NCBI RefSeq assembly: GCF_001634885.1
Contig: NZ_LWEX01000024.1
Coordinates: 1-45,782 of the forward strand
DNA: 45,782 nucleotides
Reading direction: 5' to 3'
Source: Sulfitobacter sp. HI0040
Lineage (GTDB): Bacteria > Pseudomonadota > Alphaproteobacteria > Rhodobacterales > Rhodobacteraceae
Both the position numbers and the translations under genes were made by a program. Under the pieces are notes generated by a model. That model saw only the letters and a program-made list of their open reading frames with translations, made no database searches and was not told the DNA's origin. Positions 1 to 45,782 of the stretch are shown here, one piece after another. The stretch's first letter is position 1. The number at the start of each line of letters is the position of its first letter.

Positions 1-411
1 CTGACGCGCGCCGATATCCGCCGCCGCCACGCCCGGAACCTCTGGCGCGAGCGAAAAGCCGGGGGCGAGGTGAAAGGCGATGAACCCCCCTATCCCCCAA
101 AGGATGCCCCACCGGCCGTTGGCCATGCTCCCGCGCTCCTCGCCAAGGCTCATGGCCGCGACGAGCACCAGCGCATAGCCGGTGTAGATCAGCATGCTGA
201 ACACGATGCTCAATCCGTCCCGCACAGGATCGATGGCCGCCCAGCCGAGGTTCACCGGGGCAGGGTCGGACCCGAAATGGGACAAGGTTCCATTTTCGAA
301 CAGTTCGGCCTGCAAAAGAACCGGCTGCACAAACGCCAACTGCAGCAGACCCGCTATCAGGCCTGCCGCAGCGCCAGCGAACAACGCGCTGACGACAAAT
401 CTGGAAATCAT
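1..411 (-). CDS. cbtA: CbtA cobalt transporter subunit (partial, C-terminus outside window)
   Basis: The membrane subunit of the CbtAB cobalt uptake system, thought to supply cobalt for B12 synthesis. The window holds the first 137 codons from an ATG at 411; the frame runs off the left edge. Visible features are an N-terminal hydrophobic segment (about residues 4-27), a PVLLQAE stretch at about 29-35, two more hydrophobic segments (about 70-88 and 101-117), and a family-typical LAP...PEVPG...ADIGARQ stretch at 117-137. The start lies 1 nt past the cbtB stop codon, so the two are surely cotranscribed and probably translationally coupled. Regulation is predicted through the upstream cobalamin riboswitch. 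The frame is left open by the edge, not broken. The family call is firm; cobalt as substrate is inferred from the family and the riboswitch. Confidence 0.9.
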   Translation of the reverse strand, partial: MISRFVVSALFAGAAAGLIAGLLQLAFVQPVLLQAELFENGTLSHFGSDPAPVNLGWAAIDPVRDGLSIVFSMLIYTGYALVLVAAMSLGEERGSMANGRWGILWGIGGFIAFHLAPGFSLAPEVPGVAAADIGARQ

Positions 412-412
412 A

Positions 413-583
413 TCAGTGGCAGGGGAAGCCGGTCGCGTGGCGCACGTCATGGGCCGCGTCGTGCAGCGCGGCGGCCTGTACGTGCCCGGTGAGCGTGATC
501 AGCGTCACGCCCAGAACGGCAACGAAAGCCGCGGGAATGAAGCGCGTGCCGCTCACACCGAGGGTCTGGATCATGGTTGTCAT
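413..583 (-). CDS. cbtB: CbtB cobalt transporter small subunit
   Basis: A 56-residue single-span membrane protein, the partner of CbtA. It has a hydrophobic segment at about residues 14-36 and the family's C-terminal metal-ligand tail HDVRHATGFPCH, rich in His and ending in Cys-His, which is thought to bind cobalt. I chose the ATG at 583, not the upstream in-frame ATG at 616, because a strong AAGGAG ribosome-binding site sits at 590-595 and the shorter form has the usual family length. The gene is first in a cbtB-cbtA operon read away from a cobalamin riboswitch. When B12 is plentiful the riboswitch should lower expression. Length and tail match the family with no missing residues. Confidence 0.93.
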   Translation of the reverse strand: MTTMIQTLGVSGTRFIPAAFVAVLGVTLITLTGHVQAAALHDAAHDVRHATGFPCH

Positions 584-627
584 ATCGGTCTCCTTACCGT
601 CACACCCGACGGCCAATTGCGTTTCTT

Positions 628-795
628 CGCCTGGCAGGTCTCCTGGCTCGCGGGTCGTGGCCCCTGCCCGCCTTCCCCACCCTTCCGGGCAAGTGGCATC
701 ATTGGCATCGGCTCACCGCTTACAGTCGCGGGGGCGGCTCCGGCTTCCGGATCGATGGATCCCTTACCGAATTCCCTTTTCAGTTCCACGCAGAT
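628..795 (-). promoter_or_regulatory. Cobalamin (AdoCbl) riboswitch upstream of cbtBA
   Basis: Read on the minus strand, this leader carries the conserved cobalamin-riboswitch segments in order: GGGAA then CGGT and TCCGG, the CCCCCGCGACTGTAAGCGG core, GTGAGCCGATGCCA, the B12 box around GATGCCACT, CCCGGAAGGGTGGGGAAGGC, and the 3' CCCGCGAGCCAGGAGACC element. It ends about 45 nt before the cbtB start, near enough to control translation or early termination. Binding of B12 coenzyme is expected to turn the operon off. Outer boundaries are approximate because the closing helix was not folded by computer. Confidence 0.95.
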
Positions 796-821
796 GCGCT
801 TTTCGGAACACCAAGCTCGCT

Positions 822-851
822 CAATTACGCATTTTGACCCATCTCTGGCAA
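822..851 (-). promoter_or_regulatory. Candidate promoter for riboswitch-cbtBA transcript
   Basis: On the minus strand TTGCCA (846-851) and TAATTG (822-827) lie 18 bp apart, about 30 bp before the first conserved riboswitch bases, which is where the promoter should be. The -10 match is weak. The rest of 796-969, between the riboswitch and the EamA gene, shows nothing else I can name. Confidence 0.3.
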
Positions 852-969
852 GGTCTCTTTGCGACAATCCGCGCCCCGGGAGCGGAACGCAGATGGCAAA
901 ATCGCCCGTTGGCCGCCATAAGGGGCGGGCGGGCGAAGAGCTATCCGCGCTTTTTCGAGCCGGTGCAGG

Positions 970-1899
970 ATGCCAACGAACCGAACGACACTTGCGATTC
1001 TCTACTCCCTGCTGGCGCTGGTCCTCTTTGACGGCATGGGGCTGATCATCAAGCGCCTGTCAGCGGACTACGGCGCGGCGGAACTGTCGGCCTATCGCAA
1101 TCTCTGTGGCCTGATACCTGCGGCAATCGCGCTGTGGTCGTCGAAGGACTGGCACGCGAAGGGCCGTCAGCTTGGCATGCGGCAATGGCGGTTTGCCCTG
1201 ATGCGGGGCGTCGTGCTGACCTTTGCGCAGTATTTCTTCTATCTTTCCCTCGGCTTGCTGAGCTTTGCGACCGCATCCACGATCACCTACGCCAGCGCGC
1301 CCTTCGCTGTCGCTTTGGCCGTGCCGCTGCTGCGTGAGCAGGTAGGCTGGATCCGCTGGGCCTCGGTGATCGTGGGATTCGTCGGGGTCGTGATGGTGGT
1401 GGGGCCGGGCCGCGACAGCTTTTCCCCCGCCGCCCTGCTGCCACTGGCCGCCGCGGCCTGTTACGCGCTGACAGGAGTTACCGCGCGGATGATGGACGAC
1501 GAGGTGCCGACCGCGCTCATCAATCTCTATTCCTCAGGGGTGGCGGCATTGGGTTCGCTGCTACTCGCATTCGTCAGCACCGGGTTCAGTCCGCTGGCAC
1601 AGCTCTCCGATCTGGGTTGGATCCTGGCGATGGGCACCTTCGGCGGGATCGCCGTTCTGCTTCTGATCGCGGCCTACCGGATGACGGAACAGAGCAACCT
1701 TGCCCCCTTCAGCTATTTCGGCATCCCGATCGCTTTCGTGCTGGGCTGGGCATTCTACGGCGAAACCCCTTGGGCAGAGTTGTTCCCGGGGGCGCTGCTG
1801 ATTGCCGGGGGCGGCCTGCTGATCGTGTGGCGAGAGCGGCAGGCACGGCGTGCGGAACTAATGGCCCGCGGCGCACTTTCTTCAGACGACGACCTCTAG
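970..1899 (+). CDS. EamA/DMT-superfamily inner-membrane transporter
   Basis: A 309-residue drug/metabolite transporter superfamily permease with two tandem EamA repeats (about residues 8-140 and 155-290) and about ten membrane spans, the normal size for the family. The first repeat shows the typical early sequence FDGMGLIIKRLSAD followed by AYRNLCGLIP. Substrate is not predictable; relatives move amino acids, nucleosides or metabolites, usually outward. The start is the first ATG in frame, but no good ribosome-binding site precedes it, so it may be off by a few codons. The gene is monocistronic by position. Its last six codons overlap the 3' end of convergent pncB by 18 bp, both frames using the same GACGACGACCTC stretch. 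Confidence 0.88.
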   Translation: MPTNRTTLAILYSLLALVLFDGMGLIIKRLSADYGAAELSAYRNLCGLIPAAIALWSSKDWHAKGRQLGMRQWRFALMRGVVLTFAQYFFYLSLGLLSFATASTITYASAPFAVALAVPLLREQVGWIRWASVIVGFVGVVMVVGPGRDSFSPAALLPLAAAACYALTGVTARMMDDEVPTALINLYSSGVAALGSLLLAFVSTGFSPLAQLSDLGWILAMGTFGGIAVLLLIAAYRMTEQSNLAPFSYFGIPIAFVLGWAFYGETPWAELFPGALLIAGGGLLIVWRERQARRAELMARGALSSDDDL

Positions 1900-3174
1900 C
1901 GCGGGCTGGTCGCCCACGCCGAACACACGCTTGTAGCGCTCTATTTCCGCTTCGGGGCCCATCGCCTTGTTGGGGTTGTCCGATAGCTTGACCGTAGGCC
2001 GGCCATTCGCGCTGACCGCCTTGCACACAAGGCTGAAGGGCGCGAGCGCATCATCGGGCACCAGCCCACGGAAATCATTGGTCAACAGGGTGCCCCAGCC
2101 AAAAGATACCTTCACCCGTCCGGCGAATTTCGCGTGAAGCTCGTGTATCTTCGCCACGTCCAGACCGTCACTGAAGATCACGCGTTTCTCCGCCGGGTTC
2201 TCGCCGCGCGCCTTCCACCAGTCGATAGCTACATTCGCGGCCGTTTCGGGATCGCCGCTATCGACGCGGATGCCGGTCCAACCCGCCAGCCAGTCCGGTG
2301 CGTTGTCCAGAAACCCCTTGGTGCCGTAGGTGTCCGGCAGGATGATGCGCAGGTTACCCTCGTGTTCATCGTGCCAGTCCGACAGAACCGTATAAGGCGC
2401 GCGGGCCAGTTCGGCATCGCTTTCGGCCAGCGCGGCATAGACCATGGGCAATTCATGGGCATTGGTGCCGATTGCCTCCACCTCGCGGTGCATGGCGATC
2501 TTGCAGTTCGACGTGCCGGTGAAGGCACTGCCCAACCCTTCGCGCATGGCCTGCACGCACCAGTCCTGCCACAGGAAACTGTGCCTGCGGCGGGTGCCGA
2601 AATCGGCGATGGTCAGGCCTTCGATCTCGCGCAGGGCTTCGATCTTTTCCCACACCCGCGTCATCGCGCGGGCATAGAGCACCTGAAGCTCGAACTTGCC
2701 CATTCCGTCCAGAACCGACCGGCCCCGCAATTCCATCAGCACCGCAAGCGCCGGAATTTCCCACAGCATGACTTCGTGCCACTTGCCTTCGAAGGTCAGC
2801 TCGTATTGATCGCCGCGCCGCTCCAGATGATAGGGCGGCAGGCGCAGGCCCTCGAACCATTCCATGAAATCGGGCCGGAACATCTGCCGCTTGCCGTAAA
2901 AGGTATTCCCCCGCAGCCATGTCGATTCCCCCCGGCTGAGGGAGAGTGAGCGGATATGATCGAGCTGCTCGCGCAATTCGCCTTCGTCGATCAGTTTCGC
3001 CAGCGGGACATGCGTGGACCGGTTGATCAGGCTGAAAGTAACTTGCGTATCCGGCTTGTTGCGGAAGATCGACTGGCACATCAGCAGCTTGTAGAAATCG
3101 GTATCGATCAGCGAACGAACGATGGGGTCGATCTTCCACTTGTGATTCCAGACGCGCGTGGCGATGTCGACCAT
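1882..3174 (-). CDS. pncB: Nicotinate phosphoribosyltransferase
   Basis: Converts nicotinate plus PRPP (with ATP) to nicotinate mononucleotide in the Preiss-Handler branch of NAD synthesis; cytoplasmic. At 430 residues it has the normal PncB length. Motifs seen: DTDFYKLLMCQ near residues 24-34, FGTRRRHS at 192-199, GTSN at 220-223, GTNAHELPM with the likely phospho-acceptor His240, RVDSGDP at 303-309 for phosphoribosyl binding, and FSDGLD at 334-339. It follows pncA on the same strand after 78 bp, so nicotinamide deamidation and nicotinate capture are probably one operon. No regulator site was identified in the pncA upstream region. Confidence 0.97.
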   Translation of the reverse strand: MVDIATRVWNHKWKIDPIVRSLIDTDFYKLLMCQSIFRNKPDTQVTFSLINRSTHVPLAKLIDEGELREQLDHIRSLSLSRGESTWLRGNTFYGKRQMFRPDFMEWFEGLRLPPYHLERRGDQYELTFEGKWHEVMLWEIPALAVLMELRGRSVLDGMGKFELQVLYARAMTRVWEKIEALREIEGLTIADFGTRRRHSFLWQDWCVQAMREGLGSAFTGTSNCKIAMHREVEAIGTNAHELPMVYAALAESDAELARAPYTVLSDWHDEHEGNLRIILPDTYGTKGFLDNAPDWLAGWTGIRVDSGDPETAANVAIDWWKARGENPAEKRVIFSDGLDVAKIHELHAKFAGRVKVSFGWGTLLTNDFRGLVPDDALAPFSLVCKAVSANGRPTVKLSDNPNKAMGPEAEIERYKRVFGVGDQPALEVVV

Positions 3175-3252
3175 GGTTCAATCCCGAAAAAGCTGGTTAT
3201 TTGTGGCGAGGTACCGGGCGAAGGGCAAGGGCCGCGCCCTCGGCCCGTCTGT

Positions 3253-3846
3253 TCAGGCCAGCACGACGCCCGCCTCACGCATGTGTGCCCTTGCCTGCGC
3301 CAGCGAACCGTCGAGGTCGATGGCCCGGCACAGATCCTCGCGCACTTCGACGTCGAAACCCAGCCGCGCCCCGTCCAGCGCGGAATAGGCGACACAGAAA
3401 TCGGTCGCGAGACCGACCATCAGCAAACGGTCGATCCCGCGCGACCGCAGATATCCTTCGAGACCTGTGGGCGTTTCGTGATCGTTCTCGAAAAAGGCGG
3501 AATAGCTGTCGATGGCGGGGTTGTACCCTTTGCGCAGGATAAGATCGGCCCGCTCAGCCTGAAGCGTGCCGTGAAACTGCGCCCCAAGGCTGCCCTGAAT
3601 GCAGTGATCCGGCCAGAGCACCTGCGGACCATAGGGCATTTCGATCACTTCATAGGGCGCGCGGCCCGGATGGCTTGACGCGAAGGAGGAATGGCCCGCC
3701 GGGTGCCAGTCCTGCGTGAGGATCACGGCATCCACTTCGGCCATCAGGCTGTTGATCCCCTGCACGATCGCTTCGCCGCCGGGCACTGCCAACGCGCCCT
3801 CGGGGCAGAAATCCTTCTGTACGTCGATCACGACCAATGCCTGCAT
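3253..3846 (-). CDS. pncA: Nicotinamidase (bifunctional nicotinamidase/pyrazinamidase family)
   Basis: Hydrolyses nicotinamide to nicotinate and ammonia, feeding the next gene pncB. At 197 residues it is the usual isochorismatase-fold length. The catalytic triad is visible: Asp8 in VIDVQKDF, Lys106 in LILRKG and Cys151 in ATDFCVAYSA. Metal ligands are Asp46, His48 and His52 in TQDWHPAGHSSF, with His81 in WPDHC. It is the first gene of a two-gene NAD-salvage operon and is divergent from trhO across a 119-bp gap that must hold both promoters. All key residues are present. Confidence 0.96.
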   Translation of the reverse strand: MQALVVIDVQKDFCPEGALAVPGGEAIVQGINSLMAEVDAVILTQDWHPAGHSSFASSHPGRAPYEVIEMPYGPQVLWPDHCIQGSLGAQFHGTLQAERADLILRKGYNPAIDSYSAFFENDHETPTGLEGYLRSRGIDRLLMVGLATDFCVAYSALDGARLGFDVEVREDLCRAIDLDGSLAQARAHMREAGVVLA

Positions 3847-3965
3847 TCCGTATCGTCCCTTGCGATGTTCGGCGGCAGCCTAGACGGAACAACCGCCGTA
3901 TGTAAGGCCGGTTTTGGCCTGTGGCCTCTTGCGCGACCCCGGCACGGCGGCCTATCTGACCGGCC

Positions 3966-4889
3966 ATGTATACCATCGCCGCCCTTTATCACTTCACCCG
4001 GTTCGACGATCCGGCCGCGCTGCGGCCCGACCTTCTGGCGCTGTGCGAAACCCAAGAGGTCAGAGGCACGCTTTTGCTGGCCCGCGAAGGGATCAACGGC
4101 ACCATCGCCGGGCCCAGGGCGGGGATCGACGCGGTTCTGGCGCATCTGCGGGGCCTGCCCGGATGCGCTGATCTGGAGTGGAAGGAATCGACCGCCCGCA
4201 GCGCCCCCTTCGGCAAGCTCAAGGTGCGCCTGAAGCGGGAGATCGTCACGATGGGACAGCCCGATGTGGACCCGATGCAAGGCACGGGCCACTACGTCGC
4301 CCCGGCGGACTGGAACGCCCTGATCGGACAACCCGATGTTGTCGTGATCGACACCCGCAACGACTACGAGGTGGCCATCGGCACCTTCGACGGCGCCGTC
4401 GATCCCCGGACAGCCAGCTTCGGGGAATTTCCCGAATGGTGGGAAAAGAACCGGGATCGGTTCGCGGGCAAGAAGATTGCCATGTTCTGCACGGGGGGCA
4501 TCCGCTGCGAAAAATCGACGAATTACCTTCTCGGCCAAGGGGTGGAGGAGGTCTTTCACCTCAAGGGCGGGATTTTGAAATACCTTGAGGACGTCCCACA
4601 GGAACAAAGCCGCTGGCAGGGTGACTGCTTCGTTTTCGACAACCGCGTCAGCGTCAGCCACGGGCTCGCAGAAGGGCCGCATATCCTCTGCCACGGGTGC
4701 CGGCGGCCCATCCTGCCCGAAGACCGGGAGCGCCCTGAATACGAGCCGGGCGTCTCCTGCCACCATTGCCATGCGGAAACCTCCGACGCGGACAAGGCGC
4801 GTTTCCGCGAACGGCAGCGCCAGTTGACCCTGCAGCGACAGCGGGCGGCAAAGGTCGATCCCGGACAACGCGAAGGGGGCGGGACTTAG
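3966..4889 (+). CDS. trhO: tRNA uridine(34) hydroxylase (rhodanese-like TrhO)
   Basis: Family members catalyse oxygen-dependent hydroxylation of U34 to 5-hydroxyuridine, the first step toward the cmo5U/mo5U wobble modifications. The 307-residue protein has the N-terminal TrhO domain (about 1-95, with [10 protein letters not shown] at 40-49) and a rhodanese domain (about 105-215) whose active-site loop is [10 protein letters not shown], with Cys175 as catalytic thiol and Cys181 behind it. After it come two Cys pairs, CHGC (242-245) and CHHC (265-268), which look like a zinc-binding tail typical of the family, then a basic C-terminus. Its stop overlaps the stop of the convergent FAD oxidoreductase by 4 bp. 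Older annotations call this a rhodanese or YceA. Confidence 0.94.
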
Positions 4890-6214
4890 CGGTCCGCCAG
4901 TGCGAAAGCTGCATAAGCCGGTGGCATGACGGCACGGCGGAACCTGCCGAGTTCGAACCGCGACAGCGGTGTTTTCATCGGCTGCGGATAGAGCCGGGAA
5001 GGCTTTCTGCCCTGAGCCAGTTCCGCGACGACAGCGCCCGAATAGCTGCCCATCGCCACCCCGTTTCCATGATAGCACAGCGAAGCAAACAGCCCCTCGC
5101 GCCCCGGAACCGGCCCAACGAAGGGCATCCGGTCGCGCGCGATGCAAACCATGCCGGACCAGCCATGGGGTGTTTCGACATGCTTCCAAGAGGGAAACAT
5201 CGCTTCGAAATCCCGGCGCGCCCGTGCCAGCGCGCGTTTTTCGGAACGTGGGTTTGACAGCAGCCCGCCCCGCACGCCGAACAGCATCCGCCTGTCCGGC
5301 ATCAGGCGAAAGTAATGCAGCAGACGGCGCGTGTCATAGCAGGCCTGTGCGCTGGTCCAGCCCTGCGCGTCCAGTTCCACCTGCGTCAGCGGGCGGGTGA
5401 CGATGACGCTCGATTGCGTCGGCATGTAGCGCCCGCGCAGCCAGTCCGGCAGGTCCTCGGACGAATAGCCATTCGTCGCCACGATGACCCGCCCCGCCCG
5501 AACGCGTCCCTGCGGCGTATCCAGCGAAAATCCGGGGCGGTCGTCGTGTATGGCATGGGCTGGCGTGCCTTCGAAAAGGCGCGCCCCTGCGTCTTCCGCG
5601 GCCTTCGCCAGACCTGCGAGGTATTTGCGGGGATTGAGTGCGAAGCCCACCGGCGTGGTCAGCCCGCCATGAAAGCCCGCGTTCATACCCTCTTTGGGGA
5701 GGTCCGCGGCCTTGATCAGCCTTGGGGTAACGTCGTAATCCGCCTCGATCTCTTCCGCCTCGCGCTTCATCCCCTCGAAATCCGAAGGGCGATGGGCAAG
5801 GCGCGTTTCCCCCTCCGAATGGCGGTCGACGTCGATCCCCAGCTCCCGGATCAGATCCTGCACGAAACGAACCGAGGCCGCCTCCGTCGCGCGCCAATCC
5901 CGGCGGCCCTCTGCGCCGAAGCGGGCCTCCAATCCGGCGTTGTCCAGCATACCACCGCCGAGGCAACAGAAACCGCCGTTGCGGCCCGACGCGCCCCATC
6001 CGACCCGTTCCGCTTCGAGCACGGCAACCGACACGCCTTCTTTCGCAAGATGCATTGCCGCGGACAAGCCGGTGAACCCGGCCCCGATCACGGCGACGTC
6101 GCAAGTTAGATCACCCTGCAGCGTGGGGCGTTCCGGCAGGTCGCACGTCCGATCCCACCAGCAGTTTGCCCGGGGGGCGGCGCTATAGGCGAAACCGGAA
6201 TAGATGCGCTTCAT
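4886..6214 (-). CDS. FAD-dependent amine oxidoreductase (PuuB/DAO family)
   Basis: A 442-residue flavoprotein of the D-amino-acid-oxidase-like fold. The FAD-binding Rossmann motif is [12 protein letters not shown] with the Gly triad at 44-49, followed by the family signature [11 protein letters not shown] at 72-82; a C-terminal [17 protein letters not shown] segment completes the FAD site. It is most like the gamma-glutamylputrescine oxidase (PuuB) group found with polyamine importers. It is last in potF-potG-potH-potI-oxidoreductase, its ATG overlapping the potI stop by 4 bp, so it probably oxidises the imported amine or a conjugate. No PuuA glutamylation ligase is in the window, so whether the substrate is free or glutamylated cannot be told. 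Its stop overlaps trhO. Confidence 0.87.
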
Positions 6215-7032
6215 CCCGATGCCCGTTCCGCCGCCTGCGCCTCCTTCTGGGCGCGCAGGCTGGCCCGCTTGCTGATGAGCGATGCGGTGATCACCCCGGT
6301 GGCCACAATCGCGATCATGATGGTGGAGAGCGCGTTGATCTCGGGCGAAACGCCGAGCCGCACTGCGGAGAAGATCTTAATCGGCAGTGTCGTGGCCGAA
6401 GGTCCGGCGGTGAACGACGCGATCACGAGGTCATCGAGACTGAGGGTGAAAGCCAGCAGCCAGCCCGCGATGACGGCAGGCGCGATGATCGGCAGGGTCA
6501 CGAGCCGGAAGGCATCCCACGCAGAACATCCCAGATCCAGCGCCGCTTCCTCCAGCGAGCGATCGAAGGAAACCAGCCGCGAGGATACGACGACAGAAAC
6601 GTAGCACATGGAAAACGTCGTATGGGCCAGAACGATGGTCAGCACGCCCCTGTCCAGACCGATCCCGATAAAGAGCAGCAGCAGCGACAGGCCGGTAATG
6701 ACCTCCGGCATGACGAGAGGGGCGTAGATCATTCCCGAGAACAACGTACGCCCCAGAAAGCGCCCCCCGCGTACCAGAACATAAGCTGCCATCGTTCCCA
6801 GCAATGTCGCCAAGGTGGAGGACATCAACGCCACCTTCAGCGTTACCCATGCGGCGCCGAGGAAGGCTTCGTTCTGGATCAATTCGCCGTACCACCGGGT
6901 GGAAAATCCCGCCCATACCGTTACCAGTTTGCTGGCGTTGAAGCTGTAGATCACGAGGATCAGCATCGGCAGGTACAGAAAGGCGAATCCGAGGGTCAGG
7001 GAGGTGACGTTGAACCATGAAAGACGTCTCAT
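6211..7032 (-). CDS. potI: Polyamine ABC transporter permease (PotI type)
   Basis: Inner-membrane permease of a putrescine-type importer, 273 residues, the normal PotI/PotC length. About six membrane spans are evident, with the cytoplasmic EAA coupling loop at EEAALDLGCSAWDAFRLV, which docks on the ATPase. A GGAGG ribosome-binding site precedes the ATG at 7032, and that start overlaps the potH stop by 4 bp. The stop in turn overlaps the start of the FAD oxidoreductase. It pairs with potH to form the channel served by PotF and PotG. This permease has standard architecture, unlike the enlarged one in the second importer at 19304-20482. Confidence 0.94.
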   Translation of the reverse strand: MRRLSWFNVTSLTLGFAFLYLPMLILVIYSFNASKLVTVWAGFSTRWYGELIQNEAFLGAAWVTLKVALMSSTLATLLGTMAAYVLVRGGRFLGRTLFSGMIYAPLVMPEVITGLSLLLLFIGIGLDRGVLTIVLAHTTFSMCYVSVVVSSRLVSFDRSLEEAALDLGCSAWDAFRLVTLPIIAPAVIAGWLLAFTLSLDDLVIASFTAGPSATTLPIKIFSAVRLGVSPEINALSTIMIAIVATGVITASLISKRASLRAQKEAQAAERASG

Positions 7033-7910
7033 GCCTCGGCCTCCGCCTGTTTCTGCTGGTTGCGCTGGAACAGCACGATCGGCACGATGAGGATCAAGAG
7101 CAGGATCACCGCCACCGCAGAGGCCACCGGCCAGTCACGGTTGTTGAAGAACTCCTCCCACAGAACCTTGCCGATCATCAGCGTGCCCGAACCACCCAGC
7201 AGCGACGGGATCACGAATTCGCCCAAGGCCGGGATAAAGACGAGGAAGCAACCCGCAATGATTCCGTTGCGGCTGAGCGGCACGGTCACCAGCCAGAAGG
7301 CCTGCGTGCGCGAACAGCCCAGATCCTCCGCCGCTTCGATGAGCGATTCGTCCATCCGGTCGAGGGCGGCGTAGATGGGCAGGATCATAAAGGGCAGATA
7401 GGTATAGACGATCCCGATATAGACGGCGACATTGGTGTTCAGGATCGTCAGCGGCTCCCCAATCAGGCCAAGCCACATCAGGAACTGGTTCAGCAAACCT
7501 TCGCTGCTGAGAATCCCCATCCACGCGTAAACCCGGATGAGGAACGAGGTCCAGAAGGGCAGGATCACCAGCATCATCAGCGTCGGGCGCCATTCTTCGG
7601 GCGCGCGGGCCATCCCGTAGGCGATGGGATACCCGACCAGAAGCGTCATGAAGGTGGAGAGCGCTGCGATCTGCAGCGAACTAAGGTAGGCCTTCCAATA
7701 CAGGTCGTCCGAGGCAAGGAAGACGAAATTCTCGAAATCGAGCTGGCTGATCAGCTCGGCAATTCCGTCCTTGAAGGTCGGGGTATAGGGCGGGATCGCC
7801 AGCGCGATATCCGACAGGGAAATCTTGAAGACGATCAGGAACGGGACGAGAAAGAGCAGCAGCAGCCAGAGATAGGGCACTGCGATCAGGAGGGCGCGAC
7901 GCATCAGCAT
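7029..7910 (-). CDS. potH: Polyamine ABC transporter permease (PotH type)
   Basis: Second membrane subunit of the left-arm importer, 293 residues with about six spans and an EAA loop at EAAEDLGCSRTQAFWLVTVP. The open frame extends 80 codons upstream into potG, but I chose the ATG at 7910. It has an AGGAG-type site about 5 nt away (7914-7923), starts the expected cytoplasmic MLMRRALL leader before the first span, and gives the usual PotH length. The gap to the potG stop is 37 bp. The loop between spans 1 and 2 is ordinary in size (about 60 residues), which contrasts with the 260-residue loop of its counterpart at 17593-19299. Confidence 0.94.
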   Translation of the reverse strand: MLMRRALLIAVPYLWLLLLFLVPFLIVFKISLSDIALAIPPYTPTFKDGIAELISQLDFENFVFLASDDLYWKAYLSSLQIAALSTFMTLLVGYPIAYGMARAPEEWRPTLMMLVILPFWTSFLIRVYAWMGILSSEGLLNQFLMWLGLIGEPLTILNTNVAVYIGIVYTYLPFMILPIYAALDRMDESLIEAAEDLGCSRTQAFWLVTVPLSRNGIIAGCFLVFIPALGEFVIPSLLGGSGTLMIGKVLWEEFFNNRDWPVASAVAVILLLILIVPIVLFQRNQQKQAEAEA

Positions 7911-7947
7911 GTCCCGCTCCTTCCGGGTTGGATATCGAGGCGGCGCA

Positions 7948-9075
7948 TCATTCGGCCAGCAGCACGCCTGCGGTGGCGCTCCAACTGATCCAGACCGGAT
8001 CTTCCCATGTGATGTCCCGGCGGGCGATGCGACGTGTATTCGCGGTTTGCGCCTTGATGACCTGACCACCCGGCAGTCCGACATGATAGGTGCTGAGGTT
8101 GCCAAGATAGGCGATGTCCAGAACCTTCCCCTCCATCGCGTTGTCGGCATTGTCGGGGCGGTCGGTGCTGATCGCGATCTTTTCGGGCCGGATTGCCAGA
8201 TGCGCCGTCTGCCCGTCGCTGAAGGGCGCGGAGGAGGTCGCGGTGACGGGGGCTACACCCTCGTGCCAGAGCACTTCGTACCGGTCTTCGCCGACCGGTT
8301 TCGCCCGCCCTTCGAGAATGTTCACATCACCGATGAAGTCGGCGACATAGACCGAATTGGGGTATTCGTAGATATTGGCCGGGGTCGCGACCTGTATGAT
8401 CCGCCCCTCGTCCATGACGGCCACGCGGCTTGCAACTGTCATCGCCTCTTCCTGATCGTGGGTAACGATCACGAAGGTCGTGCCGGTGCTTTCCTGAATA
8501 TCCATCAGCTCGAACTGGGTGTCCTGCCGCAATTTCTTGTCGAGCGCACCGAGCGGTTCGTCGAGCAGCAAAAGCTTGGGCGCCTTCGCAAGGCTGCGCG
8601 CCAGCGCCACGCGCTGCCGCTGCCCGCCGGAAATCTGATGCGGTTTGCGCTGGGCGAACTTTTCAAGCCGGGTAAGCTTCAGCATCTCGGCCACGCGGGC
8701 CTCTATCCGTTCCTTGTCCATCTTGTCGCGCTTGAGACCGAAGGCGATATTTTCCCGGACGCTCAGATGCGGGAAGAGCGCATAGGACTGGAACATCATG
8801 TTCACGGCCCGCTTGTTCGGCGGCACGGGCACGATGTTCTGGCCGGAAAGTTCGATGGTCCCGCGGGTCGGGTTTTCAAAACCCGCGAGCATGCGCATCA
8901 TCGTCGTCTTGCCGCAGCCCGAGGGACCCAGCAGCGCGAAGAATTCCTGCGTGTAGATATCCAGCGACAGATCGTCGATGGCGACGAATTCACCGAATTT
9001 CTTGGTAACATTCTCAAACCGGATCAGCGGCTTTTCGTTCGGGTCGTCCCATGGAGCGAAGATGGTCTGGCTCAA
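7948..9075 (-). CDS. potG: Polyamine ABC transporter ATP-binding protein (PotG type)
   Basis: The 375-residue ATPase that energises the PotFGHI importer. Walker A is GPSGCGKTT at 50-58, the Q-loop is in MMFQSYALFPH (93-103), the ABC signature is SGGQR at 149-153, Walker B is LLLLDEP at 168-174 and the switch His lies in VTHDQEEA. A C-terminal TOBE/OB regulatory domain (about 250-375, with AIRPEKIAIS) is typical of the family. The start codon is TTG at 9075 with AGGAA seven bases upstream; there is no ATG nearby in frame that keeps the N-terminal strand. An intrinsic-terminator hairpin lies between potF and this gene, so its expression is probably a fraction of potF's. Confidence 0.95.
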   Translation of the reverse strand: MSQTIFAPWDDPNEKPLIRFENVTKKFGEFVAIDDLSLDIYTQEFFALLGPSGCGKTTMMRMLAGFENPTRGTIELSGQNIVPVPPNKRAVNMMFQSYALFPHLSVRENIAFGLKRDKMDKERIEARVAEMLKLTRLEKFAQRKPHQISGGQRQRVALARSLAKAPKLLLLDEPLGALDKKLRQDTQFELMDIQESTGTTFVIVTHDQEEAMTVASRVAVMDEGRIIQVATPANIYEYPNSVYVADFIGDVNILEGRAKPVGEDRYEVLWHEGVAPVTATSSAPFSDGQTAHLAIRPEKIAISTDRPDNADNAMEGKVLDIAYLGNLSTYHVGLPGGQVIKAQTANTRRIARRDITWEDPVWISWSATAGVLLAE

Positions 9076-9111
9076 CGAAGAATTCCTTGCGTGACACTTG
9101 CGTGCTTCGTG

Positions 9112-9142
9112 AAAAAGGGGCGGGACCTTGCGGCCCCGCCCC
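9112..9142 (-). terminator. Intrinsic terminator/attenuator between potF and potG
   Basis: On the minus strand an 11-bp stem (GGGGCGGGGCC with GGUCCCGCCCC, one G-U pair) closes a GCAA tetraloop and is followed at once by UUUUU. It starts 18 bp after the potF stop and 37 bp before the potG start. It should stop much transcription after potF and let only read-through reach the ATPase, permeases and oxidoreductase. Confidence 0.85.
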
Positions 9143-9159
9143 CTGCGTATTGTCCCGAT

Positions 9160-10245
9160 TCAGGTGCCCGACTTGACCTTGGTCCACATGCGGGTGACGA
9201 CCCGCTGCAATTTGGGATCGTAGGGGCTGGTGGTGTAGAGGTTTTCCAGCGTCGCCTCGTCCGGGTAGATCGCCGGATCGCCGATCACGTCCTCTTCCAG
9301 GAATTCCTGGGACGCCTTGTTGCCGTTGGCGTAATAGACGTAGTTGGATGCCTTCGCCATGTTCTGCGCGTCCATGATGAAGTTCAGGAACTTGTGCGCG
9401 CCCTCGGGATTGGGGGCATCGACGGGGATCGCCATGTTGTCGAACCACATCAGGGCGCCTTCTTTCGGCGCGTAATATTCGATCTCTACCCCGTTGTCGG
9501 CTTCGGCGGCACGGTCGCGGGCCTGCAGGATGTCACCCGACCAGCCGAAGGCCACGCAGATGTCGCCGTTGGCCAGCGCGTTGATGTATTCCGAGCTGTG
9601 GAACTTCTGGACATAGGGCGCCACGGCGGCCAGGACGGGCTCCGCCTTTTCGATCGTGTCGACATCCTGGCTGTCGGGGTCCTCACCCAGATAGGCCAGA
9701 GCGGCGGGGATCATCTCGACCGGAGCGTCGAGGAAATGCACACCGCATTCCGACAGCTTTTCCATGTTGGCCGGATCGAAGATCAGGGACAGGGAACCAA
9801 CGGGCGCATCCTCGCCCAGCACTTCCTTGACCTTGTTGATGTTCACACCGATGCCGGTGGTGCCCCACATGTAGTTGATGGCGTATTCGTTGTTCGGATC
9901 ATATTTGCTGACCCGGTCTTCGATGACGTCCCAAAGGTTTTCCCGGTTCGGTAGCTTCGACTGGTCCAGCTTCTGGAAGGCACCGGCGCTGATCTGGCGC
10001 TGCAGGAACGTACCGGACGGCACCACGACGTCGTAACCGGACCCGCCGGCCAGCATCTTGGTTTCCAGAACCTCGTTGCTGTCAAATACATCGTAGACCA
10101 GATCGATGCCGGTTTCCTGCTCGAACTGGTCGAGCAGCGATTCGTCGATATAGTCGGACCAGTTGTAGACGCGCACCTCTTCGGCGACGGCCGTTGTTGC
10201 CATGAGCGTCGCAGCGGCGACACTGCTCATCAAACGGTAATTCAT
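9160..10245 (-). CDS. potF: Putrescine-type periplasmic binding protein (PotF type)
   Basis: Periplasmic substrate-binding protein that delivers polyamine to PotGHI. It has 361 residues with a signal peptide of about 21 residues ending TAVA before EEVRVYNWSDYI. It closely follows the E. coli PotF pattern: VYDVFDSNEVLE, VVPSGTF, MWGTTGIGVN, FLDAPVE, FHSSEYINALANGDIC, GWSGD and a C-terminal RMWTKVKSG. In the ligand-contacting stretch where I recall AFFD in E. coli PotF, this protein reads MWFD, so preference between putrescine and spermidine is uncertain. A GGGAG site precedes the ATG. It is the promoter-proximal gene of the left-arm operon and divergent from the GntR gene. Confidence 0.94.
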   Translation of the reverse strand: MNYRLMSSVAAATLMATTAVAEEVRVYNWSDYIDESLLDQFEQETGIDLVYDVFDSNEVLETKMLAGGSGYDVVVPSGTFLQRQISAGAFQKLDQSKLPNRENLWDVIEDRVSKYDPNNEYAINYMWGTTGIGVNINKVKEVLGEDAPVGSLSLIFDPANMEKLSECGVHFLDAPVEMIPAALAYLGEDPDSQDVDTIEKAEPVLAAVAPYVQKFHSSEYINALANGDICVAFGWSGDILQARDRAAEADNGVEIEYYAPKEGALMWFDNMAIPVDAPNPEGAHKFLNFIMDAQNMAKASNYVYYANGNKASQEFLEEDVIGDPAIYPDEATLENLYTTSPYDPKLQRVVTRMWTKVKSGT

Positions 10246-10288
10246 CTGTTACTCCCTTCATGTGGCCGGGTTGTCACCGGCTTTCGCC

Positions 10289-10306
10289 AATTTGATCAAG
10301 TTTTGC
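10289..10306. promoter_or_regulatory. Candidate GntR operator at potF promoter (copy 1 of shared motif)
   Basis: AATTTGATCAAGTTTTGC, containing the 8-bp palindrome TTGATCAA (10292-10299), overlaps the predicted potF -10 element. It matches 15 of 18 positions with a motif at 11109-11126 in front of the aminotransferase gene. The GntR gene lies between the two copies. Binding by that regulator is inferred, not shown. Confidence 0.45.
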
Positions 10307-10318
10307 CTCTTGCGGCAA
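10290..10318 (-). promoter_or_regulatory. Predicted sigma70-type promoter of potF
   Basis: On the minus strand TTGCCG (10313-10318) and TCAAAT (10290-10295) lie 17 bp apart, with the -10 about 45 bp before the potF start. Each element matches consensus moderately. Both are covered by the dyads described in the two neighbouring operator entries. Confidence 0.45.
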
Positions 10319-10320
10319 GA
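10308..10320. promoter_or_regulatory. 13-bp palindrome over the potF -35 region
   Basis: TCTTGC-g-GCAAGA is a perfect inverted repeat with a 1-bp centre. It covers the predicted potF -35 element and lies about 87 bp before the GntR start, in the shared divergent control region. It could be a second operator half or a separate regulator's site. Confidence 0.35.
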
Positions 10321-10406
10321 TGATTTATGCTTTCACGCGTAATCCACCCGGTAAAGGATGTAGCATACGTGAAAAAATGGGCAGCACGATGAAGCAGGAA
10401 CCGACC

Positions 10407-11075
10407 ATGAAAATGCAGACCCTGCCTTCGGCCGAGGCGGCGAAGATGCCCGCCCATCAGCATGTCTACGAACGCCTGCGCCAGTTGATCCTGTTCGGAG
10501 ATCTGGCGCCTGGTCAGGCTGTTACCATCCAAGGGCTGGTCGAGCGGCTGGATGCCGGGATGACCCCGGTACGCGAAGCTTTGCGCCGCCTGATTTCAGA
10601 AGGCGCGCTGACCCATCAGGGCAACCGCAGGGTCACGGTGCCCGTGCTGACCCCGCTGTGCATGGAAGAGCTGGGATTCATGCGCGAAGCGCTCGAACCG
10701 GAGCTTGCCCGGCGCGCGACGGGCTTGATCGAATCGCCCCAGATCAACGCTCTTACTGCCTGCGACGAGGCCTTGAACGCGGCAATCGACCGGGGCGACG
10801 TGAACGGCTACCTGACCCATAACTACCAGTTTCACAGCCTGATCAACGCTGCCGCAAACGCACCGATCATGGCCGCCACGGTTGACCAGCTCTGGCTCCG
10901 GTTCGGCCCTTCGCTGCGGGTGATTTGCGGTCGTTTCGGCACGAGCAACCTGCCCGACAAACATGCCGACCTTCTCGACGCCATCGCCCGCCGGGATGCC
11001 GACGGCGCCGCCCGCGCCATGGCAGAAGACGTGGCCCAGGGCATGCGGCAGATCGCGGCGGCATTCGAAAACTGA
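10407..11075 (+). CDS. GntR family transcriptional regulator (FCD/VanR subgroup)
   Basis: A 222-residue DNA-binding repressor-type protein. The N-terminal winged helix covers about residues 12-80 (VYERLRQLILFGDLAPG, then MTPVREALRRLISEGAL as the recognition region), and the rest is an all-helical FCD ligand-binding domain with metal-site candidates Asp and His (NYQFHSLI). I chose the ATG at 10407: AGGAA lies 6 nt upstream and the protein then begins MKMQTLPSAEA, as remembered roseobacter homologues do. In-frame ATGs at 10377 and 10389 lack such a site. It lies between the potF operon and spuC, and copies of one motif overlap both promoters, so it probably senses a polyamine or its product and represses both. 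Confidence 0.9.
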   Translation: MKMQTLPSAEAAKMPAHQHVYERLRQLILFGDLAPGQAVTIQGLVERLDAGMTPVREALRRLISEGALTHQGNRRVTVPVLTPLCMEELGFMREALEPELARRATGLIESPQINALTACDEALNAAIDRGDVNGYLTHNYQFHSLINAAANAPIMAATVDQLWLRFGPSLRVICGRFGTSNLPDKHADLLDAIARRDADGAARAMAEDVAQGMRQIAAAFEN

Positions 11076-11096
11076 TCTGCCAGTCGGTTATTCGAT

Positions 11097-11124
11097 TTGA
11101 CAGCGCGTAATTTGATCATATTCT
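11097..11124 (+). promoter_or_regulatory. Predicted sigma70-type promoter of the aminotransferase gene
   Basis: A consensus TTGACA (11097-11102) is followed after 16 bp by TATTCT (11119-11124), about 55 bp before the start codon at 11179. The candidate operator at 11109-11126 overlaps the spacer and the -10 element. Confidence 0.5.
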
Positions 11125-11126
11125 GC
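11109..11126. promoter_or_regulatory. Candidate GntR operator at aminotransferase promoter (copy 2 of shared motif)
   Basis: AATTTGATCATATTCTGC matches the copy at 10289-10306 in 15 of 18 positions, sharing AATTTGATCA exactly. Its position over the -10 region fits repression by blocking polymerase. The two copies lie on either side of the GntR gene. Confidence 0.45.
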
Positions 11127-11178
11127 AAGCCAAGCATTTACGCGCCCCAGACATAACCCGGAATACAAGGTGCCCCCC

Positions 11179-12606
11179 ATGTCAGCCGTCACGAATCATC
11201 TGCCGACCTCCGAACTTCAGGCGCTGGACGCCGCACATCACATGCATCCCTTCACCACCAACGACGAACTGGCGGAAAAAGGCGCGCGCATCATCACTCG
11301 GGCCAAGGGCGTTTACCTGACCGACAGCGAAGGCCATCAGATCCTCGATGCGATGGCGGGCCTGTGGTGCGTCAACCTCGGCTACGGGCGGGAAGAGATG
11401 GGCCGCGTCGCGGCACGCCAGATGAACGAACTGCCGTTCTACAACACCTTCTTCCAGACAACCCACGTCCCCGCCATCGCTCTGGCAAAGGAACTTGCGG
11501 ATCTGGCGCCGGATGACCTGAACCACGTCTTCTTTGCCGGGTCGGGGTCAGAGGCGAACGATACGAATATCCGGATGGTCCGCACCTATTGGGCTGAAAA
11601 GGGACAACCCGACAAGAGCCACATCATCAGCCGGAAGAACGCCTATCACGGCTCTTCCATGGGGTCCGGCAGCCTTGGCGGGATGGCGTTCATGCATGAA
11701 CAGGGCGGCATGCCCATCCCCGGAATCCACCACATCAACCAACCCGACTGGTGGTCCGAAGGCGGAGATCAGAGCCCCGAAGACTTCGGCCTTGCCCGGG
11801 CGCAGGAACTGGAGGCGAAGATCCTCGAACTCGGCCCCGAAAAGGTCGCCGCCTTCATCGGGGAACCGGTGCAGGGTGCGGGCGGGGTCATCGTACCGCC
11901 CAAGACCTACTGGCCCGAAATCCAGCGCATCTGCGACAAGTACGACGTGCTTATCATCGCGGATGAGGTGATCTGCGGCTTCGGGCGCACCGGCAACTGG
12001 TTCGGCTCCCAGACCATGGGTATCAAGCCGCATATCATGACGATCGCGAAAGGGCTCAGCAGCGGCTACGCGCCCATCGGCGGCTCCATCGTCTGCGACG
12101 AGGTGGCCGAAGTGATCAACGCCTGCGAATTCAATCACGGCTACACCTATTCCGGTCACCCGGTCTGTGCCGCGGTGGCGCTGGAAAACCTGCGCATCAT
12201 GCAGGAAGAGAACATCCTCGATCATATCAACAAGGTCGCGGCCCCCGCCCTGTCCCGTGCGCTGGACGGTCTGGCAGAGCATCCGCTGGTCGGCGGGGTC
12301 AACATTTCGGGGATGATGGCATCGCTGCCGCTGACCCCGGACAAGGAAACCCGCGCATCCTTTGCAGCAGACAAGGGCACCGTGGGCTACATCTGCCGGG
12401 AGCATTGCTTTGCCAACAATCTGGTGATGCGCCACGTCGGTGACCGGATGATCATTTCCCCGCCGCTCGTGATCACCCCCGAAGAGATCGACATTTTCGC
12501 AAAACGCGCAAAGGCGGCGCTGGACGCGACCTATACCGAGCTGCAGGAAAAGAGCTTGTTGAGCGCGGCGATACCCGAACACGACACCCCGTCACCCTTG
12601 GGCTGA
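11179..12606 (+). CDS. spuC: Polyamine (putrescine/cadaverine) : pyruvate aminotransferase, SpuC-like
   Basis: A class III, PLP-dependent aminotransferase of 475 residues. It follows the Pseudomonas SpuC pattern closely: DAMAGLWCVNLGYGR (57-71), LPFYNTFFQTTH (85-96), GSGSEAND (121-128), GEPVQGAGGVIVPP (228-241), ADEVICGFGRTG (261-272) and Lys291 in IAKGLSSGY as the Schiff-base lysine. SpuC-type enzymes move an amino group from putrescine or related diamines to pyruvate. The frame opens with a GTG at 11170, but the ATG at 11179 has AAGG eight bases upstream and gives the family N-terminus. It lies just after the GntR gene and converges on argE with a 6-bp gap. Other omega-amino donors remain possible. 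Confidence 0.9.
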   Translation: MSAVTNHLPTSELQALDAAHHMHPFTTNDELAEKGARIITRAKGVYLTDSEGHQILDAMAGLWCVNLGYGREEMGRVAARQMNELPFYNTFFQTTHVPAIALAKELADLAPDDLNHVFFAGSGSEANDTNIRMVRTYWAEKGQPDKSHIISRKNAYHGSSMGSGSLGGMAFMHEQGGMPIPGIHHINQPDWWSEGGDQSPEDFGLARAQELEAKILELGPEKVAAFIGEPVQGAGGVIVPPKTYWPEIQRICDKYDVLIIADEVICGFGRTGNWFGSQTMGIKPHIMTIAKGLSSGYAPIGGSIVCDEVAEVINACEFNHGYTYSGHPVCAAVALENLRIMQEENILDHINKVAAPALSRALDGLAEHPLVGGVNISGMMASLPLTPDKETRASFAADKGTVGYICREHCFANNLVMRHVGDRMIISPPLVITPEEIDIFAKRAKAALDATYTELQEKSLLSAAIPEHDTPSPLG

Positions 12607-12612
12607 CGGGTT

Positions 12613-13770
12613 TCAGATCAACCGTTCGCCAAGGCGGTCGAGCATCCGCAGGCAGGCATCAAGCTGGTCGAGTTCGACATATTCGTCCGGCTTGTGCGCC
12701 TGCCGGATCGATCCCGGGCCGCAGACCACCACGTCGACGCCGTAGTTCTGGAACAGCCCCGCCTCGGTGCCGAAAGGCACCACATCCGCACCGTTGGCCC
12801 CCAATAGCCCGGCCACGAGGTCGCGCGCCGCGTTCAGCGGCACGGGCTGCAGCCCGGTGATTTCGCCCATGGTCTCGGTCGAAATGTCGGCATCGGGGCA
12901 GATGGCCCGCATGTGCGGCAGCAACTCTTCCTCGACATAGGCCTCCATCACCTGCCGGACATGGTGATAGTCCTCTGTCTGGACGGGGCGGAATTCCCAA
13001 TCCACCTCGGCCCGACCGACAATAACGTTATGCGCATGCCCGCCCGCGATACGCCCGATGTTGAGCGTGGTTTGCGGCGGCTCGAACCGGCTGTCCGGCG
13101 GGGCGCGACCGCGCAGTTCCTCCCGCAGGCCTAGCAAACGCATGACGAAGCGCGCCGCGTATTCTGCGGCATTCACCCCCCTGTCGGGATCCGATCCGTG
13201 CCCCTCCAGCCCCGTGAAGCGGGTGGTATATTCGCAGCAGCCTTTGTGGCCTTCGATCACCCGCATTTCCGTGGGCTCCCCGACGATCGCGATATCAGGG
13301 CGCAGCCCGCGCTTGGCCAGTTCCGGGATCAGGGCCTGCGCCCCCAGACAACCGGTTTCCTCGTCATAGGTGAAGGCGAAGTGCACCGGGCGCTTCAGCG
13401 GCATTTCCGCGAACCGGCGCGCTTTTACCATGGCGGCGGCGATGAAACCCTTCATGTCGCAGGTCCCCCGCCCGAAGAGCCGCTCCCCCTCGCGGCGCAG
13501 CCGGAACGGATGGTCAGACCATTCCTGATCGGTCACCGGCACAACATCCGTATGCCCAGACAGCATCACACCGCCCGGCACATCCGGCCCGAGAGAGGCA
13601 AAGAGGTTCGCCTTTGCCCCGCCGTCGTCGATAAACAGGTGACACCGCGCGCCGAGAGCCGCCAGATCGTCGCGCAGCGATTCCGACATTTCCCGGTTAC
13701 TGTCGGTGGAGACCGTGGGAAAGGCCACGAGCCGGTCAAGCTCGGCCACGGTATGTTCCAGATCGCTCAC
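12613..13770 (-). CDS. argE: Acetylornithine deacetylase-like M20 amidohydrolase (ArgE family)
   Basis: A 385-residue zinc amidohydrolase. Metal and catalytic residues are in place: His73 and Asp75 in SGHTDVVP, Asp105 in GRGTCDMKG, Glu137-Glu138 in TYDEETG, Glu165 in VGEPTE, and a late His in RQAHKPDEYV. ArgE removes the acetyl group from N-acetylornithine; relatives deacetylate other N-acetyl-diamino acids. The start is the GTG at 13770, giving MSDLEHTVAELDRL and overlapping the upstream M24 gene's stop as GTGA. The much longer open frame upstream is antisense-frame noise inside that gene. Coupling to an ectoine-hydrolase-like gene suggests it may act on an N-acetyl-diamine from that enzyme, not, or not only, in arginine synthesis. 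Confidence 0.88.
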   Translation of the reverse strand: MSDLEHTVAELDRLVAFPTVSTDSNREMSESLRDDLAALGARCHLFIDDGGAKANLFASLGPDVPGGVMLSGHTDVVPVTDQEWSDHPFRLRREGERLFGRGTCDMKGFIAAAMVKARRFAEMPLKRPVHFAFTYDEETGCLGAQALIPELAKRGLRPDIAIVGEPTEMRVIEGHKGCCEYTTRFTGLEGHGSDPDRGVNAAEYAARFVMRLLGLREELRGRAPPDSRFEPPQTTLNIGRIAGGHAHNVIVGRAEVDWEFRPVQTEDYHHVRQVMEAYVEEELLPHMRAICPDADISTETMGEITGLQPVPLNAARDLVAGLLGANGADVVPFGTEAGLFQNYGVDVVVCGPGSIRQAHKPDEYVELDQLDACLRMLDRLGERLI

Positions 13771-14948
13771 TTGACGAACATCCGGCGCGGACGGTTGCAG
13801 AGCGTCTCCACAGGGCCGCTTTCCCGGATGCGAATGCTTTCGGTGATTTCGATCCCCCAATCTTTCATCCAAAGGCCGGGCATGAAGTGGAAGGTCATAT
13901 CGGGTTCCAGCACGGTTTCGTCCTCGGCGCGCAGTGAAATGGTCCGCTCGCCCCAATCCGGGGGGTAGCTGAGCCCGATGGGGTAGCCACAGCGCGCCCC
14001 GCGTTCGATCCCCGCCCGTTCCAACGGTGCGGCCAGTGCATTCGCCACATCGCAGGCACGGTTGCCTGCGCGCGCGGCCTCGAGCCCTGCTTCCAACCCC
14101 TCCACCAGTGCTGCCTCTGCCCTTTTGAGGTAATCCGGTGGCGTTCCCAGAAACAGCGTCCGGCAGAAGGGGGCGTGATATCGCCGGTAACAGCCGGAGA
14201 TCTCGAAAAACGTCGCCTCGCCGGTGGCAAAGGGGCGGCCATCCCACGTCAGATGCGGCGCAGCGGCATCGGTCCCCGAGGGCAGCAGCGGCACGATGGC
14301 CGGATAGTCGCCCCATGCGCCGGGAACGCCGCGGATCGCGTCGCGATAGATCTCCGCCACCACCTCGTTCTTGGGCATCCCCGGCTCAACCCGTTCCAAC
14401 AAACCATCCACGATCTTTTCGGAAATCGCCGCCGCCTTGCGCATATAATCCAGTTCCGGCGCGGATTTTATGGTGCGCTGGCGGTTCACAAGCGCCGTCG
14501 CATCCCGGATCTCCGCGCGGGGCAGTGATGCACAGAGGGTCCCATGCGCCTTGGCGGAGTAATAGTAATTGTCCATCTCCACCCCGATGCGCGCGCTTTC
14601 GAGGTCATGCGTCCGCAACGCCTCCGCGAGGGCCTGCATCGGGTGCCTTTCGGTGGACTGAACATAATTGTCGGCGTAGCCGCGGACCCGGTCGGCAGAC
14701 ATCCAGACCGTGCGTAACGCCCCGTTCGTATCCTGATTGCGGCCCCACCAGACAGGATCGTCATCCGGCAGAACGATGACCCCCTGATGCACGTAGAAGG
14801 ACCAGCCGTCATAGCCGGTGATCCACGCCTGATTGCTGGGATCGGTGACGAAAAGCGCGTCCAGCCCCGCTGCCTCCATCGCATGTCGTACCAGAGTAAG
14901 CCGGCGGTCATATTCCGCGCGTTCGAACGGCAAATCGATGGCTGGCAT
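13767..14948 (-). CDS. M24-fold hydrolase resembling ectoine hydrolase (DoeA/EutD)
   Basis: A 393-residue pita-bread-fold protein with a creatinase N-terminal domain (about 10-155) and an M24 domain (about 165-390). It strongly resembles remembered DoeA/EutD sequences: TGYDGWSFYVHQ (44-55), VQSTERHP (96-103), GVEMDNYYYSAKA (122-134), GDYPAIVPLLPSG (213-225), FFEISGCYRRYH (247-258), GYPIGLSYPPDWGE (321-334) and TFHFMPGLWMKDWG (352-365). Most positions that hold metal ligands in aminopeptidase members are changed (GYPIG for GHGIG, FMPG for EPG), as in creatinase-like, non-peptidase members. DoeA opens ectoine to N-acetyl-diaminobutyrate. No other ectoine gene is in the window, so the substrate is open. 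It is first of a coupled pair with argE. Confidence 0.85.
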   Translation of the reverse strand: MPAIDLPFERAEYDRRLTLVRHAMEAAGLDALFVTDPSNQAWITGYDGWSFYVHQGVIVLPDDDPVWWGRNQDTNGALRTVWMSADRVRGYADNYVQSTERHPMQALAEALRTHDLESARIGVEMDNYYYSAKAHGTLCASLPRAEIRDATALVNRQRTIKSAPELDYMRKAAAISEKIVDGLLERVEPGMPKNEVVAEIYRDAIRGVPGAWGDYPAIVPLLPSGTDAAAPHLTWDGRPFATGEATFFEISGCYRRYHAPFCRTLFLGTPPDYLKRAEAALVEGLEAGLEAARAGNRACDVANALAAPLERAGIERGARCGYPIGLSYPPDWGERTISLRAEDETVLEPDMTFHFMPGLWMKDWGIEITESIRIRESGPVETLCNRPRRMFVK

Positions 14949-15177
14949 ATCGCACGATTCCCTGTGGTCCGGGAAAACGGTGAAACAGCGCTAAGCTCCA
15001 TGCAAGTTATTTATTGGGCAGGTCAATCGACTGATTCCACCCTCTACGCCGCAAAATGGCCTGCAAATGACGCTTCCAGACCCAAAACTCGGTAAATCGG
15101 TTGCAAACTCGGGCTGGTATGGTTTTACATCGCTGCAACAAGCGCGGAAAACCGCCAAGTCCAATGGGGAGCCAGTT

Positions 15178-16275
15178 TTGGCCGACACACAGAAAAACGG
15201 CGCGTTCGTCGAATTCGATCGCGTTCAGAAAAGCTATGACGGCGAAACTCTTGTCGTGAAAGATCTCAACCTCAGCATGCCGAAGGGAGAGTTCCTGACG
15301 ATGCTGGGGCCGTCCGGTTCGGGCAAGACGACCTGCCTGATGATGCTGGCCGGTTTCGAAACCGCCACCCACGGAGACATCCGGCTGGACGGCGTTTCGA
15401 TCAACAACATCCCGCCGCACAAGCGCGGCATCGGCATGGTGTTCCAGAACTACGCCCTGTTTCCGCACATGACCGTGGCGGAAAACCTCTCGTTTCCGCT
15501 TGAGGTCCGCAGGATCAGCAAGTCGGAGCGCAAGGAAAAGGTGAACCGTGCGCTCAGCATGGTGCAGATGCAGGATTTCGCCGGTCGTCGCCCCACCCAG
15601 CTTTCGGGTGGCCAGCAGCAGCGGATCGCGCTCGCACGGGCGCTGGTGTTCGAACCCGAACTCGTGCTGATGGACGAACCGCTCGGCGCGCTGGACAAAC
15701 AGCTGCGCGAGACGCTGCAGTTCGAGATCACGAACCTCGCCCATGAGTTGGGTATTACCGTGGTTTACGTGACCCATGACCAGACAGAAGCGCTGACGAT
15801 GTCCGACCGGGTCGCCGTTTTCGACGATGGCCGCATCCAGCAGCTTGCCCCGCCGGACAAGCTCTATGAAGAGCCGGAAAACAGCTTCGTGGCCCAGTTC
15901 ATCGGCGAGAACAATACGCTGGATGGCGTGGTGCAGGAAATTTCGGACGGCATCTGCGTCGTGAAACTGGACAGCGGCGAGGTGATCGACGCGAAGCCGG
16001 TGAACGTCAGCAAGGTGGGGGAGCGCACGCGCGTTTCCATCCGGCCCGAGCGGGTGGAGATCAACCCGCAGCTTGGCGAGAACGCGCATACGCTCAAGGC
16101 CGAGGTTCTGGAATTCATCTACATGGGCGACGTCTTCCGCACACGCCTGCGCGTCGCGGGCGTGGACGATTTCGTCGTCAAGACGCGGAACCGGGCGGAT
16201 CAGGTTCGTCTGGAACCCGGCAGCCATGTGCAGATCGGCTGGCTGCCCGAAGATTGCCGCGCGTTGGACGCCTGA
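15178..16275 (+). CDS. potA: Polyamine-type ABC transporter ATP-binding protein (PotA type)
   Basis: ATPase of the second importer. With a TTG start at 15178, which has GGGGAG six bases upstream, the protein is 365 residues and begins MADTQKNGAF just before the first beta strand. An in-frame ATG at 15067 would add 37 residues of unfamily-like sequence, so I did not use it. Walker A is GPSGSGKTT (44-52), Q-loop MVFQNYALFPH (87-97), signature LSGGQQQR (142-149), Walker B LVLMDEP (162-168), switch His in VTHDQTEA. A C-terminal TOBE domain follows (RPERVEINP). It opens the operon potA-potD-potB-potC and is divergent from the M24-argE pair across 229 bp, in which I found no convincing promoter pair. 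Confidence 0.93.
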   Translation: MADTQKNGAFVEFDRVQKSYDGETLVVKDLNLSMPKGEFLTMLGPSGSGKTTCLMMLAGFETATHGDIRLDGVSINNIPPHKRGIGMVFQNYALFPHMTVAENLSFPLEVRRISKSERKEKVNRALSMVQMQDFAGRRPTQLSGGQQQRIALARALVFEPELVLMDEPLGALDKQLRETLQFEITNLAHELGITVVYVTHDQTEALTMSDRVAVFDDGRIQQLAPPDKLYEEPENSFVAQFIGENNTLDGVVQEISDGICVVKLDSGEVIDAKPVNVSKVGERTRVSIRPERVEINPQLGENAHTLKAEVLEFIYMGDVFRTRLRVAGVDDFVVKTRNRADQVRLEPGSHVQIGWLPEDCRALDA

Positions 16276-16394
16276 CGCGCGCGCGACCCGTCGCTGCCCG
16301 CCCCAGGGCGTGGAGGCGATCGAGAGAGAGGCTGTGATCAAGCCCGATGTCACACCTTCAACACCCAAACGGGCGAAAAATGGGAGACTACCGA

Positions 16395-17501
16395 ATGAAA
16401 TTGACCAAGACACTACTGGCCACGTCGGCCCTGACCATCGCCGCGGGCATGGTGCACGCCGATGCACATATGGCCGATGAAATGACAATCGTCAGCTGGG
16501 GCGGAGCCTACTCCAACTCCCAGCAGAAGGCCTATCACGACCCCTACATGGAAAAGACCGGCGTCAAGATCATCAACGATGAATCTTCCGCCGAAGCGGT
16601 TTCCAAGCTGCGCGCCATGAAAGAAGCGGGCAACGTGACATGGGACGTCGTCGACGTTGTTGCATCCGACGCCCTGCGTCTGTGCGATGAAGGTCTGGCG
16701 ATGGAAATCGACCCGGACGAAATGCTCGCCGAAGGTGACGACGGCTCCAGCGCGAGCGATGACTTCGGCGACCTGCTCGTCGGTGACTGCTTCATCCCGC
16801 AGATCGTCTATTCGACAACCGTGGGCTACCGCACCGACCTTGTCGGCGACACACCGCCCACAGACATCTGCGCGATCTTCGACACGGAAACATATCCGGG
16901 CAAGCGCGCGCTGGAAAAGCGCCCGATCGGCAACATGGAATGGGCCCTGCTCTGCGATGGCGTCGACAAGGAAGAAATCTATGACGTGCTGGAGACCGAA
17001 GAAGGTCAGCAGCAGGCACTCGACAAGCTGGCAACCATCAAGGACGACGTGATCTGGTGGTCCGCCGGTGCCGACACGCCCCAGCTTCTGGCTGACGGCG
17101 AAGTCATCATGGGCTCCACCTACAACGGTCGTCTGTTCAGCCTGATCGAAGAGCAGGATCAGCCCGTCGCGATGATGTGGGACGCGCAGGTCTTCGACCT
17201 TGACGGCTGGATCATCCCGACCGGCCTGTCCGAAGAGCGTCAGGCCCGTGCGCTCGACTACGTCCGTTTCGCGACAGACACCCAGCGTCTGGCGGATCAG
17301 GCGAAGTACATCTCCTACGGTCCGGCACGGAAATCCTCCGCACCGCTGGTGGGCAAGCACGCCGAACTGGGCATCGAGATGGCACCCCACATGCCGACCG
17401 ATCCGGAAAACGCCAAGAACACGTTCCTCTACAACTACGAGTTCTGGGCTGACTACCGTGATGACATCGACGCCAAGTTCCAGGCTTGGCTGGCGCAATA
17501 A
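16395..17501 (+). CDS. potD: Polyamine-type periplasmic substrate-binding protein (PotD-like)
   Basis: A 368-residue extracytoplasmic binding protein. I chose the ATG at 16395 (GGGAG at 16382-16386), which gives a clean signal peptide MKLTKTLLATSALTIAAG...HADA. The mature part has the family start MTIVSWGGAYSNSQQKAY and a conserved WWSAGADTPQLLADGEV then YNGRLF segment. It belongs to the SBP_bac_8/PotD group but is distant from PotF at 9160-10245, so the two importers probably prefer different ligands. The body is rich in Asp/Glu (for example DPDEMLAEGDDGSSASDDFGD), which fits a cationic ligand, though substrate cannot be read from sequence. It sits 119 bp after potA and is followed by a strong hairpin before the permeases. 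Confidence 0.9.
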   Translation: MKLTKTLLATSALTIAAGMVHADAHMADEMTIVSWGGAYSNSQQKAYHDPYMEKTGVKIINDESSAEAVSKLRAMKEAGNVTWDVVDVVASDALRLCDEGLAMEIDPDEMLAEGDDGSSASDDFGDLLVGDCFIPQIVYSTTVGYRTDLVGDTPPTDICAIFDTETYPGKRALEKRPIGNMEWALLCDGVDKEEIYDVLETEEGQQQALDKLATIKDDVIWWSAGADTPQLLADGEVIMGSTYNGRLFSLIEEQDQPVAMMWDAQVFDLDGWIIPTGLSEERQARALDYVRFATDTQRLADQAKYISYGPARKSSAPLVGKHAELGIEMAPHMPTDPENAKNTFLYNYEFWADYRDDIDAKFQAWLAQ

Positions 17502-17514
17502 GCGCTTCGATACC

Positions 17515-17538
17515 GGAAGGGGCCACGCGGCCCCTTCC
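17515..17538 (+). terminator. Hairpin terminator/attenuator between potD and potB
   Basis: GGAAGGGGCC and GGCCCCTTCC form a perfect 10-bp stem around an ACGC loop, 13 bp after the potD stop and about 54 bp before potB. Only a short, mixed CCTTTC follows, so it may act as a partial terminator or as an mRNA 3' stabiliser for the binding-protein message. The same position is occupied by a hairpin in the left-arm operon. Confidence 0.6.
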
Positions 17539-17592
17539 CCTTTCATCGGTTGATCCGATGACCCTATAGACAGCCCCACCCGCGAGGCCGCC

Positions 17593-19299
17593 ATGACCGA
17601 CGTCACCGACGCTACCACCGCAAAAAGCGCCCCTACCCCCGACGACGGCATTCGCATTGCCGACGCGGAAGCCTCGGGCCCGGTTCTTGCCGCCGATGGA
17701 ACGCCGCTCAAGCGGTCCCTCAGCCGGGCACTGCGGATGCAGAAGCTTCGCGCCCTTGCCCTGATCGCCCCCCTTCTCATTTTCGTGCTGATCACGTTCA
17801 TCGCACCGATCGCGGACATGCTGTTCCGCTCGGTCGAAAACGATGTCGTCGCCGAAACCCTGCCCCGCACAACGCCGATGCTCGCCGAATGGGATGCCGA
17901 TAGCGGCACCCCACCCGATCCCGCCGTTTTCAAGGCACTTTATCAGGACATTTTCTTTGCCGCCGAACGCAAGCAGCACACGGTGCTGGGCGGACGGCTC
18001 AACTACGAGATGACCGGCATGTCGTCTCTTTTCCGCAAGTCCGGGCGCAAGGTCGAGGACATGGGAGAGGTCTATCAGGACCAGTTCGAGGACCTGAACG
18101 AATTCTGGGAAGAGGGTGAGAACTGGAATGCCCTCATGGGGTCGGACGAGTGGAACGCCGAAATGGCGGCCTGGGACCCCAAGGGGGACGCGCGTCAGCC
18201 CCGGTTCGAACTTCGCGACGGTATCGAAGAACTGCTCCCCCAGACCTCGGAGACCTTCAGCGCCTATGCGAAATTCATCCAGACCGTGGATGAAGACAAC
18301 TTGGCCAAGGAAGACCCCTGGGCCATTGTCTATTCCGCGCTCTATGACGACCTGACAGGCCCCGCCGCCGCCAGGTTGAACGACTACTCAGGCCCCGCCG
18401 CAGAGGAACTGCGCGCAGCCGCCGCCGCGGTCGACACCTTCGAAACGGTGGATTACGTCGCCGCGTTTCAGGACATCGACAAGGACTGGACCGATCCGGA
18501 GGTCTGGCAAACGATCAAAACCTATTCACCGCGTTTCACGAACGGATACTTCCTGAACGCGATCGACATGCAGAAATCGCCCGACGGGCCAGAGATGCGG
18601 CCCGAGAACCAGCAGATCTATATCAAACTGTTCTGGCGTACGCTGGTGATGTCGCTAACAATCACGGCCTCCTGCATCCTGCTGGGCTATCCCGTGGCGT
18701 GGATCCTCGCCAACCTGCCCGCTCGCACCGCGAACCTGCTCATGATCCTCGTTTTGCTGCCTTTCTGGACCTCTCTGCTGGTACGGACGAGCGCGTGGAA
18801 GGTGATGTTGCAACAACAGGGTGTCATCAACGACACGCTGGTCTGGCTGGGGCTGGTGGACACGATGGACCGGCTGGTGCTGATCAACAATCAGACCGGC
18901 ACGATCATCGCGATGACCCATATCCTGTTGCCGTTCATGATCCTGCCGCTCTATTCGGTGATGCAGACAATCCCGCCCAGCTACCTGCGCGCCGCCAAAT
19001 CGCTTGGCGCCACGAACTGGACGGCTTTCTGGCGGGTCTATTTCCCGCAGTCGGTTCCGGGCATCGGTGCGGGGTCGATCCTCGTCTTCATCCTTGCGAT
19101 CGGTTACTACATCACGCCCGAAATCGTCGGCGGCACATCCGGTATCTTCATCTCGAACCGGATCGCCTATCACATCTCGCAATCGCTGAACTGGGGGCTC
19201 GCTGCCGCACTGGGGACGATCCTGCTGGCCGCGGTGCTGCTGCTCTACTACGCCTACGACAAGATCGTCGGTATCGACAACGTCAAGCTGGGGGGCTGA
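17593..19299 (+). CDS. potB: Polyamine-type ABC permease (PotB type) with very large first periplasmic loop
   Basis: A 568-residue permease, about twice the usual PotB length. Residues 1-50 are a polar cytoplasmic leader, span 1 is about 52-75 (ALIAPLLIFVLITFIAP), and the next span begins only at about 346 (RTLVMSLTITASCILLGYP). The roughly 260 residues between are hydrophilic, acidic and rich in Trp, Tyr and Phe, with no signal or repeat I recognise. The normal permease core follows to 555 with the EAA loop at YLRAAKSLGATNWTAFWRV (464-482). Topology puts the insert in the periplasm. One continuous frame with uniform codon use argues against a frameshift or fusion error. It is 4 bp from the next permease gene. 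The core assignment is firm; the insert's role is unknown. Confidence 0.92.
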   Translation: MTDVTDATTAKSAPTPDDGIRIADAEASGPVLAADGTPLKRSLSRALRMQKLRALALIAPLLIFVLITFIAPIADMLFRSVENDVVAETLPRTTPMLAEWDADSGTPPDPAVFKALYQDIFFAAERKQHTVLGGRLNYEMTGMSSLFRKSGRKVEDMGEVYQDQFEDLNEFWEEGENWNALMGSDEWNAEMAAWDPKGDARQPRFELRDGIEELLPQTSETFSAYAKFIQTVDEDNLAKEDPWAIVYSALYDDLTGPAAARLNDYSGPAAEELRAAAAAVDTFETVDYVAAFQDIDKDWTDPEVWQTIKTYSPRFTNGYFLNAIDMQKSPDGPEMRPENQQIYIKLFWRTLVMSLTITASCILLGYPVAWILANLPARTANLLMILVLLPFWTSLLVRTSAWKVMLQQQGVINDTLVWLGLVDTMDRLVLINNQTGTIIAMTHILLPFMILPLYSVMQTIPPSYLRAAKSLGATNWTAFWRVYFPQSVPGIGAGSILVFILAIGYYITPEIVGGTSGIFISNRIAYHISQSLNWGLAAALGTILLAAVLLLYYAYDKIVGIDNVKLGG

Positions 19300-19303
19300 G
19301 ATC

Positions 19304-20482
19304 ATGGCCGTTCTGACACCTGTTTCACGCACCCCCGCAAGCTTCTACGCCTCCGTTGTGGCGGCCTTCGGCGCCTTCGCCGGGCTGCTGGTCGGCACCG
19401 CTCAGGGCAGCGGCCTGATCGGCCTGATTCTTGGCGCCGTCGTTATGGGAGCCGCCGCCTACCTGATGGCCGAGGTTCTGGGGAAGGAGAAGACGTCCCG
19501 CTATGGGCTCGCGCTGCTCATGGCGCTTGGCGGCTTCTTCATCGGGGGCCTCGTCGCGGCGGTTATTGGCGCGCTGTTCGGGCTGTTCTTCGGCTGGCTG
19601 ACCTTCTGGCTCTACGAAGGGCGATACAGGGCAAAGGTCGCCCCTTATCTCACCCCCGGCCAGGTCCTGTGGCATTATACCTTCCGGGTGATCTGCGGCG
19701 CGATCTTCATCTTTCTGATCACGCCGATCCTCGTGGTCATGCCGTTGAGCTTCAACGCCGAGGATTTCTTTACCTTCACGCCGGAAATGCTGCGCTTCGA
19801 TCCGGACGGGTATTCGCTGAAGCATTACCGCGATTTCTTCACCAACTCCGACTGGCAGAACGCGGTGCAGAACTCGATCCGCATCGCGCCGGTCGCCACC
19901 CTGCTTTCCGTGGGCTTCGGCACGCTTGCCGCCATCGGGCTGAGCCAGCCGCATGTTCCGTTCCGGCGCGCGATCATGGCGATCCTGATCTCCCCGATGA
20001 TCGTGCCGCTGATCATCTCCGCTGCGGGCATGTATTTCTTCTACAGCCGCATCGGCCTGCAGGGCACCTATCTGGGCGTTGTCCTTGCCCATGCGGCCTT
20101 GGGCATCCCCTTCGTCATCATCACCGTGACGGCGACGCTGGTCGGGTTCGACAATTCGCTTACGCGCGCGGCGGCCAACATGGGGGCCAATCCGGTCACG
20201 ACGTTCTTCCGGGTGCAGATGCCGCTCATTTTGCCCGGCGTGATCTCGGGCGGGCTCTTCGCCTTCATCACCTCTTTCGACGAGGTGGTCGTGGTGCTCT
20301 TCGTCGGCTCGGCCGGGCAGAAAACGCTGCCGTGGCAGATGTTCACCGGGCTGCGCGAACAGATCAGCCCGACCATTCTGGCGGTGGCGACGATCCTCGT
20401 GTTCATCTCAATATGTCTGCTGACGGTGGTGGAACTGCTGCGCCGCCGGTCGGAGCGTCTGCGGGGCATGTCGCCGGGCTGA
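19304..20482 (+). CDS. potC: Polyamine-type ABC permease (PotC type) with N-terminal membrane extension
   Basis: A 392-residue permease; PotC proteins are usually about 260-275. The conserved core starts at about residue 122 (VLWHYTFRVICGAIFIFLITPI, span 1 near 126-148) and contains the EAA loop LTRAAANMGANPVTTFFRV at about 277-295. Residues 1-115 form an added Gly/Ala-rich hydrophobic module with three to four candidate spans (about 13-32, 36-56, 67-88, 84-104), including GLIGLILGAVVMGAAAYL and GGFFIGGLVAAVIGALFG, then a short charged linker EGRYRAK. The ATG is 4 bp after the potB stop. It is the last gene of the operon, facing the convergent transglycosylase gene 29 bp away. Core assignment is firm; the module's role is unknown. 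Confidence 0.92.
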   Translation: MAVLTPVSRTPASFYASVVAAFGAFAGLLVGTAQGSGLIGLILGAVVMGAAAYLMAEVLGKEKTSRYGLALLMALGGFFIGGLVAAVIGALFGLFFGWLTFWLYEGRYRAKVAPYLTPGQVLWHYTFRVICGAIFIFLITPILVVMPLSFNAEDFFTFTPEMLRFDPDGYSLKHYRDFFTNSDWQNAVQNSIRIAPVATLLSVGFGTLAAIGLSQPHVPFRRAIMAILISPMIVPLIISAAGMYFFYSRIGLQGTYLGVVLAHAALGIPFVIITVTATLVGFDNSLTRAAANMGANPVTTFFRVQMPLILPGVISGGLFAFITSFDEVVVVLFVGSAGQKTLPWQMFTGLREQISPTILAVATILVFISICLLTVVELLRRRSERLRGMSPG

Positions 20483-20511
20483 TCCAGCCCGGCGCCGGCC
20501 ATTTCGGGCGC

Positions 20512-21822
20512 TCAGCCTTCGCGCAGACGTTCCAGCAGGCGAAGTGATGCGTAGCCATCCGGCACAAGCCCCCGCGCCTTCTGGAACGCGCGAACGGCGT
20601 TGATGGTCAGCGGCCCGACCTTGGCGTCGATCTTCTGGGTGTCGAACCCAAGCGCCGTCAGCCTTGTCTGCAGCTCGATCCGCTCATCATAGGTCAGCGC
20701 CCGGTCGCCCCGAGGCCAATCCGCGACGATGGGGCCCTTGCCCCCGATCCGGTCAGCCAGATGGCCCACGCCGATCACATAGGCGTCTGCGCTGTTGTAC
20801 CGCTCGATCACCGCGAAGTTCGGAAAGATCATGAAGGCCGCGCCCTGCGCGCCCCCCGGCAGCAGGATCGAGGCTTCGGCATGATCCGGGATCGACCCGC
20901 CCGCCTGCGGCTTCACACCGCGCTCCGCCCAAACGGATGGGAGCATGGTGATGTCCCGGCTGGCTTGCATGTAATCGAAATCGTCGGGCAATGAGACCTC
21001 GACGCCCCATGGCTGCCCCGCCGTCCATCCGAAGTGTTTGAGATAGGCCGCCGTCGAGGCGAGGGCATCCGCGGGATCATCCCCCCAGATGTCACGCTTG
21101 CCGTCGCCGGTGAAATCGACCGCATGCGCGAGGTAGGAAGAGGGCATGAACTGTGTGTGGCCCATGGCCCCGGCCCAACTGCCTGTCATTTCCTCCGGCG
21201 TCGTATCGCCGTCCTGCAGGATGTTCAGCACACCCAGCAACTCGCCTTCGAAAAAGGCACTGCGCCGGGCGTCATAGGCCAGCGTCGCCAGCGAGGAGAG
21301 CACATGGTCGGTGCCGCGAAAAGTGCCATAGGCGCTTTCGAGGCCCCAGATCGCGGTGACGATTTCCTTCTCAACCCCGAACTTTTCTTCTATCCGGCTG
21401 AGCGTATCACGTTGGCCGGCAAGCGCCGCCTTACCGTTCGCGATGCGTAGGTCGGAGGTGGCGGTTTCAAGATAATCCCAGATGGTCTTGGTGAATTCCG
21501 ACTGGTTGCGATCCCGGCGGATGACCTCCGGATCGTAGCGAACCTTCCGCATCGCGTCATCGAACACATCCTCGCGGATACCGGCCTGAAGGGCACGCGG
21601 GCGGAAGGCTTCGATCCAGGCGCGCAGCCCCGCGTCGGAGCCTGTTTCAGCAACCGCCTCTTCCGCAAGTTCGGGCGCGCTGATCACCGCGGCTTCGGGG
21701 GGCTTCGCGTCCTTTGCATTGGGCCGAAGGGAGGCTTCGGGGTCTGTCTGCGCCATGGCCCCTGTACTGCACCCCAGCGCAAACATCGCCGCCACGCTGA
21801 TTCTGCTTTTGAACACTCGCAT
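20512..21822 (-). CDS. Lytic murein transglycosylase, MltB type, with peptidoglycan-binding domain
   Basis: A 436-residue periplasmic enzyme that cleaves peptidoglycan glycan strands to 1,6-anhydromuropeptides. A signal peptide (about 1-24, ending GAMA) is followed by a Pro/Ala/Glu-rich linker, the MltB-type SLT domain (about 65-355) with catalytic Glu162 in IWGLESAYGTFRG, family motifs GSWAGAMGHTQFMPSSY and DGDGKRDIW-like FTGDGKRDIWG, and a C-terminal peptidoglycan-binding domain (about 372-434, LQTRLTALGFD then GPLTINAVRAFQKARGL). I used the ATG at 21822, with GGAG six bases upstream, over the GTG one codon earlier. A Cys at 18 could suggest a lipoprotein, but the flanking residues are a poor lipobox. 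Confidence 0.93.
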   Translation of the reverse strand: MRVFKSRISVAAMFALGCSTGAMAQTDPEASLRPNAKDAKPPEAAVISAPELAEEAVAETGSDAGLRAWIEAFRPRALQAGIREDVFDDAMRKVRYDPEVIRRDRNQSEFTKTIWDYLETATSDLRIANGKAALAGQRDTLSRIEEKFGVEKEIVTAIWGLESAYGTFRGTDHVLSSLATLAYDARRSAFFEGELLGVLNILQDGDTTPEEMTGSWAGAMGHTQFMPSSYLAHAVDFTGDGKRDIWGDDPADALASTAAYLKHFGWTAGQPWGVEVSLPDDFDYMQASRDITMLPSVWAERGVKPQAGGSIPDHAEASILLPGGAQGAAFMIFPNFAVIERYNSADAYVIGVGHLADRIGGKGPIVADWPRGDRALTYDERIELQTRLTALGFDTQKIDAKVGPLTINAVRAFQKARGLVPDGYASLRLLERLREG

Positions 21823-21917
21823 CACTCACTCCGACAACTTCGTCGGGGTGACCATACCCGTAGCCCCGAACCGGGCAAGGGGCCTACCGGCGCGTCTGCG
21901 GACCTTCGCCCATGCCC

Positions 21918-24176
21918 TCAGCGGCGAGAGCGTGTGACCTTCCGCTTTACCTTGTCCTTCTTGCGCTTGGCCTTGGTAGCCTTGCGCCGGGGATTGCGGG
22001 CAGTCTTCCGTGACGGATCGGCGCGGGCGACCTCTTCGCCCTCCACCGCCAGCAATTCCAGCGCGATCCCGCCCGTCACAGGAACGGCTTCGGCCAATCG
22101 CACGGTGACACGCTGCCCGATGCCCAAGGTCATGCCGGTATCGGCCCCCATGAGCGTTCCAGCTTCGGCATCGTAATGAAAATACTCGCGCCCGATGGCC
22201 CGCATGGGCAGCAGGCCGTCGGCCCCGGTCTCATCCAGTTTGACGAAAGCGCCGAACCGGGCCACCCCGCTGATACGACCGGTCAGTTCGGCCCCAACCC
22301 GGTCTGACAGGAAGGCGGCGAGGTATCTGTCCGTCGTGTCGCGTTCGGCCATCATCGAACGGCGCTCGGTGTCCGAGATGTGCTGCCCCGTCCGTTCGAG
22401 GTTCTCGATATCCTCCATGCTCAGCCCGTCCTTGCCCCAGCCGTGGGCCGTGATCAGCGCACGGTGCACCAGAAGGTCGGCATAGCGACGGATTGGCGAC
22501 GTGAAATGCGCATAGGACCGCAGGGCCAGACCAAAATGACCGATATGCTGGGGCGCGTAATAGGCCTGCGTCATCGACCGCAGGGTAGACAGGTTGATAA
22601 GTTCCGCATCCTCGGACCCCGCCGCCGCGTCCAGCAAGCGGTTGAGATGCGCCGTCTGCAGGACCTGCCCTTTTGCCAGCGTGTAGCCCGCGGCCTGAAC
22701 GGTTTCGCGCAGGCTTTCCAACTTCTCGGGGGATGGCTCCTCATGAATGCGGAAGAGTAGGGGCGTGTCTTTTTTCAACAGTGTTTCCGCCGCGGCGACG
22801 TTCGCCAGCACCATGAACTCCTCGATCAGCTTATGTGCATCGAGCCGGTCCCTGAAGGCGACGGATTCCACCTTGCCCTCGTCCGACAGGATGATCTTCC
22901 GCTCCGGCAGATCGAGGTCGAGCGGCTGACGCCGCTCCCGGGCCCGTCGAAGCGCCTCATAGGCGGCATAGAGCGGTTTGAGGATATCCTCCAGCAAGGG
23001 GCCGGTGCGGTCGTTGGGGTTGCCGTCGATCGCATCCTGCACCTCTTCGTAATGCAGCGAAGCGGGGGAGCGCATGAGGCCGCGGTGAAAGTCATGGCGC
23101 AGCTTTTCGCCCTCGGCATCCAGCACCATACGCACGGCGATGCAGGCGCGCGGCACACCTTCGTGCAGGCTGCACAGGTCGCCCGACAGCCGGTCCGGCA
23201 GCATCGGCACGACGCGATCGGGGAAATAGGTGGAATTTCCGCGTTTGCGCGCCTCCCGGTCCAGGGCCGAACCGGGGGTCACATAGGCGGCCACATCCGC
23301 GATGGCGACCCAGAGAACATGTCCGCCTTCGTTGTCGGGGTCATCGTCGGCGTGCGCGAAGCAGGCATCGTCATGATCGCGCGCATCGCTCGGGTCGATG
23401 GTGATGAGCGGCAGGTCCCGCAGATCCTCCCTCCCCTTCAACCCGACAGGTTTCACACGATCCGCCTCCGCCATCACCTCGTCGGGGAAATGATCGGGTA
23501 TCCCATGCTGGTGGATCGCGATGAGAGACACGGCCTTCGGCGCGGAGGGATCCCCCAGCCGTTCCACGATACGTGCCCGCTGCAGGCCGAGACGGTTCTT
23601 GGGTCCGGCCTGTTCGGCCTCCACCAACTCGCCGTCCTTCGCACCACCGCTCGCATCCGCAGCCACCTGCCATTCACGGTCCGCACCCTTGTCGATGGGC
23701 AGAATGCGCCCCCCTTCGGCGGATTTTCGGAAGATGCCCAACACGCTTTTCGGGTTGGTGCCGATCCGGCGGATCAGGCGCGCCTCGTAATGATGGTCAT
23801 CGCCCTTCACCAGCGTCAGCCGGGCCAGTATCCGGTCCCCTTCGCCCAAGGCGGGATCGGAGGCGCGGGGGATTACCAGTACAACGGGCTCCTGCCCTTC
23901 GCCCTGCCACTCCATCGGCTTGGCAAAAAGATCGCCGTTCTTGTCCGGCCCGGTAACGAGCAGCACGGAAACGGGCGGCAGGCGATCCGGATCCCGGTAG
24001 CTGCGTTTGCGTTTCTCCAGATGCCCTTCGGCTTCGAGTTCTTTCAACACGCGCTTGAGGTCGATACGCGCGGCCCCCTTGATGCCGAAAGCCTTGGCGA
24101 TGTCGCGCTTGGCGGTCAGGGTGGGATTGTTCTCGACCCAGTCGAGGATTTCGGATTTGGAGGGTAGCTTGCTCAT
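21918..24176 (-). CDS. rnr: Ribonuclease R
   Basis: A 752-residue 3'-to-5' exoribonuclease that degrades structured RNA. An N-terminal winged-helix-like region (about 1-60) and cold-shock domains precede the RNB catalytic domain, with the active-site aspartates in DPSDARDHDDACF (261-273). A later RNB motif is SYAHFTSPIRRYADLLVHR-like at about 560. An S1 domain follows (about 640-715, GRISGVARFGAFVKLDE), then a highly basic Lys/Arg tail of about 30 residues. The longer open frame has 53 extra upstream codons that overlap the neighbouring gene region; I used the ATG at 24176, which gives the usual MSKLPSKSEILDW-type start. It is the only large RNA-decay gene in the window and forms no obvious operon. 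Confidence 0.95.
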   Translation of the reverse strand: MSKLPSKSEILDWVENNPTLTAKRDIAKAFGIKGAARIDLKRVLKELEAEGHLEKRKRSYRDPDRLPPVSVLLVTGPDKNGDLFAKPMEWQGEGQEPVVLVIPRASDPALGEGDRILARLTLVKGDDHHYEARLIRRIGTNPKSVLGIFRKSAEGGRILPIDKGADREWQVAADASGGAKDGELVEAEQAGPKNRLGLQRARIVERLGDPSAPKAVSLIAIHQHGIPDHFPDEVMAEADRVKPVGLKGREDLRDLPLITIDPSDARDHDDACFAHADDDPDNEGGHVLWVAIADVAAYVTPGSALDREARKRGNSTYFPDRVVPMLPDRLSGDLCSLHEGVPRACIAVRMVLDAEGEKLRHDFHRGLMRSPASLHYEEVQDAIDGNPNDRTGPLLEDILKPLYAAYEALRRARERRQPLDLDLPERKIILSDEGKVESVAFRDRLDAHKLIEEFMVLANVAAAETLLKKDTPLLFRIHEEPSPEKLESLRETVQAAGYTLAKGQVLQTAHLNRLLDAAAGSEDAELINLSTLRSMTQAYYAPQHIGHFGLALRSYAHFTSPIRRYADLLVHRALITAHGWGKDGLSMEDIENLERTGQHISDTERRSMMAERDTTDRYLAAFLSDRVGAELTGRISGVARFGAFVKLDETGADGLLPMRAIGREYFHYDAEAGTLMGADTGMTLGIGQRVTVRLAEAVPVTGGIALELLAVEGEEVARADPSRKTARNPRRKATKAKRKKDKVKRKVTRSRR

Positions 24177-24207
24177 CCCCGTGAGGTAGCACGCACCCCC
24201 CGCGCCG

Positions 24208-24780
24208 TCATGGCAAATCGTCGACGGTGTCCACGTCGCGCAGGGTGGCCACCAACCCGATGCGCTTTCCGGGAAGCTTGGCCCGCGTATCGGCAAGGGC
24301 ATGGCGGGTGGACCATCGCACGCCGTCGAAGACACGGGGCGGCAGGGTAGGCCCCCGCTTTGCGCCGATCAGCCAGAACCCCCCGTCGGGTGCCGGGCCG
24401 AAAACCATGTCATTGTGCCCCAGCGCGGCGAATGCCTCCGCGATGCGCTGCCGGTCGATGCCCGGCACATCCGCGCCGATCAGGCAGACGGGCCCCGGCG
24501 GTGCCTGCCGCAGCATCCGCACCATCCGGCGGCCCAGATCCCCCCGCCCCTGCGCCCAGCGCGGCAGGTCCGTTGGCCACACCCGGCTTTCCAGACCTTC
24601 CACATCGGGCGCTACGGCCAGAACAACCTGCCAGCGCGGGTCCACAACCCTCCGCAAGAGCCGCCGCGTCTGGTGCCGGAACCACCACGCCGCCGCCGTC
24701 ATGCCGATCTCCCGCCCCAGCCGGGTCTTGACCCGCCCGGGGCGAGGCACCTTGAGCATGACGATCAATGTGGGCTTCAC
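24208..24780 (-). CDS. TIGR04282 / DUF2064 glycosyltransferase-like protein
   Basis: A 190-residue protein with a nucleotidyl/glycosyltransferase A-type fold. It opens [22 protein letters not shown], where the PRPGRVKTRL segment is the family's nucleotide-binding signature. VCLIGADVPGID supplies the Asp-containing metal motif and FGPAPDGGFWLIG the substrate loop. Members are described only as TIGR04282 or MobA-like; the donor and acceptor are unknown. The start is GTG at 24780, overlapping the stop of the GNAT gene as GTGA, so the genes dapE, GNAT and this one are chained by 4-bp overlaps into one transcript read from dapE. Function within lysine synthesis is not implied. Confidence 0.85.
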   Translation of the reverse strand: MKPTLIVMLKVPRPGRVKTRLGREIGMTAAAWWFRHQTRRLLRRVVDPRWQVVLAVAPDVEGLESRVWPTDLPRWAQGRGDLGRRMVRMLRQAPPGPVCLIGADVPGIDRQRIAEAFAALGHNDMVFGPAPDGGFWLIGAKRGPTLPPRVFDGVRWSTRHALADTRAKLPGKRIGLVATLRDVDTVDDLP

Positions 24781-25199
24781 AGGGTCGCTTCCATGTCGCG
24801 GTGGGGAATACCTGCATCGTCATAGACCGGGCCGAAGGCGGTAAAGCCGAGGCGTTCGTAGAACCCCAGGGCATGGGTCTGCGCGCCCAGCACTGCACGC
24901 GACACACCGGGTTCCGCCTGTGCAACGGTGAGCGCGGCGCGGATCAGCGCGGCCCCCGCACCTGTACCGCGCCACGGCTGACGCACGCAGACGCGCCCGA
25001 TCTTTGCGACATCGCCCTTTGTCGTGATCCGGGCGGTACCGACAGGCTTACCTTCGGCGAAGGCCAGCAGGTGAATGGAAACGGGATCCAGTTCGTCGAT
25101 CTCCTCCGCTTCGGAAACGCCTTGCTCGTCGATGAAAACCCCCCGCCTCAGGGCGCGGCAAAGGCCGATGTCCTGCGTTGTCGTCACAATGAAGGTCAT
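24777..25199 (-). CDS. GNAT family N-acetyltransferase (ElaA-like group)
   Basis: A 140-residue acetyltransferase fold protein. The acetyl-CoA pyrophosphate loop is visible as [18 protein letters not shown] (about 70-87), after strand residues [17 protein letters not shown], and the C-terminal strand ends in [29 protein letters not shown], as in the YjcF/ElaA-type group. The acceptor is unknown. I chose the ATG at 25199, which overlaps the dapE stop by 4 bp and removes 41 upstream codons that lie inside dapE in another frame. It is the middle gene of dapE-GNAT-TIGR04282. Confidence 0.88.
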
Positions 25200-26341
25200 G
25201 CGAAGTAATCGCGTAGGATACGTTCGTAGATGCTGGAAAGCTGGCGAATGTGATCGACCTTCACGTGTTCGTCCACCTGATGCATCGACTGGCCCACAAG
25301 TCCGAATTCGACAACGGGGCAATGGTGCTGGACGAACCGCGCGTCCGACGTGCCACCGCTGGTGGACAGCACCGGCGTAACGCCGGTTTCCGCCGTTACG
25401 GCGGCGGATACGAGGTCAGACAGCGGCCCCGGCGGCGTTATGAAGCTTTCGCCGGAAACCTTGACCTCCATCTCGACCCGAACCCCGAAGGTTTGCTCCA
25501 CCGCGTCGGCTTCTTCACGCAGCCATTCGGTCAGGCTCTGACCACTGTGCAGGTCGTTGAAACGAATGTTGAGCGTCGCACGCGTCTGCGCCGGGATCAC
25601 GTTCGTTGCGGGGTTTCCGGTATCCACCGTGACGACCGCAAGGGTGGAGGGATCGAAATGCGCGCTCCCCTCATCGAGGGTGTGAGACGCCAGCCGGTCC
25701 AGCAGGCGCACCATCGGCGGCAAGGGGTTGAGCGCCCGATGCGGATAGGCCGCGTGCCCTTGCCGCCCGATCACGCGCAGATGCGCATTGAGCGAACCGC
25801 GCCGACCGATTTTCATCATCTCACCCATGGTTTCAGGGCAGGTCGGTTCCCCCACGAGGCAGACATCCATGCGTTCCCCGGCCTCCGACATATGATCGAG
25901 CAATGCGGTCGTGCCATCCAGCGCATCGCCCTCCTCGTCCCCCGTGATCGCGAGGATGACGGCTCCGTCCGGCGGGTTTTCACGCAACATGTTGACCGCC
26001 GCCGCGGCAAAGGCCGCCACACCGGATTTCATGTCCGTGGTGCCGCGCCCGTACATTACGCCGTCGACGACCTCCGCTCCGAATGGCGCGTGGGACCAGT
26101 CCGCTTCCGCGCCGATGGGAACGACGTCGGTATGGCCGTTGAAACCGAAGGTCCTGTCGGCCCCACGCGCGCCCCAGCGGGCGAAAAGATTGCGGATTCC
26201 GCCGCGGTCAACCCGGACACATTCGAACCCCGCGTCTTCCAACAGCTTTTCCAGCACATCAAGCGCACCGGCATCTTCCGGCGTCACGGAAGGGCAACGG
26301 ACAAGCTGGGCGGTCAGTTCTACAGGATCGATCCGGGACAT
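25196..26341 (-). CDS. dapE: Succinyl-diaminopimelate desuccinylase
   Basis: Hydrolyses N-succinyl-LL-2,6-diaminopimelate to LL-diaminopimelate and succinate in the succinylase route to lysine and peptidoglycan precursors. At 381 residues it matches DapE length. M20 zinc site residues: His70 and Asp72 in NGHTDVVP, Asp103 in [10 protein letters not shown], Glu136-Glu137 in [11 protein letters not shown], Glu in GEPTCPE, and His in [17 protein letters not shown] precedes the ATG at 26341 by 5 nt. It leads a three-gene chain with the GNAT and TIGR04282 genes. dapD, the preceding pathway step, is at 30035-30862 on the same strand, separated by the Hint-protein block. Confidence 0.96.
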
Positions 26342-26540
26342 CGCGGCTCCTTATCGGGCCGGGGCCCGGTTGTAATTGTGGCGAAAAAAGCGCGCCTGTC
26401 AGTCGGTTGCAAGCAAAATAGCTTAACAGAACGACCATCCCCGTGTTACGAACATGGCAATAATATGACCCGAGGCAGGGCATTCAGCAGTATCGGCACC
26501 TGAAACCAGGGCCATCCGTATATCAACGGGCGACAAGAGT

Positions 26541-26555
26541 GCGGATTCAATCCGC
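26541..26555. promoter_or_regulatory. 15-bp palindrome upstream of Hint protein gene (candidate operator)
   Basis: GCGGATT-c-AATCCGC is a perfect inverted repeat with 7-bp arms, 38 bp before the start of the first Hint gene. It lacks a T-run, so it is more like an operator than a terminator. The remaining 26342-26540 is AT-richer than its surroundings and holds the divergent dapE and Hint promoters, which I could not place. Confidence 0.35.
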
Positions 26556-26593
26556 GCCATGCTGGATTGTGCTGTTTCGGCCAGGGGACAGGC

Positions 26594-28180
26594 ATGCGCA
26601 TGGTCAAGGCATCGAAACTACCCATCAACACCGTCCGCGAGGGCACGACTGCCGACGACATGGCGCAGACGATCTTCGGCAATGGCGCCGTCGTAACCGG
26701 AGCGACCTATTACGGCGACGTGGATAGCGCAGGCACTTATTCGCGCGGCGACGACAAATCCCCGAATGTGACGCCGTCTGACACCGGCGTCATCCTCTCC
26801 ACGGGTAACGCGGAAAGCTTCACCAATAACAAGGGCGAAGCGAACCAGCGGGCCGACACCAGCGAGAACACCACCGGGATCGACAATTTCGGCCCCTTCA
26901 ATCAGGAGGCGGGCACCAATACCTACGATGCCGCCGTACTGGACGTGGATTTCATCCCCGGCAGCTCGGTGATGACGATGCAGTTCGTGTTCTCCTCCGA
27001 GGAATATCCCGAGTACGAGAACTCCGTCTTTCAGGATTTCGTCGGCGTCTGGATCAACGGAGAGCTCGTTCCGCTCGAGGTGGGGGACGGGGACACCGAT
27101 CCGGGCAACATCAACACGACCAACAACGTGAACATGTACGTCAACAACCAGAATGACGACTACAACACGGAGATGGACGGATTTACCGTCACCATGACGC
27201 TCACGATGTACGTGAATCCCGACGTGGTAAACTCCATGCGGATCGCCATCGCCGACGTTGCCGACAGCGCCTACGATTCGAACCTGCTGATCGCCGCCAA
27301 TTCCGTGCAGACTGAACTGATCGCGATGACGGATGAGGTGACGGTTTCACCTACCGGCAGCGCCGTGGTGGATGTTCTGGCGAACGACATCAACAACGGC
27401 GGCGGTACGATCACGATCACCCATATCAACGGGCAGTCGGTCACCGCCGGTTCCATCGTGACCCTGCCTACCGGGCAGCAGATCACCGTGAATCCCGACG
27501 GAACGCTGGACGTGCTGGGCGACGGGGACACCGAGAATTTCAATTTCACCTACACCACCACTAACGGCAATGACACCGATGTAGGCTATGTCAACGCCTC
27601 CTCCGTACCCTGTTTCGTGGCCGGAACGCTCATCGCCACGCCCGAGGGGGAGCGCCCTGCCGAAACGCTGCGCCCGGGAGACTTGGTGTTGACGCAGGAC
27701 GAAGGCGCGCAGCCCCTGCGCTGGATCGGGACGCGGACGGTCCCGGCGGAGGGGGAGTTTGCCCCGATCTACATCAGGGCGAATACCTTCGGCACGCACC
27801 GGGATCTGCTGGTGTCTCCGCTTCACCGGGTCCTGATACGCGATAGCCTCGCGGCACTGCTGTTCGGCGAAGACGAAGTGCTGATTGCCGCGCGCGATCT
27901 GGTCAACGATCGATCCGTCCTGCGCAAGCCGGGCGGCGATGTCACCTATGTCCATCTGATGTTCGACCGCCATCAGGTCGTCTTTTCCGAAGGCCTCGCT
28001 ACCGAAAGCTTCCTGCCCGGTCCCCAGACCGCCCGCAGTTTCGAGAGCGAGATCGTGGCAGAACTCTCGGCCCTTTTTCCGGAACTCGATCCGCATACAG
28101 GCGGCGGCTATTCTCCCGCCGCGCGCAGGACGCTGCGCCGGTTCGAAGCGGACCTGTTCCGCGCGACGCAGGCGGCCTGA
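26594..28180 (+). CDS. Choice-of-anchor L / Hint-domain secreted-type protein, intact active site
   Basis: A 528-residue protein. Residues about 20-240 form a choice-of-anchor L domain with its SSEEYPEYENSVFQDF signature (134-149). Residues about 248-335 look like a cadherin/Ig-like module starting VDVLANDINNGG. A C-terminal Hint (hedgehog/intein) domain starts at Cys340 in VPCFVAGTLIATPEG, with block-B-type His411 in SPLHRVLI and a later His460. Cys plus His suggests the domain can still do the N-S acyl shift used in autocleavage. There is no extein after it and no classical signal peptide, so type I-like or non-classical export is likely. The ATG at 26594 has AGGGGA five bases upstream; the frame opens earlier at a TTG. 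It is 1 nt from the next Hint gene. Confidence 0.87.
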   Translation: MRMVKASKLPINTVREGTTADDMAQTIFGNGAVVTGATYYGDVDSAGTYSRGDDKSPNVTPSDTGVILSTGNAESFTNNKGEANQRADTSENTTGIDNFGPFNQEAGTNTYDAAVLDVDFIPGSSVMTMQFVFSSEEYPEYENSVFQDFVGVWINGELVPLEVGDGDTDPGNINTTNNVNMYVNNQNDDYNTEMDGFTVTMTLTMYVNPDVVNSMRIAIADVADSAYDSNLLIAANSVQTELIAMTDEVTVSPTGSAVVDVLANDINNGGGTITITHINGQSVTAGSIVTLPTGQQITVNPDGTLDVLGDGDTENFNFTYTTTNGNDTDVGYVNASSVPCFVAGTLIATPEGERPAETLRPGDLVLTQDEGAQPLRWIGTRTVPAEGEFAPIYIRANTFGTHRDLLVSPLHRVLIRDSLAALLFGEDEVLIAARDLVNDRSVLRKPGGDVTYVHLMFDRHQVVFSEGLATESFLPGPQTARSFESEIVAELSALFPELDPHTGGGYSPAARRTLRRFEADLFRATQAA

Positions 28181-28181
28181 C

Positions 28182-29276
28182 ATGACCTGGATCGCCATTG
28201 CCGACCACAGCGAACGCCGCCTGTCCCTGCGCGGTCTGGGGGAGGACAAATGCGAACGGCCCCTGCTCGACGACCGGCCCGAAACGCTGCTTAACCATGG
28301 CACCCTGCTGATGGAAACGCGCCCTTCGCCCGATGGCCGCCCGCAGGTTCTTTTCGGTTACAAGAACCCCTACCCCCATCTGCGCAGCCTGACGTTTCAG
28401 GCGGTGCCGGGCGGTGGGATTTCCATGGTTCAGGTACACGGAGAGGCGATTTCCCACGCCGCGATCTCCTATCAGAACCGGGGGCGCACCGACGTTCTGC
28501 GGATCATCTATTCGTGGGACATCGAAGCGGGCTGGGCGCGGCTGACGCTGGAACGGCCCGAAGATGAACATGTGGTCACCGTACCCGTGGCCAATCCCCA
28601 TCCCCTCACGCTTGAGGATATCCGCGACCTGATGCTGGGACGGCGAAACCACACCTTCGCGCCCGACATGATCTTTGCCGCGCTGTCGAACCGGATCGAA
28701 CCCATCGGCCCTGCTCCGACATTGCACCCCGAAACGCCGCTGGCGACCCCCTGGGGCTACAGGCCCGTGTCGCAGCTTCGGCGCGGTGACACGGTGCTGA
28801 CCCAAGGCGGCGATGTTGTCCCGGTCCTCCACCGGGTGAACCGGACGGTCCCGGCCCGCGGCAGTTTCCGCCCGCTTCGGCTGCGTGCGCCCTACTTCGG
28901 GCTCCAGCAGGATGTCGTGGTGGCGCCCGACCAGCGCCTGCGCATCGATGGGCCCGAGGTCGAATACCTTTTCAACGAAGAGGCCGTTCTGGTGCCGGCA
29001 CGGCATCTCATGAACGGTTTCGCCGCGCTGGAAGAACCTGTCGGTCCGGTCACGACCTATACGCAGCTCGTTCTGCCGGGTCATGATACCGTTCTTGCCG
29101 GGGGCACGGCACTGGAGAGCCTCTATATCGGTCGGATCAGGCGGAATGCCCAGCGCCTCGCCAGCAGCGTGCTGCACGATGCGGACCGCAGCAGCCTGCC
29201 GGAACACGGGCGCCCGGGGCATCAGGTGCTGAAATGGTACGAGGCGATACACCTCGCCCGGCGCCGCGCGGCCTGA
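28182..29276 (+). CDS. Hint-domain protein with degenerate active site
   Basis: A 364-residue companion of the preceding protein. Residues 1-175 are a beta-rich domain I cannot name. A Hint-like domain follows and aligns with that of the neighbour without gaps over its key blocks (ATPWGYRPVSQLRRGDTVLTQ with ATPEGERPAETLRPGDLVLTQ). The nucleophile position is Thr180, not Cys, and the block-B position is Gln251 (APDQRLRI), not His, while the later His301 is kept. Autoprocessing by the usual chemistry is therefore unlikely. The ATG is one base after the previous stop, so the two are cotranscribed. It could be a chaperone, partner or immunity-like binder of the first protein, but nothing in the sequence decides that. 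Confidence 0.85.
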   Translation: MTWIAIADHSERRLSLRGLGEDKCERPLLDDRPETLLNHGTLLMETRPSPDGRPQVLFGYKNPYPHLRSLTFQAVPGGGISMVQVHGEAISHAAISYQNRGRTDVLRIIYSWDIEAGWARLTLERPEDEHVVTVPVANPHPLTLEDIRDLMLGRRNHTFAPDMIFAALSNRIEPIGPAPTLHPETPLATPWGYRPVSQLRRGDTVLTQGGDVVPVLHRVNRTVPARGSFRPLRLRAPYFGLQQDVVVAPDQRLRIDGPEVEYLFNEEAVLVPARHLMNGFAALEEPVGPVTTYTQLVLPGHDTVLAGGTALESLYIGRIRRNAQRLASSVLHDADRSSLPEHGRPGHQVLKWYEAIHLARRRAA

Positions 29277-29282
29277 GCCCGT

Positions 29283-29621
29283 TCAGTCGAAGAACGGCGT
29301 TACCTGCGCCACGATGACCGAATTCTCGTCCAGCGCCCGCTGCATGAGCGCGCGTTCCTCTTCGTCGATCTCATGCCCTTCGGCTTCGCGCTCCCCCAGT
29401 GTCCCGTAACCCGTGACATCGAGCGGGTTCACGTCCGCCTGCTTGAGGATCGCAACGGTTTCGCGCACAGCTTCGGCTTCGTCCACACCGGAGGCAAAAC
29501 ACATGAGCGCCGCCCCCGTCGCCCTGTCGGGCAGACCGTCGCCATCCTTGCGGCCGATTTCGACCAGCAGGGTATAGACCTGCTGCCGCGAGGGTTTCTT
29601 CTGCTTTTTCGTATCGGTCAT
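29283..29621 (-). CDS. Conserved hypothetical protein, 112 aa
   Basis: A small, soluble, acidic protein: a basic start MTDTKKQKKPSRQQVYTLL, then GATGAALMCFASGVDEAEA-like sequence and a charged helical C-terminus ending in AQVTPFFD. I recognise it as a type conserved in roseobacters but know no function. I used the ATG at 29621; another in-frame ATG at 29636 is possible and neither has a clear ribosome-binding site. The gene lies 6 bp from the convergent end of the second Hint gene and downstream of the GlsB-type gene on the same strand, about 60 bp away. Confidence 0.75.
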   Translation of the reverse strand: MTDTKKQKKPSRQQVYTLLVEIGRKDGDGLPDRATGAALMCFASGVDEAEAVRETVAILKQADVNPLDVTGYGTLGEREAEGHEIDEEERALMQRALDENSVIVAQVTPFFD

Positions 29622-29683
29622 GAAAAGGGCCACCATCCGCAACAGATGGCAGCCCTAGCGTTTTCAGCCGGTCTTGGAAAGGG

Positions 29684-29938
29684 TCAGGTCCTGCCCCTGA
29701 CCAGCCGGGTGAGCCAGATGAGCAGGCAGGCACCGATGACGGCAACGATCAACTGACCGATCCATCCCCCGAGCGTGCCGCCGGTGATCAGCGTGAGCAA
29801 GAAGTTTGCCACGACCGCGCCAAGGATGCCGAGAACGATATTCATGATCAGCCCCATGTCTGATTTCATGATCTTCTCTGCGATCCAGCCGGCGATGCCG
29901 CCAACGATGATGGCTGCGAACCAACCCAAACCTGTCAT
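29684..29938 (-). CDS. GlsB/YeaQ/YmgE family stress-response membrane protein
   Basis: An 84-residue inner-membrane protein with three Gly-rich hydrophobic segments (about 5-22, 29-50, 57-77) and the family features GGIAGWIAEKIMKSDMG and NIVLGILGAVVANF. The family is also called transglycosylase-associated protein; members rise in stress and have no proven enzyme activity. A GGGAG ribosome-binding site lies about 10 nt before the ATG. It precedes the 112-residue hypothetical gene on the same strand. Confidence 0.92.
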   Translation of the reverse strand: MTGLGWFAAIIVGGIAGWIAEKIMKSDMGLIMNIVLGILGAVVANFLLTLITGGTLGGWIGQLIVAVIGACLLIWLTRLVRGRT

Positions 29939-30034
29939 GACAAATTCTCCCTTCGATATGTCGCACGGATAACCCGATGCGTTACCGAATGTTCCGCCAT
30001 GCCACCGAAACGGTCAACAAATTTCCGCTTTGCG

Positions 30035-30862
30035 TCAATCGCGCAGCAATTCGTTGATCGAGGTCTTCGACCGCGTCCGTTCGTCCACCCGCTTCACGAT
30101 GACCGCGCAATAGAGGTTCACGCCGTTCTTGCTGGGCATCGTTCCCGCGACGACGACGGAACCCGCAGGCACTTCGCCATACATGACTTCGCCTGTCTCA
30201 CGATCCAGGATCTTGGTGGACTGGCCGATGAAAACGCCCATCCCCAGCACCGATCCCTCGCGCACGATGCAGCCTTCCACCACTTCGGAGCGGGCCCCGA
30301 TAAAGCAGTTGTCTTCGATGATCGTGGGGCCAGCCTGCATCGGCTCCAGCACGCCGCCAATGCCCACGCCGCCCGACAGGTGCACGTTCTTGCCGATCTG
30401 CGCGCAGGAGCCGACGGTGGCCCAGGTATCCACCATCGTGCCGCTGTCCACATAGGCCCCGATGTTGACGAAGGAGGGCATCAGCACGACGTTGGGCGCG
30501 ATATAGGCCGACCGGCGCACCACGCAGTTGGGTACGGCGCGAAAGCCCGCGTTCTTCCATTCGTCAGGGCCCCAGCCCTTGAACTTGCTGTCGACCTTGT
30601 CCCACCAGCCGCTGCCCTGCGGGCCGCCTTCCTGATGCTCCATGTCCTTGATGCGGAATCCCAGCAGCACGGCTTTCTTCGCCCATTGGTTCACGTGCCA
30701 GGTGCCGTCCTCGCCCCGTTCCGCCACGCGCAATTCGCCCGCATCCAGCGCGTTGAGCGTTTCCTCGATCGCGTCGCGCGCTTCGCCACGACTGGAGGAG
30801 GTAATCTTGTCGCGGGTGTCCCAAGCGGATTCGATGGCGGCTTCGAGGTGATCGTTGGACAT
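30035..30862 (-). CDS. dapD: 2,3,4,5-tetrahydropyridine-2,6-dicarboxylate N-succinyltransferase
   Basis: Uses succinyl-CoA to succinylate tetrahydrodipicolinate in lysine/diaminopimelate synthesis. At 275 residues it has the standard length: an N-terminal helical domain (about 1-105) and a left-handed beta-helix made of hexapeptide repeats (about 110-240, such as [17 protein letters not shown] and [14 protein letters not shown]). The ATG at 30862 has GGAGA six bases upstream and gives the family start [15 protein letters not shown]; 84 further open codons upstream belong to another frame of the divergent region. The product is the precursor of the DapE substrate (dapE at 25196-26341). It is divergent from the LOG-family gene. 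Confidence 0.97.
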
Positions 30863-31040
30863 GAGAGGTCTCCGGAATACTGTGTCCCCCGCGTCATACG
30901 CCTGCAGAGGCCGCCGCGCAATCGTTGCACCCCCGCGACGCGATTCATCGGGCAGATCGACATGGCCAATCCCGGTGATCCGTTGCATGCTGATCCGACG
31001 CGCGCTACCTGCGCGGGGGACAGCCGACCGGAGAAACCGC

Positions 31041-31904
31041 ATGAAAGAAGCCGCCCGCCACCCTTTGCGTGACGCGCATTCGGACCGCACGAAAGCCCAG
31101 CAGGCACCCGACACGCCGCAGACCCGTGCCCCCGCCTACAGACTTGCCTTCCTCGACGATGATTTCCTCTGCCGGGACGAAATGCGCCCGGTGCGCCTGC
31201 AGCTCGAACTGCAGAAGCCCGAGATGATCCTCGATGCCCATGGCGTGACCTCCACCATCGTGCTGTTCGGAGGCGCCCGAATTCCCGAACCGTCGCAAAA
31301 GCATCTGGCGCGCACCCAGACGCTTGCCGACCTGTCAGCCTTTTACGACGAAACCCGGGAATTCGCGCGGCTGATGACCGAGAAATCGGCAGACAGCGGA
31401 TACCGCGAAAACGTCATCGTCACGGGCGGTGGCCCCGGCGTGATGGAGGCGGGCAATCGCGGCGCGCTCGATGCCGGGGGCCGGTCCGTCGGGCTGAATA
31501 TCGTTCTGCCGTTCGAACAGGCCCCGAACGAATATGTCACCCCGGAACTGTGCTTCAATTTCCATTACTTCGCGATCCGCAAGATGCACTTCCTCATGCG
31601 GGCAAAGGCGATTTGCGTCTTCCCGGGCGGTTTCGGCACGATGGACGAACTGTTCGAGGCCCTGACCCTGATTCAGACGGGGCGTATGCAGCGGGTGCCG
31701 TTTTTGCTGTTCGGTCGTGCCTTCTGGGAAAAGATCATCAACTGGGACGCTCTGGCGGATGCCGGCACGATATCTGCCGAAGATCTGGAGCTGTTCCGCT
31801 TCGTCGAAACGGCGACCGAGGCGATGGAGCTGATCGAGAACTGGCCCATGCCCACCACCCAGCGGGATCATGTCCCCGGAAGGAACGTCGGTGATGGAGA
31901 GTGA
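31041..31904 (+). CDS. LOG-family (TIGR00730) nucleotide phosphoribohydrolase-like protein
   Basis: A 287-residue Rossmann-fold protein of the lysine-decarboxylase-like LOG family; characterised members split nucleoside 5'-monophosphates (cytokinin riboside monophosphate or AMP) at the N-glycosidic bond. The two signatures are [14 protein letters not shown] (129-142) and PGGFGTMDE (195-203). The first 65 residues are an extra polar leader, longer than in the compact LOG proteins and typical of the larger bacterial group. The ATG at 31041 has GGAGA upstream; the 62 open codons before it are not coding. Its end overlaps the following channel gene. Lysine decarboxylase activity, an old annotation, is not supported. 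Confidence 0.88.
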
Positions 31905-32334
31905 AGGCATGATCACCATGATCCTCATCGCCGCGGTCGTATTCACCACCGTGGGATGGTTTCACTTTGCGGTCCTGTCCCGGACCGTCCCGCCGGTGAT
32001 CGACAGCAACATGTCCCGGGCGGCCCAACATACGAGCCTTGTTGCCTTGATCGGAACGCTGCACGCGTTCGAGGCATTCATCTATGCCCTGGTCTTCCGG
32101 TGGAGCCAGAGCTTGGGTCTCGGTGGTTTCAAACCGGATGAACCCCTGTCACTTATGGACGTGTATTACTTTTCGCTGGTCAACTACACGACGCTCGGCC
32201 TCGGGGACATATACCCGTCCGGGCACCTGAGGTTCCTCGCTGGCATGGAATCCCTGGGCGGGTTCCTGCTGCTGAGCTGCTCGGCGTCCTACCTTTTCTC
32301 GGTCGCGCAGTCACACGTCAAGAAGGGGGATTAG
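31894..32334 (+). CDS. Small two-pore-helix ion channel protein (KcsA-like pore)
   Basis: A 146-residue membrane protein with an N-terminal span (about 5-22), a second hydrophobic segment (about 46-64), a pore region YYFSLVNYTTLGLGDIYPSG at about 92-111 and a final span (about 117-135). The filter reads TTLGLGDI where potassium channels usually have T(V/L)GYGD, so potassium selectivity is likely but not assured. No RCK/TrkA-N regulatory domain is attached. The ATG at 31894 has GGAAGGA nine bases upstream and overlaps the LOG gene by 11 bp; an ATG at 31909 is also possible. The overlap implies one transcript with the LOG gene. Confidence 0.82.
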   Translation: MESEGMITMILIAAVVFTTVGWFHFAVLSRTVPPVIDSNMSRAAQHTSLVALIGTLHAFEAFIYALVFRWSQSLGLGGFKPDEPLSLMDVYYFSLVNYTTLGLGDIYPSGHLRFLAGMESLGGFLLLSCSASYLFSVAQSHVKKGD

Positions 32335-32537
32335 GCCTGCGCCGGCAGAACACCCACTTCGACATGATGCGGCAAGGTTTCCACGATCTGGCCGTGATCC
32401 GTTTCCTTGATGCAGTAGCCATAGCCCGCCAGACGATGTTTCCATTCGCGGGGGGAAAGCGAGACGCTGCGTTCACGCAGAACCAGATCGATGATGCTGG
32501 CGGTGATATAGGGGTCTTGGTTAAAGACGACGGACAT
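32331..32537 (-). CDS. Conserved small hypothetical protein, 68 aa
   Basis: A 68-residue soluble protein with a short beta-hairpin-like pattern and a basic middle (SLSPREWKHRLAGYGYCIK). I recognise it as a type seen across roseobacters without known function. A strong GGAGGAA ribosome-binding site lies just before the ATG at 32537, and codon use is GC-rich at third positions, both arguing for a real gene. Its stop overlaps the end of the convergent channel gene by 4 bp. It lies downstream of rlmN on the same strand, 144 bp away. Confidence 0.75.
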   Translation of the reverse strand: MSVVFNQDPYITASIIDLVLRERSVSLSPREWKHRLAGYGYCIKETDHGQIVETLPHHVEVGVLPAQA

Positions 32538-32681
32538 TGTTCATTCCTCCGATTGAACTTCCAGTGGAAACAATCAACCGTAGGAATGTGGCAGAAATTC
32601 ACCCGAAACCGGGCGGCAGCAAGATCTTGTCGTGGCGCGCTTGGGGCAGCTGTCCACTGACCCTGAACCTCAGGCCCCGCT

Positions 32682-33881
32682 TCAGCCCTGCTGCGTCATG
32701 CCTGCTTCCGCCTCTATCTGACGCCGGGATTTCCTTGCGCGTTCGGTAGCTGACTTGAGCTGACCGCAGGCCGCCATGATGTCCTCCCCCCGCGGGGTGC
32801 GGATGGGTGAGGCATAGCCGGCCTTGTAGATGATGTCCGCGAAGGCCCGGATGCGGTTGTTGGAGGACCGCTTGTAAGGCGCCCCGGGCCATTCGTTGAA
32901 CGGGATCAGGTTGATCTTGGCCGGGATACCCTCGATCAGCTTGACCAAGCGGCGCGCGTCTTCGTCGCTGTCGTTCACGCCGTCCAGCATCACGTATTCG
33001 AAAGTGATCCGTTCGGAATTGCTGACCTTGGGATAGGCCCGCAGCGCATCGAGAAGTTCGGCGATATTCCATCGCTTGTTGATCGGCACCAGCTTGTCGC
33101 GCACCTCATCCGTCGTGGCATGGAAGGACACCGCCAACTGGCAGCCGATTTCCTGCGCAGTCTTGGCGATTTCCGGCACGACGCCAGAGGTCGAAAGGGT
33201 GATGCGGCGGCGTGAAAGCTGGATGCCTTCGGCGTCCATGGCGATTTTCATCGCGTCGCGCACATTCTCGAAATTATAAAGCGGCTCGCCCATGCCCATC
33301 AGCACGATGTTGCTCAGCAGCCGGGTTTCGTCCTTGGGCGCGCCGATTTCCGGCCATTCACCCAGATCGTCCCGCGCGACCATCACCTGGCCGATGATCT
33401 CTGCCGCGGTGAGGTTACGAACCAGCTTTTGCGTGCCGGTATGGCAAAAGGAACAGGTCAGGGTGCACCCCACCTGAGAAGACACACAAAGCGTGCCCCG
33501 GCCTTCTTCGGGGATATAGACAACCTCCACCTCGTGGCCGCCCGCAATCCGGACAAGGTACTTCCGGGTGCCGTCATTGCTGACCTGACGGGTGACGACT
33601 TCGGGCACCTCGATCACAAATTTTTCAGCCAGTTCGGCCCGGTAGCCCTTGGCGAGGTTCGTCATCAAGGCGAAGTCGCGCACCCCCCACTGATAAATCC
33701 ACTGCCAGATCTGGCCGACCCGCATCTTCGCCTGTTTCTCGGGCGTTCCATGGGCGATCAGGGTGTCGCGCATCTTTTCGCGGGTCATGCCGACAAGGTT
33801 GACCGGCCCGTCGGGAAGTTTCCGCGGGATTGTATGCACATCCTGTGTGATCGGCGCTGCCGCCTGTCCGATTTCGGCCAT
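32682..33881 (-). CDS. rlmN: Dual-specificity 23S rRNA/tRNA adenine-C2 methyltransferase RlmN
   Basis: A radical-SAM enzyme that makes 2-methyladenosine at A2503 of 23S rRNA and A37 of some tRNAs. The 399-residue protein has the 4Fe-4S triad Cys139, Cys143, Cys146 in CTLTCSFC, preceded by the conserved LCVSSQVG (131-138). The methyl-carrying Cys is Cys372 in [12 protein letters not shown]. Other family motifs are [12 protein letters not shown] and [18 protein letters not shown]-like segments. A GGAG site lies 8 nt before the ATG at 33881, and a TATATA-containing promoter region lies about 30 bp upstream of it. It stands alone between two small genes and has a slightly extended N-terminus. Confidence 0.97.
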
Positions 33882-33936
33882 TGGAGATTCTCCGACGCTT
33901 GGGGATGGGCCTCTATATAGGGATTTTCCCGAGGAT

Positions 33937-33969
33937 CAAAAGAAAACAGCCCCGCAGAGGCGGGGCTGT
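33937..33969 (-). terminator. Intrinsic terminator after the IalB-family gene
   Basis: On the minus strand ACAGCCCCGC and GCGGGGCTGT form a perfect 10-bp stem around a CTCT loop, followed by TTTTCTTTT. It starts about 22 bp after the stop of the IalB gene and separates it from rlmN. Confidence 0.9.
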
Positions 33970-33991
33970 CGGATCAGAATGTGCAGGGTGG

Positions 33992-34522
33992 TCAGCTGCC
34001 GCAGCGCTTGGCGGCATCCTCCACCGCAGCGGTAAAGCCAAGCAGGGAGAACGTATCCTTCGTCTGCGTACCCCGCCCGGACATCCCTGTCAGGACCGCA
34101 TCGGCACCGCGCTTCATGGCGGTGATGATCTTGTTGTCGTCTTCCGTGGTGGCCGGCCACGCCCATTCACCTTCGGTGAAAAGCTCGAACGTGGTACCGG
34201 AAATATCCATGTTTACCGTGGAACCGGAGGCAAAAGGATACCCGCCGGTAAAGGCGACCTGTCCCTTGGCCCCGGCGGAAGGACGGTAGAATACCATCAA
34301 AAGCGTCTGGCCCCGGTTCACCGCGACCACACGTCCGTCCTTGGAATTAACGGTTTCCTTCGGGGTCGACACGCCCCAGCATTCCGTCGGATTGTCCTCG
34401 ACGAAGACGCTCCAGTCGGTTTTGGCCGCTACGCGGTTCGTGCTCTGCTCCTGCGCAAAGGCACTGCCCGCAACCATCGCGGCACCGATCACCGCCGCCC
34501 CAACCGTTTTCATAAATTGCAT
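33992..34522 (-). CDS. Invasion-associated locus B (IalB) family periplasmic protein
   Basis: A 176-residue exported protein. The signal peptide (about 1-23, MKTVGAAVIGAAMVAGSAFA) is followed by the IalB domain, with TDWSVFVEDNPTECWGVSTP and a C-terminal Cys pairing candidate (KRCGS). Named after a Bartonella protein, the family is common in free-living alphaproteobacteria and has no proven enzyme role. The start at 34522 has GGAGG eight bases upstream; an ATG three codons later (34513) would also give a complete signal peptide. A strong terminator follows. Confidence 0.88.
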   Translation of the reverse strand: MQFMKTVGAAVIGAAMVAGSAFAQEQSTNRVAAKTDWSVFVEDNPTECWGVSTPKETVNSKDGRVVAVNRGQTLLMVFYRPSAGAKGQVAFTGGYPFASGSTVNMDISGTTFELFTEGEWAWPATTEDDNKIITAMKRGADAVLTGMSGRGTQTKDTFSLLGFTAAVEDAAKRCGS

Positions 34523-34704
34523 TCGTACAGCCTCCAGCCGTCCTTGACCTCAATCTCATACCCACGGGAACCGGCGGGCAGGCCTTTGGCGGCTTGCTCT
34601 CTTGCAAGTGCTCCCGTTCTTCTCGACAACATGCATACTAACGCCAAACACGCGACCGGCGAAACCCTGATTGGCAGGAATTCGCCCAGACGGAGGACGA
34701 GAGC

Positions 34705-35685
34705 ATGACCCAAGCCGCAGAATTTGCAGAAGTCTGGCGGGGGCCCATCCTCGAAAGCGTCCATCACGGCCACGCGGTCATCTGCGACGACACCGGCGAA
34801 ATCGTCGAAGCATGGGGCGATCCATCCCGCGTAGTGCTGCCGCGTTCGTCGGCCAAGATGATACAGGCCCTGCCGCTGCTCGAATCGGGCGCGGCGGATG
34901 CGCGCAAGCTGAACAGCGCGCAGCTCGCCCTTGCATGCGCTTCCCACCAGGGTGCGGCGATCCATACCCAAAGGGTGGGCGACTGGCTGAAGGATCTGGG
35001 GCTGAAGGATGCGGATTTTCGCTGCGGCCCGCATATGCCCTATTCACGGGAAGCGGAGGTGGAGCTTATCCGCGCGGGTGAATCGCCCTGTCAGATCCAC
35101 AACAATTGCTCAGGCAAACATGCGGGCTTCCTGACCCTGAACGCCCATCTTAACGGCGGGGCCGACTACGTGGAGCCGGAGCACCCGGTTCAGCGCGCCT
35201 GCCTCGACGCCTTTGAGCGGGTGACACAGGAAACCTCCCCCGGATACGGCATCGACGGCTGCTCGGCGCCGAACTTCGCCAGCACCCTGCACGGGATGGG
35301 CCGCGCCATGGCGCATTTCGCCGCCGCGCCCGAAGGCTCGCCCGAAGAACGCCTGCACCGCGCCATGCGCGAACATCCCGAACTGGTCGCAGGCGAAGGC
35401 CGCGCCTGCACCGAGCTGATGCGTGCCATGGACGGGCGGGTCGCGCTGAAAACCGGCGCCGAAGGCTTCTTCATCGCCATTCTGCCCCACCGCAAACTCG
35501 GCATCGCGCTCAAGGCGGCGGACGGCGCTACACGCGCTGCCGAATGCGCCATCGCGGCGCTGCTTGTCCGGCTCGGGGAGTTGGACGCCAATCATCCCGC
35601 GGCGGTCAAACGGCTGCGGCCCGCCATACTGAACGCCCGCGGGATTGAGACCGGATCCATCAGACCAGCAGCCGCGCTGACCTGA
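34705..35685 (+). CDS. L-asparaginase II (Rhizobium-type, Asparaginase_II family)
   Basis: A 326-residue amidohydrolase of the thermolabile Rhizobium-type asparaginase family, unrelated to the E. coli enzymes. Typical segments are VESVHHGHAVI-like LESVHHGHAV near residue 16, the Ser-Ser-Lys motif LPRSSAKMIQALP (45-57), ALACASHQGAAIH (75-87), HNNCSGKHAGFL (132-143) and DGCSAPNF (about 185-192). It hydrolyses asparagine to aspartate and ammonia. A GGAGGA site lies 7 nt before the ATG. The gene is alone, with a GC-rich dyad between its end and convergent serB. Confidence 0.92.
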   Translation: MTQAAEFAEVWRGPILESVHHGHAVICDDTGEIVEAWGDPSRVVLPRSSAKMIQALPLLESGAADARKLNSAQLALACASHQGAAIHTQRVGDWLKDLGLKDADFRCGPHMPYSREAEVELIRAGESPCQIHNNCSGKHAGFLTLNAHLNGGADYVEPEHPVQRACLDAFERVTQETSPGYGIDGCSAPNFASTLHGMGRAMAHFAAAPEGSPEERLHRAMREHPELVAGEGRACTELMRAMDGRVALKTGAEGFFIAILPHRKLGIALKAADGATRAAECAIAALLVRLGELDANHPAAVKRLRPAILNARGIETGSIRPAAALT

Positions 35686-35709
35686 TTCCGCTTCCAAATG
35701 GTTTTAAAT

Positions 35710-35740
35710 CCCGGGGGGCCCGGGGGGCTGGCCCCCCGGG
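35710..35740. repeat. GC-rich dyad / dispersed repeat between asparaginase gene and serB
   Basis: CCCGGGGGG (35719-35727) and CCCCCCGGG (35732-35740) pair around a CTGG loop, next to a partial direct copy of the left arm at 35710. The core GGGGGCTGGCCCCC recurs at 41518-41531. Placed between convergent genes it may end both transcripts, although no T-run is present. Confidence 0.7.
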
Positions 35741-35753
35741 GGTGGCGCCAAAA

Positions 35754-36629
35754 TCACCCGGCGAAATCAGCCACCCCGTACCCCTGCAGGTAAAGCAACG
35801 CGGTCAGATCGCCGAAGTTGATCCGCAGGTCGCACTCAGCCGCCACAACCGGCTTGGCGTGCAGCGCCACTCCCATCCCGGCGCGGTGCAACATGCCCAG
35901 ATCATTGGCCCCATCCCCCACGGCGAGCACGTCGCTTGCATCGAACCCCAGCCGCGCCGTGATCTCCTCCAGCGCATCGACCTTGGCCTGCCGACCGAGG
36001 ATCGGGATGCCGACGTCGCCGGAGAGCACGCCATCCTCCGCCAGAAGCGTATTCGCGCGATTTTCATGGAAGCCCAGTGCCTCTGCCACCGGCCCGGTGA
36101 AGGCGGTGAACCCGCCTGAGACAAGCGCGGTGTGCGCCCCGTTCTCCCGCATGGTCGCGATCAGCTGACGTCCTCCCGGCATATGCGTGATCCGGGATGC
36201 CAGCACCTCACCGACGATGCTTTCCTTCAGACCTTTCAAAAGCCCCACCCGCTCGCGCAGCGCCGCCTCGAAATCCAACTCGCCGTTCATCGCGCGCGCG
36301 GTGATCTCCTTCACGCGGTCGCCCACGCCTGCCGCATCCGCCAATTCGTCGATGCATTCCTGCTGGATCATCGTACTGTCCATATCCGCAAGCAGCATGC
36401 GCTTGCGCCGCCCCTCCTGCGGAACGATCCCAAGATCGACGCCCATCCGCTGGCACTCCTCCCAGACCTGCCAGCGGTTGCCTGGCATCGCGGCAAGCGA
36501 GAACTCAGCCGCCTCGTCCGGGGCCAGCCAGAGAGCATCGCCACCACCCCACGCGTTGCGCAGGGAGTCCACCAGCGCAGGGTCGAGATTTGCCTTTTCC
36601 GGATCGGTAAGAAGGACAGCGGTGAACAT
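35754..36629 (-). CDS. serB: Phosphoserine phosphatase
   Basis: Last step of serine synthesis: phosphoserine to serine. The 291-residue protein has an N-terminal ACT-like region (about 1-70) and a HAD domain with DxD nucleophile motif LLADMDSTMIQ (Asp82, Asp84), motif II Ser in LVSGGFTAFTG and motif IV GDGANDLGML. The ATG at 36629 has GGAAA upstream; a longer open frame would run 57 codons further, back into the serC leader and start, and is not believable. It is divergent from serC-serA across 156 bp, so the three serine-pathway genes share one control region. Confidence 0.95.
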   Translation of the reverse strand: MFTAVLLTDPEKANLDPALVDSLRNAWGGGDALWLAPDEAAEFSLAAMPGNRWQVWEECQRMGVDLGIVPQEGRRKRMLLADMDSTMIQQECIDELADAAGVGDRVKEITARAMNGELDFEAALRERVGLLKGLKESIVGEVLASRITHMPGGRQLIATMRENGAHTALVSGGFTAFTGPVAEALGFHENRANTLLAEDGVLSGDVGIPILGRQAKVDALEEITARLGFDASDVLAVGDGANDLGMLHRAGMGVALHAKPVVAAECDLRINFGDLTALLYLQGYGVADFAG

Positions 36630-36710
36630 GGCGAAGTTTCCGATGCGCGTCAGGAATGTCGCAAAAAGCGACTCGAGCGGCGTTCTAGCCACGTTTTTCC
36701 ACTTGTGCCA

Positions 36711-36785
36711 GCCCGGGCCGCGCCGTAATTCCGGCGGTGGGACACCCTTCCCCAACGAAGGGCGCTTATCTGAAAGGGTAGCATT
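36711..36785 (+). ncRNA. serC leader RNA motif (candidate cis-regulatory RNA)
   Basis: The leader just before the serC start holds three stacked hairpins: CGCCG/CGGCG (about 36721-36736), CCCTT/AAGGG (36745-36762, loop CCCCAACG) and GCTTATC/GGGTAGC (36764-36782, loop TGAAA, one bulged T), the last ending 3 bases before the ATG. The order and the CTGAAAGGGTAGC end match what I remember of the serC RNA motif from alphaproteobacteria. The last hairpin holds the probable ribosome-binding GGG, so control of translation start is plausible. The ligand is unknown. Confidence 0.65.
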
Positions 36786-37967
36786 ATGGCTATTGCACAA
36801 CCGGCTTCACAGCCGGACTCCGTTCGTCCGACCACAAAACCGGCGAACCCGCGTTTCTCCTCCGGCCCCTGCGCCAAACCCCCCGTTTTCGATCTGACCC
36901 GGCTCGCGGATGCACCGCTTGGGCGCAGCCACCGCGCGGCGGTCGGCAAGGCGAAGCTGCTCGAGGCAATCGAGACGACGCGCGAGGTTCTCGGCGTTCC
37001 CGCAGATTATCGCATCGGCATCGTGCCGGGCTCCGACACGGGCGCTTTTGAGATGGCGATGTGGACGATGCTGGGCGAACGCCCTGCCCAAATGGTCGCT
37101 TGGGAATCCTTTGGTGCGGGCTGGGTGACGGATGCGGTCAAACAGCTCAAGATCGACGCGACGACCCATACCGCCGACTACGGCGAGATCGTGGATATGG
37201 CGGCGCTTAACTACGATAACGACGTCTGCTTTACGTGGAACGGCACGACCTCCGGCGTGCGCGTACCGTCGGGCGATGTCATTCCCTCAAATCGCGCGGG
37301 CCTGACGTTCTGTGATGCGACATCGGCGGCTTTTGCCCAGGATCTGCCTTGGGACAAGCTGGATGTAACGACCTTCTCCTGGCAGAAAGTGCTGGGCGGC
37401 GAAGCGGCGCATGGCATGCTGATCCTGTCGCCCCGCGCTGTCGAAAGGCTGGAAAGCTACACCCCCGCCTGGCCCCTGCCCAAGATTTTCCGGCTGACGA
37501 AAGGCGGCAAGTTGATAGAGGGCATCTTCAAGGGCGAAACGATCAACACGCCCTCCATGCTCTGTGTCGAAGACTATCTTCAGGCGCTCGACTGGGCAAA
37601 ATCGGTCGGTGGCCTGAAAGGTCTGATCGGACGGGCCGATGCCAATGCGCAGGCCATCGCAAGGTTTGTAGAAGATCACGACTGGATCGAATTCCTCGCT
37701 AGCGAGCCAGCGATCCGGTCGAACACCTCGGTCTGCCTCAAGTTCAACGACGGGCGCATCGCCGACGGTGCCTCCTTCGCCAAGGCCGTCGCCAAGCGGC
37801 TGGAGTCCGAAGGCGTGGCGCTGGATATCGGTGCCTATCGCGATGCTCCTCCGGGTCTGCGGATCTGGTGCGGCGGCACGGTCGAGACCTCGGATATCGA
37901 GGCGCTTCTGCCATGGCTCGCCTGGGCTTTCGAAGCCGAGATCGCGGCACAGGCCAAGGCGGCCTGA
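36786..37967 (+). CDS. serC: Phosphoserine aminotransferase (alphaproteobacterial type)
   Basis: PLP enzyme converting 3-phosphohydroxypyruvate and glutamate to phosphoserine. The 393-residue protein is the long alphaproteobacterial form. It begins with a short tail then [30 protein letters not shown] (81-97) and [11 protein letters not shown] (151-161) are substrate and cofactor regions, DATS (177-180) holds the PLP-contacting Asp, and Lys201 in [15 protein letters not shown] is the Schiff-base lysine. serA follows after 78 bp on the same strand. The upstream serC-type RNA probably controls translation of this gene first. Confidence 0.97.
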
Positions 37968-38045
37968 GGCTTCCACAATTCCCCATTTCAGGCGCGGCAG
38001 CCCAAGGCTGCCGCCCCGTTCCCCAATACATCAAAGGACCGCCCC

Positions 38046-39641
38046 ATGGCACCCAAGGTACTCATTTCGGACAAACTCAGCGACGCCGCTGTGCAGATTT
38101 TCAAGGATCGCGGCGTCGAGGTCGATTTCCAGCCCGACCTCGGGAAGGACAAGGACAAGCTGGCGGAGGTCATCGGCAACTACGACGGCCTTGCCATCCG
38201 CTCCGCCACGAAGGTGACGGAAAAGATCCTCGCGCAGGCTGACAAGCTCAAGGTCATCGGCCGGGCAGGGATCGGCACCGACAACATCGATAAGGACGCC
38301 GCCTCCAAAAAAGGGGTGATCGTCATGAACACGCCCTTCGGCAACATGATCACCACCGCCGAACATGCCATCGCCATGATGTTCGCCGTCGCTCGCCAGA
38401 TCCCGGAGGCCAGTTCCTCTACCCATGCCGGTAAATGGGAAAAGTCCAAGTTCATGGGCGTGGAACTGACGGGCAAGACCCTCGGCGTGATCGGGGCAGG
38501 CAATATCGGTGGCATCGTCTGCGACCGGGCCCGCGGACTGAAAATGAAAGTCGTGGCCTACGATCCCTTCCTCGGCGAGGAAAAGGCCCAGAAAATGGGC
38601 GTGGAAAAGGTAGAACTGGACGAACTGCTGTCGCGGGCCGACTTCATCACCCTCCATGTGCCCTATACGGAGCAGACGGCGAATATCCTGAGCCGCGAGA
38701 ACCTCGCCAAGACCAAGCCGGGCGTGCGCATCATCAACTGCGCCCGCGGCGGGCTCGTGGACGAAGAGGCACTGGCCGAACTGCTGAAGTCCGGACACGT
38801 CGCCGGGGCCGCTTTTGACGTCTTTGCCGAGGAGCCCGCGAAGGAGAACCCCCTTTTCGGATTGCCCAATGTCGTTTGCACCCCGCACCTCGGCGCCGCC
38901 ACGACCGAGGCACAGGAAAACGTCGCCCTTCAGGTGGCCGAACAGATGTCCGACTATCTGCTGACCGGCGCCGTGACCAACGCGCTCAACATGCCCTCCG
39001 TCACCGCCGAGGAAGCGGCCGTGATGGGGCCTTGGGTCAAACTGGCGGGCCATCTCGGTGCCTTTATCGGGCAGATGACCGATGAACCGATCAAGGCCAT
39101 CAACATTCTTTATGACGGTACGGTTTCGACCATGAATACCGACGCGCTCAACTGCAGCGTGGTGGCAGGCATCATCAAGCGCGCGAACCCGGACGTGAAC
39201 ATGGTGAGCGCGCCCGTGGTGGCCCGTGAAAAGGGCATCCAGATCAGTACGACCAATCAGGACAAATCCGGCGTTTTCGACGGCTACATCAAGGTCACCG
39301 TCGTGACGGACAAACGCGAACGCTCCATCGCCGGCACGGTCTTCTCTGACGGCAAGCCGCGGTTCATCCAGATCAAGGGCATCAACATCGAGGCCGAGGT
39401 GGGGGCGCATATGCTCTACACCACGAACGAGGACGTTCCCGGCATCATCGGCGTTCTGGGCAACACCATGGGCGGAAATGGCGTGAACATCGCCAACTTC
39501 ACCCTCGGTCGCGCCGCCGCCAAGGGCGAAGCGATCGCACTTCTCTACGTGGACGAAGAAGTGCCCGCCCCTGTCATCAAGAAACTGCGCGACACGGGGA
39601 TGTTCACCCAGATCAAGCCGCTGCAGTTCGACGTGGCCTGA
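38046..39641 (+). CDS. serA: D-3-phosphoglycerate dehydrogenase (long form with ACT domain)
   Basis: First step of serine synthesis, NAD-linked oxidation of 3-phosphoglycerate. The 531-residue long form has the split substrate domain (about 1-100 and 285-315), the NAD domain with GAGNIGG at 150-156, the catalytic Arg in NCARGGLVDEEAL, Glu in FAEEP and His in TPHLGAAT. The allosteric substrate-binding domain (about 320-450) and C-terminal ACT domain (about 455-530, DVPGIIGVLGNTMGGNGVNI) usually confer serine feedback inhibition. AGGA lies 7 nt before the ATG. It is cotranscribed with serC and followed by a strong hairpin. Confidence 0.97.
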   Translation: MAPKVLISDKLSDAAVQIFKDRGVEVDFQPDLGKDKDKLAEVIGNYDGLAIRSATKVTEKILAQADKLKVIGRAGIGTDNIDKDAASKKGVIVMNTPFGNMITTAEHAIAMMFAVARQIPEASSSTHAGKWEKSKFMGVELTGKTLGVIGAGNIGGIVCDRARGLKMKVVAYDPFLGEEKAQKMGVEKVELDELLSRADFITLHVPYTEQTANILSRENLAKTKPGVRIINCARGGLVDEEALAELLKSGHVAGAAFDVFAEEPAKENPLFGLPNVVCTPHLGAATTEAQENVALQVAEQMSDYLLTGAVTNALNMPSVTAEEAAVMGPWVKLAGHLGAFIGQMTDEPIKAINILYDGTVSTMNTDALNCSVVAGIIKRANPDVNMVSAPVVAREKGIQISTTNQDKSGVFDGYIKVTVVTDKRERSIAGTVFSDGKPRFIQIKGINIEAEVGAHMLYTTNEDVPGIIGVLGNTMGGNGVNIANFTLGRAAAKGEAIALLYVDEEVPAPVIKKLRDTGMFTQIKPLQFDVA

Positions 39642-39647
39642 ACCTAG

Positions 39648-39672
39648 AGGGCGGGCAACCTCTGCCCGCCCT
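39648..39672 (+). terminator. Hairpin after serA
   Basis: AGGGCGGGCA and TGCCCGCCCT form a perfect 10-bp stem with an ACCTC loop, 6 bp after the serA stop. It lacks a T-run (GCCTCTCC follows), so termination strength is uncertain and some read-through into the phosphatase gene 22 bp later is likely. Confidence 0.6.
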
Positions 39673-39694
39673 GCCTCTCCGGAAGGATGCGTGC

Positions 39695-40429
39695 ATGCCC
39701 CAACCCATCTATGCAATCGGCGACATTCACGGCCAGTTGGATGAATTGGAGCGTGTCCTTTCCCTGATCGATGCCGATGGCGGCCCCGATGCCGCCATCG
39801 TCTTTGTCGGCGACTACGTGGACAGGGGGCCTGAAAGCCGCGGGGTGATCGACCTGCTGACCAAGGCGCAGGACGCGGGGCGGCCCTGGACCATGCTCAA
39901 GGGAAACCACGACAGGTATTTCCAACGTTTCCTGACAAACGGAGCGTTGCACGATCCCGCGACCCGTGCGGATCTTCTGTGGCTCAATCCGCGGCTCGGC
40001 GGCGACAAGACGCTGTTATCCTACGGGATCGACATCGAAGCTTCTGCCGAAACCGCGGAACTGGCAGCGCAAGCGCGTGCCGAAGTACCCCAAAGGCATG
40101 TGGCGTTTCTGGAGGGTCTGCCTTCGCTTCATGTTACGGATGAGTTGATATTCGTGCATGCGGGCATTCGTCCGGGCGTACCGCTGGACGATCAGACAGA
40201 GGATGATCTCGTCTGGATCCGCGATCCCTTTCTCACCGATACCCGGGATCACGGGAAACTGGTTGTACATGGCCATACCGCGCTGGATCAGCCCCAACAC
40301 CACGGCAACCGTGTCAATCTGGATGCCGGGGCGGGGTATTTTCGCCCTCTCCACGCGGCGGTATTCGAAGGTCGGGACTGCTGGCGGCTGACCGACGCGG
40401 GGCGCGTGGCCCTTCTGCCGACGCTCTAG
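39695..40429 (+). CDS. Metallophosphoesterase, PrpA/serine-threonine phosphatase-like
   Basis: A 244-residue calcineurin-like phosphatase of the bacterial PrpA/lambda-phosphatase group. Metal motifs are GDIHG (9-13), GDYVDRGP (39-46), GNHD (70-73), a FVHAG segment (about 152-156) and HGHT near 194, all intact. It probably removes phosphate from proteins or small phospho-compounds; the in vivo substrate is unknown. GGAAGGA lies 7 nt before the ATG. It follows serA closely but has no pathway link I can show, and its end overlaps the convergent App1-family gene by 4 bp. Confidence 0.92.
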   Translation: MPQPIYAIGDIHGQLDELERVLSLIDADGGPDAAIVFVGDYVDRGPESRGVIDLLTKAQDAGRPWTMLKGNHDRYFQRFLTNGALHDPATRADLLWLNPRLGGDKTLLSYGIDIEASAETAELAAQARAEVPQRHVAFLEGLPSLHVTDELIFVHAGIRPGVPLDDQTEDDLVWIRDPFLTDTRDHGKLVVHGHTALDQPQHHGNRVNLDAGAGYFRPLHAAVFEGRDCWRLTDAGRVALLPTL

Positions 40430-41427
40430 GAGCCTGCAGTCGCATCCAAAGCATCGCGGATGCGGGGCGCAAAGCCCCCGAAGCTGGGTGCGTGCAACAA
40501 CAGAACCCCCTGCGCGGCAATCTCTTCCATCGCGCGCAGGCTTTCAGCGTCAGGGCCCGGCCCGGGTTCGCGCAGAACGACGGCCCTGATACGCCCGGGA
40601 TGGCGCAGAACCGCGTCGCGGTAGACGAAAGCATCGTGTTGCCCGGTATCCCCCACCAGTACATACGGCAGCGTAGGGTTTGCCGCCAAAAGCACATCGA
40701 TGCTGTCGCCCTTGTGATCGCCATGCGTTCCGGTGATGAACTTGGTTTCGCTCATTCCCAGATCGCGCAGGAACTTCGGCCCGGGCACCAGACCGGCCCG
40801 CTCGAAAATGCGGCGCAGGAAGTAATGCAGGTTCCAGGGGGATGAGCTGACATAATAAACTGGGTTGCGCCCGCCCTCAGACAGGGTTTCCATGAAAGGC
40901 GGGGCATCTTCGAATACCTTGCGGGTCATCGCGTTCCCCGTCAGCGAGGTCCAGAGGTTCCGGGCGATCGAATAGGCCCCCGTCTGCATCATCGTGTCGT
41001 CGATATCCGAAATAACAGCGAATTCCGCGTCATCCCGCGCGATCAGAACCGGGCATACCGTGACGCCTTCCTGACCTCTGATGCTCACATCGACATTGAC
41101 CCAACCCTCCCGCGCGTCGCGCGGCAGGAGCAAGGTAAAATATCCTTCCTGCCCGGAAATGGCCGTCACGCCCCGCGCGGCCACCTCCACATCCGCCACT
41201 TCATCCGTCAAAAACAGTGACACCATCTGGCGAAAGTTCAGCCAGAGCGATTGGGACGGATCGGGGCGATGCCTCCGCAAGGAGCCGAGGACGCGGCCCC
41301 TCACCACCAGATGTTCGGGATCCGCGTAGCCGATATAGGGCGCGATCACCTTCTTCCGGATCCGTCGCGCGCGCCAGCTATCCCAGGTTCGCTCGCTCCA
41401 TAAAGCGATGCGATGAATCGCCGCCAT
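40426..41427 (-). CDS. App1-family (DUF2183) phosphatidate phosphatase-like protein
   Basis: A 333-residue protein of the App1 catalytic-domain family; the yeast member dephosphorylates phosphatidate and diacylglycerol pyrophosphate. The HAD-like DxDxT nucleophile motif is SDIDDTMMQTG, with Asp141 and Asp143, followed by YVSSSPWNLHYFL and FITGTHGDHKGDSID as later motifs. The first 130 residues form a beta-rich N-terminal region usual in the bacterial proteins. The ATG at 41427 was chosen over the frame's earlier opening because it matches the family start MAAIHRIALWSERTWD-like. No signal peptide is evident, so it should act in the cytoplasm or at the inner membrane face. Confidence 0.85.
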   Translation of the reverse strand: MAAIHRIALWSERTWDSWRARRIRKKVIAPYIGYADPEHLVVRGRVLGSLRRHRPDPSQSLWLNFRQMVSLFLTDEVADVEVAARGVTAISGQEGYFTLLLPRDAREGWVNVDVSIRGQEGVTVCPVLIARDDAEFAVISDIDDTMMQTGAYSIARNLWTSLTGNAMTRKVFEDAPPFMETLSEGGRNPVYYVSSSPWNLHYFLRRIFERAGLVPGPKFLRDLGMSETKFITGTHGDHKGDSIDVLLAANPTLPYVLVGDTGQHDAFVYRDAVLRHPGRIRAVVLREPGPGPDAESLRAMEEIAAQGVLLLHAPSFGGFAPRIRDALDATAGS

Positions 41428-41484
41428 GATCCTGCCTTTACTCACTACATACGCCCCCGTATGGCACTTCACCCTTTCGAGAAA

Positions 41485-41536
41485 TACTCCGGGGGAGGCG
41501 GGCTTGCAAAGCCCGGCGGGGGCTGGCCCCCATCAA
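41485..41536. repeat. GC-rich hairpin repeat after tdh
   Basis: Two adjacent hairpins lie here: GGGCTT/AAGCCC (41500-41514) and GGGGGC/GCCCCC (41518-41531), after a GAAATACTCCGGGGGAGGC stretch of the kind scattered through Rhodobacteraceae intergenic regions. The core GGGGGCTGGCCCCC is shared with 35723-35736. Its right edge touches the tdh stop on the minus strand, so it may also work as the terminator of kbl-tdh. Confidence 0.65.
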
Positions 41537-42582
41537 GCCTTCGTCCAATCCAGAACCACCTTGCCGGAACTGCCCGATTTCATAGCGGCGAACCCCGCTT
41601 CAAAATCATCGACCGGAAAGCGATGCGTGATGATCTTGGACACATCGAGCCCGTTTTCCAGCATCGCGATCATCTTGTACCATGTCTCAAAGATCTCCCG
41701 GCCATAGACACCCTTGATGGTGAGCGCCTTGAAAACGATGCGGCTCCAATCGACGGGCGATTTGCCGGGGGGTATGCCCAGCATCGCGATCCGCCCGCCC
41801 ATGGTCATGGCTTCGACCATCTGGTCCAGCGCGTGCTGGTTGCCCGACATTTCCAGACCGACGTCAAATCCCTGCTTCATCTTCAGCCGGGGGATCACCT
41901 CCCCCAGCTCTTCCTCCGCCACGTTGACGGGAACGACATCTGGCACCACCTGCGCCGCCAAGGCCAGACGATCAGGATTGAGGTCGGTGATCACCACATG
42001 CCGCGCGCCGACGTGTCGCGCCACCGCCGCCGCCATGATCCCGATGGGCCCAGCGCCGGTAATCAACACGTCTTCCCCCACCAGATCGAAGCTGAGCGCC
42101 GTATGCACGGCGTTCCCCAACGGGTCGAGGATGGCGCCTATATCGTCGCTTATTTCGTCAGGCAGGGGCACGACATTGAAGGCGGGCAAGCGCAGGTATT
42201 GCGCAAAAGCGCCCTGCTCGTTCACCCCGATCCCCCGGGTCGCCGGGTCGAGGTGGAATTTCCCGGCACGGCTCTGCCGGGAATTCTTGCCGATCAGATG
42301 CCCTTCGCCGGAGCAGCGCTGGCCAATCTCCAGACCTTCGACATTGCGCCCCAGTTCCACGATCTCCCCGGCGAACTCATGCCCGGTGATCAGCGGGACG
42401 GGGACGGTTTTCGCCGCCCATTCATCCCAGTTCCAGATATGGATATCGGTGCCGCAGATGCCGGTTTTGTTGATGCGGATCAAAACGTCGTCCGGTCCGA
42501 TTTCGGGCACCGGTGCATGGGTCATCCACAACCCTTCCCGGGGATGGAGCTTTGAGAGCGCCTTCATCTCATTCGTCGTCAT
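41533..42582 (-). CDS. tdh: L-threonine 3-dehydrogenase lacking structural-zinc cysteines
   Basis: NAD-linked oxidation of threonine to 2-amino-3-ketobutyrate, the substrate of Kbl encoded just upstream. The 349-residue medium-chain dehydrogenase keeps the catalytic zinc site (Cys43 in [10 protein letters not shown], His68-Glu69 in TGHEFAGE) and the NAD motif [13 protein letters not shown]. The lobe that in E. coli Tdh holds four structural-zinc cysteines reads [19 protein letters not shown] here, with Gly98, Ser101, Ser104 and Asp112 at the Cys positions. The rest of the sequence is fully conserved, so this is a variant, not decay. Its ATG overlaps the kbl stop by 4 bp. Confidence 0.95.
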
Positions 42583-43766
42583 TGGATCACCCCGCAGGCC
42601 TTGCCGGCCGTTTCGAAAGCGTCGAGCGCGCGGTCAAGTTCTTCCCGGCTCAAAGCTGCGTTCATCTGCGTTCGGATCCGCGCCTGTCCCCGGGGCACCA
42701 CCGGAAAGAAGAAACCGCTCACATAGACGCCCTCTTCGAAGAGGCGCGCCGCCATGTCCTGCGCCAGCCGCGCCTCCCCCAGCATGACCGGGACGATCGG
42801 ATGCTCCCCCGGCAGCAGATCGAAGCCGAGACGTTCCAGACCCGCCCGCCAATAAGCTGTGTTCTCGAACAGCTGCTCGCGCAACGCGTCGCCATTCATG
42901 ACCAGATCGATGGCCCGCAAGCCTGCCGCCACGATGGAGGGCGGCAAGGAGTTGGAGAAAAGATAGGGCCGGGCCCGCTGACGCAGCAGGTCGATCACCG
43001 GCTGCGGCCCCGCGATATACCCACCGATGGCACCGCCCAGCGCCTTGCCCAACGTCCCGGTCAGGATGTCCACATCGACGCCGTGATGCGCCGGGGTGCC
43101 CGCGCCCTTGGGGCCCATGAAACCTGTCGCATGGCAATCGTCCACCATGACGAGGGCCTCGTATTTTTCGGCCAGCGCCGTGATTTCCGGCAGGTTGGCC
43201 AAATAACCGTCCATGCTGAAAACACCGTCCGTCGCGATCATGATGAACCGCGCGCCTTCGTCACGCGCCAGTTTCAACTGCCCTTCAAGATCGGCCATGT
43301 CGTTATTCGCGTAACGATAGCGCTTCGCCTTGCACAGACGAATACCGTCGATGATCGAGGCGTGGTTCAACGCGTCAGACACGATGGCGTCCTCGGGCCC
43401 GAACAACGGCTCGAACAGGCCCCCGTTCGCATCGAAACAGGCCGCGAAAAGGATCGAATCGTCCTTGCCGAGGAAGTTCGCCAGTTTCTGCTCCAGTTCG
43501 CGGTGAATATCCTGCGTACCGCAGATGAAACGGACAGAGGCCATGCCGAAGCCTTTGGGGTCCATCGCGTCGCGCGCCGCTTCGATCAGATCGGGATGGT
43601 CCGCCAGCCCCAGATAGTTGTTTGCGCAAAGATTAATGACTTCGCGCCCCCCTACCGTGATCTGCCCCCCCTGCGGAGAGGTGATCAGACGTTCCCGCTT
43701 CATCATCCCGTCCGCGTCGATCCCGGACAGTGTTTCGGAAATATGGTCGAGATAGGCGCGGTTCAT
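42579..43766 (-). CDS. kbl: Glycine C-acetyltransferase (2-amino-3-ketobutyrate CoA ligase)
   Basis: PLP enzyme that cleaves 2-amino-3-ketobutyrate with CoA to glycine and acetyl-CoA. It has 395 residues, the usual Kbl length, with [16 protein letters not shown] (45-60), [14 protein letters not shown] (79-92), [11 protein letters not shown] (208-218) and Lys241 in [14 protein letters not shown] as the PLP lysine. AAGGAG precedes the ATG by 8 nt. It is first in kbl-tdh and lies 91 bp after the XRE-cupin regulator gene on the same strand. The acetyl-CoA it releases could feed the thiolase reaction encoded nearby, though that link is only by position. Confidence 0.97.
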
Positions 43767-43857
43767 GGCAAAGCTCCTTCAGCTGGGTTGCTTCTATCAT
43801 AACGGAATTGCCTCCGAAATACCGGATTCCGTGATGGCGGAGATTTCGGGCGCCCTT

Positions 43858-44424
43858 TCAGGCGTCCTGCACGACAAGAAACGCCCGTAAGGCTCCTTTC
43901 ACCGCGCGAATCGCATGCGGTACGTCGGCGGCGTAGCGCGCCGTGTCGCCCGGCCCCAGAAGGTTCGCCTCCGTTCCGCTGGTGACTTCGGCGTGACCAT
44001 CGATGACGCTGAAGTATTCGCGTGCGCCGCGGGTGTGCGGCGCGCTGACCAAGCCCCCGCCCGCTTCGATCAGAAGCTCGTAAACCTCATGCCGGCCCGC
44101 TTCCTCGGGGGGTGAAAGGATGCGGATTTTGCAGCCATTCCCGAGGTTTGCAATCGTGGGCACCGCCCCGCTGCGCAGCACTTCCATCGTGGGCACCGCC
44201 GCTTCGCTGTCGAGCAGACCGGCAAAATCCACCTGCAGGGCACGCGTCAGGTTCCACAGGGTTGCGATCGTCGGGCTGCTTTCGCCCCGCTCGATCTGGC
44301 TCACCATTGACCGGGAAACCCCTGAAAGTTTCGCGACAGCATCGAGACTCAGCCCCTGCGCCTGCCGGGCCTGTTTCAACCGGGCTGGCAGTTGGGTGAG
44401 AATGGCGTCTGAATTTTCCGTCAT
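43858..44424 (-). CDS. XRE-family regulator with C-terminal cupin domain
   Basis: A 188-residue regulator: a helix-turn-helix (about 15-70, LKQARQAQGLSLDAVAKLSG then SRSMVSQIERGESSPT) and a C-terminal cupin sensor (about 108-185, ending GDTARYAADVPHAIRAVKG). This fusion is common for regulators of amino-acid or polyamine catabolism. It lies directly upstream of kbl-tdh on the same strand, so control of threonine breakdown is likely, and it is divergent from the thiolase gene. I used the ATG at 44424; ATGs at 44442 and 44460 are alternatives and none has a strong ribosome-binding site. Confidence 0.88.
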   Translation of the reverse strand: MTENSDAILTQLPARLKQARQAQGLSLDAVAKLSGVSRSMVSQIERGESSPTIATLWNLTRALQVDFAGLLDSEAAVPTMEVLRSGAVPTIANLGNGCKIRILSPPEEAGRHEVYELLIEAGGGLVSAPHTRGAREYFSVIDGHAEVTSGTEANLLGPGDTARYAADVPHAIRAVKGALRAFLVVQDA

Positions 44425-44538
44425 GGCGGAGGAATGTCGCATGGCGCGCGCCCCTGTCAAGTATCACGGCGCGAGGCCGCTGGAATCATCCGCAACCCTG
44501 TGCATAGAGTGACGCCGATCCCAACAAGGCAGGACAAC

Positions 44539-45720
44539 ATGGCACAGGAAATCGTAATTCTCGACGGCGCGCGGACCGCAATCGGCACCTTTGGCGGCGC
44601 GCTTGCGAATACTCCGGCGATCGAACTCGGCACCGTCGCGGCAAAGGCCGCGATGAAACGCGCCGGGGTGGAGCCGGGGCAGATCGGCCATGTCGCTTTC
44701 GGCAATGTCATCAACACCGAACCCCGGGACATGTATCTGAGCCGGGTGACAGCCATGCAGGCGGGCGTGCCGGAAAGTGTTCCCGCGATGAACGTGAATC
44801 GGCTCTGCGGTTCAGGGGTGCAGGCCATCGTTTCCGTCGTGCAATCGTTGATGCTGGGGGACGCTGAATTCGGCCTCGCCGGTGGGGCGGAAAGCATGTC
44901 GCGTGCGCCCTATATCCTGCCCGATGCGCGGTGGGGCCAGAAAATGGGTGATGTCCGCAGCCTCGATATGCTGCTGGGCACGCTGAACTGCCCCTTCGGC
45001 TCCGGCCATATGGGGGTGACGGCGGAGAATGTCGCGGCGGAGCATCAGGTCAGCCGGGAGGAAATGGACGACTTCGCCCTGCGCAGCCAGAAACGCGCCA
45101 GCGCCGCGATCGAGGAGGGCCGGTTCAAGGAACAGATCGTTCCCGTAGAGGTGCGCGTCAAACGCGATATGGTCGCTTTCGACACCGATGAACATCCCAA
45201 GGCCACATCCAGAGAAGCGTTGGCTGGGCTGAAGCCGGTCTTCAAGAAAGACGGCTGCGTGACGGCGGGCAATGCGAGCGGTATCAACGATGGCGCTGCC
45301 GCCGTGGTACTGGCAACCGCCGAGGCCGCGCAGAAGGCGGGCCTGACGCCGCGCGCAAAGATCCTCGGCTATGCCCATGCGGGCGTGCGCCCGGAGGTCA
45401 TGGGCATCGGGCCGGTACCGGCGGTGGAGAACCTGCTCGCCCGTACGGGGCTGAAGCCGGAGGACTTCGACGTCATCGAAAGCAACGAAGCCTTCGCAAG
45501 CCAAGCCCTCGCCGTGACGAAGAACCTCGGCCTCGATCCCGAGCGGGTGAACCCGAACGGCGGGGCCATAGCACTTGGTCATCCGGTGGGGGCGACCGGT
45601 GCCATTATTACCGTCAAGGCGCTCTACGAACTGGAGCGCATTGGCGGCAAGCGCGCGCTGATTACCATGTGCATCGGGGGTGGTCAGGGTATCGCCCTGG
45701 CGATCGAGCGCCTTTCCTGA
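44539..45720 (+). CDS. bktB: Acetyl-CoA C-acyltransferase (thiolase, BktB-like)
   Basis: A 393-residue thiolase. The acylated Cys is Cys90 in VNRLCGSGVQAI; His is in LGHPVGATGA and the second Cys in MCIGGGQGIA near the C-terminus; SNEAFASQA is the usual NEAF motif. The segment GNVINTEPRDMYLSRV and the overall pattern match BktB-type beta-ketothiolases, which condense acetyl-CoA with short acyl-CoA in polyhydroxyalkanoate or degradative pathways; direction cannot be read from sequence. AAGGCAGGA precedes the ATG at 44539; the 35 open codons upstream are not coding. No acetoacetyl-CoA reductase is seen before the window ends. The final 62 bases hold only a GC-rich, hairpin-like intergenic stretch. 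Confidence 0.93.
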   Translation: MAQEIVILDGARTAIGTFGGALANTPAIELGTVAAKAAMKRAGVEPGQIGHVAFGNVINTEPRDMYLSRVTAMQAGVPESVPAMNVNRLCGSGVQAIVSVVQSLMLGDAEFGLAGGAESMSRAPYILPDARWGQKMGDVRSLDMLLGTLNCPFGSGHMGVTAENVAAEHQVSREEMDDFALRSQKRASAAIEEGRFKEQIVPVEVRVKRDMVAFDTDEHPKATSREALAGLKPVFKKDGCVTAGNASGINDGAAAVVLATAEAAQKAGLTPRAKILGYAHAGVRPEVMGIGPVPAVENLLARTGLKPEDFDVIESNEAFASQALAVTKNLGLDPERVNPNGGAIALGHPVGATGAIITVKALYELERIGGKRALITMCIGGGQGIALAIERLS

Positions 45721-45782
45721 GCGGGTAAGCGTCTTTCCATACCGTGCGCCCTGCGGGGGGGGCACGGGGGGCCGGTCTCCGG

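Follow-up and report, generated by a model that had tools for sequence, protein, structure and literature searches.

A predicted helical, tandemly duplicated domain in the first periplasmic loop of a PotB/PotH-type ABC importer permease from Sulfitobacter

The DNA analysed here, referred to as the window, is a stretch of 45,782 nucleotides from Sulfitobacter sp. HI0040 (contig NZ_LWEX01000024.1). It carries a four-gene ABC importer operon on the forward strand, in which the first of two permeases has an unusually long segment between its first two transmembrane (TM) helices. The genes of the operon and the parts of this permease are as follows.

15067..16275, + strand: cognate ATPase of the PotA family (family match; same operon order in relatives)
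16347..17501, + strand: cognate substrate-binding protein, SBP_bac_8 (Pfam; operon order in relatives)
17593..19299, + strand: PotB/PotH-type permease with a large P1 loop (P0001), one open frame of 568 aa
17737..17829, + strand: TM1 of this permease, about residues 49-79 (hydropathy; helix 39-78 in the model)
17836..18135, + strand: insert unit 1, residues 82-181, the first loop-domain copy (core profile positions 1-99)
17968..18051, + strand: conserved basic motif in unit 1, residues 126-153, RKQHTVLGGRLNYEMTGMSSLFRKSGRK (RLNYE...SLFRKSGR), net charge +6
18136..18213, + strand: variable spacer, residues 182-207 (mean entropy 2.05 bits, the highest within the insert)
18214..18525, + strand: insert unit 2, residues 208-311, the diverged second copy (core profile, comparison of the two units, model)
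18526..18624, + strand: linker into TM2, residues 312-344 (PotB alignment)
18625..19296, + strand: core membrane domain, TM2-TM6, BPD_transp_1 (Pfam, hydropathy, Foldseek)
19304..20482, + strand: partner permease, PotC-like, with an N-terminal hydrophobic extension (family match; relatives' operons)

The gene order ATPase, binding protein, permease, permease recurs in 10 of 10 loci read, and all four genes are present in 75 of the 80 best loci, the remaining 5 of which end at a contig end. The partner permease (392 aa) has a hydrophobic extension of ~115 residues before its PotC-like part; the first 118 residues of the protein include 18 Gly and 20 Ala. Partner permeases of 283-295 aa that lack this extension occur in 12 of 79 loci, and a thirteenth short form, in locus L104, is cut by the contig end. 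Locus L032 (7304-16936) contains two complete operons side by side, and the loop domain is single-copy in both.

The surroundings of the operon point to a plausible class of substrate. The window binding protein matches 6dgv, a GABA sensor precursor, and 4eq7, the GABA binder Atu4243; chains similar to it bear the names of GABA and polyamine binders. A class III aminotransferase gene lies near the operon; between the two, on the minus strand at 12613-14948, are genes for an acetylornithine-deacetylase-type M20 protein and an ectoine-hydrolase-like M24 protein, the latter scoring 582.6 bits, just under the cut-off of 613. An M24 gene is found in 24 of 80 relatives (counted by hand in the flanks examined), and a relative on a Rahnella plasmid adjoins genes for 4-aminobutyrate transaminase and succinate-semialdehyde dehydrogenase. 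By Pfam the binding protein belongs to SBP_bac_8, the family to which a report on GABA and 5-aminovalerate import assigns PA0602 and PA0222; in the accessible part of that report, AgtB of Pseudomonas aeruginosa is homologous to PA0602 and AgtABCD serves GABA and 5-aminovalerate (PMC11113362). From homology and gene neighbourhood, an omega-amino compound is a plausible substrate of the window importer, and a polyamine is not established.

By domain score, the window permease is a type I ABC importer permease. BPD_transp_1 (MetI-like) is confined to residues 365-555, at 57.1 bits against a Pfam gathering score of 26.4. Similarity to E. coli PotB is limited to residues 342-558 (phmmer, E 1.7e-41), and the score against the PotB equivalog NF007044 is 175.3, the cut-off being 348. 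The best Foldseek matches of the full-length model are PotB chains 8y5i_B and 8y5f_B, and SugB and ModB are also among the matches. E. coli PotB, part of the PotD-PotABC spermidine importer, has the same core membrane domain and an operon that likewise comprises an ATPase, a binding protein and two permeases; its P1 loop is short, whereas that of the window permease is large.

The initial annotation placed a large insert in the first periplasmic loop of an open reading frame at 17593-19299, and both the coordinates and the length of the protein (568 aa) are right. Hydropathic spans lie at residues 49-82 and from 346 onwards with none between, and helices 39-78 and 343-374 flank the loop in the full-length model, giving a TM1-TM2 loop of 265 residues (81-345). 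A cytoplasmic location was rejected from hydropathy, given a strongly hydrophobic TM1 that follows a basic stretch and an insert that contains no span. The window's own PotH, previously credited with a loop of about 60 residues, has hydropathic spans at 81-122 and from 154, which leaves a loop of ~30-40 residues. A frameshift or gene-fusion artefact was rejected on the strength of 78 full-length relatives, which retain the insert at 45-69% identity over its length; these are the proteins of the 80 best loci minus L076, which is truncated, and L131, which is frameshifted. In the latter, the permease gene at 4875-6535 consists of two overlapping frames, owing to a frameshift or an assembly error. 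A same-genus permease at L024 (1453-3306; 617 aa) carries ~47 extra residues after 'NDTLVW', in another loop of the protein.

The internal organisation of the insert was examined with a loop profile built from single-copy loops only, 20 of the 37 single-copy forms contributing to it. In the window permease, unit 1 matches profile positions 1-99 (E 4.2e-25 in the genome search, iE 1.3e-25 locally), and a second match spans residues 226-346 (18268-18630) and profile positions 13-138 (E 9.6e-19 in the genome search), or positions 37-138 when run locally. With this single-copy profile, all 79 long forms and all 7 mid forms give two matches that share at least 20 profile positions, and each of the 37 single-copy forms gives one. 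Plain insertion without duplication was rejected, as profile positions are covered twice. By eye, the motifs LP.T...W...P...VF.ALY.D and (Y)..AF.D.D..W.....W..I each align at two places in the insert.

Direct comparison of the two units gives the same picture with some qualification. Compared with shuffled sequences, HMM searches with half-domains gave only a marginal signal, and profile-profile tests with column shuffles were therefore used. The unit 1 and unit 2 profiles score 51.8 (E 1e-8), the maximum over 200 column shuffles being 23.8; most of the signal comes from the C-terminal half of unit 2, and a smaller first set gave E values of 1.2e-3 to 8e-7 and hhalign probabilities of 20-92%. 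Among the half-domain pairs, coreN/segB scores 34.7, with 0 of 200 shuffles as high, and coreC/segA scores 29.7, a value reached by 1 of 200 shuffles (at 130.1, an unexplained outlier). For the control pairs, coreN/segA scores 12.0, with 15 of 200 shuffles as high, and coreC/segB scores 17.4; because 0 of 200 shuffles reached this last score, the cross-pair control is not clean. On the profile evidence as a whole, the insert is two tandem copies of a domain of ~105-140 residues that is single in the wider subfamily.

The insert is predicted to be all-helical and on the periplasmic side of the membrane. Modelled alone with AlphaFold2 (residues 82-340), it folds confidently, as the earlier description of a large folded insert would have it, with a mean pLDDT of 93.5, a pTM of 0.88 and almost exclusively helical structure. 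In the full-length model, ten-residue blocks within 91-310 have pLDDT values of 85-97, and those from 351 on have values of 36-85. In the numbering of the 82-340 model, the first half contains helices 3-8, 12-17, 29-44, 48-56, 62-72, 74-87, 89-92 and 94-101, and the second set comprises 130-133, 135-152, 163-174, 176-183, 189-201, 207-214, 216-219 and 221-229, with a spacer helix (104-112) between the two sets. The helix order roughly repeats across the halves, the helices being paired by order alone and some pairs being unequal in length. The model has no Foldseek match in the PDB at E≤0.001 and no match among known structures at VIA Z≥5, and searches of PDB sequences with the loop profiles give nothing below E 0.3. 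Residues 82-340 match no Pfam family at E up to 1, and the insert has no NCBIfam match; the single-copy loops of L031 and L025 give one NCBIfam match (E 0.01) and one Pfam match (E 0.028), both far below cut-offs and taken as chance. No title or abstract start describing the loop domain was found in the literature, weak evidence of absence given the few search terms aimed there, and relatives in the annotated plasmid records examined are named only 'ABC transporter permease'. The lack of a match among solved structures is compatible with what is possibly a new fold.

Profile matches place the loop domain in a subfamily rather than in an isolated protein; its members occur in Alphaproteobacteria and other Pseudomonadota, in operons ordered ATPase, binding protein, permease, permease. 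The single-copy profile, applied in answer to whether the domain exists elsewhere, found matches in 74 of 398 genomes from the phylum. Two adjoining matches occur in 16 of these 74, with 13 of the 16 belonging to the window's family and 3 to a single other family (rows read by hand). Because all the matches listed lie within open frames of at least 395 aa, no free-standing copy of the domain was seen among them. With a single-copy permease as query, 289 genomes of the class yielded numerous matches of nearly full length in different families; the tally of 177 from that search includes ordinary PotB-type proteins. Plasmid proteins of Paracoccus, Vibrio, Paraburkholderia, Azospirillum and Rahnella match the single-copy permease unbroken across the loop. 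With its two profile matches, the window permease belongs to the subfamily defined by a TM1-TM2 domain of ~140 residues. The initial annotation had set the long loop against the PotB family as a whole; this holds for PotB and PotH, which have short loops, but is tempered by the neighbouring subfamily, which has one copy of the domain.

Loop length separates the duplicated from the single-copy forms. Among 65 permeases (matches of at least 200 bits, duplicates removed, with L021, L025 and L041 left out), loops of 262-265 residues occur in 21, of 228 residues in 7 and of 137-147 residues in 37, and the spacer at 182-207 is mostly absent from the 228-residue forms. The two longer classes come from the window's genus, and the shortest from more distant families and five same-genus genomes (L033-L037) in which a more distant operon gives the best match. 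At least 80 loci came from a scan of named genomes, with Sulfitobacter, Roseobacter, Salipiger, Marivita and Rhodovulum among the matches listed; for the loci placed in trees, the labels read Roseobacteraceae, Paracoccaceae or Rhodobacterales bacterium. As judged from the loop profile, the marine relatives, of which the closest named are Sulfitobacter and Roseobacter, carry the domain tandemly duplicated.

Two trees address the history of the second copy, both of them subsets picked for shorter runs and fewer long branches. In the first (61 family and 2 outgroup rows, without L025), tandem forms lie among single-copy forms and the single-copy L066 lies inside the tandem group, a pattern that one gain and one loss fit; the placement of L066 is modestly supported (84/78 and 81/79). 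The second (61 rows, no outgroup) adds L025, a protein from the window's genus in which the complete domain is present exactly once (profile 1-138, E 9e-45). L025 clusters with L002, L003 and L008 (support 100/95) within the tandem group, and this tree fits one gain with two losses. The L025 genome is 84% complete in 220 contigs, and its single copy may stem from an assembly error despite an intact permease frame. Several single-copy rows have long branches and the deep forks are weakly supported, and gains of the second copy may have been independent. Among the proteins examined, the second copy is missing in some and the whole domain in none, with searches and a 200-bit cut that favour members possessing it.

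Rates of change differ along the protein, as measured in 74 operons (73 of the 80 loci plus the window), which also supply the charge and distance-correlation data below. With a mean pairwise identity of 0.52, the insert is the fastest-evolving part measured; the binding protein stands at 0.79 and the membrane domain at 0.87. Within it, unit 2 evolves faster than unit 1 (mean entropy 1.70 vs 1.16 bits) and can be lost; because relatives with one copy exist, unit 2 is not always needed. Its lower conservation, the fit of the second tree to two losses and the one intact copy of L025 inside the tandem group are what would be seen if the second copy were nearly neutral, a functionless recombination product retained since it is harmless. 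That account is somewhat unlikely, given that an insert of tandem length is found in all 78 full-length proteins from the 80 named loci and that the window insert is predicted to fold confidently.

The composition of the loop was previously described as acidic and rich in Trp and Tyr. Residues 81-345 contain 52 D+E and 23 K+R, in keeping with the first description, and are only mildly enriched in aromatics (W 3.0%, Y 4.2%). The net charge of the whole insert has a median of -30 in the 74 operons, against a median of 0 in single-copy loops (n=37), so that acidity is a property of the duplicated forms and not of the single-copy loops; it may be a feature of marine organisms and not a means of binding. 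The binding proteins are themselves strongly acidic, with net charges of -27 to -51 across the 74 operons. Because the whole insert is acidic, only the basic motif of unit 1 could give charge attraction. Near-invariant residues occupy 14 of its 28 positions (126-153) in 79 sequences, and unit 2 is without it.

Three roles had been proposed for the insert: binding a cationic substrate, scaffolding the binding protein and reaching the peptidoglycan. The first finds no support in near-neutral single-copy loops and an acidity seen only in duplicated forms. The third likewise gains none from an insert that has no Pfam or NCBIfam match and no solved relative found. More broadly, the domain might bind a partner other than the binding protein: peptidoglycan, a sensor or a channel of the outer membrane, or else free substrate, which it would concentrate. 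A large, acidic, fast-evolving insert would suit such a partner, and a lytic transglycosylase gene adjoins the operon in the window and some relatives; that gene is, however, absent from the flanks of many relatives where flanking sequence was examined, and the same near-neutral single-copy loops, absent family matches and lack of a solved relative by sequence or fold make this account decidedly improbable. Scaffolding of the binding protein is the best supported of the three, though only by position and by analogy.

The analogy is to MalF, whose P2 loop the initial annotation regarded as lying elsewhere in the topology. MalF is laid out in Pfam as MalF_N_TM at 14-61, P2 (PF14785) at 100-260 and BPD_transp_1 at 298-501. 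P2 thus directly precedes BPD_transp_1, just as the window insert (82-311) precedes its own (365-555). Because the two fall in the same loop when counted on the shared core, a different location is unsupported. Sequence kinship with MalF P2 was rejected, since residues 82-340 give no PF14785 match at E up to 1. Daus and colleagues have reportedly worked on the contact between MalF P2 and MalE. The window insert is predicted to be all-helical and is tandemly duplicated, unlike MalF P2, for which the accessible part of one report mentions anti-parallel beta-sheets and describes a P2 segment that contacts MalE (PMC3150292). Position points the same way in PotB: permease residue 342, at the loop end, aligns with PotB L60, which is among the residues contacting the PotD C-lobe in the PotD-PotABC cryo-EM structure, according to the part of that report available (PMC11414716).

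These comparisons suggest a mechanism in which the insert would sit beside the docking site of the binding protein and offer it an additional platform, in the manner of the MalF P2 loop. The unit 1 basic motif would be the candidate contact with the strongly acidic binding protein, and unit 2, a diverged and losable copy, may enlarge the platform. A periplasmic, all-helical tandem P1-loop domain that most likely serves as a docking platform through the unit 1 motif is the leading interpretation, held at about even confidence. Distance correlations do not favour the binding protein as the partner of the insert, the partial correlations being 0.25 for the binding protein, 0.29 for the ATPase, 0.27 for the partner permease and 0.30 for its own membrane domain, and no reciprocal insertion was seen in the binding protein among nine sequences. 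The slightly closer tracking of the membrane domain than of the binding protein (0.30 vs 0.25), together with the lineage-variable extension of the partner permease, would accord with a domain that packs on the periplasmic face of both permeases, where it would serve to stabilise or gate the heterodimer and make no contact with the binding protein. The contacts of the equivalent PotB loop end with PotD (PMC11414716) and of MalF P2 with MalE (PMC3150292), as given in the available parts of both reports, and the prominence of one conserved basic motif within the domain render this reading unlikely.

The insert is real, conserved and partly explained, with docking of the binding protein as its probable role by analogy. 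More tentatively, the helical fold may be new and independent of MalF P2 as a docking platform, and may have been doubled in marine roseobacters for a second contact with the binding protein or a tether near the pore. The window permease presents a second, seemingly independent example of a folded domain at the loop position through which MalF P2 contacts its binding protein. Versions with zero, one and two copies exist naturally on related membrane cores, and the contribution of such loops to a type I importer is therefore directly testable in harmless marine bacteria.
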